Assembly: GCA_020073615.1 (NCBI GenBank) | Contig: JAIQEX010000060.1 | Location: 1-39,871 of the forward strand | Length of the DNA stretch: 39,871 bases | Reading direction: 5' to 3' | From: Terriglobia bacterium | Lineage (GTDB): Bacteria > Acidobacteriota > Terriglobia > Bryobacterales > Bryobacteraceae | Part shown: in pieces, positions 1-39,871 of the stretch | How the letters are laid out: the number at the start of each line of letters is the position of its first letter | How positions within the stretch are numbered: position 1 is the first letter of the stretch | The notes under the pieces: generated by a model | Seen by the model: only the letters and a program-made list of their open reading frames with translations | Databases searched by the model: none | What the model was told of the DNA's origin: nothing | Made by a program: the position numbers and the translations under genes

Positions 1-81
1 CTTGCGAGACTCGTCAATCTCCATGCGGTAAACCCTATATCCAGGCCATCCAAGTACTCTCGTCCAGTCGTGTTCCCTCAC
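1..81 (-). CDS. N-terminal fragment of probable ISL3-like transposase, cut by window edge
   Basis: Read on the minus strand from a GTG at 81, the frame is open to the window edge and gives 27 residues, including RVLGWPGYRVYRMEI. From memory this resembles the start of ISL3-family transposases, where a line of this type precedes the zinc-finger region. The rest of the gene lies outside the window. The start codon falls just after the end of the truncated IS1634-type gene, so this element appears to have landed in that gene. The ribosome-binding site is weak (GAGAG). The family call rests on a short stretch and could be wrong. Confidence 0.45.
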   Translation of the reverse strand, partial: MREHDWTRVLGWPGYRVYRMEIDESRK

Positions 82-85
82 TCTC

Positions 86-1138
86 TCAGGCTAATCGAAA
101 CCCCTTCTCTGAGAAAGCTGGCCTTTCAGGCAGTTTGTCGGATTCCTGCGCAGAGCCCTCTTTCCCATGCACCAGCATCTTCTCGGCTGCCGCCCGGACG
201 CCGGGATGGGCGGCACCGCAGACCGGGAGGTGCTCGACCCGCTTGTCTCGCAACTCGACCGGCGCTTGGGTCCACGGCAAGGCCGAGATCCAGCCCACGC
301 CGGCCTTTTCCAGTTCTACGGTATTGGCTAAGGCGGCGGAGCCTTTGTCCAGCACCAGCGTCACCGTGTCGCGAGCAATCTGATTGCGATCCAGCAGAAC
401 CACAATGCGCGACAGCGCCTCCGGCAGTTCGTCCGCATCGGCCACATTGCCTGGATAGACGTGATGGCACAGGCTCATGCCGTTTTCCCCGTCCAGCAAA
501 TAGCTCAGAGCTACCTGCCGCAAATTATGGCGGCCCTGCTTGTTATGTCCCCGCTGCGCCAGATGGTTGCGCTCATTGGTGCTGGCCACGTAGGTATAGA
601 AGTTGGTCGTATCGTAGGCCAGTAGGCGGCGGCTGACCAACTGCTTCTCTTTCCAAAGACCGAGGAGACGGATCTGCGCTTGATCCAGTTGTTCCTCGGG
701 AATGCGATCGAAGCAATCCCAAAATTCTTGCGAGGTAAACCGCTCGGGCGCGAAGCCCCACTGCGAACGCAGGATGGTACGGTCATACCAATCGGCGACT
801 TCGGTTTTCGGTCCGGGCTGGCAGACGCGGTGAATCGCGGCCAGCAACAGATAATGCGCCGGCGAGGGGCCGGAGCGGGGAGCGGGCCACAGTGACTGAA
901 GCAAGGCAAAGACGCCCGTGTTCTGGGCTGCCAACCAAAGGGAGCCGGGCAAACCGAACTCCAAGGCGGTAGCCTCCAGGGGAAGCGGCGCGGTTCGGTC
1001 TTTGACCAGCGCGGCCACCTTTTCGGCGCTACCGAGGTAAGCCTGGTGAACAATACGAGGTTGGCCGTCGACGCGAGCGCTTTCGACGACGTAGTAGTAG
1101 ATCTGGTTGCCTTTCTTCTTCCCGACGAGGGATGCCAT
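86..1138 (-). pseudogene. IS1634-family (IS4 superfamily) transposase, 3'-truncated
   Basis: The protein starts at MASLVGKKKGNQIYYYV (ATG at 1138; an upstream ATG at 1192 adds 18 unlikely residues). It carries hallmarks of IS1634-type DDE transposases: YDTTNFYTY (first catalytic Asp), RGHNKQGRHNLRQV, SLCHHVYPGNVADADEL and VLDKGSAALANTVEL (second Asp), then GWISALPW. Family members usually exceed 500 residues and have a C-terminal catalytic Glu. Here the similarity ends after LVHGKE, around position 165, and the reading frame stops at 86, so the C-terminal part is missing. The probable ISL3-like gene begins immediately after this, suggesting insertional truncation. The protein is unlikely to be an active transposase. 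Confidence 0.8.
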
Positions 1139-1416
1139 ATAGGGTAATACAATTATACGCCGAACGCACGGCAGATCAACTGGAAAGTGCAAGTATTCGC
1201 ATCAACATATCTTATATAGGATAATACAAAAATGAATCGGGTCGAGGCAGCCTATCACGTTGAAAATGCAGAGGTTCTTGAGAAGGAGCCGGCGTTTACG
1301 AGGATCCTCTCAGTAAATTCCCGCTAGTCCACACAAGTCGGCATTAGCCGGAATTCCCTTGCTCGAATGGGACTCGCCGTATCATCCCTTCTTACAATCG
1401 GAGCCTTGTTCCCCTT

Positions 1417-3258
1417 TCAATTCTCCGTCGAGTGCAATCCCCCCGCCCCCGCGCGGAAGGCGATGTTGCTGCGCGGCGGGTCTTCGTCGAGCGGTGCGGC
1501 GCAGTTCCAGAGGCAGGCTCCGCAGTGCACGCACTTTTCGCGGTCGAATACCGGCACGCCGTCGGGGCCGGGCGTGATCGCCTGGCCGGAGCACATCTCG
1601 ATGCACAGCTTCGTGGAGCAGCGCTCGCAGAAATCGGGATAGATAAAGCGGACGTGGTCGGCGAAGCCGGCCGGCGCCTGCACCTTGCCGCCGATCAGGA
1701 GCGCGTCCTGGTGCGAGACCAGCAGTTGGCCGTCGTACGGGATGGCCGGCCAGCCGCAGCGCTCCATCAGCGCGTTGTGACAGGAGACGCCGCGGTTGTG
1801 GCAGTCATCCATAATAGTGTCCAACTCGGCGGCGGGAATCTTGCGGCGGTAATATTCCTTGAGATCGGGCATGAGCCGCGGCTCACCCGCCAGCGAGCGC
1901 TTTCCATTGGTGAAGCCGGCCAAGGCCATGCCGATCAAGCCGGAAACCACGCCGCGGTGGAAGCCATCCCGCGCCTTTTCGGCCACGCGGCCTTCGCGTT
2001 CGACCCAACTCGCGCGCCGCCGCGCGACATAAGTGCGATCCAGGTTCTCTTTAGAGAGCGGCTTGCCTTTTTGGAACAGCTCGAGCACGGCCTCGGCGAG
2101 CTGCGATCCGGTGGTCCATGCCTCGTCCACGCCGCTGCCGGTGAGCACGTTGGTGCTGCCCGATCCCTCGCCGATGCGCGCGTAGCCGTTTCCGGCGAGG
2201 AACGGCTCGCCGCGCCGGCCCGATTCCTGGAGCGACTTGGCGCCCCAGCTTCGCAGCCTGCCGCCGGCGAGATGCCGCCACAGGTACGGGTGCAGCATGA
2301 AGTGCTGCAGGTAGCGGTACGAGGTGCGCATGGGGCTGCGGAACCACGACGGCACGAAGATGCCCACGGTCGCCACGCGATCGGGATGCACGTAGAGGAA
2401 GCCGAAGATCTCGGGCTCGGGGTAACCGAAGGTGTGGATCACCGTGCCCGGTTCGAGCGTCGCCGTCTCGGGCAGGTCCACCACCATCTTCATGCCCACG
2501 GCCCACTCGCGCTGGTGATGGCCGTCCGGCAGCCCGAACTCTCGATCGAGCTGCCGGCCGACCGCTCCCACCGGCCCGTCTCCCACCACGGTAAGGGCCG
2601 CGCGAATATCCATACCGGGCATGAACCCTGCTTCGGGATTGCCCAGTGAATCGGTGCCCTGGTCGCACAGGCGAACGCCGCGTACGCATTCAGCGGCCGG
2701 GTCGACCAGCGCCTCGGCGACCGGCATCCCCGGCCAGATTTGCACGGTGCCGCCGGCCATGAGGTCGTTGCCGATGGACTGCAGGAACTGGCCGAGCGAC
2801 ATTACCACGCCGCCGTGCTTGTGCAGGAAGGGCGGAATGTAGGGCAGTTCGACGGCATACTCACGGTGCAAGCGGAGCGTGCGCACGGCGCGGTCGGCGA
2901 GCCGCAGGGCGCGCGACCGCCGGCTGGCGCCGATGGGGTCGAGCAGGTAGACCACTTTTTCCTGCGAGACGGGCGCGGCCATGGGAATGCGGCCGGGGTC
3001 GAACTCGGGCAGGGTGGCGCGAATGCCGCGGGCGCGCGTCACCACGCCGGAGACGCCGAAGCCGATATCGTCGGCGCGCTCGTAGCAGAGCACTTGCAAG
3101 GGCAGCCCCGGGTTGGAGGGACTCTCGACCGCCGGCGTGCCATCGGGATTCACCAGCTTGCGCGAAAGCGCGGTCAGGAAGCCGGCCGCGGCCGGTCCGA
3201 AACCGACGCAGACGATGTCCACGTCCATGGTCTGGCGGTCGACAGCGGGTTCGCTCAT
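1417..3258 (-). CDS. ETF-QO-like FAD dehydrogenase with fused C-terminal FixX-type ferredoxin domain
   Basis: This 613-residue protein resembles electron-transfer flavoprotein:ubiquinone oxidoreductases and FixC-type flavoproteins, which pass electrons from acyl-CoA oxidation to quinone. An N-terminal dinucleotide-binding motif CVGFGPAAAG lies at about residues 17-26. The C-terminus carries C544-x2-C-x4-C-x3-C556 followed by C576-x2-C-x2-C-x3-C586 (CVHCGACLWNC). The second group plus CSGQAI matches the single [4Fe-4S] pattern of ETF-QO/FixX; the extra cysteines could ligate a second cluster. The ATG at 3258 overlaps the stop of the acyl-CoA dehydrogenase gene (ATGA), so the two are translationally coupled. 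Inferred role: receiving electrons from that dehydrogenase, directly or through ETF encoded elsewhere. No etfAB genes are in the window. Confidence 0.75.
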   Translation of the reverse strand: MSEPAVDRQTMDVDIVCVGFGPAAAGFLTALSRKLVNPDGTPAVESPSNPGLPLQVLCYERADDIGFGVSGVVTRARGIRATLPEFDPGRIPMAAPVSQEKVVYLLDPIGASRRSRALRLADRAVRTLRLHREYAVELPYIPPFLHKHGGVVMSLGQFLQSIGNDLMAGGTVQIWPGMPVAEALVDPAAECVRGVRLCDQGTDSLGNPEAGFMPGMDIRAALTVVGDGPVGAVGRQLDREFGLPDGHHQREWAVGMKMVVDLPETATLEPGTVIHTFGYPEPEIFGFLYVHPDRVATVGIFVPSWFRSPMRTSYRYLQHFMLHPYLWRHLAGGRLRSWGAKSLQESGRRGEPFLAGNGYARIGEGSGSTNVLTGSGVDEAWTTGSQLAEAVLELFQKGKPLSKENLDRTYVARRRASWVEREGRVAEKARDGFHRGVVSGLIGMALAGFTNGKRSLAGEPRLMPDLKEYYRRKIPAAELDTIMDDCHNRGVSCHNALMERCGWPAIPYDGQLLVSHQDALLIGGKVQAPAGFADHVRFIYPDFCERCSTKLCIEMCSGQAITPGPDGVPVFDREKCVHCGACLWNCAAPLDEDPPRSNIAFRAGAGGLHSTEN

Positions 3259-5492
3259 GCGGGGTAGTCCAGCGCCTCGGGGATCATGACTTTGGTCAGG
3301 GCCTCGGCAGCGCGGTCTTTGGCAAGCTGCGAGCCGGTGAGGCAGCCGTCCATGCGCACGCGCAAACGGCTGAACTGGTCCAGGCCGTCGAAGCGCGCGC
3401 AGGGGCCGGCCTTGGCGGGATGCGAGCCGTCGTGTTCGACGACGTCGGTATAGCCGCGGGCGAGGCTGCCGATGCCGGGGATCAATCCCTCCATGGCCTC
3501 CAGATCGTCCGCCTGGTAGCAGGTGGCGCAGCCTTCGGTGTCCCATGCGGGATGACGGTTGTAGCCGAACACCAGTTCGGCGGCGATGCGTCCCACTTCG
3601 CCGGCGGCGCGCGCCGATTGCACGTGGCACAGGTCGGTGAGGAACGCCATCAGTCCGGGCATGCCCTCGGCCACGGTGGGATTCGCGGGCCCCTTGCGGC
3701 CGAGCTCCAGCACGTCGAGAATCTGGGAGCGCGCCGCCAGCAGCCAGCAGAGCGCATCGGCCAGCGGGAAGGTGACGCCCTGCCGCGAGCCCTGGTAGAG
3801 CTTGCCGCCATCGGCATCTTTGGCCTGGAGCAGGTGGTGGAGCGTCCACAGCCACATCTGCATGGCGGTGGCGAGCGCGCAGGCGCCGGTGCCAGGGTGG
3901 TCGTTGGCGAGGGTGCGCATTTCGCGGATCCATTCCTGGAACTGCGCCAGGAACAGCTCGTCGGTCATGGTGACGCTGAGCTGGCGCCGCTGCACCGCTT
4001 CGGGGCCCTCGTAGGTGGCCTCGAGCTGCGCGTCCATCCACTTGTTTCCCAGGAAGCCGGGGCAGTCTTCGGTGATGCCGTAGCCGCCCATCAGGCTGAC
4101 CGCTTCGCGCATCACGCTGGCGCCGTGGCCGGTGTTCCACAGCTTGCAGGCGGGGCACAGGACGTTGGCCACGGAATCGAGCAGGGCGTATTGCACCAAC
4201 ATGTCGCCAGCGAGTTCCGGCCGTTTGCCGTGCAGGAATTCGATGGCGTCCTTCTGCACCTGGCGCATGGCCTTCATCATGGCCGAGCCTTTGATGCCGC
4301 GCGCCGCGAAGGTTTCGTGCTTCTGCCGCTCCAGCGGATCGAGCTCGTCGAACACGCGGGCCGCTGCGAAGCCGAGCGACGCCGAAGCCTCGCCCGTGGC
4401 CCACACCTCCACGAGGCGGTGCACCACATCCTGCTTGAGCTGGAGGCCGAGCTCGTAGCGCGGCGATCCCGGCGTGGCGATAGAGCCGCCGCGGAAGCGG
4501 CCGCGGCCATAGCGGATGACGGGCTCGACGGCCGAGAGCAGCTTGGCCGAGGTCATGATGGCCACGGTGACGCGCGTGCGGCGGAAGACGGCTTCGATGA
4601 TTTCCCCGTGGCTGTAGCGCGGCACGATGACGCCGTCCTGGACCGTGTAGCCGCCGATGATGCGGCTGGCGGGCACCCGCAGACTGAAGATGGGATCGCG
4701 CGTGGAGGAAAGCTGGTGGACGAGTTTGCGCGCCGGGGTGCCGCGGTCGAAGGTGCCGGGGTCGGTCTCCTCGAGGATCACCATGCAGGTGCCTTTGATG
4801 CGCGGATCGTCGGATTCCACCGCCGCGGTGACGAAGTTGGCGAAGCCCATGTTGGTGATGAAGCGGCCGCGCTTCTCCACCTGCAGCATGGGCTCCTGGC
4901 CTTCCTGCCAGGCGGCCACGCGCAGTTTGCCGCCGAGCATGCCGGTCTCGACGCCGACGTAGGGAATCGGCTCGGTAAGGCAAAAGGCGCCGCGCCAGGG
5001 CTTACGGTTTTCGCCGGGCTGGGCGGGCGCGCAACGGGTCATATAATAGTCGCGCTGTTCGGGCGTGCCGCGTTCGTGGATGGGGGAGAGCGCGAGGCAT
5101 CCGGCCAGGCTGCCCGTGGCGGCTCCGGCATCGACCCACGCCAGCTCAAACGCCACCAGCGCCAGCGCCAGGTTCTTGGGGCCTTCGATGAAGCCGCCCT
5201 GCGACGGTTCCATGAAGACGCCGGTGATGCCCGACTCGTCGAACGCCTGGAGCAGAGCCTGCTTGCCTTCGGTCCACTCGTGGGTGTTGCGTGCGCCCTC
5301 GGCCACCAGGCGCGCGACCGGGCCGCGGGCCACGGCGCGCACGGACTGCACCAGCATCTGGAGATCGTAGCGGCCGGCGAATCGCCACAGGATCTGGCGG
5401 ACATCGTCCCCGGGCAGGGCGCGCAGGTATTCGGTCTTGGTTTCGGTAGCGGCTAATGTCACAGCATCCCCCGTCCTTTGTGCCGCGGCCAT
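3255..5492 (-). CDS. Acyl-CoA dehydrogenase family protein, long form
   Basis: The protein is about 745 residues from the ATG at 5492, far longer than the usual ~380 residues of acyl-CoA dehydrogenases. Family signatures are AFCLTEPIPYVGVETG near 170 (substrate/FAD loop), RYGRGRFRGG near 327, LMGGYGITEDCPG at about 467-479 and ATYEGPEAVQRRQ around 492-504. The Glu of YEG (about 495) is at the position of the catalytic base in medium-chain enzymes. A ~240-residue C-terminal extension follows, mostly helical by composition. The first ~90 residues look like the N-terminal helical domain. Expected chemistry is alpha,beta-dehydrogenation of an acyl-CoA with FAD. The gene overlaps the ETF-QO-like gene by 4 bp. 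No clear Shine-Dalgarno precedes 5492, so the start is uncertain. Confidence 0.8.
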   Translation of the reverse strand: MAAAQRTGDAVTLAATETKTEYLRALPGDDVRQILWRFAGRYDLQMLVQSVRAVARGPVARLVAEGARNTHEWTEGKQALLQAFDESGITGVFMEPSQGGFIEGPKNLALALVAFELAWVDAGAATGSLAGCLALSPIHERGTPEQRDYYMTRCAPAQPGENRKPWRGAFCLTEPIPYVGVETGMLGGKLRVAAWQEGQEPMLQVEKRGRFITNMGFANFVTAAVESDDPRIKGTCMVILEETDPGTFDRGTPARKLVHQLSSTRDPIFSLRVPASRIIGGYTVQDGVIVPRYSHGEIIEAVFRRTRVTVAIMTSAKLLSAVEPVIRYGRGRFRGGSIATPGSPRYELGLQLKQDVVHRLVEVWATGEASASLGFAAARVFDELDPLERQKHETFAARGIKGSAMMKAMRQVQKDAIEFLHGKRPELAGDMLVQYALLDSVANVLCPACKLWNTGHGASVMREAVSLMGGYGITEDCPGFLGNKWMDAQLEATYEGPEAVQRRQLSVTMTDELFLAQFQEWIREMRTLANDHPGTGACALATAMQMWLWTLHHLLQAKDADGGKLYQGSRQGVTFPLADALCWLLAARSQILDVLELGRKGPANPTVAEGMPGLMAFLTDLCHVQSARAAGEVGRIAAELVFGYNRHPAWDTEGCATCYQADDLEAMEGLIPGIGSLARGYTDVVEHDGSHPAKAGPCARFDGLDQFSRLRVRMDGCLTGSQLAKDRAAEALTKVMIPEALDYPA

Positions 5493-5778
5493 GCGCGATT
5501 TCGCGCAGTTCGCGGGCTGGAGTGTATCGAAGGAGGGGAGAGAGCAATCCGCCTGCCAGGAGGAAAATGGTTGAGGATCAAGGAGTTGCAGGCATCTGCG
5601 GGGTTCTTGGACAGACGGCGTTGGTTCATATGCCCCAAGCGGCGGCATGCCGGGATGGGGGAAAAGACGGGACGTCTACTGCTTCGCCCCCGGCGTCGGT
5701 CACGTCATCTGCGCACGCACGACCGGATCCGCTGAAAGATTCGGAGGGTTTGGCTGCTACTGGGTCGCAAAGAAGGCG

Positions 5779-5921
5779 CATCCCGATTCCGCGATGCGGT
5801 TATCAGGGAAAATCCGGCCAGGTAATCTTCCGGGTTCTCGTTGCGAAAATCATCCAGGAGCAGAAACGGATCGCTTCGTTTTGCCAAAGCCAAAGGCCCG
5901 CCGGAGCGTTGCTGCTAAAAT
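5779..5921 (-). pseudogene. Pirin pseudogene fragment with two frameshifts and two nonsense codons
   Basis: Three minus-strand frames together spell part of a pirin. Frame one (from ~5921) reads ATLRRAFGFGKTKR. A shift then gives SDPFLLLDDFRNENPEDYL-AGF. A second shift, in a TTTT run, gives FP, then TGA and TAA, then PHRGIG. Pirins carry FPWHPHRGIE there, so the two stop codons sit exactly where Trp and His are expected. Pirins are cupin-fold proteins with a metal-binding His cluster, which includes the histidines of this motif. Nothing pirin-like is recognisable downstream of the motif, so only a ~50-codon N-terminal piece survives. This is a dead gene. Confidence 0.8.
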
Positions 5922-5961
5922 TCACTTCAGCCGCCTATACTAGCGCCAACGATAGCCCGTG

Positions 5962-5983
5962 GCCAGACATTAACGTGTCTGGC
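5962..5983 (-). terminator. Short hairpin downstream of the 6057-6524 gene
   Basis: GCCAGACA and TGTCTGGC form perfect 8-bp arms around a 6-base loop TTAACG. It lies about 75 bp past the stop of the minus-strand three-gene cluster. No U-tract follows in that direction, so a role as terminator is only suggested. Confidence 0.3.
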
Positions 5984-6056
5984 ATTCACTCCTTTTGTCT
6001 CACATTCCTTCGCTGGCCGGGGCTGGCGGGCTGCTGGGGAACTTGCCGCGTGAAGA

Positions 6057-6524
6057 TCAGTTTCGCAGGCGCACGTGGATGGCGAAGGCCGCCCGCGGGG
6101 CGGCCGAAGCCGGGGACACGGCCGGCGACGGCACTCCGTGATCGATGGTATTGGCATAGGCCCGGCCGGCGAAGTATGCGGCCACCACCCCGAGCACCAC
6201 GTTGATGGGCGTGCGCGTCTTGGGGAAGTAGTGTTTGACCGTCATGGCGGCGAACACAATGCCGGTCTCCATGCCGAGCTGTTGCGCGGGGGTAAGGGTG
6301 TATTCCTTCCCGCGCAGAGTGTAGTGCCAGTCGGTCTTGGCATACGAGAAGCCCGATGCCAGGACCGCGACGGTGGCCAGGTTGCCAGGGTCGGAAAGCG
6401 CGTCCCAAAACGGCGTGGCAGCCGGTGCGGGAGGGGGCGCGGGGGGCGGTGCGGGGGGCGCGGTCTGCGCTACGGCAGAGAGCGCCAGCACGAGAGTGAG
6501 CGTAGTCGAAAGCAATGTTTTCAT
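6057..6524 (-). CDS. Small exported or membrane protein of unknown function
   Basis: The 155-residue product starts with a typical signal peptide (MKTLLSTTLTLVLALSAVAQ), followed by a Pro/Ala linker of PPAPPPAP repeats up to about residue 36. Three moderately hydrophobic segments follow, near ATVAVLASGFSYA, GMETGIVFAAMTV and NVVLGVVAAYFAGRAYA, so it may be anchored in the inner membrane rather than periplasmic. It is last in a three-gene minus-strand cluster, 16 bp after the preceding stop. I do not recognise the family. Confidence 0.6.
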   Translation of the reverse strand: MKTLLSTTLTLVLALSAVAQTAPPAPPPAPPPAPAATPFWDALSDPGNLATVAVLASGFSYAKTDWHYTLRGKEYTLTPAQQLGMETGIVFAAMTVKHYFPKTRTPINVVLGVVAAYFAGRAYANTIDHGVPSPAVSPASAAPRAAFAIHVRLRN

Positions 6525-6540
6525 AGAGGGTTCGTTTCTG

Positions 6541-6879
6541 TCACCGGATGATCTCTTGCTCCATCAGATCGTCCAGCAGGTCTTCGAAGGTCCGGAAGTA
6601 GCGCTGCTGCACGTAGGGCGAGAGCGTTTCCCAGGCGCCGAACTCGGCGGCGGGTGATTCCTGCTCGAGATTCTGGACGTAACGCATGTAGAACAGGGGC
6701 GCCAGGTGAACGGCGTCAAAACGCCGGGGGTCTAAGCTGGTTAATGCGGGCACGACATTCTCCTCGGGAGGGGGCAACAGTTTCAGGTTGCGGTAGCAAA
6801 TCGCGCGGCAGGGAGCAAACCGCCAGTGCAGAGAGCCGCGGCAGGCCTCCCGGCAGCGGGAACAGATCCGTTCCGGCAT
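6541..6879 (-). CDS. Hypothetical protein with Cys-rich N-terminus
   Basis: From the ATG at 6879, 10 bp after the upstream stop, this is 112 residues. A further ATG at 6933 would overlap the upstream gene by 44 bp. The first 30 residues hold five cysteines (CSRC, then C13, C24, C28), which could bind a metal. The rest is acidic and helical with many aromatics (FYMRYVQNLEQE, YVQQRYFRTFEDLLDDLMEQ). I recognise no family. Its position between a papain-fold hydrolase and an exported protein suggests a shared process. No signal peptide is seen. Confidence 0.5.
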   Translation of the reverse strand: MPERICSRCREACRGSLHWRFAPCRAICYRNLKLLPPPEENVVPALTSLDPRRFDAVHLAPLFYMRYVQNLEQESPAAEFGAWETLSPYVQQRYFRTFEDLLDDLMEQEIIR

Positions 6880-6889
6880 CAGAGCGGAT

Positions 6890-7504
6890 TCAGACGGTGT
6901 TGAAGTTGCGGATCGCCGCCGGCGGCCCGGCAAGCTGCGTGCAACCGGCGTAGAGGCGCATCTCGGCCAGCCGCTGGGGCGGCGTTTGCACCGGTTGTAA
7001 GCCGGGCAGACCGCCGGCGGCCAACAACTCGGCCAGGAGTTCGGAGCATACCTCGCTGTCCGAATCGGGTTTATAGAGTTGCGGCAGGTAGCTCAGGACC
7101 GGCACCCGGCGTCCGACGTAGGCCAGCAATTCCCCCACGTTGTAGTGATCGTGTCCGACCTTGGCCTGGGCCATGTTCCACATGGCGGCGAAATCGAGCA
7201 TGGCGCGTACCCGGTCGCTGAGGGGGCACCACCACACACGTCCCTGGTACCGGGCTATGCGCTCTTCGAGGGGATTCCATTGGGGTCCCGATTTGCCGTT
7301 GAGGATGGTACTTTCGATCAGCAGCGAGGAGTCGGAGTAAACCATGGCCGAATGGGTCGGCCCGCGGGTCAGCAGCTTGATGGCATTGCTTGTGAAGTCG
7401 CCGATGATATGCACCAGATCGGAGGCGTCGGAGCCGTCGAAGAAGAGAATGTCGCCGCCGCGCATACCAGCGCGGACGGATTGATAGGTTGTGAGGTCGT
7501 TCAT
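6890..7504 (-). CDS. YiiX-like permuted papain-fold (NlpC/P60 superfamily) cysteine hydrolase
   Basis: The 204-residue protein has the signature order of the permuted NlpC/P60 (YiiX/YebB/LRAT-like) group: GDILFFDG near residue 17, a His in GPTHSAMVY (H51) and then a Cys in SEVCSELLAELL (C153). Classical NlpC/P60 enzymes have Cys before His. Members of this group cleave amide or thioester bonds, some of them in lipids or peptidoglycan-derived substrates; the substrate here is unknown. There is no signal peptide, so it is probably cytoplasmic. It is first in a cluster of three minus-strand genes. Confidence 0.7.
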   Translation of the reverse strand: MNDLTTYQSVRAGMRGGDILFFDGSDASDLVHIIGDFTSNAIKLLTRGPTHSAMVYSDSSLLIESTILNGKSGPQWNPLEERIARYQGRVWWCPLSDRVRAMLDFAAMWNMAQAKVGHDHYNVGELLAYVGRRVPVLSYLPQLYKPDSDSEVCSELLAELLAAGGLPGLQPVQTPPQRLAEMRLYAGCTQLAGPPAAIRNFNTV

Positions 7505-7683
7505 ATTCGCCTGTCCGGCGCGGGTTGCGCGGGCGGCGCGGGATTACCGCGCCGCCCCTCCCAGGCCACGGGAAACGGGAGTTGCCGGAGCAACTCCTCC
7601 TGATTCGACGGTAGCAGGCGCCTGGTGCAACAAATACGCTGTAGGCTACTGATTCGGCAGGCGAAAAAAGTTGTGATCGGGAA

Positions 7684-7758
7684 ACCCGCCCCTCGGGCGG
7701 GTCGGCAAGCTAAAGCATGCCCCACCACCGCTGTCTTGGTGGGGCATGCTTTAGCTTG
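7684..7758. terminator. Two adjacent perfect hairpins after the NYN gene
   Basis: Hairpin one: ACCCGCCC (7684-7691) and GGGCGGGT (7695-7702) around a 3-base loop. Hairpin two: 21-bp perfect arms at 7706-7726 and 7738-7758 around an 11-base loop. The larger hairpin ends 11 bp past the stop of the minus-strand NYN gene. On the plus strand it is followed by GGCGGTTTTTG; on the minus strand hairpin one is followed by TTTCCC. It may terminate transcription in both directions, or be a dispersed palindromic (REP-like) element. Confidence 0.6.
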
Positions 7759-7769
7759 GCGGTTTTTGT

Positions 7770-9116
7770 CTATACGGGCTGTTTCTTCCGCGGGCGCGTG
7801 ATGCGTTTTTTCTGTCCGGGCTCGCCGGAAGTCTTGCGGGGCGCGCGCGGACGGCGCTGGGGCTTGGGTGGCAAAGCGGGCAAGGGGATTTCGCCGGTGG
7901 CGGTGGGCTGTCCCGGCACCAGGGGCTGCGGCTCGTCCTCTTCCTCCTCCTCGACGTGCGCCGGAGGCTCGGGTTCGGGCGGTGCGGCGGGCGGATGGAA
8001 CTCGGTGCCCAGGTATACTGTGAGGCCCTTCTCTTCATCCGCTTGAATGCGCACGAGGCCCTTGTCCTGGGCATAGTTCAACAGCTCGCTGAACTCCTGG
8101 AAGCCGTACTCGCGCGAGTCGAAGCTGGGGTGTTCCTGGCGGACAAATTCGGCCAGCTCGTCGACCGGCGAGCCGTTGTCGATTTCGATGCGGTGCATTT
8201 CGAGCACGTCGCGCAGCAGGGGGATGGCCTGCTCGGGCTTGGCGCCGGGCTTCTCGGGAGCGGCGCCGCCCTTCATGCGGATCATGTACCGGCCTTCGCC
8301 GCCGGTGACCTCGACGAAATCGGCCTTCTGCAGCTTCTCCACGAAATCGGTGAAGGAGCTGGCACCATAGGCCTTTTCGTTGAACGTGGAATCGAGCTGC
8401 AGCATGGTGGATTTCAGCAGGCCGAGCTGTGGCCGCACCTCGCGGCGCTCGAGCACTCCGAGGGCGCGCTCGACCAGCGGCATGGACTGCGTCAGGTCGA
8501 GCGCCACGCGCTTGTGCGGCTGGCGCTGCTGCTGTTGCTGTTGCTGCTGTGGCGGGCGCTCGCCATGCTGTTGCGGCTGCGGCTGCGACTGCTGCTGCTG
8601 GGGCTGCTGCTGCGGTTGCTGCTGATGCCCCGACGAGCGCGGCCGGGGGTCGTCGATGATGGATTCGTAGGCCACGAATTCGTGGCAGTTCTTCTGGAGG
8701 ATGGTGCTGGTGAAAGCGCGGCCTCCGACCACGAAGATGCGCTTGTCGTACTGCTTCAGCTTGTTCACCAGCGCGATGAAGTCGCTGTCACCGCTGACGA
8801 TGGCGAAGGCGTTGATGTGGTCGTGGGTGAAGGCCATCTCGAGAGCATCGAGCGCCAGGTTGATGTCGGCGCCATTCTTGTCGCCGCGCGGCGAAGGGTC
8901 GCGCTGGACCATCTGCACGGCGTGCTCGGAGAGAGCGCGGGTAGCGGATTCCTGCCTTCCCCAGTTCGCGTAAGCAAACTTGGTCACGATTTCGCCGCGT
9001 TCCTTCAACGCGTCCAGCACGGCCTCCACGTCGAATTCGCGGTGCAGGGTGGACTTGACGCCGATTTCGATATTGTCAAAATCGATGAACACGGCGATCT
9101 TTAGTTTTTGTTCCAT
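7770..9116 (-). CDS. NYN (PIN-like) domain protein with poly-Q linker and two LOTUS/OST-HTH-like domains
   Basis: The ATG at 9116 is preceded by AAGGA at good spacing and gives 448 residues. Residues 1-155 form an NYN/LabA-type PIN-like nuclease domain: FIDFDN (D12, D14), GADINLALDALE (D84) and VSGDSDF (D110, D112) supply the acidic metal-binding cluster. Residues 165-199 are a Gln-rich linker. Two similar segments follow, about 204-285 and 295-372, each with the pattern of an OST-HTH/LOTUS RNA-binding fold (YGASSFTDFVEKL; YGFQEFSELLNYA). The tail is acidic, then strongly basic (residues 419-447). Inferred role: RNA binding and cleavage. It lies 165 bp downstream of tyrA and probably has its own promoter. 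Confidence 0.8.
   Translation of the reverse strand: MEQKLKIAVFIDFDNIEIGVKSTLHREFDVEAVLDALKERGEIVTKFAYANWGRQESATRALSEHAVQMVQRDPSPRGDKNGADINLALDALEMAFTHDHINAFAIVSGDSDFIALVNKLKQYDKRIFVVGGRAFTSTILQKNCHEFVAYESIIDDPRPRSSGHQQQPQQQPQQQQSQPQPQQHGERPPQQQQQQQQRQPHKRVALDLTQSMPLVERALGVLERREVRPQLGLLKSTMLQLDSTFNEKAYGASSFTDFVEKLQKADFVEVTGGEGRYMIRMKGGAAPEKPGAKPEQAIPLLRDVLEMHRIEIDNGSPVDELAEFVRQEHPSFDSREYGFQEFSELLNYAQDKGLVRIQADEEKGLTVYLGTEFHPPAAPPEPEPPAHVEEEEEDEPQPLVPGQPTATGEIPLPALPPKPQRRPRAPRKTSGEPGQKKRITRPRKKQPV
8520..8624 (-). repeat. CAG/CAA trinucleotide tract encoding poly-Gln linker
   Basis: Coding-strand CAG and CAA codons, interrupted by Pro, Ser, His, Gly, Glu and Arg codons, encode residues 165-199 of the NYN protein, including a run of eight Gln. 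Alternation of CAG and CAA means it is not a pure microsatellite. Confidence 0.7.
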
Positions 9117-9281
9117 TTTGAATTCCTTATGTCCGGCAATCGGTCCGGCGGAGGGGTACCCCCTGGGTCCTGTCCGCCGCGACTGAAAGGCCGCGGGCCT
9201 GCCGGAGGGCGAAACGTCCGCCGGCGAATCAGCTAAATTCGATGGCCTCATGATTAGTTTATCCTAAATCGGCGGAGGGAA

Positions 9282-10127
9282 TCAGACCATCCTCCGCAAG
9301 CGGCCCGCCAGAGCGGCGCCGCGTTCGAATTCCCTTTGAAGCTGCCGCGTTCGAAGGTTCTCGCGCATGTGCTCCAGCTTCTGAATGTACGCCGCCAGCG
9401 CCCGGTCGATGTGTGGGGCGTTGGTGGCCAGGATATCGCGCCAAAGATCGTATGAGCCGAGCGCGAGGCGGGTCATGTCCGCGAGGCCGGGCCCGGCTAC
9501 CCGCAAGCGCGGGGCGGCGCCCAGCGAGTCCTCGACTGTGGCGGCAAGCGCGGTGGCGGCGAGTTGCGGCAGGTGCGAGGTGAGCGCCACCACGCGGTCG
9601 TGCTCGTCGGCATCGAGAACGATGATGCGCGCGCCGATCCGTTCCAGCCAGGAGCGGAACTCGCGCGCCGCCGGGGTTTCCAACTCCGCCGGGTCGTCCG
9701 GGGTCAGGGCCCAGGTGCGGTCCCGGTAGAGACCGGCGTCGGCCTGGGCGGCGCCGCGCATTTCCTTGCCGGCCATGGGGTGGCCTCCCAGGAACTGGCA
9801 GCGGGCGATCGCCTGGCGCGCCACATCGACGATTTCGCACTTGGTGCTGCCGGCGTCGGTGACCAGGGCGCCTGGGGAGAGCAGCGGGTCGAGATGGCGC
9901 AGGGTGTGGAGGATGCCCCCGATGGTCTGCGAAAGGAAGACGAGACTGGCGGCCGGCACGGCTTCTGCGAGCGGCGCGCCGCGGTCAATGGCGCCGCGGG
10001 TCACGGCATCGGCGATGGCGCCTGGCGAGCTGACGCCGGTGATGGGTCCGGCGAACCCGGCCTGGCGCAGCGCCAGCCCGAACGATGCGCCGATCAGGCC
10101 GGTACCGATGATGGCTACACTATCCAC
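9282..10127 (-). CDS. tyrA: Prephenate dehydrogenase
   Basis: This 281-residue enzyme oxidatively decarboxylates prephenate to 4-hydroxyphenylpyruvate in tyrosine synthesis, using NAD(P)+. It has the N-terminal Rossmann motif GTGLIGASFGLAL, the family block GGHPMAGKE near 114, and SHLPQL near 184 in the helical C-terminal domain. There is no ACT or chorismate mutase domain. The start is GTG at 10127 with GAGG about 10 bases upstream, 12 bp after the aroF stop. It is the last gene of the aromatic operon. An arogenate preference cannot be excluded from sequence. Confidence 0.88.
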   Translation of the reverse strand: MDSVAIIGTGLIGASFGLALRQAGFAGPITGVSSPGAIADAVTRGAIDRGAPLAEAVPAASLVFLSQTIGGILHTLRHLDPLLSPGALVTDAGSTKCEIVDVARQAIARCQFLGGHPMAGKEMRGAAQADAGLYRDRTWALTPDDPAELETPAAREFRSWLERIGARIIVLDADEHDRVVALTSHLPQLAATALAATVEDSLGAAPRLRVAGPGLADMTRLALGSYDLWRDILATNAPHIDRALAAYIQKLEHMRENLRTRQLQREFERGAALAGRLRRMV

Positions 10128-10139
10128 TCGGCAAAGGCC

Positions 10140-11153
10140 TCAGATGCTCCGCTCCACGGCGGGAGCGATCATGCGCAACTGGCGCATCAGCTCCTCGAAC
10201 TGCTCCGGCCGGAGCGATTGCGCGCCGTCGCTGAGCGCATGGTCGGGGTCGGGGTGGACTTCGATGAGCAGCCCGTCGGCGCCGGCGGCCACCGCGGCGC
10301 GGGCCATGGGCGACACCTTATCGCGCCGCCCGGTGCCGTGCGAGGGGTCGCCGATAATGGGCAGGTGCGATAGCTTTTTCACCACCGGTATGGCGGAGAT
10401 GTCCATGGTATTGCGCGTGTACGTCTCGAAAGTGCGGATGCCGCGCTCGCACAGGATCACGTCGTAGTTTCCCCCTGCGAGGATGTATTCGGCGGAGAGC
10501 AGCAGCTCTTCGATGGTAGCGGAAATCCCGCGCTTGAGGAGGACCGCCTTGCGCTGCCGTCCCAGTTCGCGCAGCAGGTTGAAATTCTGCATGTTGCGCG
10601 CGCCCACCTGGAGGATATCGGAATACTGCGCCACCAGCGGGATCTGCGTGTGGTCCATGACTTCGCTGACCACCAGCAGCCCGTTGCGGTCGGCGGCCTG
10701 GCGCATCAATTGCAAGCCCTCTTCGCCGAGGCCCTGGAAGGCGTAGGGCGAGCTGCGCGGTTTGAAGGCGCCGCCGCGGATCACGCGCGCCCCGGCGCGG
10801 GCCACCAGCTCCGCGATTCGTTCGATCTGGTCGCGGCTCTCCACGCTGCACGGCCCGGCCATGACCACCACGCGCGGGCCTCCTATATCCACGTCGCCAA
10901 CCTTGACCACCGTGCCCGCCGGCCGGAAACTGCGGCTGGCCAGCTTGTACGGCGCGGCGATGCGGTGTGCCTCCTTGACCCCTTCCATGACCTCGAAGAT
11001 GGCCAGATCGAACTCGGTCTTGCCGCCCACTCCGCCCAGGACGGTGTGAATGACGCCCGTGGAACGATGCACATCGAAGCCCATTTCCACCAAACGGTCG
11101 ATCACCTTCTGGATCTGTTGCTCGGTGGCGCCCTGCTGCATCACGACTAACAT
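10140..11153 (-). CDS. aroF: 3-deoxy-7-phosphoheptulonate (DAHP) synthase, type I-beta with N-terminal regulatory domain
   Basis: The 337-residue protein condenses phosphoenolpyruvate and erythrose 4-phosphate, the first step of the shikimate pathway. Residues 1-70 form the small ferredoxin-like domain seen in Thermotoga-type enzymes, which carries feedback regulation. The TIM-barrel core shows [29 protein letters not shown] and DPSHGTGRR, typical of this class. Its ATG directly follows the TAA of the chorismate mutase gene (TAAATG). Placement with chorismate mutase and tyrA fits coordinated control of aromatic flux. Confidence 0.92.
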
Positions 11154-11462
11154 TTATTTCTCCCCGTCCGGCCCGCGCTCCATGCGCACGCGCTGGATGA
11201 TGCGCATCTCATCGATGACGCGCTCGAAGATGCGGCGGACCGCTTCTTCGCTGAGCGGCCCGCGATTGCATTGCATGACATTGGCAAACACCTGGTCTTC
11301 GCGCTTCGGTTCGTAGATGGGCAGCCGCGCCTCGCGCTTCACGCGGCCGATATCCTCGACCACGGTGGTGCGCTCGTTGAGCAGGTCGACGATGCGGCGG
11401 TCCACGTCGTCGATGAGCACGCGGAACTCTTCGAGCCTGTCGCGCGCCTCGGCGGCGGTCAT
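11154..11462 (-). CDS. aroQ: Chorismate mutase, AroQ type
   Basis: The 102-residue all-helical protein has the AroQ pattern: LRxxIDxxDRRIVDLLNER in helix 1 (here FRVLIDDVDRRIVDLLNER), then IGRVKREARLPIYEPKRE and a C-terminal helix ending in MRIIQRVRM. It converts chorismate to prephenate, the branch point to Phe and Tyr. It is free-standing and may associate with the adjacent DAHP synthase, as in some bacteria, although the synthase has its own regulatory domain. The ATG overlaps the trpA stop (ATGA) and the stop abuts aroF. Confidence 0.88.
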   Translation of the reverse strand: MTAAEARDRLEEFRVLIDDVDRRIVDLLNERTTVVEDIGRVKREARLPIYEPKREDQVFANVMQCNRGPLSEEAVRRIFERVIDEMRIIQRVRMERGPDGEK

Positions 11463-12262
11463 GGGCGCACTCCGAAGCCGTGCTTGAGCTCGCGGGCGAA
11501 GCTTTCGAGCTGGATTTCGAGCGAGGCGTTGTCCAGATTTCGTTCGATCAGGCGCACGAAAGCGCTGCCCACCACCACCGCTTCCACCTGCCGCCCCAAT
11601 TCCGCCACGTGCTCAGGCTTGGAAATGCCGAAGCCCACGGCGAGCGGCAGATCGGTGATGGCGCGCATGGCACGGATGAGCGGCGCGGCGGCGGCGGAGA
11701 GTGAGTCGCGCTCGCCGGTGACGCCCGCGCGCGATACCAGGTAGACGAACCCAGTGGAGTATTGGGCCACCAGTTTCATGCGGCGTTCGGTCGAGGTGGG
11801 GGCGGCCAGGAAGACGGTGTCGAGTCCGCAGCGGTGCATGGCGGCGACGTAATCACCGGCCTCTTCCACCGAGGCGTCGGTGAGCAGGCAGCCGTCGATG
11901 CCCGCCGCCGCGGCGTCACGGGCGAGGCGGTCGAGGCCGTAGCGCAGCACGGGGTTGAGATACGTGAACAGGAGGAGCGGTACTTCGGAGCGGCCGCGGA
12001 TTTCCTCCGCGATGGCGAGCACGGCTTTCAAGTTGGTACCGGCTTTGAGCGCGCGCTCTCCGGCGCGTTGAATGACCGGGCCATCGGCGATGGGGTCGGA
12101 AAACGGCACGCCGAGCTCGATCAGGTCGGCGCCGCCGCGGATGAGCGCTTCTACCAGCGCGGGTGTGCGTTCGGGTGCGGGATCGCCCGCCGTGAGGTAG
12201 GCGATGAAGCCCTTGCGGCCGTCCCGCCGCAGGCAGTCGAAAAGGCGCCCGATGCGCGTCAT
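11459..12262 (-). CDS. trpA: Tryptophan synthase alpha subunit
   Basis: The 267-residue protein splits indole-3-glycerol phosphate to indole and glyceraldehyde 3-phosphate. Motifs include [10 protein letters not shown] near the N-terminus, [19 protein letters not shown] (catalytic Glu), [15 protein letters not shown] (catalytic Asp region) and [10 protein letters not shown] at the phosphate site. Length is normal. It overlaps trpB upstream and aroQ downstream by 4 bp each. It pairs with TrpB to channel indole. Confidence 0.95.
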
Positions 12263-13455
12263 GACTGGTCGAGTTCCTTGAAGTTTTCGCGGTAGATATC
12301 GATATCTTTGTCGCCGCGGCCGGAGACGTTCACCAGGAAGAGCTGGCCGGCTGCGGCGGGGGCGCGCTTCGCCGCCTCGGCGACGGCGTGCGCGGATTCG
12401 AGCGCGGGAATGATGCCTTCGGTGCGCGACAGCAGGCGCGCGGCATCGAGGGCCTCGGCGTCGGACGCGGCGGTATACTCAGCGCGGTTCCGGTCGTGCA
12501 GCCAGGCATGCTCGGGGCCGATCATGGCGTAATCGAGCCCGGCGGAAACGGAATGCGTCAGGGCAATCTGGCCGTCTTCGTCCTGGAGGACGTAGCTGTA
12601 GGCGCCTTGCAGGACGCCGGGCGCTCCGCCGCGGTAGCGGGCCGCATGTTCGCCCACGGCATTGCCGCGCCCGCCGGCCTCGACACCGATCAACGCGACG
12701 GTCGGATCGGGCAGGAAGGCGTGGAAGATACCGATGGCATTGCTGCCGCCGCCCACGCAGGCAAAGACGGCGTCGGGCAGGCGGCCTTCGGAAGCCAGGA
12801 ACTGGGCGCGCGCTTCCTCGCCGATCACCTTCTGAAAATCGCGCACCATCATGGGGTAAGGATGGGCGCCCAGCACGGAGCCCAGCAGGTAGTGCGTGCC
12901 GGCGACGTTCGAGACCCAGTCGCGCATGGCCTCGCTGATGGCGTCCTTCAGGGTGCGGCTGCCCGCCGCGACGCCCACCACGCGGGCGCCGAGCATGCGC
13001 ATACGGAAAACGTTGAGGCGCTGGCGGCGCATGTCCTCTTCGCCCATATAGACCACGCATTCGAAGCCGAGCAGGGCGCACACTGTCGCGGTGGCCACGC
13101 CGTGCTGGCCGGCGCCGGTTTCGGCGATGATGCGGCGCTTGCCCATGCGGCGGGCGAGCAGCGCCTGGCCCAGGCAGTTGTTGATCTTGTGGGCGCCGGT
13201 GTGGAGCAGGTCCTCGCGCTTGAGCCAGATGCGCGCGCCGCCCAGCGTTTCGCTGAGCCGGCGCGCGAAGTAGAGCGGCGTGGGGCGGCCGGCATAAGTG
13301 CGCAGCAGTTCATTGAGCTCGGCCTGGAACGCGGGGTCCTGGCGCGCGGCCGTGTAGGCCTCGGCCAGTTCCTCGATGGGCGCCATGAGGACTTCGGGGA
13401 CGTAGCGGCCGCCGTACGGTCCGAAATGGCCGCCCTGATCCGGCTGCGGAGTCAT
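12259..13455 (-). CDS. trpB: Tryptophan synthase beta subunit
   Basis: This 398-residue PLP enzyme joins indole and serine to make tryptophan. HTGAHKINN carries the PLP Schiff-base Lys, [12 protein letters not shown] is the substrate carboxylate loop with its Glu, and [10 protein letters not shown] binds the PLP phosphate. The start ATG at 13455 overlaps the trpF stop (ATGA). It is the canonical TrpB1 type, adjacent to trpA. Confidence 0.96.
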
Positions 13456-14054
13456 GAGCGGAAGGCCTCCCTCGCGGCCTGGAGGAAGGCGCGCATCTTC
13501 GCATAATCTTTCTTGCCGGGGGCACTTTCGATGCGCGAGCAGGCGTCCACGCCCCACGGCCGCACGAGCGCGATGGCCTCGCCCACATTGGAGGCATCGA
13601 GCCCGCCGGCCAGGATGATGCGCCGGGCAGACACGCCGGCCAGGCGCCAGTCGAACGCGCGGCCCGCGCCGCCGTACAGCCCGTCGGCGGGACCATCGAG
13701 CAGCAGCGCTTCGGCGGGGCACTGGTCGTAGAGCGAAAGATCGAAGCCATTGCCCACGCGCGCGGCTTTCCACACGGCGAGCGCGGCGGGGTAGTCCGCG
13801 GGAGTCTCGTCGCCGTGCAACTGGGCCACATCGAGCGCGGCGGCGCCGGCGATCTCTGCGATGCGCGCGCGCTCGAGGTTCACGAACACGCCCACGCGGA
13901 GCACGCCGGCCGGCGAGGCGATGGCGCGGGCTTGTTGGGGAGCGATATAGCGCGGGCTCTGGGCGTAGAAATTGAAACCGATAGCGGTGGCGCCGGCTTC
14001 GATGGCCGCGTCCGCATCTCCCTGGCTGGTGATGCCGCAGATCTTCAGAATCAT
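13452..14054 (-). CDS. trpF: Phosphoribosylanthranilate isomerase
   Basis: The 200-residue TIM-barrel enzyme performs the Amadori rearrangement of phosphoribosylanthranilate. It begins [14 protein letters not shown], containing the catalytic Cys of the KICG motif, has VAQLHGDE in the middle and [11 protein letters not shown] (phosphate site) near the C-terminus, followed by [15 protein letters not shown], where the usual Ser/Gly-rich VDVSSGVE motif is modified. The ATG at 14054 overlaps the trpC stop. Confidence 0.93.
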
Positions 14055-14839
14055 GCCGCCACCAGCGCCCGCAAGGCAGCCGCGGGGTCGGGCGACCGCA
14101 TGAGCCGCTCGCCCACCAGGAATGCCGTGTAGCCGGCGGCGCGCAAGCGGGCGATATCGCGCGCATCGTGTATGCCGCTTTCGCTCACGCGGACCACGCT
14201 GGCGGGCATGCACTCCGCCAAGTGGAGCGAGGTTTCCAGGGTGACTTTGAAAGTGGCAAGATCGCGGTTGTTGACGCCGATTATTTCGCTGCCAGCGCCG
14301 ATGGCGGTCTCGAGCTCGCGGCGGTTGTGCACCTCCACCAGCGCAGCCATTCGGTAGCGCGCGGCGGCCTCGCGGAAATCGCGGATCTCGCGCTCGCCGA
14401 GGATGGCGGCGATCAACAGAATGGCATCGGCCCCGTGGGCCGCCGCCTGCAGAATGTGGGCTGAGTCGATGGTAAAGTCTTTGCGCAACACGGGGAGCGA
14501 GACGGCCGTGCGGGCGCGGCCGAGATCGGCCAGGCTGCCCTGGAAAAAGGACTCGTCGGTGAGCACGGACACGGCCGCGGCGCCGCCCGCTTCATAAGCG
14601 GTGGCGATGCGGGCGGCATCGAAATCGCCCGAAAGAAGGCCCTTGCTGGGAGAGGCTTTCTTCACCTCGGCAATGATGGCGGGCGTGCGCGCGCAGAGGG
14701 CCGCGCGAAAATCGCGCCGCGCGGGGAGGTGCAGGGCGGCCAGCCGCTCCCATTCATCCAGCGCAGGGGCGAGGCCGGCAAGTTCTTCGCGTTTCTTGGC
14801 GACAATACGGGCCAGGATGTCTGGAATCGTCTCGATCAA
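14051..14839 (-). CDS. trpC: Indole-3-glycerol phosphate synthase
   Basis: The 262-residue TIM barrel closes the indole ring in tryptophan synthesis. Family blocks are [61 protein letters not shown] and VSESGI. The start is a TTG at 14839, preceded by AGGGA; no better in-frame ATG exists near the conserved N-terminus. This is the first gene of the seven-gene aromatic operon; trpE, trpG and trpD are not in the window. Confidence 0.93.
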
Positions 14840-14923
14840 GGGTGATTTCCCTATCGTATCAGGAGCCGGGGCTCCCGGTGCCGCGCGCGGGCCGTGTGTC
14901 TGTCCGGCAGGTTACTCTAAGCC
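14840..14923. promoter_or_regulatory. Divergent promoter region of the trpC operon and the methyltransferase gene
   Basis: The two diverging start codons are separated by only 84 bp, so both promoters must lie here or within the coding starts. I see no attenuator-like leader peptide with Trp codons and no clear operator palindrome. Confidence 0.45.
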
Positions 14924-15583
14924 ATGGATCCGGCACTCCGCCACGCCTGGAGCGAAATCGTCACCGCCGAGGATTACGAAGAGCACATGGCGTCAATCGG
15001 GCAGGCGCAAGCCGCCGCCGAACTGTCGCACCATCTGATTCAGTCGGCGTCATTGCCCGCCGGCAGCCGCATTACGATCGCCGGAGCCGGAACCGGACAG
15101 ATGTTCGATCTTCTGGACCCGGCGGCCTTTCGTCCATACCATCTCACCTGCACGGACCTCAATCCGGCTTTCCTGGCACGATTGCGCGCACGGCTGACGC
15201 GGTACGGATTGGACGCCGAGATCGTCGAGGACGATATCGAGCGGACCACGCTTAAACCGGGGCCCGATCTGCTCCTTGCCGCTTTGCTCCTGGAGCACAT
15301 CGACTGGCGGCGCGGAGTGGAGGTATTTGCCGGGCTGCGGCCGGGGGCGTGCGCCATCATCCTGCAGGAAAACCCGCCGGATGTGACTTCGGCCGTTACT
15401 CCGGGCCGCCGGCTGCCGCCCACGATTGCCCAAGCCGTCGAGACGGCCCACCCGGCGCTGGTGCCGCGCGATCGGCTCATCGCCGCCATGGCAGCGAGAG
15501 GCTCTGCTTGCCGGGAAAGCGCGATCCGCGAAGTGGCTGATGGTAAGCGGTTGATCGGATTATTGTTCGCGGGGCCGGGTTGA
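14924..15583 (+). CDS. Class I SAM-dependent methyltransferase
   Basis: The 219-residue protein has Rossmann motif I (ITIAGAGTGQMFDLL, near residue 50), motif II with an acidic residue binding the ribose (LTCTDLNPAFL), motif III (EIVEDDIE) and motif IV (DLLLAALLLEHIDW). The catalytic fold is complete, but the substrate is unknown. Its 3' end overlaps the convergent PQQ dehydrogenase gene by 24 bp. It is divergent from the trp operon, and nothing ties it functionally to that operon. Confidence 0.75.
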   Translation: MDPALRHAWSEIVTAEDYEEHMASIGQAQAAAELSHHLIQSASLPAGSRITIAGAGTGQMFDLLDPAAFRPYHLTCTDLNPAFLARLRARLTRYGLDAEIVEDDIERTTLKPGPDLLLAALLLEHIDWRRGVEVFAGLRPGACAIILQENPPDVTSAVTPGRRLPPTIAQAVETAHPALVPRDRLIAAMAARGSACRESAIREVADGKRLIGLLFAGPG

Positions 15584-17533
15584 GTTCTGCGGCAACCCGA
15601 ACGCCACCACGTAATCGCCCAGCGGGGCCAACTCCGGAATGCCATGGCCGCCGGCTGAGATCACCACGTACTGCTTGCCGTCGGGGCCGCGAAAAGTCAT
15701 CGGCGTGGAGCGCGCACTGGTGGGCAGCGCGCCCCTCCACAGTTCTTTGCCCGTGTCGCTGTCGTAAGCGTGGATGGCCGCATCGAGCGTCCCGGCCATG
15801 AAAATCAGCCCGCCCGCGGTGGCGATGGGCCCGCCCAGCGCGATCGAGCCACCCCCGGGCTCGCGCGCCGGCCCTCGCCCGGCCGGAACCTCGCCCGTGG
15901 GCACGGTCCATTTCACGGCGCCGGTATCGGCGTCCACGCCGTTCAGCACGCCCCACGGCGGCGGGTTGCAGGGCAAGCCGCTTGGGCTGCGCAAGAAGCG
16001 CCGGGCCATGCCGTAGGGCGTTCCGCGCTGCTCGGCGAATTCCCAATCGCCATTCAGACTCCGGCCGGTTTCGCGCTCCCTGGCGAAATCCGCGCGCGGG
16101 ATCAGCCGCACCTCGGCCGCGAAATTATTGGTGGGAATCGCCAGCAGATGGCGCTCCGGATCGTACGCCGCGCCGCCCCAGGCCATGCCTCCGATATTGC
16201 CCGGAATCATGAAGGATCCGCGCACGCTGGGCGGCGTAAACACCCCTTCCGACCGCAGCTTGGAAATCTCGTCGCGGCACCACTGGCGGCTGGCGTCATC
16301 CGGACCCCACGCGTCGTTCAGGCTCATGCTCTGCGGCGCCAGTGGGCGCGGCGCCAGCGGAAACGGCTGCGTGGGCGATGAGATCTCGCCCGCCACGTCG
16401 CTCCTGGGCGCCGGCCGCTCCTCCACGCCGAAGATGGGTGCGCCGGTGTCGCGATTCAGGATGAAAAAGTTGCCGTCCTTCGAGCCCACGCCCACCGCGG
16501 CAATGGTCCGCCCGCCGCGATGCACGTCGAACAGCACCGGCGGGGCGGCCACGTCGTAGTCCCACAGGTCGTGGTGCACGGTTTGAAAGTGCCACACCCG
16601 CTCGCCGGTGGCGGCCCGCAGCGCCACCACCGAATTGGCGAAGAGGTTGTCGCCGATGCGCTCGCCGCCATAGTAGTCGGGGCTGGCGCTGCCCGTCGGC
16701 ACGAACACCATCCCCCGCGCCGGATCGGCTGCGATCACCGACCACGCATTGGCCGCGCCCGTGCGCCCCGCGCTGCCGTTTTTCCAGGTGTCCGCACCCA
16801 CAGCTTTGGGCTCCTGCGGAATGGGATCCCAGCTCCACTTCAGCTTCCCGGTCAGCGCGTCGAAGCCGCGCACTTCGCCGCTGGGCTGCCCCACCGATCC
16901 GTTGTCGGCAATGCCCGAACCGAGCACGATGGTGCCGTCCACCACGGCCGGAGGCGAGGTCTCCTCGTAATCGCCAAAGTGGAACGGGGCGATGCGCAGG
17001 CCGGTCCGCAGGTTCACCGTGCCGTTGTCCCCGAACCCCGCGCACGGCTTCCCCGTCGCCGCGTCCACGGCGATCAGCCGCGCGTCGATGGTCGCCAGGA
17101 AGATACGCCGCTCGCCCGCCGGCGGCTTCCACGTGGACACGCCGCGGTTGGCAAAATCGCCGTACCCGCCATCTTTATTGACTGCGGCGTCGTAGGTCCA
17201 CCGCGGCGTGCCGCTCACGGGATCGAGCGCCACAATCCGGCCCAGGGGCGTCGCCAGGTAGAGCGTGCCATCCACGTACAGCGGCGTCGCCTCGAAGGCC
17301 GTCGATCTGCTCCGCCGCGGCTGGTACGCATCGCCGGTGCGAAACGTCCACGCCACTTTGAGCGAGGCCACATTCCGCCGGTCGATCTGCCTCAGCGGCG
17401 AGAAGCGCTGCCCGCCGGGGTCGCGGCCGTACGCCGGCCAGTCGCCGTCGGGCGGAGTGTCGAGCGGCCAGATGGCCACCGTCAAGGCCAGCGCCGCGCA
17501 TGCCGCGACACCCATCGAACCGATATGTCGCAT
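15560..17533 (-). CDS. PQQ-dependent dehydrogenase, membrane glucose dehydrogenase-like
   Basis: The 657-residue quinoprotein has an N-terminal hydrophobic segment (VAACAALALTVAIWPL) that is a signal anchor or signal peptide, then an eight-bladed propeller: DWPAYGRDPGGQRFSPL, NVASLKVAWTFRTGD, TVHHDLWDYDVAAPP, GNIGGMAWGGAAYDP, and near the end LWRGALPTSARSTPMTF and SAGGHG. These match glucose dehydrogenase-type PQQ enzymes but without the five-helix membrane domain of E. coli Gcd. Expected role: periplasmic oxidation of a sugar or alcohol. The start at 17533 is chosen because AAGGAGG lies 10 bases upstream; the ATG at 17542 is only one base from it. It lies downstream of the M28 peptidase gene in one operon. 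Confidence 0.85.
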   Translation of the reverse strand: MRHIGSMGVAACAALALTVAIWPLDTPPDGDWPAYGRDPGGQRFSPLRQIDRRNVASLKVAWTFRTGDAYQPRRSRSTAFEATPLYVDGTLYLATPLGRIVALDPVSGTPRWTYDAAVNKDGGYGDFANRGVSTWKPPAGERRIFLATIDARLIAVDAATGKPCAGFGDNGTVNLRTGLRIAPFHFGDYEETSPPAVVDGTIVLGSGIADNGSVGQPSGEVRGFDALTGKLKWSWDPIPQEPKAVGADTWKNGSAGRTGAANAWSVIAADPARGMVFVPTGSASPDYYGGERIGDNLFANSVVALRAATGERVWHFQTVHHDLWDYDVAAPPVLFDVHRGGRTIAAVGVGSKDGNFFILNRDTGAPIFGVEERPAPRSDVAGEISSPTQPFPLAPRPLAPQSMSLNDAWGPDDASRQWCRDEISKLRSEGVFTPPSVRGSFMIPGNIGGMAWGGAAYDPERHLLAIPTNNFAAEVRLIPRADFARERETGRSLNGDWEFAEQRGTPYGMARRFLRSPSGLPCNPPPWGVLNGVDADTGAVKWTVPTGEVPAGRGPAREPGGGSIALGGPIATAGGLIFMAGTLDAAIHAYDSDTGKELWRGALPTSARSTPMTFRGPDGKQYVVISAGGHGIPELAPLGDYVVAFGLPQNSTRPREQ

Positions 17534-17548
17534 GGCGGCCATACCTCC

Positions 17549-19069
17549 TTACCGCGGTTTCGCGCCCGTCGCGTCGCGAGCCTGCACGTAGGTCGCGGTC
17601 TTGGGATTGTCCCGGTTCCACTGCGGCGATTCCGCACTGTCGGCCATGCGCAGCACGCCCAGCGCTACCGCGCAATCCACCCTGGCCATGTTATCGAAAT
17701 CGAGCTTCGGCCACTCGTCGCCAACCTTGTGATAGTCGGGGAACATGTACGTCACTGAAATGGTGGTGGAGGGAATGCCGGCGAGGGCGAACGCGGCGTT
17801 GTCGCTCGCGCCGAAGTACGAGTCGCTCTTCTTCTCGTCCTTGACCGCCCGGATTCCCGTCTCCTCGCCCGCTTTTCCGAAGATAGTGGCGATATTGCTG
17901 TAGTCAAATCCCGTCAGGTTGAACTGCCGCACCCGCGGACCTTCGGAATCGTCGGTGCGGCCCACCTGCTCCAGGTTGATGTCGGCGACGGTGTCGAGTA
18001 GCGGGAAAACCGGGTGCTGCGCGTAGTATCGCGAGCCCACGAGTCCCAGTTCTTCGCCGAACAAGGCGACGAACACGATGCTGCGTTTCGGTCTCTCCGC
18101 AAGCGCCGCCAGCGCGGCGGCGATTTCGATTACCGAAGCCGTGCCGCTGGCGTCGTCGTTGGCGCCGTTGAAAATGTGGTCGCCCTCGCCCGTGCCGCGC
18201 ACGCCCAGGTGATCATAGTGCGCCGTCACCACCACGCAGGTATTCTTCAGCGCAGGGTCGGAACCGCGCAGCACGCCGATCACGTTGCGCAGTTTCACCG
18301 GCGCCGCCGCGGGCGCCTCGATGTGCGCCGAGACGGTGGCTTCGAGCGGTCCCGCCTTGGCCGCCACCAGCGCGCCGCCCACCGCGCTATCCCACACCGC
18401 GAGTGCTGGCACCGCCGCCGACGATGCTTCGCGCAATCGGGCGTTCGTGTTCGTGGGCTGTCCCGCGGCGCGAAGCTGGATCACCAGCGCCGCACCCAAT
18501 TTGCTCGCCAGCGGGGGAACGCGTGCCAGCCGCATAAACAGGTCGCGGCGTTGCTCCGGCGAGAAGCCGGAAGCGTTGGGCACCTCCACGATCAGCACCT
18601 TGCCCTTCAACTGATCCTCCGTGAGCGCATCCAGCGCCCCGAGATCCGCTTTCACCGCCGCGGCATGCGTCACATCCGCAGCGCGCGGCTCCTGAAGCGC
18701 CATTGCGGCCTGATCGGCTTTGATGTTCTGACCGCCCGTTTCCAGCGTCAGCTCCAGCCCTTCGAGGTTCGGCGTGACCATGGCGAAGGGCGCCGTCTGG
18801 AAGTATCCGTCGTCGCCCGCCGGCTCCAGTCCCGCGCGGCGAAACTCGGCGGCGATATACTCGGCGGCGATATCCAGCCCGCGCGACGGAGTGCCGCGTC
18901 CTTCGAGCGCGTCCGACGCCAGAAAGGAGACGCCGGCCTTCAAATCGTTGGCCGTGATCCGGCTCGCAATCCGCTCGAGCACCGATGGTGTCTGCGCCGC
19001 CAGCGCCGTCGAGCACAGAACCGCGGCGATCGTCCGGAGCCGGTAATTTCGACGCTGGAGGAGCGGCAT
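17549..19069 (-). CDS. Secreted M28-family aminopeptidase with PA domain
   Basis: The 506-residue protein has a signal peptide ending near TALAAQTP. Zn ligands and catalytic residues of M28 are visible: VVVTAHYDHLG (His, Asp), FNGANDDASGT (bridging Asp), FGEELGLVGSRYY (catalytic Glu and ligand Glu), INLEQVGRTDD and FPDYHKVGDEW (final His). A protease-associated domain is inserted between about residues 130 and 270. It should remove N-terminal residues from peptides in the periplasm or outside the cell. It lies 6 bp after the thuA-like gene and just before the PQQ dehydrogenase gene, so the three form an operon. Confidence 0.87.
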   Translation of the reverse strand: MPLLQRRNYRLRTIAAVLCSTALAAQTPSVLERIASRITANDLKAGVSFLASDALEGRGTPSRGLDIAAEYIAAEFRRAGLEPAGDDGYFQTAPFAMVTPNLEGLELTLETGGQNIKADQAAMALQEPRAADVTHAAAVKADLGALDALTEDQLKGKVLIVEVPNASGFSPEQRRDLFMRLARVPPLASKLGAALVIQLRAAGQPTNTNARLREASSAAVPALAVWDSAVGGALVAAKAGPLEATVSAHIEAPAAAPVKLRNVIGVLRGSDPALKNTCVVVTAHYDHLGVRGTGEGDHIFNGANDDASGTASVIEIAAALAALAERPKRSIVFVALFGEELGLVGSRYYAQHPVFPLLDTVADINLEQVGRTDDSEGPRVRQFNLTGFDYSNIATIFGKAGEETGIRAVKDEKKSDSYFGASDNAAFALAGIPSTTISVTYMFPDYHKVGDEWPKLDFDNMARVDCAVALGVLRMADSAESPQWNRDNPKTATYVQARDATGAKPR

Positions 19070-19075
19070 GGAGGC

Positions 19076-19882
19076 CTATTTCGCGCGCGGCGATGCGTCG
19101 CCGGGGGTAATTCCCATGACCCACTTTACCGCTTCGATCCACATCTTCTGGATGTCCGGAAGATCCCACACCTCGTCGCGATGGCCGAGCGAGGAATAGA
19201 ATACCCGCCCTTTTCCGTAGTTGTGGACCCACGTGACGGCGAAGTCCCGGTCGGTGCGGTGCACCTTGGGATTGGTGAGATCGACCGACGCGGGATCGAC
19301 GCTCATGAGCACGCGCAGCTTGTTCCTCGAGTAGGGCTCCTTGAACTGGTAGATCTCGTCATAGAACGGGAACTCCGCCGGGAAGTGAGCGGTGGCCGGG
19401 AACGCGGTGTCTTCCGTGCGGATGCGGCAGTGCACCTGCCCCCAGGGGTGCTCGTCGAAGTAGGCGCCGAGCAGATCGCCGTACTCCGGCCAGTTGTAAT
19501 ACGTGTCCGCCGCGCTGTGCGTGGCGAGGAAGCCCTTGCCATCGTCGCGCACGAACGAGAGCACATCCTTTTTCTGCTGATCGGTCAGGCCGAGGTCGCC
19601 GGTGGTGTAGAAGATGACGGCGTCGAAGTAGTCCAGGTTTTTCGCGTTGTTCTCGAGCTTGGCCTTGGTGAGAAGCTCGTTATCGGTGCGGATGTACGTG
19701 TCCCAAAGGCCGGTCTGACGACCCAGCTTTTCGAGCGTCGCCAGGCCGTGCGACACGGAGTCGTGCTCATATCCCTTGACCTCGCCGATAGCCAGGAGTT
19801 TCTTGGGCGGCGGCTGGACCTGGGCGAAACCCGAGATGGCAATGATCGCCGCCAGAGCCGCGACAAGCCGATTGATCTTCAT
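19076..19882 (-). CDS. Secreted ThuA-like (class I amidotransferase fold) domain protein
   Basis: From the ATG at 19882 (another ATG at 19894 is possible), a signal peptide (LVAALAAIIAISGFAQ) precedes a ThuA domain: LLAIGEVKGYEHDSVSHG, DYFDAVIFYTTGDLGLT, GKGFLATHSAADTYYNWPEY and a His/Asp-rich end including GRVFYSSLGHRDEVW. The ThuA family was named for trehalose utilisation; secreted forms are abundant in Acidobacteria and Planctomycetes near sugar-oxidising enzymes, but their chemistry is mostly unproved. It is first in the operon with the M28 peptidase and the PQQ dehydrogenase. Confidence 0.85.
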   Translation of the reverse strand: MKINRLVAALAAIIAISGFAQVQPPPKKLLAIGEVKGYEHDSVSHGLATLEKLGRQTGLWDTYIRTDNELLTKAKLENNAKNLDYFDAVIFYTTGDLGLTDQQKKDVLSFVRDDGKGFLATHSAADTYYNWPEYGDLLGAYFDEHPWGQVHCRIRTEDTAFPATAHFPAEFPFYDEIYQFKEPYSRNKLRVLMSVDPASVDLTNPKVHRTDRDFAVTWVHNYGKGRVFYSSLGHRDEVWDLPDIQKMWIEAVKWVMGITPGDASPRAK

Positions 19883-19947
19883 GAGCAGCATCATCGCACA
19901 GCGCCCGCACCACTCGTGATGTGGCCGGCGGATGTAAAATAACCGGC

Positions 19948-20367
19948 ATGACTCGCAGATTCGCCGGCATGGCGGCCGCACTGGCCGCGGCGTTCGCCTT
20001 CCCGGCGGCTTGCCAAACGCCGCCCTTGGATTTCGAGTTCTTCCGGACGCGCGTGCAGCCGGTCTTCCTGCTCAAGCGTCCCGGCCACGCGCGCTGCTAC
20101 GTCTGCCATTCCACCGGCACCACCTTCCGCATCGAGCGCCTTTCCCCCGGCGCGGCGTCCTGGAACGACGAGCAATCGCGGCGCAACTTCGACTCCGTGC
20201 TGCGCCTGGTGGTGCCCGGCGACCCGCTGGCCAGCCGGCTGCTCACTCATCCGCTGGCGCCCGAAGCCGGCGGCGACCCCTTCCACTCCGGCGGCAAACA
20301 CTGGGATTCGCAGCTCGACCCCGAATGGCAAACGCTGGCTGCCTGGGTCCGCGGGCGCAAGCCCTGA
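19948..20367 (+). CDS. Small exported c-type cytochrome-like protein
   Basis: From the ATG at 19948 it is 139 residues with a signal peptide (MAAALAAAFAFPAACQ). A haem-binding CYVCH follows near residue 51 after FFRTRVQPVFLLKRPGHARC, the layout of the single-haem domains found at the start of planctomycete-type cytochrome proteins. PGDPLASRLLTHPLAP and HWDSQLDPEWQTLAAWV resemble the tail of such domains. It is divergent from the thuA-like gene, 65 bp apart, and convergent with the propeller gene, whose stop codon directly abuts its own. It could accept electrons in the periplasm, perhaps from the PQQ dehydrogenase (inference). Confidence 0.7.
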   Translation: MTRRFAGMAAALAAAFAFPAACQTPPLDFEFFRTRVQPVFLLKRPGHARCYVCHSTGTTFRIERLSPGAASWNDEQSRRNFDSVLRLVVPGDPLASRLLTHPLAPEAGGDPFHSGGKHWDSQLDPEWQTLAAWVRGRKP

Positions 20368-21357
20368 TTACGGCAGCACCGCCGTGATATTCCGCTTGGG
20401 AACCTGCCCCACTTTGATGCGGGCCACTTCCTTCATGCTCTTCACGTCGATGGCCGAAACCGAATTCGCGCCGGCGTTGGCCACGTAGACCTTGCGGCTG
20501 TCGGGCGTGAAGGTGAGCCAGTCCGGGGTGCGGCCCACGTCGGCTCCGCCCAGCAACTGGAGGCCGGGAAGCGAGTACACGTACACCTTGCTGTTGAGGC
20601 TGCTGTTCACCCACAGCGTCCTGCCGTCCGGGCTCACGCCGATGCCGTGCGACGGTGTCGCCGCGATATCCGGTAGCTTGCCCGCCGGGGCCTCCGGCAG
20701 ATTCACGCGCGCCACCTCCTTGCGCCGGTCGAAATCCACCACCGCGAAGCCGTGCAGATTCGAAACCTGAACGAACATGCGCCCGGTGCCGCCCGTGATG
20801 TTCTTCTCGAACGCCATGGGCCGCACGCCATCCTCGAAGCGCAACTCCCAAACGGGCTGCTCCGTGGCCTGGTCGATCACCGTGAGAATCTTTCCCGCAA
20901 TCGAGCCGGCCACCACGAACCGCCCGTCCGGGGTGACGTAGGTGTTGTGCACGCCGCCTTTCATGGGGATGGTCTTCACTTTCTCCAGCGTGGCGGTGTC
21001 GACCACATCCACCGCACCCGGCGCCTGAATGATGGCCACGTACACGCGCCGCCCGTCGCGGCTGATGGCGATGTTATTGGGACGGCCGCTGAGCCGGATG
21101 GAGCCGGTGATGCGGCAAGTACGGGCGTCCACCACCTCCAGCGTGCTTTCAGCCTCGTTGCTGATGTAGTAGCGGCTTCCGTCGGGCGCGGCCGCCGCCC
21201 CGTGGTTGACCTCGATGCCGGCAATCTCCCCGACAACCTTGTCGGTCGCGGCATCGATGATGTGCACGCTGTCGCCGGCGCTGTTGGTCTGAATAATCCG
21301 GACCGTGCTCGCCCCAAGCGGCACAGCCAGCAGGAACCCCAGACGCATCCACCTCAT
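20368..21357 (-). CDS. Exported YVTN beta-propeller repeat protein
   Basis: The 329-residue protein has a signal peptide (RLGFLLAVPLGAS) and about seven repeats of the form SPDGRxLYVxNxxxxxVxVID (for example SRDGRRVYVAII, SPDGRTLWVNSS, TPDSRKVYVANAG). These match the YVTN family of seven-bladed propellers, secreted proteins of mostly unknown function. GGAG lies at good spacing before the ATG at 21357. It is convergent with the cytochrome gene with no gap. Confidence 0.82.
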   Translation of the reverse strand: MRWMRLGFLLAVPLGASTVRIIQTNSAGDSVHIIDAATDKVVGEIAGIEVNHGAAAAPDGSRYYISNEAESTLEVVDARTCRITGSIRLSGRPNNIAISRDGRRVYVAIIQAPGAVDVVDTATLEKVKTIPMKGGVHNTYVTPDGRFVVAGSIAGKILTVIDQATEQPVWELRFEDGVRPMAFEKNITGGTGRMFVQVSNLHGFAVVDFDRRKEVARVNLPEAPAGKLPDIAATPSHGIGVSPDGRTLWVNSSLNSKVYVYSLPGLQLLGGADVGRTPDWLTFTPDSRKVYVANAGANSVSAIDVKSMKEVARIKVGQVPKRNITAVLP

Positions 21358-21428
21358 CGCGCTCCAGCCCTCCCGGCGCTTGATGGAGTGTATCGGGAAC
21401 CGTTCGCCGAAATCAAGGCCCGGCCACC

Positions 21429-22337
21429 TCATGCGCCACAGCACTTCTTGTATTTCTTGCCGCTCCCGCACGGACAGGGCTCGTTCCTGCCCGTCTTCGG
21501 CGTTGCCCTCTTGATCGGGGACGCGACGGCTACCGGATTCAGGTTCGCCTTTGCCGGTGATTGCGCTGAGCTTCTCGCGCGAGTCTGGCGATCCTCCCGA
21601 AAGCATGCCCACCATCCCATCTCGGCTATTGTGTCCTGCACCAGGCGTCGATGGGGATTGTCTGCGAGTCTCGCGAGAATGCGATCCTTGCCCACTGCCA
21701 GGTCCCGTTTGACATCGTCAAACCCAATGTAATATGGGTCAACCAAACCATCCTCGTATGCGCGTTCGATATCGTCGAGCAGTTCTTCGGGGTAAAGGTC
21801 GGAGCTATATGAGACGAGCGTATCCCAGACGTGTGACCACTGCCGGACCAGCTTGCCCCGAAACAAGCCGGTGAAATAGTTCACGATCTCGTCCCGGCTC
21901 TTTTGTCCGGCGGCCACCAGCGCCACAAGGCCGCTCAGAGCCGCGCCGCGGACCCATTCGTCGTTGTCTTCGTTCTCGATTAGGGACTGGATACCCGTCA
22001 ACTCGCCACCGCACACTGACGCCAGTACCTGGCCGAGGTCTTCCGTGATGAAGTCACCGCATAGAGAATCCAGGAGGTCGCCCGGAAGAGATGCAAAGCG
22101 GACCACCAACGGGTAGGCGCGAGTCTCGCGGAACTGTGCCAGCAGGAACATGGCATACAGATGGGCCATGTAATCGCCTTCGGCGTCGAGTTCTGCCGCC
22201 CGGTCAACGGTCTCCTCCAGGATGCGCAGAAGCTCTGGCGTGACCTCTTCCCGGCGCGCCACAGCGGCTTCGACCGCGGCTCGCGCGAACTTTCCAGTAG
22301 CTCGTTCAAACTCGTGCAGGATCTCGGCGGTTTCCAT
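21429..22337 (-). CDS. DUF1186-like helical protein with C-terminal SEC-C zinc motif
   Basis: The 302-residue protein (ATG at 22337; 22385 possible) is helical with HEAT-like segments and matches my memory of DUF1186 proteins, for instance [16 protein letters not shown] and [15 protein letters not shown]. The last 20 residues are a SEC-C motif, [19 protein letters not shown], with CxC and CC zinc ligands as in the SecA tail. SEC-C proteins may bind SecB, ribosomes or other partners. The function here is unknown. It is divergent from the next gene. Confidence 0.75.
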
Positions 22338-22419
22338 CGGCGTTTTCGTGCAGCCACAACCTCCCCTCCATTCTCCTACGGTCATGGGACGCCACCGTGT
22401 GCAAAAATAATCTCAGTCG

Positions 22420-23709
22420 ATGCCCACAAAACACCCCTGGACCTTCAAACCCCGGCTCCGTTCCCGTGCATTCGGATGGAAGGGTTCGCATCTCGCGTGC
22501 CAGCGGCTGAAGGAAGCCGTCACGGAGATCAAGAGGGTGGCCAAGGTGGATCCGACGACTGCCGGTGATGGCGTGGTGTGCCTGATGGAGAGAATCTGGC
22601 CGGCATTCCAGGACATCGATACTTCGTCGGGCGCTCTCGGCGGCGCAGTCTACTGGGCGCAGGACGAATTGTTGCCGATCGCGATCGAGGCTCCCGCCGA
22701 CCGAAGGACTCGGGACAAGTGGCTGGGCCGCCTCTGGCAGGCGATCGAGGACGACGGCGTCGATTACCTCTCCCTGGTCGGGGAGCGGTGGGGCGAGTTG
22801 TGCCGTTCCCGCGAAGTTGCCTCTTGTTGGTCAGACAAACTCGTCGGCTTGCTCCGGACTGCCTGGTCCGATCCACGGCCCGGGAACTATGTCCGCGGAA
22901 CCAGCGTCTGCCTTTCCAGCCTGCTGGCAGCGGGCCGCCATCGGGAACTGCTTGAGGTTCTGGCGCTTCAGCGATTTCCATTCTGGCATGACCGCCAGTT
23001 CGGCGTGCGGGCACTGCTGTCGCAGGGCCGCATTGATGAGGCTTTGGCTTATGCGGAAGATTCCCGCGGCCTGAATCAACCGGGTACGGCCATTGACGCC
23101 GCGTGCGAGAAAATCCTGCTCGATAGCGGCCGGACGGATGAGGCGTATGAAAGATATGCGTTGACCGCGAACGGCTCTTCGACCGGCCTCGCCACGTTCC
23201 GGGCGATCATGAAGAAATATCGCGGCCGCGACCCAAAGAAGGTCCTTTTGGATTTGGCCACATCGAGCGGCGACTCCGGCCGGTGGTTTGCAGCGGCGAA
23301 GGACGCCGGCTTCCTCGACCTCGCCCTGGAATTTGCCGGGGCGGGCCGCACGGACCCGCGCACGCTTAGCCGCGCATCGCGAGACTTGGTCAAGAAGGAT
23401 GCCCGGTTCAGTCTGAAGGTAGGCCGGCTCGCCATCGAGCGAATCCTTGAGGGGGACGGCTACGAACTGACCCTTGTCGATGTCATGGATGCCTGTAACC
23501 ACTTCATGGCTGCGGCGCAGGCCCTCGGGATCGCTTCCCAGGCGCGCGCCGACTTGCTTGCTATCGCGGCGAAACAACCCGGAGAGGCATTCAGCGATAT
23601 TCTCATCCGCCATATGGACAAGACGAAGCCCGAGCAGGCACTGAGCGGCAGGCCCGTCGCAGAGCGGGTGGTTGCCAGGATGAAGTGGAGCACGCGGGGA
23701 AGGTCGTAG
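22420..23709 (+). CDS. Conserved helical-repeat protein of unknown function
   Basis: This 429-residue protein is nearly all helical. Its N-terminal half (FGWKGSHLACQRLKEAV, DIDTSSGALGGAVYWAQDEL, WLGRLWQAIEDDGVDYL, WGELCRSREVAS) resembles an uncharacterised family I recall from proteobacteria. The C-terminal half has TPR-like helix pairs (RIDEALAYAED, GRTDEAYERYALT). There is no signal peptide and no catalytic motif. It is divergent from the SEC-C gene and 44 bp upstream of the short-ORF chain, so it may be co-transcribed with that chain. Confidence 0.6.
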   Translation: MPTKHPWTFKPRLRSRAFGWKGSHLACQRLKEAVTEIKRVAKVDPTTAGDGVVCLMERIWPAFQDIDTSSGALGGAVYWAQDELLPIAIEAPADRRTRDKWLGRLWQAIEDDGVDYLSLVGERWGELCRSREVASCWSDKLVGLLRTAWSDPRPGNYVRGTSVCLSSLLAAGRHRELLEVLALQRFPFWHDRQFGVRALLSQGRIDEALAYAEDSRGLNQPGTAIDAACEKILLDSGRTDEAYERYALTANGSSTGLATFRAIMKKYRGRDPKKVLLDLATSSGDSGRWFAAAKDAGFLDLALEFAGAGRTDPRTLSRASRDLVKKDARFSLKVGRLAIERILEGDGYELTLVDVMDACNHFMAAAQALGIASQARADLLAIAAKQPGEAFSDILIRHMDKTKPEQALSGRPVAERVVARMKWSTRGRS

Positions 23710-23753
23710 GGCATGGCTTCATAATCAAGCGTTAGCCGGAGCGCAGCAGAGCT

Positions 23754-24092
23754 ATGGACGAACGGGATTCCGAGTGGCGCTGCAAAGGGGCGACACTCAG
23801 CCACACGACGGCGCAGGCGGATTTCGGGCTGACGTGGGAGGAAATCGTCCGAGCCATCCGCGCTGGCAAGCTCCAATACCGGGAACACTCCATGCACGGC
23901 AACCCCTGGCTTCGGCTTCTCCGGCGAGAGGTGGAAGCGCTGGTTAAGAAAGAGCACGGCGCCAACTACCTGAAGGACCGTCAGGCGCAAACTGAGCTTG
24001 CACGAATCAACCGGGAACTGAAGCGACTGAAAAGCCAGATAGCTGCGTTGGAAGACAGGAAGACCAAGCTGACCGCCCGCTCTATCAAGTGA
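23754..24092 (+). CDS. Small protein with HTH-like core and C-terminal coiled coil
   Basis: The product is 112 residues. LTWEEIVRAIRAGKLQYREHSMHGNPWLRLLRREVEAL has the look of a MerR/excisionase-type winged-helix DNA-reading unit, where a helix is followed by a short hairpin. Residues 78-107 form a heptad-like coiled coil (ELARINRELKRLKSQIAAL). I cannot assign a function. The stop overlaps a GTG that opens the next short frame. Confidence 0.5.
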   Translation: MDERDSEWRCKGATLSHTTAQADFGLTWEEIVRAIRAGKLQYREHSMHGNPWLRLLRREVEALVKKEHGANYLKDRQAQTELARINRELKRLKSQIAALEDRKTKLTARSIK

Positions 24093-24211
24093 CCGGGCTT
24101 CGCCTCGGTGAGGTCGCCTACGAGGATTTAGAAGAGTTGCGCGTACAATCCAATCTGCGAACAGTTGGATTTGGACCGGACGGGAAGGGGATTACACGCC
24201 CCAACTCGTGA
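24089..24211 (+). CDS. Possible 40-residue micro-protein in an overlapping chain
   Basis: A GTG at 24089 overlaps the preceding stop (GTGA) and opens a 40-residue frame beginning VTGLRLGEVAYEDLEELRV; it ends at a TGA that overlaps the next start. Third-position GC is about 60 percent by hand count, which is weak. Chance overlap is quite possible, because GTGA is common in this genome. I recognise no family. Confidence 0.3.
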   Translation: MTGLRLGEVAYEDLEELRVQSNLRTVGFGPDGKGITRPNS

Positions 24212-24321
24212 CGTTCGACCAGTGGCACGTCCTCTTCGCCGAGGCGAGCAAGGTGGCCGGTCAGGCCGACTCGGAGCAGCGGGACTGGAGCGACTTGGAG
24301 TTGCCTGGAGAAAACCGATGA
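24208..24321 (+). CDS. Possible 37-residue micro-protein in an overlapping chain
   Basis: A GTG at 24208 overlaps the previous stop. The frame begins with TFDQWHVLFAEASKVAG and ends at the TGA overlapping the ATG of the next gene (ATGA). Third-position GC is about 86 percent (32 of 37 codons), a strong coding signature for this genome. The product is amphipathic and acidic at the C-terminus. The function is unknown. Confidence 0.4.
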   Translation: MTFDQWHVLFAEASKVAGQADSEQRDWSDLELPGENR

Positions 24322-24674
24322 GAATCAATTCGCGGATTGAACGGCCCACCGTAGGGTGGGATGAGCAGTCCGGCTATCCCAACGAACTCGCCGCCGGGTC
24401 GCCGGAGCACGGCGGCGCGCACGCGCGCCTTCTGGAGCTTGCTATCGAGAGGGAGTCCGATTTTGAACCTTACGGCAAGCGCAGCCGTGAGGGCGAGCAT
24501 TGGCAAGACTGTAGTTGTGGATGCCGCCATTTTGCCGTCCTCGATGGGCCGCTGGGAGCGGACTGGGGCGTCTGCATGAACAAGAGTTCTCCAAGGGCGG
24601 GACTCCTGACATTTGAACACCAGGGATGTCCGGCCTTTGAGGCCGGTACGGCGCAGGATGAAGCGACGAGCTGA
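24318..24674 (+). CDS. Conserved hypothetical protein with Cys cluster
   Basis: The ATG at 24318 overlaps the preceding micro-ORF stop. The 118-residue product has a C-terminal motif DCSCGCRHFAVLDGPLGADW, followed by GVCMNKSSPRAGLLTFEHQGC. From memory, similar sequences with conserved Cys residues occur in other bacteria as uncharacterised proteins. The cysteines may bind a metal. No membrane segment or signal peptide is visible. The gene ends 97 bp before a convergent phosphatase gene. Confidence 0.6.
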   Translation: MRINSRIERPTVGWDEQSGYPNELAAGSPEHGGAHARLLELAIERESDFEPYGKRSREGEHWQDCSCGCRHFAVLDGPLGADWGVCMNKSSPRAGLLTFEHQGCPAFEAGTAQDEATS

Positions 24675-24771
24675 CGATATTGCGTAAAACCGACGGCCGT
24701 TCTCCGTCCCACGTCTCGTCCGCGGTTCGCTGGCAACACAGATTTTCCCCGATCGTCCGGCCGGTGCCGCA

Positions 24772-26523
24772 TCACTTGACCTTCATCACGAACACCGTCT
24801 GGTCGTCGAAGGCCGTGGTCGAGAACTTGTCGAGGTCCTGGAAGATCGCGGCGAGCAGATCGTCCACCGGCTTGTGGCAGTTGGCACGCAGCACTTGCGC
24901 CAGGCGGCCGCGGCCGTATTCCACGCCCTCGGCGCTCAGGTGGTCGGTGATGCCGTCGGAGTACAGCACCACAGTGTCGCCGGGCTCCGCCTGAAAGGGG
25001 ATCTCTTCGTACTCGCGGGATTCCAGCAGGCCGATGGGAACGCCTTCCACGCGCAGCTTGAGAATTTCGTTGCCGCGGCAGATGATGGGGGGCAGCGCGC
25101 CGGCATTGGCCATCACGAAGGTGCGCGCGGGCGGGTCCCACAGCAGCACGCACAGCGTCACGTAGCGGGCCTCCACCTTGCGCTCGATGAGCGCTTCGTT
25201 GAGCGCCCGCAGCAGCTCCGCCGGACGGCGCCGGCGCGGGGCCAGGGTGCGCAACAGCCCGCTCATCAGCCCGCCGTATAGCGCCGCCGCGGCGCCCTTG
25301 CCGCTCACGTCCCCGAACGCGATCACCGTCTGGTTGTCCTTGTGCTCGAAGATGTCGTAGATGTCGCCCGAAATCTCGCGCGCCGGGCGCAGCCGGACAG
25401 CGGCGTCCATGCCGGCAATCTCCAGATCGGCGTCGGGCAACAGCACGCGCTGCAACTCGCGCGCGGCTTCGAGGTCCTCCTGCATGCGCCGCTCGCGCGT
25501 AGCCAGCTCCTGGTAGAGCCGCGCGTTCTCCACGCTGCTGGCCACCTGCGGGCCCAGCAGCCCCAGCGTACGCACATGCTCGTCGGTGAAATAGCCCACG
25601 CGGTCGCTTTCCAGGTCCATCACGCCCACCACGTGGTCCTGCACGATCAGCGGCACGGCCACCTCGGACCGGATATCGGCGTGCGACGCGATGTAGCGCG
25701 GGTCGCGGGCGGTGTCATCCACGCGAATCACCTCGCGCGATTCCGCCGCCGCCCCGGTGATGCCCTTGCCCAGCGGCACGTTGTCGGTCTTGACGCGCTT
25801 GTCGTAGCGAATGCTGAACTGGTGGCGCAGCACGCTGGCCTCGCGGTCCACCAGCAGGATGCTGAAGGCGTCGTAATCGATCAGCTCGCGCATAGTGCTG
25901 GCGATCGTGCTCAACAGCTCATTCAGGTCCAGAATCGAGGAGAATTCGCGCGAGATGTTGGCCAGCGTTTTCAGGGTGCGGTTCTGGCGCTCCACGCGGC
26001 GGTAAAGGCGCGCGTTGTCGATGGCGATGCTCACCCGCCCGGCGATCAGGCGCAAGAGCGCGCGGTCGTACTCGGTGTAAGCATTGACGCGCGTGGATTG
26101 CAGGTCGATGACGCCCACCAGCTTGCCCCGCGCGGTCATGGGCACGGCCAGTTCGGTGCGCACCGCGTCCACGGTATTCAGGTACCGCGGGTCGTTGCGC
26201 ACGTCGCCCACCAGCACCGGTTCGCGGCGCAAGGCTGCCGCCCCGGTGACGCCTTCCCCGAGGGCCACCGAAAGATTGGCGACCACCTCTTCGCGATGCC
26301 CCACCGCGTAGCGGATGCGCAGGACCCGCCGCTTCTCGTGGTACAGCAGGATGGCGAAAACATCGTAGGGCAGAACCTTCTGGATGATCTCCGCCACGTT
26401 GCCCAGTAGTTGATCCAGGTCGAGCGTCAGCGCGGTCCCCGCGGACACTTCCAGCAGGAAGTCGAGCAGCTCGGACCTCTCGCGAAATCGTACCGTGGTT
26501 TTGCGGGCGGCTTGCATGGCCAT
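24772..26523 (-). CDS. GAF-GAF-SpoIIE (RsbU-type PP2C) serine phosphatase
   Basis: The 583-residue protein has two GAF sensory domains, about residues 25-170 and 190-340 (each with a GEGVTGAA or GKGITGAA and an RxELAVPM or RSEVAVPL segment), a short coiled coil (ERRMQEDLEAARELQRVLLP) and a PP2C/SpoIIE phosphatase domain from about 360. Metal-binding motifs are visible: EISGDIYDIF, FGDVSGKGAAAAL, NAGALPP, LYSDGITD, FDDQTVF. Enzymes of this kind dephosphorylate anti-sigma factor antagonists in partner-switching stress pathways. No such partner is in the window. It lies 25 bp beyond the deoC stop on the same strand, so co-transcription with deoC/rpiB is possible. Confidence 0.88.
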   Translation of the reverse strand: MAMQAARKTTVRFRERSELLDFLLEVSAGTALTLDLDQLLGNVAEIIQKVLPYDVFAILLYHEKRRVLRIRYAVGHREEVVANLSVALGEGVTGAAALRREPVLVGDVRNDPRYLNTVDAVRTELAVPMTARGKLVGVIDLQSTRVNAYTEYDRALLRLIAGRVSIAIDNARLYRRVERQNRTLKTLANISREFSSILDLNELLSTIASTMRELIDYDAFSILLVDREASVLRHQFSIRYDKRVKTDNVPLGKGITGAAAESREVIRVDDTARDPRYIASHADIRSEVAVPLIVQDHVVGVMDLESDRVGYFTDEHVRTLGLLGPQVASSVENARLYQELATRERRMQEDLEAARELQRVLLPDADLEIAGMDAAVRLRPAREISGDIYDIFEHKDNQTVIAFGDVSGKGAAAALYGGLMSGLLRTLAPRRRRPAELLRALNEALIERKVEARYVTLCVLLWDPPARTFVMANAGALPPIICRGNEILKLRVEGVPIGLLESREYEEIPFQAEPGDTVVLYSDGITDHLSAEGVEYGRGRLAQVLRANCHKPVDDLLAAIFQDLDKFSTTAFDDQTVFVMKVK

Positions 26524-26548
26524 TTCTTTGTGGGGTGCGTGGCGCTTC

Positions 26549-27442
26549 TCAGGCAGCGGTGGCCTCGACGATCTTGACGCTGGCGCTGGCGCCGATGCGC
26601 GTCGCGCCCGCGGCGGTCATGGCCTGCAAATCCTGGAGGGTGCGAATCCCTCCGGAGGCCTTCACGCCCATCTCCGGCCCCACCACGCCGCGCATCAGCG
26701 CGATATCGTGCGCCGTCGCCCCCGAGGGGCCGAAGCCGGTCGAAGTCTTCACGAAATCGGCGCCCGCCAGTTTGGCCAGCGTGCAGGCCACCGCCTTCTG
26801 GTTGTCGTCCAGCAGCGCCGTTTCCAGAATCACCTTCACCAACGCGCAGGCCTGGTGTGACACCTTCACCACCTGCTGGATATCCAGCTTCACGGCCTCG
26901 TGATCGCCCGAGCGCAGCGCGCCCACGTTGATCACCATGTCGATTTCCTGCGCGCCCGCGCGCACCGCCGCGGCGGCCTCCGCCACCTTGGCCTCCGTGC
27001 TGGTGGCGCCCAGCGGAAATCCGACCACCGCACACACCTTCACCGGCGATCCGAGCAGTTCGGCGCGCACCAGCGGCACCCAATAGGGGTTCACGCACAC
27101 GCTGGCGAAATTGTACTGGCGCGCCTCGCGGCAAACCTTGATGACGTCCGCGCGCGTGGCTTCGGGCTTGAGAATGGTGTGATCGATGAGCGCGGCAATG
27201 GCCGGATCGATCTTCGTCATCCGCTCGCTGGCCGACACGCGGTCCGCGCCCGCCGCGATGATCTCCCTGGTGTTGCGCGCGCAGGTCTGCGGGCAGCGCT
27301 GCACGCACCCCGGGCACACCTGGTCCGGCAGGTTGAGCCCCTCGCCCTTTTTCGGCGAGGGCAGGGCTTCCACGCGGCCCACCCGCGCCAGAATCTCCTC
27401 CCCGATTTGTGCGACCAGCCGGTCGAGTTCCGTTTGCGTCAC
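26549..27442 (-). CDS. deoC: Deoxyribose-phosphate aldolase with Cys-rich N-terminal extension
   Basis: The 297-residue protein cleaves 2-deoxyribose 5-phosphate to glyceraldehyde 3-phosphate and acetaldehyde. The aldolase core (about 80-297) has [11 protein letters not shown] (D168), [11 protein letters not shown] with the Schiff-base Lys K232, and [13 protein letters not shown] with the second Lys. E. coli DeoC is about 259 residues; here about 75 extra N-terminal residues include C43-x2-C-x3-C-x3-C54 ([12 protein letters not shown]), a possible iron-sulfur or zinc site. The ATG overlaps the rpiB-like stop (ATGA). The extension resembles that of microcompartment-associated aldolases that I remember. 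Confidence 0.9.
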
Positions 27443-28077
27443 GACGAGCCCTTTTTCAGATATTGCCGCTCGATGTCCAGAATTTTCTGCACCCGCGCCT
27501 GGTGCCGTCCGCCGGCGAACGGCGTGCTCATCCAGGTGCGCACAACCTCCTCCGCCTGGCTTGCGGTGAGCAGCCGCGCACCGAGCGTAAGTACATTAGA
27601 ATCATTGTGTTCACGGCTGTTTTTGGCGGAAGCTTTATCATAACACAGGGCCGCGCGAACGCCCGGCACTTTGTTCGCCGCAATGGACGAACCAATACCC
27701 GCGCCATCAATGGCAATGCCTCGCGCGGCCGCGCCCGAGGCCACCAGCTCGGCCACCTTCAGCGCCAGGTCGGGGTAGTCCGCGGGCTTCTCCTCGTACA
27801 CGCCCACGTCGCGCACCTCCACGCCCAGGCTTTCGAGCAGCGGCTTCAGCGCCTCCTTCAACCGGAAGCCGCCGTGGTCCGCGCCGATGGCCACGACGCG
27901 CTCCGGCGGCGCCGCCGTGGAGACCTGGTCCTCCGGCAGCTCCACGATGCGCACCCCGCGCTCGGCCGCCACTTCTCGCGCCGACGGTGTGATGATGGAG
28001 CCGATGGGAACGCGCAGATCGCCGCCCTCCGGCACGTCCTGTGCGGTGATCACCCGTTTCATATAATAAGGAACCAT
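27439..28077 (-). CDS. RpiB/LacAB-family sugar-phosphate isomerase with N-terminal extension and altered active site
   Basis: The 212-residue protein has the RpiB core from about residue 61: [44 protein letters not shown]. In E. coli RpiB the motif ICGTG supplies the catalytic Cys; here the motif is [10 protein letters not shown], with Asp (D124) in that place, so chemistry or substrate may differ. The first ~50 residues ([20 protein letters not shown], then [15 protein letters not shown]) are an extension like those on microcompartment-related proteins. The ATG at 28077 (or the second at 28062) is only 4-19 bp from the divergent transporter start. It is upstream of, and coupled to, deoC. Confidence 0.8.
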
Positions 28078-28142
28078 TGTAATGGTAGCTCAGGGCGATT
28101 ATCTCTCCCGCCTCCTGCACCAGGGCGCCATCGGCTGGGGCA
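27939..28142. repeat. 204-bp direct repeat, copy 1 (left of BrnTA cassette)
   Basis: This stretch is identical to 28808-29011 at 202 of 204 positions, in the same orientation, offset by 869 bp. It spans the first 46 codons of the intact rpiB-like gene, the 4-bp gap and the first 20 codons of the transporter gene. The two differences lie in the rpiB part. The 665 bp between the repeats hold brnT and brnA. Confidence 0.95.
28082..28142 (+). pseudogene. Truncated 5' end of the NicO transporter gene
   Basis: Copy 1 of the repeat contains the transporter start and 20 codons, identical to 28951-29011. After 28142 the sequence departs into the inserted cassette. The frame continues to a stop at 28267 as a chimera overlapping brnT in another frame. 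It is a by-product of the duplication. Confidence 0.85.
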
Positions 28143-28162
28143 GGCTCATAATATATCTCCAT

Positions 28163-28183
28163 CGTATATACGTTGTAATACAA
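28163..28183 (+). promoter_or_regulatory. Two abutting palindromes before brnT, probable BrnA operator
   Basis: CGTATATACG (28163-28172) is a perfect 10-bp palindrome, and TTGTAATACAA (28173-28183) is an 11-bp palindrome with one central base. They lie 8-28 bases before the brnT start in the only AT-rich stretch nearby. BrnA-type antitoxins are ribbon-helix-helix or related DNA-binding proteins that repress their own operon at such sites; the assignment here is inference. Confidence 0.55.
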
Positions 28184-28190
28184 TCGAATT

Positions 28191-28472
28191 GTGGCCGGCG
28201 GAATCGAGTTCGATTGGGATGCCGGGAACACGAAGCACCTGGTGGCCCACAGGGTGACGGTGCGTGAGTTTGAATCCGTCATGCAGAATTCCCCGCTGGA
28301 CTTGGCGTACGAGGTGGTGGATGGCGAGGAGCGGTACCGGTCGGTTGGCATGACGGACCGTGGCAGATTGCTGGTCGCCATCTGGACGCTACGCAATGGC
28401 AGGGTGCGCGCAGTGACCGCGTTTCCGGCGAGTGCCACGTACAAGAAGCTCTTTCCAACGAGAAAACGATGA
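28191..28472 (+). CDS. brnT: BrnT-family toxin (RNase-like)
   Basis: The 93-residue product, starting at GTG 28191, has the BrnT layout: FDWDAGNTKHLVAHRVTVREF (FxWDxxKNxxNxxKHxVxFxEA in the family), GEERYRSVGMTDRGRLLVAI and RVRAVTAFPAS near the end. The usual RxISARxAxxxE tail motif is altered to RAVTAFPASATYKKLF, and KHG is AHR, so activity is not certain. BrnT is a RelE-fold ribonuclease that inhibits translation. Toxin precedes antitoxin, as usual for brnTA; the stop overlaps the brnA ATG. Confidence 0.8.
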   Translation: MAGGIEFDWDAGNTKHLVAHRVTVREFESVMQNSPLDLAYEVVDGEERYRSVGMTDRGRLLVAIWTLRNGRVRAVTAFPASATYKKLFPTRKR

Positions 28473-28801
28473 AAAAGCAAAGCAAGCGCACGGTACCGGC
28501 CTTCGCTTCCGAAGCGGAAGAAGCCGCCTGGTGGTACGAGAACCGGAAAGCCCACGAAAAGGAATTCGCTGCGGCCGTGGAGAACGGCGAGGCGCGGGTG
28601 CTTACCAGGGAGAAGTTGCGGGAGCGGATCGAGGCATCCAAAACCAAGGCGGCCGCACGTGTGATTTCGCTTCGGGTTCCGGAAGGAGACCTGGCGATGG
28701 CACGGAGGCAGGCGGAGCAAAAGGGACTTCCTTACCAAACCTACATCAAATCGTTACTGCACGAAACGCTAGCCCAACGTGAAAAGCGAAAGACGGGATG
28801 A
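28469..28801 (+). CDS. brnA: BrnA-family antitoxin
   Basis: The 110-residue protein has an N-terminal segment AFASEAEEAAWWYENRKA typical of BrnA and CopG-like antitoxins next to BrnT genes, and a C-terminal ribbon-helix-helix-like region: ARVISLRVPEGDLAMARRQ, then QKGLPYQTYIKSLLHETL. The N-terminal part should bind the toxin and the C-terminal part DNA, or the reverse, as the domain roles are not visible from sequence. ATGA overlap with brnT. The stop lies 7 bp before repeat copy 2. Confidence 0.82.
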   Translation: MKKQSKRTVPAFASEAEEAAWWYENRKAHEKEFAAAVENGEARVLTREKLRERIEASKTKAAARVISLRVPEGDLAMARRQAEQKGLPYQTYIKSLLHETLAQREKRKTG

Positions 28802-28807
28802 ACCGCC

Positions 28808-28946
28808 GCTCCACGATGCGCACCCCGCGCTCGGCCGCCACTTCTCGCGCCGACGATGTGATGAGGGAGCCGATGGGAACGCGCAGATCGCCGCCCTCCG
28901 GCACGTCCTGTGCGGTGATCACCCGTTTCATATAATAAGGAACCAT
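28808..28946 (-). pseudogene. rpiB-like 5' stub (46 codons)
   Basis: This is the duplicate of the first 46 codons of the rpiB-like gene. Against the intact copy it carries I28L and P31S ([10 protein letters not shown] becomes GSLITSSARE), both changing residues. The frame runs on into DNA antisense to brnA and stops at 28746. It has no RpiB core and cannot be functional. Confidence 0.85.
28931..28936 (+). promoter_or_regulatory. Possible -10 element (TATAAT) before the transporter gene
   Basis: A perfect TATAAT is 14 bp before the ATG at 28951, with AAGGA as ribosome-binding site in between. It lies within the rpiB 5' coding stub. No good -35 box is visible at the right spacing. The same element in copy 1 (28062-28067) points toward brnT. 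Confidence 0.35.
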
Positions 28947-28950
28947 TGTA

Positions 28951-29742
28951 ATGGTAGCTCAGGGCGATTATCTCTCCCGCCTCCTGCACCAGGGCGCCAT
29001 CGGCTGGGGCACGCTGCTCGCCGGCATGGCGGTGGCCTTCGCGTTCGGGGCCGTGCACGCGCTCTCCCCCGGACATGGCAAAACGCTGGTGGCGGCTTAC
29101 CTGGTGGGGACGCGCGGCACTCCGCGCCACGCCGTGTTGCTGGGCGGGTTGGTGACCTTCACCCACACCGCCAGCGTGTTCCTGCTGGGATTGGGGACGC
29201 TGTTCCTCTCGCGCTACGTGCTGCCGGAGCGGATCTACCCCGTGCTCGGCGCGATCTCGGGAATCTCCATCGTGTGGATCGGAGCTATTCTGTTCCGCAA
29301 GCGCCTGCGCGCCGCGCGCCGGCATCAGCAGCATCACCACCACGAGCACCACGGCGGCGCGTTGATGCACGACCACGGCGATGGCCACGTGCACAGCCAC
29401 GCTCCGCACGGCGAAGCCGGCCTGGGAAGCCTGATCGCGCTGGGCGCCAGCGGCGGCCTGGTGCCGTGCCCGTCGGCGCTGGTGCTGCTGCTGAGCTCCG
29501 TGGCCCTGGGACGAGTGGCCCTCGGTCTGACCCTGCTGGCTGCCTTCAGCGCCGGCTTGGCCGTAGTGCTGACCACAGTCGGGATGGTGGTGCTCTACGC
29601 CAGCCATCTGCTGCCCGACGGCCGCAAGACCGCCGCCAGCGCGCCGCTCCGCTACCTGCCCGTAGCCTCGGCGGCCATTGTAGTCTGCATCGGGGTGGCG
29701 ATGACCGGGGTCGCGCTGGGCTGGATGCGGCCATTTGGGTGA
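28951..29742 (+). CDS. NicO-type nickel/cobalt transporter, short form
   Basis: The 263-residue membrane protein has six hydrophobic segments and NicO signatures: FGAVHALSPGHGKTLVAAYLVG in helix 1-2, FTHTASVFLLGLGT, and GASGGLVPCPSALVLLLSS in the second half. A His-rich loop (HHHHEHHGGALMHDHGDGH) lies between helices, as in RcnA-type efflux proteins. Many relatives have an extra ~200-residue exported N-terminal domain before helix 1; this one starts 20 residues before that helix and lacks it. Likely role: Ni/Co homeostasis. It is convergent with the ABC importer operon. Confidence 0.82.
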   Translation: MVAQGDYLSRLLHQGAIGWGTLLAGMAVAFAFGAVHALSPGHGKTLVAAYLVGTRGTPRHAVLLGGLVTFTHTASVFLLGLGTLFLSRYVLPERIYPVLGAISGISIVWIGAILFRKRLRAARRHQQHHHHEHHGGALMHDHGDGHVHSHAPHGEAGLGSLIALGASGGLVPCPSALVLLLSSVALGRVALGLTLLAAFSAGLAVVLTTVGMVVLYASHLLPDGRKTAASAPLRYLPVASAAIVVCIGVAMTGVALGWMRPFG

Positions 29743-29781
29743 GCGGGCGGCGGTCTCGATCAAGCACTGGCGAAGCGTAAG

Positions 29782-31827
29782 CTAGAAGTCGAACTGATCG
29801 ATGTTTGCGCGGTTGAAGATGAACGGCTTGCCGAGAATCACCTGGTCGCCGCGCACCTCGATGGTCCCCAGGCGGCCCGCCGCAAAAGATGTGGCCCCCG
29901 CGGGAATTGCGTTTCCGGTCAAACGGGCGGCGGTGTACACGGTCAGGTAACCCAGGTCGCGCGTGTTCCACAGAACCACCGATTGCACGACGCCATCGTG
30001 CACGTAGCGCTTGCACAGGTTGGGCAGCGAGAGGCCGATCACGTACACATCTTTGCGGCCCGACTGCCGGACAGCTTCGGCGGCGCCGGGGACGGCCGGC
30101 GCCGCGATCCCCATAATCAGGCGCGCATTCGGGTGGACCTTCAGGATGGTCTGCGTTTCCGCGAAGGCCTTGTCGCGGTCGTCGTCGCTGGGCCGTATGT
30201 CGAGCAACTTCAAATGAGGATATTGCGCCGCGAGCCGCCGGCGGATGAAGGCGATCCACTGGTTCTGGTTGGCCGCGCTGAGCGCGCCGGTGACGATGGC
30301 GAACTCGCCCCGGCCGCCGAGCAGACGCGCGGCCTCGTCGGTGAGCGTGAAGCCGATGCCCTCGGGTGTCGCCTGGTTGATGAAATAGTCGCGCGCGTCG
30401 GGCGCGGCGTCGGCGTCCCAGGTCAGCACGCGGATGCCGCGCTCGCGCGCTTTGCGCAGGACGGTGGAGATGCCCGCCTGGTTCTCCACGCTGACGGCGA
30501 TCGCGTCCACGCGCCTGGTGATCCAACTCTCCACCACCTCGTTCTGTCTGGCCGGGTCCAATCCGGTGGGACCGTCCCAGATGAGGTCCACATTCGTTTC
30601 GCGCGCCGCTTCCTCGGCGCCAGTGCGGCAACTGGTAAAGTAGGGATCGCCCTTGGCCTTGGGCATCATGGCGATCACGGGACGGCGCCCGCCTGTGCTC
30701 CCCGCGGGGGAAGCCGCCGCGCCGGGCGGCCGCAGCGAACGGACGAGCCAGATGTTGGTGCCGGCGACGAGGAGCGCCGCCGCCACAATTACCGCGCAGA
30801 GGATGGCGAGTTGCGAGTTTTTCATGGGAGTGGTTGCTTCGCTGGTGCGCGCACGCGGACTGCTTCGCAGGCGGCCCAGGACGATGGCGAGCACCAGCAC
30901 CGCGCCGGTGAGCACGCCGGTGAGTTCCGAGGGCAGCGCTGCCAGGCGCAATCCGTTCTGCAAAATGGTGATCGAAAACAGCCCGAGCAGGGTGCCCCAT
31001 ACCGTACCGCGGCCGCCGGACACGGAAGTGCCGCCCAAAACCACCGCCGTGATGGCCGCCAGTTCATAGCCCGTGCCGGCGTCCGACTTGGCCTGCCCCA
31101 GGTGCGCCACGTAAACGATGGCGGCCACGCTCGCCGCCAGGCCGGAGAGGAAATACACCAGCGCCACGCGGCGCGCCACGCGGATTCCCGCATACCGCGC
31201 GCCCGCCGGGCTGAAACCCACGGCATAGAGCGTACGGCCGATGGCGGAGCGGTGCAACAGCACGGCGTAAGCCGCGATGGCGGCGGCCAGAATGGGCAAC
31301 TGCACCGGGAGCACGCCCCACCAGTATCCCTGGCCGAGCATGACCAGCGCCTTGGGAAAATTCGAGTAGTTGGCCGCGCCGCGCGTGATCCCTTCGGCGA
31401 TACCGCGGAACATGGAGAAGGAGCCCAGGGTAACGATGATGGGCGGGATGCCGAGCCCGGTAATGAGCAGCGCATTGAGCGCCCCGCCGGCACAGCCCGC
31501 GAGCAAGGCCAGCGCAATCGCCGCACCGGCCGGGAGTCCCGCATCGCGCCAGGCCGCGCCGAACACGACCGCCGCCAGGGCCATCATGGACCCCACCGAT
31601 AGATCGATGCCGCCGGTGATCATGACCGGCGTCAGCGCCAGCGCCAGCAGCCCCAGTTCCACGCTGAGGCGGACCACCTCGAAGAAGTTGCCCAGAGTAA
31701 AGAAATTCCGGCCGAACGCGGAGAAAACGGCGGTCTCCAAAACCAGCGCGAACAGAAGCACCCATTCGCCGTTGGGAGACCAGCGGTCGCGCCACGGCCT
31801 ACGATCGCTCGGCGGCAAGGCTGCCAT
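29782..31827 (-). CDS. ABC importer permease fused to its sugar-binding protein (RbsC-like + LsrB/RhaS-like)
   Basis: This 681-residue protein is one continuous frame. Residues 1-320 are a RbsC/LsrD-type permease (TPVMITGGIDLSVGSMMAL; LGIPPIIVTLGSFSMFRG; VLGGTSVSGGRGTVWGTLLG). After a short linker at about 335, MKNSQLAILCAVIVAAALLVAG forms another membrane helix, then a binding protein follows: AMMPKAKGDPYFTSC, VLTWDADAAPDARDYFINQ, NQNQWIAFIRRRL, GLSLPNLCKRYV and NIDQFDF at the end. The latter resembles LsrB (AI-2) and RhaS (rhamnose) proteins. The start at 31827 has GAGGGA upstream; it overlaps the preceding permease by 29 bp. The binding domain is tethered to the outer face of the membrane. 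The ligand is unknown. Confidence 0.83.
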   Translation of the reverse strand: MAALPPSDRRPWRDRWSPNGEWVLLFALVLETAVFSAFGRNFFTLGNFFEVVRLSVELGLLALALTPVMITGGIDLSVGSMMALAAVVFGAAWRDAGLPAGAAIALALLAGCAGGALNALLITGLGIPPIIVTLGSFSMFRGIAEGITRGAANYSNFPKALVMLGQGYWWGVLPVQLPILAAAIAAYAVLLHRSAIGRTLYAVGFSPAGARYAGIRVARRVALVYFLSGLAASVAAIVYVAHLGQAKSDAGTGYELAAITAVVLGGTSVSGGRGTVWGTLLGLFSITILQNGLRLAALPSELTGVLTGAVLVLAIVLGRLRSSPRARTSEATTPMKNSQLAILCAVIVAAALLVAGTNIWLVRSLRPPGAAASPAGSTGGRRPVIAMMPKAKGDPYFTSCRTGAEEAARETNVDLIWDGPTGLDPARQNEVVESWITRRVDAIAVSVENQAGISTVLRKARERGIRVLTWDADAAPDARDYFINQATPEGIGFTLTDEAARLLGGRGEFAIVTGALSAANQNQWIAFIRRRLAAQYPHLKLLDIRPSDDDRDKAFAETQTILKVHPNARLIMGIAAPAVPGAAEAVRQSGRKDVYVIGLSLPNLCKRYVHDGVVQSVVLWNTRDLGYLTVYTAARLTGNAIPAGATSFAAGRLGTIEVRGDQVILGKPFIFNRANIDQFDF

Positions 31828-32782
31828 GTTCCCTCGCATGGACGCGGACGGCGTCCATGGCCACAGCGGCGAGAATGATCCCGCCCTGGAGCGCGCGCTC
31901 CCAGTAGGCGCTAATGCCCAGGTAGGTCAGCGCCGGTCCGATGATCCCCAGCAGAGCGACGCCCAGGAGCGTGCCCACGATGCCGCCTCTGCCTCCGGTC
32001 ACCGCGGTTCCGCCCACGATCACCGCCGCGATGGTCTGCATCTCCAGGCCGAGGCCGGCGTTGGCCGGAACCTGATTGAAGCGCACGGCGTTCAGCCCCG
32101 CGGCGCACCCGGTGAGCGCGCCCGTGAGGGCCAGCACGGCGAAGATTACGTGGGCAGGACGTATGCCCGCCAGGCGGGCCGCCCTGGCGCTCGACCCGGT
32201 GGCGTACACCGCGCGCCCCGCGGCCAGGTGGCGCAGGCCCCAGCCGATGCCCGCGGCGAGCAGCGCGGCGACCGCCATGGCGATCCCTTCGCTGGCGGCC
32301 TGCGACCGCCCGAACCATTGAAACGTCCGCGGCAGGTCCGCAACCCAGGCGCCTTCGGTCACCCAGCGCAGGCCGTCGCGCAACGCCACCATGGTGGCCA
32401 GCGTAACCACGATGGAGGGCACGCGCGCGTAGGCGATCAGCGCGCCGTTGAGCGCGCCCATGGCCGCGCCCGCCAGGCACGCCGCCAGGCAGGCCGCCGG
32501 CGTGGGCATTCCCAGCCTGGCGAACACGCCCGCGGCCACGCTGCAAATGGCGAACTGCGATCCCACGGAAATGTCGATCTGCCCGGTGAGGATCACCAGA
32601 GTCATGCCCAGGGCGACTATCAGCACCGGCAGGTTGGCCATCACCAGGTCGCGCTCGTTACCCCAGGTGAAGAACCCCGGAGCGGCGATGGCCATGACGG
32701 CCGCGATGGCCAGTATGGCGGCCACCAGCGAGATTTCCCGGCGGTGAGAGTCGAGCATTACGTGGCGCATCGTCTGGCGCAT
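31799..32782 (-). CDS. ABC sugar transporter permease (RbsC/LsrC/RhaP family)
   Basis: The 327-residue protein has 8-10 predicted helices and the family motif GMTLVILTGQIDISVGSQFA plus VPSIVVTLATMVALRDG and VIVGGTAVTGGRGGIVGTLLG near the end. It should pair with the permease half of the fusion protein to form a heterodimeric channel. Three bases separate its start from the ATPase stop. The N-terminus has two possible ATGs. Confidence 0.88.
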   Translation of the reverse strand: MRQTMRHVMLDSHRREISLVAAILAIAAVMAIAAPGFFTWGNERDLVMANLPVLIVALGMTLVILTGQIDISVGSQFAICSVAAGVFARLGMPTPAACLAACLAGAAMGALNGALIAYARVPSIVVTLATMVALRDGLRWVTEGAWVADLPRTFQWFGRSQAASEGIAMAVAALLAAGIGWGLRHLAAGRAVYATGSSARAARLAGIRPAHVIFAVLALTGALTGCAAGLNAVRFNQVPANAGLGLEMQTIAAVIVGGTAVTGGRGGIVGTLLGVALLGIIGPALTYLGISAYWERALQGGIILAAVAMDAVRVHAREHGSLAAERS

Positions 32783-32785
32783 CGT

Positions 32786-34267
32786 CTACCCCAGGGCCAG
32801 CGACAGAATCTTCTGCTGGGTGGCCTCCGCGCGCGAGAGGGTGCCCGCCACGGCGCCGCCATGCATCACGGCGATGCGGTCGGCCATTCCCAGGATCTCC
32901 GGCAGCTCCGATGAAATCATGATAATCGCCAGTCCCCTCTCGGCCAACTCCACCATAAGCCCGTGGATCTCGGACTTCGACCCCACGTCGACGCCTTGCG
33001 TAGGCTCGTCCAGGATCAGCACCTCGGGCGCAATCGCCAGCCAGCGGGCGAGCGCTACCTTCTGCTGATTGCCGCCGGAGAGCGACTCCGCCGGGGCGTG
33101 GATGGAATCCGTCTTGATGCGCAGGCGATCCACGTACTGGCGGGCGAGGGCGCACTCGCACGCGCGATCGATCATGCCGCGCCGCGAAACGGCGCGCAGA
33201 TTCGCCAGGGTGGTATTTTCCGCGACCGGCATTTCGCCCACCACGCCGTGGCGGCGCCGGTCCTCGGGGACGTAGCCGATCTTCAGGCGGATGGCGTGTT
33301 CGGGCGATGGGATGCGCACCGGCCTCCCGTGGAGCACGATCTCGCCGCTGTCGGCCGGCGTGAGGCCGAACAGCGTCTCCGCCAGTTGCGTGCGCCCCGA
33401 CCCGACCAGGCCCGCAAGGCCCAGGATCTCGCCGCGCCGCACGGAAAGCGACACATCGCGGATGCCCGCCGCGCGGCTGCCGAGGCGGCGCGTTTCCAGA
33501 ACCACGCCGCCCTGCGGGATTTCCCGCTTGGGGAAAATCGTCGAGATCTCGCGGCCCACCATCAGGCGGATGAGCTCGTCGCGGTTGGTTTCCGCGACGG
33601 CGCGCGTGGCCACCGCTTCGCCGTCGCGCAACACCGTCACGCGCGTGGCAATCGCAGAAATCTCCTCCAGGCGGTGCGAGATATAAATGATGCCGGCGCC
33701 GCGGCCGCGCAGTGCGGCAATAACGGCGAAGAGGCGGTCCACCTCGTAGCCGGTGAGCGATGAGGTCGGTTCGTCCAGGATCAGAATGCGGGCATCGGCG
33801 CCGATCGCCTTGGCAATCTCCACGATCTGCTGCTCGGGCATGCTGAGCGTGCCCACCAGGCGGCCGGGGAGGATGTCCGCCCCGGCGCGCGCCAGCAGTT
33901 CCCGCGCCTGGCGGGTGCGCGCCTTCCAATCCACGCGCCGCCACAAGCCGCGCCGCTCGAGCGAAAACGCGATGTTTTCGGCCACGGTGAGATCGGGAAA
34001 CAGCGAGGGCTGCTGATAGACCGCGGCGATGCCCAGGGAACGCGCCAGGCCGGGGCTGTTGGGCGAGAGCAGCCGGCCGCGCACCGCCAGCGTTCCGCTA
34101 TCGGCGGCCAGCGCGCCGGTCATGACCGCGATGAGCGTCGATTTTCCGGCGCCGTTCTCGCCCACCAGCGCGTGCACTTCGCCCTCGCGCAGCTCGAAGG
34201 AAACGCCCTTCAGCGCCTGCACCCCGGCGAACGATTTGGCGATGGCGGTGGCTTCGAGCAGGCGCAT
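32786..34267 (-). CDS. ABC sugar transporter ATPase with two nucleotide-binding domains (RbsA/LsrA/RhaT family)
   Basis: The 493-residue protein has two ATPase halves. Half one: Walker A GENGAGKST (near 37), a degenerate signature LSMPEQQIVEIAKAI and Walker B ILILDEPTSSL. Half two: a degenerate Walker A LVGSGRTQLAE, an intact signature LSGGNQQKVALARWLA and Walker B VLILDEPTQGVD. This asymmetry is normal for the ribose family. It is first in the importer operon, followed by two permease genes. No catabolic genes for ribose, rhamnose or AI-2 are adjacent. Confidence 0.92.
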   Translation of the reverse strand: MRLLEATAIAKSFAGVQALKGVSFELREGEVHALVGENGAGKSTLIAVMTGALAADSGTLAVRGRLLSPNSPGLARSLGIAAVYQQPSLFPDLTVAENIAFSLERRGLWRRVDWKARTRQARELLARAGADILPGRLVGTLSMPEQQIVEIAKAIGADARILILDEPTSSLTGYEVDRLFAVIAALRGRGAGIIYISHRLEEISAIATRVTVLRDGEAVATRAVAETNRDELIRLMVGREISTIFPKREIPQGGVVLETRRLGSRAAGIRDVSLSVRRGEILGLAGLVGSGRTQLAETLFGLTPADSGEIVLHGRPVRIPSPEHAIRLKIGYVPEDRRRHGVVGEMPVAENTTLANLRAVSRRGMIDRACECALARQYVDRLRIKTDSIHAPAESLSGGNQQKVALARWLAIAPEVLILDEPTQGVDVGSKSEIHGLMVELAERGLAIIMISSELPEILGMADRIAVMHGGAVAGTLSRAEATQQKILSLALG

Positions 34268-34309
34268 GGCGCGATTCTCTATGGTGTCACTCCACCCTCG
34301 ATGATACGC

Positions 34310-35605
34310 TCACACCGCGGGCTCGCCGTGAATTTCGACCTCGTCCGGCTCCACGCCCTCCCGCGCCGGCTCGGGCAGGCGGCCGGTCAGGTGCAACCAG
34401 CCCCAGCAGATCGCCGTGGTCGAGCTGAGCGCGCCGGCGATGGCGCCGATGGTGCGCGGGTCCCACGATTGCGAAGCGATGCCCGCCAGCATCATGGAAA
34501 TCATCATCACCGACCAAGTGGTGGATTCCAGGGTGGCGAATACCCGGCCGCGGAAGGCGTTGGGCACGTGGCGCAGCAGTTGCGACATGTTCATCACCGA
34601 GCTGAATCCCACCCCGGCGCGCGAGAGCGCGATGAACGCCAGGGCCCAGTAGAAGCTGCGCACCTGGCTGAACAGAATGTACGAGCCGCCATGCACCACG
34701 TAGCAGATCGCGATGGAGCGCTTATAATTCGTGAAGCTCAGACGCCGCCCCATGGTGTAAGCCAGCGCGCCGCCGCATAACAGCCCGACGCCCGCGAAGC
34801 CCCAGATCATGCCCAGCCCCGCCGGGCCGCGGTTGAACACCATCTCGGCGAAAATGGTGAACAGGATCTGCGCTGCCCCGCCCCCCGTTGCCCAACCCAC
34901 GTTGACCATCGCGAGGCCGAGAATCAGCGGCACACTCCGCATGTAGCGCAGGCCCTCGGCGTACTCATGCCAGGGCCGCACAACTTCCGCCTCGGTGAGC
35001 GCGGTGCGCGCCGGGCGAAATCCGCTGCCCGGCAGGAACAGGCGCGAAATGCACAGCGCGGAAATCAGGAAGGAGACCGAATTGCCGAAGAAGGCCCACC
35101 GGTAGCCGAATTGCATCACGCTGGTGCCGGCCAGAAAGGCGCCCACGGCCAGCGTGGTCCACTGCGTGGTCTGGGTCAGCGAATTGGCGGTGTGCAACTC
35201 CTCAGGTGTGGCGATGGAGGGCAGAATCGACGCCCGCCCGCTGGTGAAGAACGGAGACGCCAGCATGAGCAGCGCGCTCAACACGTACAGCAGCCACGTG
35301 TTCGGATGCTTCACGGAGAAGATGAAGCCCATGGCCACCACGGCGCGAATCAGGTCGCTGGCGATCATCACGCGCTTGCGGTCGAAGCGGTCGAGCGTCA
35401 CGCCCGCCAGCGGCCCCGCCAGCATCGCGGGAATGGCGCGCGAGAGCATCAACCCGCTCACCACCAGCCCGGATTTTGTCGCGGCCACGGCCAGGCTGAA
35501 CACCGCCACGTTGTTGAAGTGGTCGCCGACCTCGCTCACCACCTGCCCGATCCACATGTTGCGGTAGTTGCGGTTGTCGCGCAAGAGCGAGACAAAGGCC
35601 TTCAA
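34310..35605 (-). CDS. Major facilitator superfamily transporter, MFS_3/enterobactin exporter-like
   Basis: The 431-residue membrane protein starts at a TTG (35605) that overlaps the preceding stop (TTGA), with GAGGAG eight bases upstream. It has about 12 hydrophobic segments and the loop motif GVTLDRFDRKRVMIASDLIRA typical of the MFS_3 group, plus NSLTQTTQWTTLAVGAFLAG and NAFRGRVFATLE. Substrate unknown. Coupling to the racemase gene suggests transport of an amino acid or derivative (inference). It is the last gene of the four-gene mazG cluster. Confidence 0.8.
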   Translation of the reverse strand: MKAFVSLLRDNRNYRNMWIGQVVSEVGDHFNNVAVFSLAVAATKSGLVVSGLMLSRAIPAMLAGPLAGVTLDRFDRKRVMIASDLIRAVVAMGFIFSVKHPNTWLLYVLSALLMLASPFFTSGRASILPSIATPEELHTANSLTQTTQWTTLAVGAFLAGTSVMQFGYRWAFFGNSVSFLISALCISRLFLPGSGFRPARTALTEAEVVRPWHEYAEGLRYMRSVPLILGLAMVNVGWATGGGAAQILFTIFAEMVFNRGPAGLGMIWGFAGVGLLCGGALAYTMGRRLSFTNYKRSIAICYVVHGGSYILFSQVRSFYWALAFIALSRAGVGFSSVMNMSQLLRHVPNAFRGRVFATLESTTWSVMMISMMLAGIASQSWDPRTIGAIAGALSSTTAICWGWLHLTGRLPEPAREGVEPDEVEIHGEPAV

Positions 35606-36711
35606 CCGATGGACTCCTCGCGCACCGTGATGCGGGCGATGTAATCGCGGTCGAGCGCATAGCCGAAGCCCGGCTCGTCGCGAATGGCGATGGTGCCGTG
35701 GGACGTGGTCTCGACGGCCGGCTGGATGATGTCGCGCTTCCAGTAGCGCCGGCTGGCGGAAACGTCGCCCGGCAACACGAAATTGGGCAGCGTGGCCAGT
35801 GCCACGTTGTGCGCGCGCCCGATGCCCGCTTCCAGCATGCCGCCGCACCACACCGGGATGCCCGCAGCCTGCGCCACATCGTGCACCCGCCGCGCTTCGG
35901 CAAACCCCGCCACGCGGCCCAGCTTGATGTTGATGATGCCGCAGGCGCGCAGTTTGATGGCCTGTTCCGCGTGGTGCGCCGTGCGGATGCATTCATCCAG
36001 GCAGATGGGCGTGGCCAGCTTCGCCTGCAGTTCGGCGTGATCGATGATGTCGTCGTGTCCCAGGGGCTGCTCGATCATCATCAGGTAGAAATCGTCCAGC
36101 TTGCGCAGATGCTCCGCGTCCGCCAGCGTGTAGGCGGAGTTGGCATCGGCCATCAGCTTGATCGCCGGAAACCGCGCGCGCACGCGGCCCACTACGTCCA
36201 CGTCCCAGCCCGGCTTGATCTTCATCTTGATGCGCTGGTAGCCGGCTGCCAGCTCGCCTTCGATCTTCTCCAGCAGTTGCTCCACCGAGTCCTGAATGCC
36301 GATGGAAACGCCACACGGGATTTCGCGCCTCGCCCCGCCGCCGATCTTCTTCCAGAGCGGCACGCCCTCCATCCGGGCCGCGAGGTCCCAGACCGCCGTC
36401 TCCAGGCCGCCGCGCGCCATGTTGTGCCCGCGAATGTGCGCCGTGAGAGGGTACACGTCCTGGGGGCCGGCCAGCTCGCGGCCGATGGCGCGCGGCGCGG
36501 CGTAATCGCGCAGAATCATCCAGGCGGCATCGGTCCACTCCTCGTTGTAAAACGGATTTTCGCCGGCCGTCACCTCGCCCCAGCCCGATACCCCTTCGCC
36601 CTGCGCCTCCACCAGGATCATGTGGCGCTCGAAGGTGCGCCCGAAGCTGGTCTCGAAGAAATGAACCAGGGGCATGCGGATCTGGCGCAGCGTCACGCGT
36701 TCTAATTTCAT
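35602..36711 (-). CDS. OSBS / N-succinylamino acid racemase (MenC-type enolase superfamily)
   Basis: The 369-residue enzyme of the muconate-lactonising subgroup has the KxK catalytic pair in RIKMKIKPGWDVD, metal ligands in MADANSAYTLAD, MIEQPLGHDD and ICLDECIRTA, the opposite Lys in INIKLGRVAGF, and GGMLEAGIGRAHN near the end. This pattern is shared by o-succinylbenzoate synthases of menaquinone synthesis and N-succinylamino acid racemases, which sequence alone cannot separate. The overlapping GNAT gene upstream and lack of other men genes favour the racemase role. ATGA overlap with the GNAT gene, TTGA overlap with the MFS gene. Confidence 0.85.
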   Translation of the reverse strand: MKLERVTLRQIRMPLVHFFETSFGRTFERHMILVEAQGEGVSGWGEVTAGENPFYNEEWTDAAWMILRDYAAPRAIGRELAGPQDVYPLTAHIRGHNMARGGLETAVWDLAARMEGVPLWKKIGGGARREIPCGVSIGIQDSVEQLLEKIEGELAAGYQRIKMKIKPGWDVDVVGRVRARFPAIKLMADANSAYTLADAEHLRKLDDFYLMMIEQPLGHDDIIDHAELQAKLATPICLDECIRTAHHAEQAIKLRACGIINIKLGRVAGFAEARRVHDVAQAAGIPVWCGGMLEAGIGRAHNVALATLPNFVLPGDVSASRRYWKRDIIQPAVETTSHGTIAIRDEPGFGYALDRDYIARITVREESIG

Positions 36712-37451
36712 GGCCACGGCTCCAAGAGATACGTTCCTTCGCTCTCGCTGCGCGCGAACCCCGTCACGGCGAGCCCGCGCGCAAACGCATCCTGGAACTT
36801 TTGCGCGTTGGCCATCTGAATCTGCCGCGCACATCGCGGGTCCTCGTGCCTGATGCGTGCCACGTCCGCCGGAAACGCGATGCGCTCGCGCGCGCCGTGG
36901 GCCACGGGCTCGCCCGCCAGCACCTCCAGCACGCGCGGCGAGCGGATCCACCACTCCGCGATGCAGCGGTCCGTGGGGAGCCCGCCGTGCAGGGGGCTCG
37001 CGGTCACGCCATACTGATTCTCCGCATACCGCCGCACGATGACGCCCAACCGTTCGATATTGAGGAACGCGTTCTTCAGCTCCAGCGGATCGAAGGTCCA
37101 CTCGATCAGCTCGATGCCGCGCTCCAGCGCATCCTCGCGCTGGCGCAGCTTGAGGCGCCGCCCGATGCCCGCGTTGTGATACGCCGGCAGCACGCCCAGC
37201 ATGTGGCTGTGCAGATACGGCCGCGCCCCCGGCTTGACGCCCGGTATGGCGAAGCAGAAGCCCACCAGCTCCGCGCCGTCGTAGGCCCCGAACACGTGCC
37301 CGCCCACTTTGCTCACCACCACCAGAAAACGCAGCGGCAGCAGCTCGACATCGGCGAACCCCCAGATCACCTGCTGCAGCCGCAGCACGTCGGCGAATTC
37401 GGCAAGCTGGAAGAGCTGGCGGATCTCGACTACCGCTTCGCTTCCTGCCAC
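36708..37451 (-). CDS. GNAT-family N-acyltransferase (COG3375-like)
   Basis: The 247-residue protein starts at GTG 37451 with GGAGGAG immediately upstream, inside the 3' end of mazG. The acetyl-CoA-fold signature is HSHMLGVLPAYHNAGIGRRLKLRQR (motif A), preceded by GFCFAIPG and followed by EWTFDPLELKNAFLNIERLG. Relatives adjacent to NSAR/OSBS genes act as succinyl-CoA:D-amino acid N-succinyltransferases in a D- to L-amino acid conversion pathway. That role is inferred from the overlap with the racemase gene. Confidence 0.78.
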   Translation of the reverse strand: MAGSEAVVEIRQLFQLAEFADVLRLQQVIWGFADVELLPLRFLVVVSKVGGHVFGAYDGAELVGFCFAIPGVKPGARPYLHSHMLGVLPAYHNAGIGRRLKLRQREDALERGIELIEWTFDPLELKNAFLNIERLGVIVRRYAENQYGVTASPLHGGLPTDRCIAEWWIRSPRVLEVLAGEPVAHGARERIAFPADVARIRHEDPRCARQIQMANAQKFQDAFARGLAVTGFARSESEGTYLLEPWP

Positions 37452-38212
37452 AGCTCCTCCATTTCGTCGAGATTCGAATCCGCCAGCTTCTTGCCGCGCT
37501 CGGCCAGTTTGCGCTCGATATATCCGAAACGCTCGCGAAACTTGGCATTGGTGCGGCGCAGCGCCTGTTCCGGGTCCACCTTTACGAACCGCGCCAGGTT
37601 CACCAGCACGAACAGCAGGTCGCCCATTTCGTTTTCCAGCTCCTCGTGCGATGCGTTGCGGCGCGCCTCGGCAAACTCAGCCAGCTCTTCATGAAGCTTC
37701 TCGAGTACCTGGTCGGGATTGTCCCAATCGAAGCCGGCGCCCGCCGCGCGCGAGGCGATCTGCTGCGCCTCCACCAGCGCCGGCAGAGCGCGCGGCACCG
37801 GCGCCAGCAGGCTCTCCTCTTCCTTGCCCTGCTCCTTTTTCTCGGCCGCCTTCACCTCGCCCCAGATGCGCTTCACATCGCCGGCCGATTGCGCCGATTC
37901 CTCGCCGAACACGTGCGGATGGCGGCGGATCAGTTTGCGATTGATGGCGTCGAGCGCATCCTCCATGGCGAACAGGTTTTGCTCCGCGGCCATCTGCGCA
38001 TAGAAGACGGCCTGCAGCAGGAAATCGCCCAGCTCCTCGGTAAGGCCGCTCCAATCGCGCCGGTCGATGGCATCCAGAACTTCGTAGGTCTCCTCGAGGG
38101 TGTAGGGTTTGATGGTGTCGAAGGTCTGTTCCCGGTCCCACGGGCACCCGCCCGGCGCCCGCAAACGGGCCATGATGTCCACCAGTTTTTGAAATTTCTC
38201 GCCGGCGAGCAA
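37430..38212 (-). CDS. mazG: Nucleoside triphosphate pyrophosphohydrolase MazG
   Basis: The 260-residue protein has two MazG repeats. The N-terminal one has CPWDREQTF, LEETYEVLDAI and ELGDFLLQAVFYAQMA; the C-terminal one has WDNPDQVLEKLHEELAEF and ELENEMGDLLFVLVNLARF, with the EExxE and ExxD metal ligands. It hydrolyses NTPs to NMP and pyrophosphate, cleaning up damaged nucleotides and possibly affecting ppGpp. The apparent start is TTG at 38212, with AGGGG just upstream. The GNAT gene begins inside its 3' end. Confidence 0.93.
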   Translation of the reverse strand: MLAGEKFQKLVDIMARLRAPGGCPWDREQTFDTIKPYTLEETYEVLDAIDRRDWSGLTEELGDFLLQAVFYAQMAAEQNLFAMEDALDAINRKLIRRHPHVFGEESAQSAGDVKRIWGEVKAAEKKEQGKEEESLLAPVPRALPALVEAQQIASRAAGAGFDWDNPDQVLEKLHEELAEFAEARRNASHEELENEMGDLLFVLVNLARFVKVDPEQALRRTNAKFRERFGYIERKLAERGKKLADSNLDEMEELWQEAKR

Positions 38213-38295
38213 TTTCCCCTAATGTAACATACAGTAATTGAAGTGCCTGGCGGCCGTCGCGCATCGCGGGCGCTCCATCGAAAGGACAACAAATC

Positions 38296-39534
38296 ATGCC
38301 GGTCCCACGGGCGGCCGCTCGCGCCGTCATCGCTGTTTCGTGCCTTGCTGCGATCTGCAGCGGCTGCCGGCGTCACCGCGACCGGCAACCCGCCGTCTCG
38401 GAAATCCACCTCAGCGACGAAGCCCACAAAGACCGGATACTGCGCGGTGTCTACGCGGGCGAGGGCGGCTGGATGTGGACCGCGCCGTCTTTTGCAGTGG
38501 CGCTCGATCCCCCGCCGCCCTCGAGAGGCGAGTTCCTGGAAATGGACTTCGCGGTTCCGGAGGAACTGCTGGGCCAGGCCTCCACCGTTACGCTCGTAGC
38601 GCACATCAACGGCGTCGAGGTGGCCCGGCAAACCTACTCGAAGGCGGGCCGCTATCTGCTGTCGTGCCGCGTCCCGGCGGCGGCGCTCGCGCGGCGGCCG
38701 GCGGAAGTGGTGTTTACCGCCGACCGGTCCTTCGTCAACCCCGCGGGGCGGGTGCTGGGCTTGATCGCCGTATCCGTCGCCCTCAAGGAATACGAGCAAA
38801 GCGCCCAATTCCGCGATGAACAACTGGCGCAGTCGCGTCAGGCGTATGCGCAGGTCCTCAAGCAGCGCGACCTCCAAATGCCGCTTGACAAGCAGCGCGA
38901 GATGATGAAGCTGTTCCACGACCTGCCCATCTGGAACAGCCTGTGGTTCCACAACGTCCGCATCATCAAGAACCCCCTCGACCTGTGGATGCTCCAGCAG
39001 ATCGCGTACGAGGTGCGTCCCGATTTTGTGATCGAAACCGGCACCTGGTACGGCGGCTCGGCGCTCTATTGGGCGCACACCCTGAATGGCATGGGACTCG
39101 AAAGCGCCCGCGTCCTCACGGTGGACATCCAGGATCTCACCGGGCAGGGCGCCTCCGCGCACCCGCTGTGGAAGAAATATGTCGAGTTCTACCTGGGCAG
39201 CTCGACCGATCCGGCGATCGTCTCGCAGATCGCCCGCAAGGTGCGAAACTGGCGCACCATCGTCAATCTCGATTCCGACCATTCCATGCAGCACGTGCTC
39301 CGCGAGTTGCGCCTGTACGCTCCCCTGGTCAGCCCGGGAAGTTACATCGCGGTGGAAGACACGCACCTGGACGGCGTGCCCACCCACCCCGAGCAGGGTC
39401 CCGGCCCCATGGCTGCCGTGCGGCAGTTCCTCGCCGAGGGCGGCAGCCGCGAATTCGAGCAGGACTTCACCCGCGAAGCCATGGTGATGACGTCCTACCC
39501 CGGCGGCTGGCTGCGGCGCAAGAGCAAGCCGTAG
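38296..39534 (+). CDS. Exported CmcI-type methyltransferase-fold protein with N-terminal beta-sandwich
   Basis: The 412-residue product begins with a signal sequence (AVIAVSCLAAICSGC, possibly a lipobox Cys at about 24). Residues about 40-165 form a beta-rich domain (LRGVYAGEGGWMWTAPSF; LDFAVPEELL-like MDFAVPEELL). A coiled segment follows, then a CmcI/RmcI Rossmann domain: DFVIETGTWYGGSALYWAHTL, VLTVDIQD, LDSDHSMQHVLRELRLYAPL and SYIAVEDT. CmcI-type proteins are SAM-dependent and cytoplasmic; an export signal on one is unusual. The gene is divergent from mazG. The function is unknown. Confidence 0.75.
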   Translation: MPVPRAAARAVIAVSCLAAICSGCRRHRDRQPAVSEIHLSDEAHKDRILRGVYAGEGGWMWTAPSFAVALDPPPPSRGEFLEMDFAVPEELLGQASTVTLVAHINGVEVARQTYSKAGRYLLSCRVPAAALARRPAEVVFTADRSFVNPAGRVLGLIAVSVALKEYEQSAQFRDEQLAQSRQAYAQVLKQRDLQMPLDKQREMMKLFHDLPIWNSLWFHNVRIIKNPLDLWMLQQIAYEVRPDFVIETGTWYGGSALYWAHTLNGMGLESARVLTVDIQDLTGQGASAHPLWKKYVEFYLGSSTDPAIVSQIARKVRNWRTIVNLDSDHSMQHVLRELRLYAPLVSPGSYIAVEDTHLDGVPTHPEQGPGPMAAVRQFLAEGGSREFEQDFTREAMVMTSYPGGWLRRKSKP

Positions 39535-39541
39535 CTGCCCG

Positions 39542-39670
39542 CTAATCCCCGGCCGTCTCCTCCGCCGCGCGCGCCGCGGCCTTGCGCAGCCTGCCGTATC
39601 CCAGCAGCCCGATACACGCCAGCCGAACCTTCGCAGTTCGACAGATCTGACGCCGGAATGTCTTTTGTTT
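39542..39670 (-). pseudogene. C-terminal remnant of an unidentified gene
   Basis: On the minus strand a 42-codon frame with strong third-position GC ends at TAG 39542 and includes KVRLACIGLLGYGRLRKAAA. It looks like the tail of a real protein whose upstream part is replaced by the transposase end beyond ~39697. The frame begins after a TGA at 39671. There is no start codon, and I cannot identify the family. Confidence 0.3.
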
Positions 39671-39697
39671 TCAACAAAAATACTCCAAAGGTCTCCA

Positions 39698-39871
39698 CTA
39701 CATTTTGAGTTGGGGAAAGGGAGCTGACGAAGCAGAAGTGGTGATGCGCGGCGGCGGTTGTTGCGGCAATACGAGGTTCAGGTGATGAAGCAAAATGGCC
39801 TGCTCGGGATCCGGTTCGGTGTAGCGTGGCATGATCAGGCGGCGGCCATCGGTAGTCGGAAAAGAGACGTC
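39698..39871 (-). CDS. C-terminal end of a probable transposase, cut by window edge
   Basis: Read leftward from the window edge, 57 codons lead to TAG at 39698, containing TTDGRRLIMPRYTEPDPEQ and LLHHLNLVLPQQPPPRI. From memory this resembles the C-terminus of IS4-superfamily transposases, possibly the IS1634 type seen at the other end of the window. The AT-rich, non-coding strip downstream (39671-39697, TGGAG...TTTTTG on the minus strand) may be the IS end. The family call is tentative. Confidence 0.4.
   Translation of the reverse strand, partial: DVSFPTTDGRRLIMPRYTEPDPEQAILLHHLNLVLPQQPPPRITTSASSAPFPQLKM

Follow-up and report, generated by a model that had tools for sequence, protein, structure and literature searches.

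The ACAD/ETF/ETF-QO chain of mitochondria and proteobacteria assigns three roles to an acyl-CoA dehydrogenase (ACAD), ETF and ETF-QO. ETF is usually a hub common to many dehydrogenases, and quinone-linked ETF-QO normally accepts its electrons from ETF. Canonical ETF-QO contains one cluster, held by four cysteines. ACADs of the VLCAD/ACAD9/FadE type (3owa, 2z1q, 2uxw) combine the ACAD core with a helical C-terminal domain. In the Fix/EtfABCX system of Thermotoga maritima (7KOE; PMC10734219), as described in the available portion of that report, ETF occurs with a quinone-reducing EtfC-like flavoprotein and with two [4Fe-4S] clusters, both in EtfX. Another link from ETF to quinone is EtfD, a membrane FeS ETF:menaquinone oxidoreductase, homologues of which are reported from Acidobacteriota in the accessible text of its description (PMC13083937). 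In anaerobes, the iaa operons carry an ETF paralogue that has been speculated to be the dedicated ETF of one ACAD, IaaF (PMC8360864).

The window, that is the whole 39,871-nucleotide stretch of DNA analysed here, encodes an ACAD and an ETF-QO-like flavoprotein (QO), whose model aligns full-length with porcine ETF-QO (2gmh). With an ETF encoded elsewhere in the genome, the pair has the same three roles as the mitochondrial and proteobacterial chain. In contrast to that chain, the ETF and QO look private and co-inherited with one ACAD, the ETF is highly diverged, and QO has eight cluster cysteines in place of four. Compared with Thermotoga EtfABCX, a single protein here unites the EtfC- and EtfX-like parts, an ACAD joins the set, and none of the group-2 motifs is present (PMC10734219). 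QO is not homologous to EtfD, which is not encoded at this locus. The iaa-operon ETF belongs to a different ACAD and pathway, and the part of that publication at hand makes no mention of an ETF-QO of this type (PMC8360864). Identity of the ACAD to 3owa, 2z1q and 2uxw is 16-19%, and its C-terminal domain differs from theirs in having conserved cysteines, no Pfam family and homologues that are separate proteins.

Table 1 Coordinates of the features discussed; positions refer to the window unless another locus is named
Feature	Position	Strand	Basis
ETF-QO-like flavoprotein (QO), 613 aa, with two-cluster ferredoxin-type tail	1417..3258	-	Pfam; AF2 model; 2gmh_A, 7koe_C
2x[4Fe-4S]-type motif of QO: Cys 544, 547, 552, 556 and 576, 579, 582, 586	1501..1629	-	Pattern in 44/44 rows
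Acyl-CoA dehydrogenase (ACAD), 745 aa	3255..5492	-	VLCAD/FadE-like architecture; 55-row alignment; AF2 model; 3owa_B
C-terminal helical domain of ACAD, residues 500-745; conserved Cys 538, 658, 698, 717	3258..3995	-	Stand-alone homologues; no Pfam family
Glu495 codon, presumed catalytic base of the TYEG motif	4008..4010	-	E495 invariant, 55 rows
Stand-alone C-domain and ordinary ACAD gene	L095:5337-6134 and 6134-7687		
Stand-alone C-domain, directly before ordinary ACAD gene	L094:481-1413		
Stand-alone C-domain, divergent beside EtfB-EtfA-ACAD operon	L089:5012-5653		

Most of what a sequence-only reading of the pair had described holds. The two minus-strand genes overlap by 4 bp (ATGA; ACAD frame end 3255, QO start 3258), and the dehydrogenase has the expected 745 residues from the ATG at 5492. 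Alternative starts are open in frame at 5648 or at a GTG at 5462 (735 aa); the alignment of most relatives begins at about residue 4-23. The ACAD does have a C-terminal extension, some 240 residues beyond residue ~505, and the four extra cysteines of the partner are present in a tail of the form CxxCx4CxxxC-x19-CxxCxxCxxxC, a dicluster pattern shared by 44/44 aligned relatives. ETF genes are indeed missing near the pair, as none of the eight PF01012 matches in the genome is on the window's contig (C242) or in the window. Our data support well the dedicated electron route that was proposed from these features, with etfAB in the loci of relatives, ETF elsewhere in the genomes where it is unlinked, and an orthologous pair in the window's own genome. 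They contradict the accompanying suggestion of a direct dehydrogenase-to-quinone complex that bypasses ETF. We propose instead that ACAD and QO are probably the two ends of a private four-protein chain leading from ACAD via a dedicated EtfAB and a two-cluster ETF-QO to quinone.

The ACAD matches PF02771 (ACAD N) and PF00441 (ACAD C) above cut-off at ~1e-10, with no match of the middle domain PF02770 at E 0.001. Its active-site TYEG motif is found in 54/55 alignment rows (TSEG in L043) and the FAD-contact motif F[IV]TN in 55/55; these motifs and the N and C domains place the protein among the ACADs. The catalytic-base role of Glu495 is carried over from MCAD-type enzymes and is presumed here. 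The AF2 model (pLDDT 82.7) superposes on 3owa_B with Z 28.4 and rmsd 3.4 over 531 residues (span 34..737) and on 2z1q_A with Z 28.2 (span 34 to 736). Because these alignments run into the extension, the latter is, as modelled, a VLCAD/FadE-type helical domain following the core; the assignment is one of fold, no family model being above cut-off. Segments 471-478, 647-651, 653-657 and 693-698 have pLDDT under 50, which may point to an absent ligand or just to poor modelling.

QO is recognized by ETFQO_UQ-bd (PF21162, 4e-9), while two Fer4 families match below their cut-offs. Its AF2 model (pLDDT 81) aligns with porcine ETF-QO (2gmh_A) at Z 30.0 over 520 residues (span 1..612) and with Thermotoga EtfC (7koe_C), which lacks the tail, at Z 25.4 over 364 residues. 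The PF21162 match and the fit to 2gmh_A identify an FAD/quinone-binding fold with a C-terminal [4Fe-4S] domain as in ETF-QO; we file the protein as an ETF-QO-like variant since it has the eight-cysteine pattern and not exactly one cluster with four cysteines. Confidence in the modelled tail is low (block means 47-71 for residues 541-600), and a PDB search with the tail alone returned nothing at E 1. In plasmid records all QO and ACAD matches are under 60% identity, and none of the ACAD matches covers 80%.

Relatives of the ACAD were collected by a scan of genome contigs, and the best 80 of 136 (L009-L088; 68-95% identity) were compared with gene ends taken from mechanical ORF calls. Record titles of these 80 name Acidobacteria and Verrucomicrobia and, once each, Omnitrophota, Methylomirabilota and Eisenbacteria; as most titles say MAG, the single-record phyla may be misbinned. 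In 63/80 of these best 80 of 136 loci QO starts no more than 350 nt from the ACAD stop, with the same 4-bp overlap in 12, so the pairing is not chance. QO lies farther off in 8/80 loci and is absent from 9/80; all nine of the latter genomes have it elsewhere, that of L020 with a match only over 135-468. In one locus QO is in two pieces (L035:5666-7488), possibly through a frameshift or assembly error.

Downstream of QO, two gene clusters of ~270 aa and ~340 aa recur in 37 and 36 loci, respectively (union 38/80, best 80 of 136). PF01012 identifies them as ETF: 3/4 EtfB and 4/4 EtfA tested pass the cut-off, the EtfB of L045 falling just below it (24.5 vs 26.7 bits). Among the 45 loci testable for linkage (QO no more than 350 nt away and followed by 1,500 nt or more of sequence), 32 include this family ETF, with EtfB within 750 nt in 30. 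Among the more distant relatives, ACAD-QO-etfB-etfA is the most frequent arrangement and presumably the ancestral one. Gene order in relatives had been named beforehand as the observation that could overturn the bypass, and it went against it: etfB and/or etfA are in the locus in 30/34 testable cases from L028-L088, so ETF is associated with the pair. Among the closest relatives (L009-L027; at least 75% identity, with titles naming mostly Bryobacterales or Solibacter) the figure is only 2/11, which counts against a private chain. In these genomes and in that of the window, etfBA is mostly unlinked but kept. EtfA is found elsewhere in 40/42 genomes that lack ETF in the locus, the exceptions being L010 and L044, both MAGs. 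In total, 78/80 genomes (best 80 of 136) carry the family ETF, L032 and L043 being counted by EtfB alone.

The window's genome has an orthologous EtfB-EtfA pair of this family on contig C83, both proteins scoring over the PF01012 cut-off. Its identity to the ETF encoded in the L017 operon is 72-75%, whereas the genome's three further ETF pairs match that ETF only marginally. A TAG in the match to the C83 EtfA (L098:5889-6896) is the gene's own stop, and 5892-6896 reads through (335 aa). We therefore rejected the reading that this system has no ETF, given the C83 pair and the family EtfA and EtfB in relatives' genomes. Judged from the operon alone, the route in this genome would wrongly be taken as ETF-free. 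The genome has eight PF00441 matches, this ACAD included, and a single ETF-QO homologue (E to 0.001), besides a 53-residue FeS match. CCG/Fer4 proteins of EtfD type adjoin the ETF pairs on C140 and C224; beside that on C60 none was noticed in 12 kb, neighbours being read by eye.

Of 199 Acidobacteriota genomes, 7 have the full-length ACAD; these 7 and no others have QO (E to 1e-60), and EtfA is present in all 7 and additionally in G164. In 396 genomes searched for the ACAD C-domain and EtfB, the C-domain occurs in 15, of which 12 have the ACAD (that of G351 cut at the contig start), and EtfB is in the same 12 and G164 but in 0/3 genomes with a stand-alone C-domain; none of these counts is of independent cases, as the genomes share ancestry. 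Two observations count against a private chain: G164 (82% complete) lacks ACAD and QO but carries both EtfA and EtfB, and a second ACAD copy in G156 (L092), matched over residues 19-672 only, has no QO or ETF in an 8-kb stretch.

In the chain that we favour, the VLCAD/FadE-like ACAD would oxidize an acyl-CoA and, as gene order and co-occurrence suggest, hand the electrons to the dedicated, diverged EtfAB. EtfAB would then reduce the EtfC-EtfX-like ETF-QO, whose eight cysteines predict two [4Fe-4S] clusters, and by homology these clusters and FAD would pass electrons to the membrane quinone. The chain would run beside the genome's other ETF pairs, two of which adjoin EtfD-type FeS proteins. One ACAD appears to own its ETF and two-cluster ETF-QO, with joint inheritance of all of them even where the genes lie apart, and such a private ETF is a natural test of ETF partner choice. 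In human ETF, an EPR-type loop region recognizes the dehydrogenase. Where other EtfBs (three from the window's genome and one from G041) have a short EPR-type loop, the family EtfB (n=3) has an insertion, which would fit a private partner. No NCBIfam model reaches its cut-off for ACAD, QO or the ETF pair (that of L017), so all four proteins are likely annotated as generic ACAD or ETF parts. The family EtfA at L017:6457-7455 weakly matches the mycofactocin-associated EtfA model (3.4e-7; 29.9 bits vs cut-off 240). The module of ACAD, QO and ETF is real, conserved and outside the family models tried, and we recognized no description of it in the titles and abstracts listed by searches of an open-licence library.

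Instead of serving β-oxidation, the chain could also run backwards or be biosynthetic, its enzyme desaturating or reducing an acyl-CoA or acyl-carrier intermediate in the making of a lipid or secondary metabolite. The patchy occurrence (7/199 Acidobacteriota genomes) and the high conservation among the best 80 of 136 relatives would fit, as would the gene neighbourhood: among 66 scanned of 85 same-strand neighbours (short and some near-duplicate ones were left out) no substrate-gene clue and no β-oxidation gene recurs beside the pair, TPR families being the only ones to match more than two. We nevertheless regard this as unlikely, given that the active-site motifs match those of ordinary ACADs and that ETF is the usual electron donor of quinone-linked ETF-QO.

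Electron bifurcation would be a different departure from the private chain, with ACAD and EtfABCX forming a bifurcating or confurcating complex in which the chemistry of acyl-CoA and of NAD(H) or ferredoxin is coupled to quinone. The two-cluster tail of QO recalls Thermotoga EtfX, as far as the available portion of the report describes it (PMC10734219), and 7koe_C ranks second in the VIA fold comparison of the QO model. The same text gives RxGV and GxxSPTxV of EtfB and RPxFGG of the large subunit as motifs of the bifurcating group 2 (PMC10734219). In the family ETF we found EtfB RxGV in 0/24, EtfB GxxSPTxV in 0/24 and EtfA RP.[FLIM]GG in 0/24 sequences, and this absence of three motifs makes bifurcation unlikely. 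EtfA instead has RW[FYH]YRQ in 24/24, in which the Arg of the RPxFGG motif is kept; that Arg is not exclusive to group 2 according to the available text (PMC10734219). As QO, moreover, aligns over more residues with ETF-QO than with EtfC (though EtfC lacks the tail), we consider a bifurcating or confurcating complex improbable.

Direct docking of the ACAD on QO through the C-terminal extension, delivering electrons without any ETF, would suit the gene overlap and the lack of ETF genes on the window's contig, but is highly improbable in view of the family ETF in nearly all relatives' genomes (best 80 of 136) and in the window's own, and of a C-domain that has a VLCAD-type fold and exists without a close QO. 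Stand-alone C-domain genes occur in G042 (265 aa as called) and G029 (310 aa), each directly before an ordinary ACAD gene. A third, in G041, adjoins an EtfB-EtfA-ACAD operon in which RPAFGG is retained by EtfA and GLAGSPTKV by EtfB; G041 was the genome that matched only the C-domain among the 199 Acidobacteriota genomes. It was found by the ACAD profile, and its match to the C-domain profile is by construction, its sequence having been in that profile. QO searches give no more than distant matches in any of the three genomes, and the C-domain is therefore independent of this QO. The extension was therefore dropped as a candidate QO dock, of which it gives no evidence: it has a VLCAD/FadE-type fold, and three genomes that lack this QO and ETF encode it as a protein of its own.

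Neither the C-domain nor any of its three stand-alone homologues matches a Pfam family at E 1. Cys 538, 655, 658, 698 and 717 are kept in all three. The domain might be a new modular ACAD subunit, fused here and separate beside ordinary ACADs in other Acidobacteriota, that binds a metal centre such as [4Fe-4S] via Cys 538, 655/658, 698 and 717; we think this unlikely. Retention in all three stand-alone proteins holds for 4/6 conserved Cys columns against 43/105 conserved columns in general, with no clear excess in these raw counts; as conserved columns are thus often kept and L026 lacks both C655 and C658, the metal site is only a possibility. Invariant ACAD positions likewise show no clear excess of Cys (5/14 Cys vs 203/745 residues, raw counts). 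If present, a metal-binding C-domain would give the ACAD its own redox or structural centre.

The pair is flanked by ORFs 86-1138 (transposase-like, by eye) and 6057-6524, and these neighbours therefore give no hint of a pathway. The transposase-like ORF lies past the QO end near the contig start and could mark a rearrangement that separated the pair from etfBA. Elsewhere in the window, an imperfect GCTGCT-type repeat at 8525-8628 encodes a glutamine-rich stretch of the minus-strand ORF 7770-9251. It is followed at 9282-14839 by a minus-strand run of genes that by eye resembles aromatic amino-acid biosynthesis, with TyrA-, AroF-, chorismate mutase-, TrpA-, TrpB-, TrpF- and TrpC-like products.
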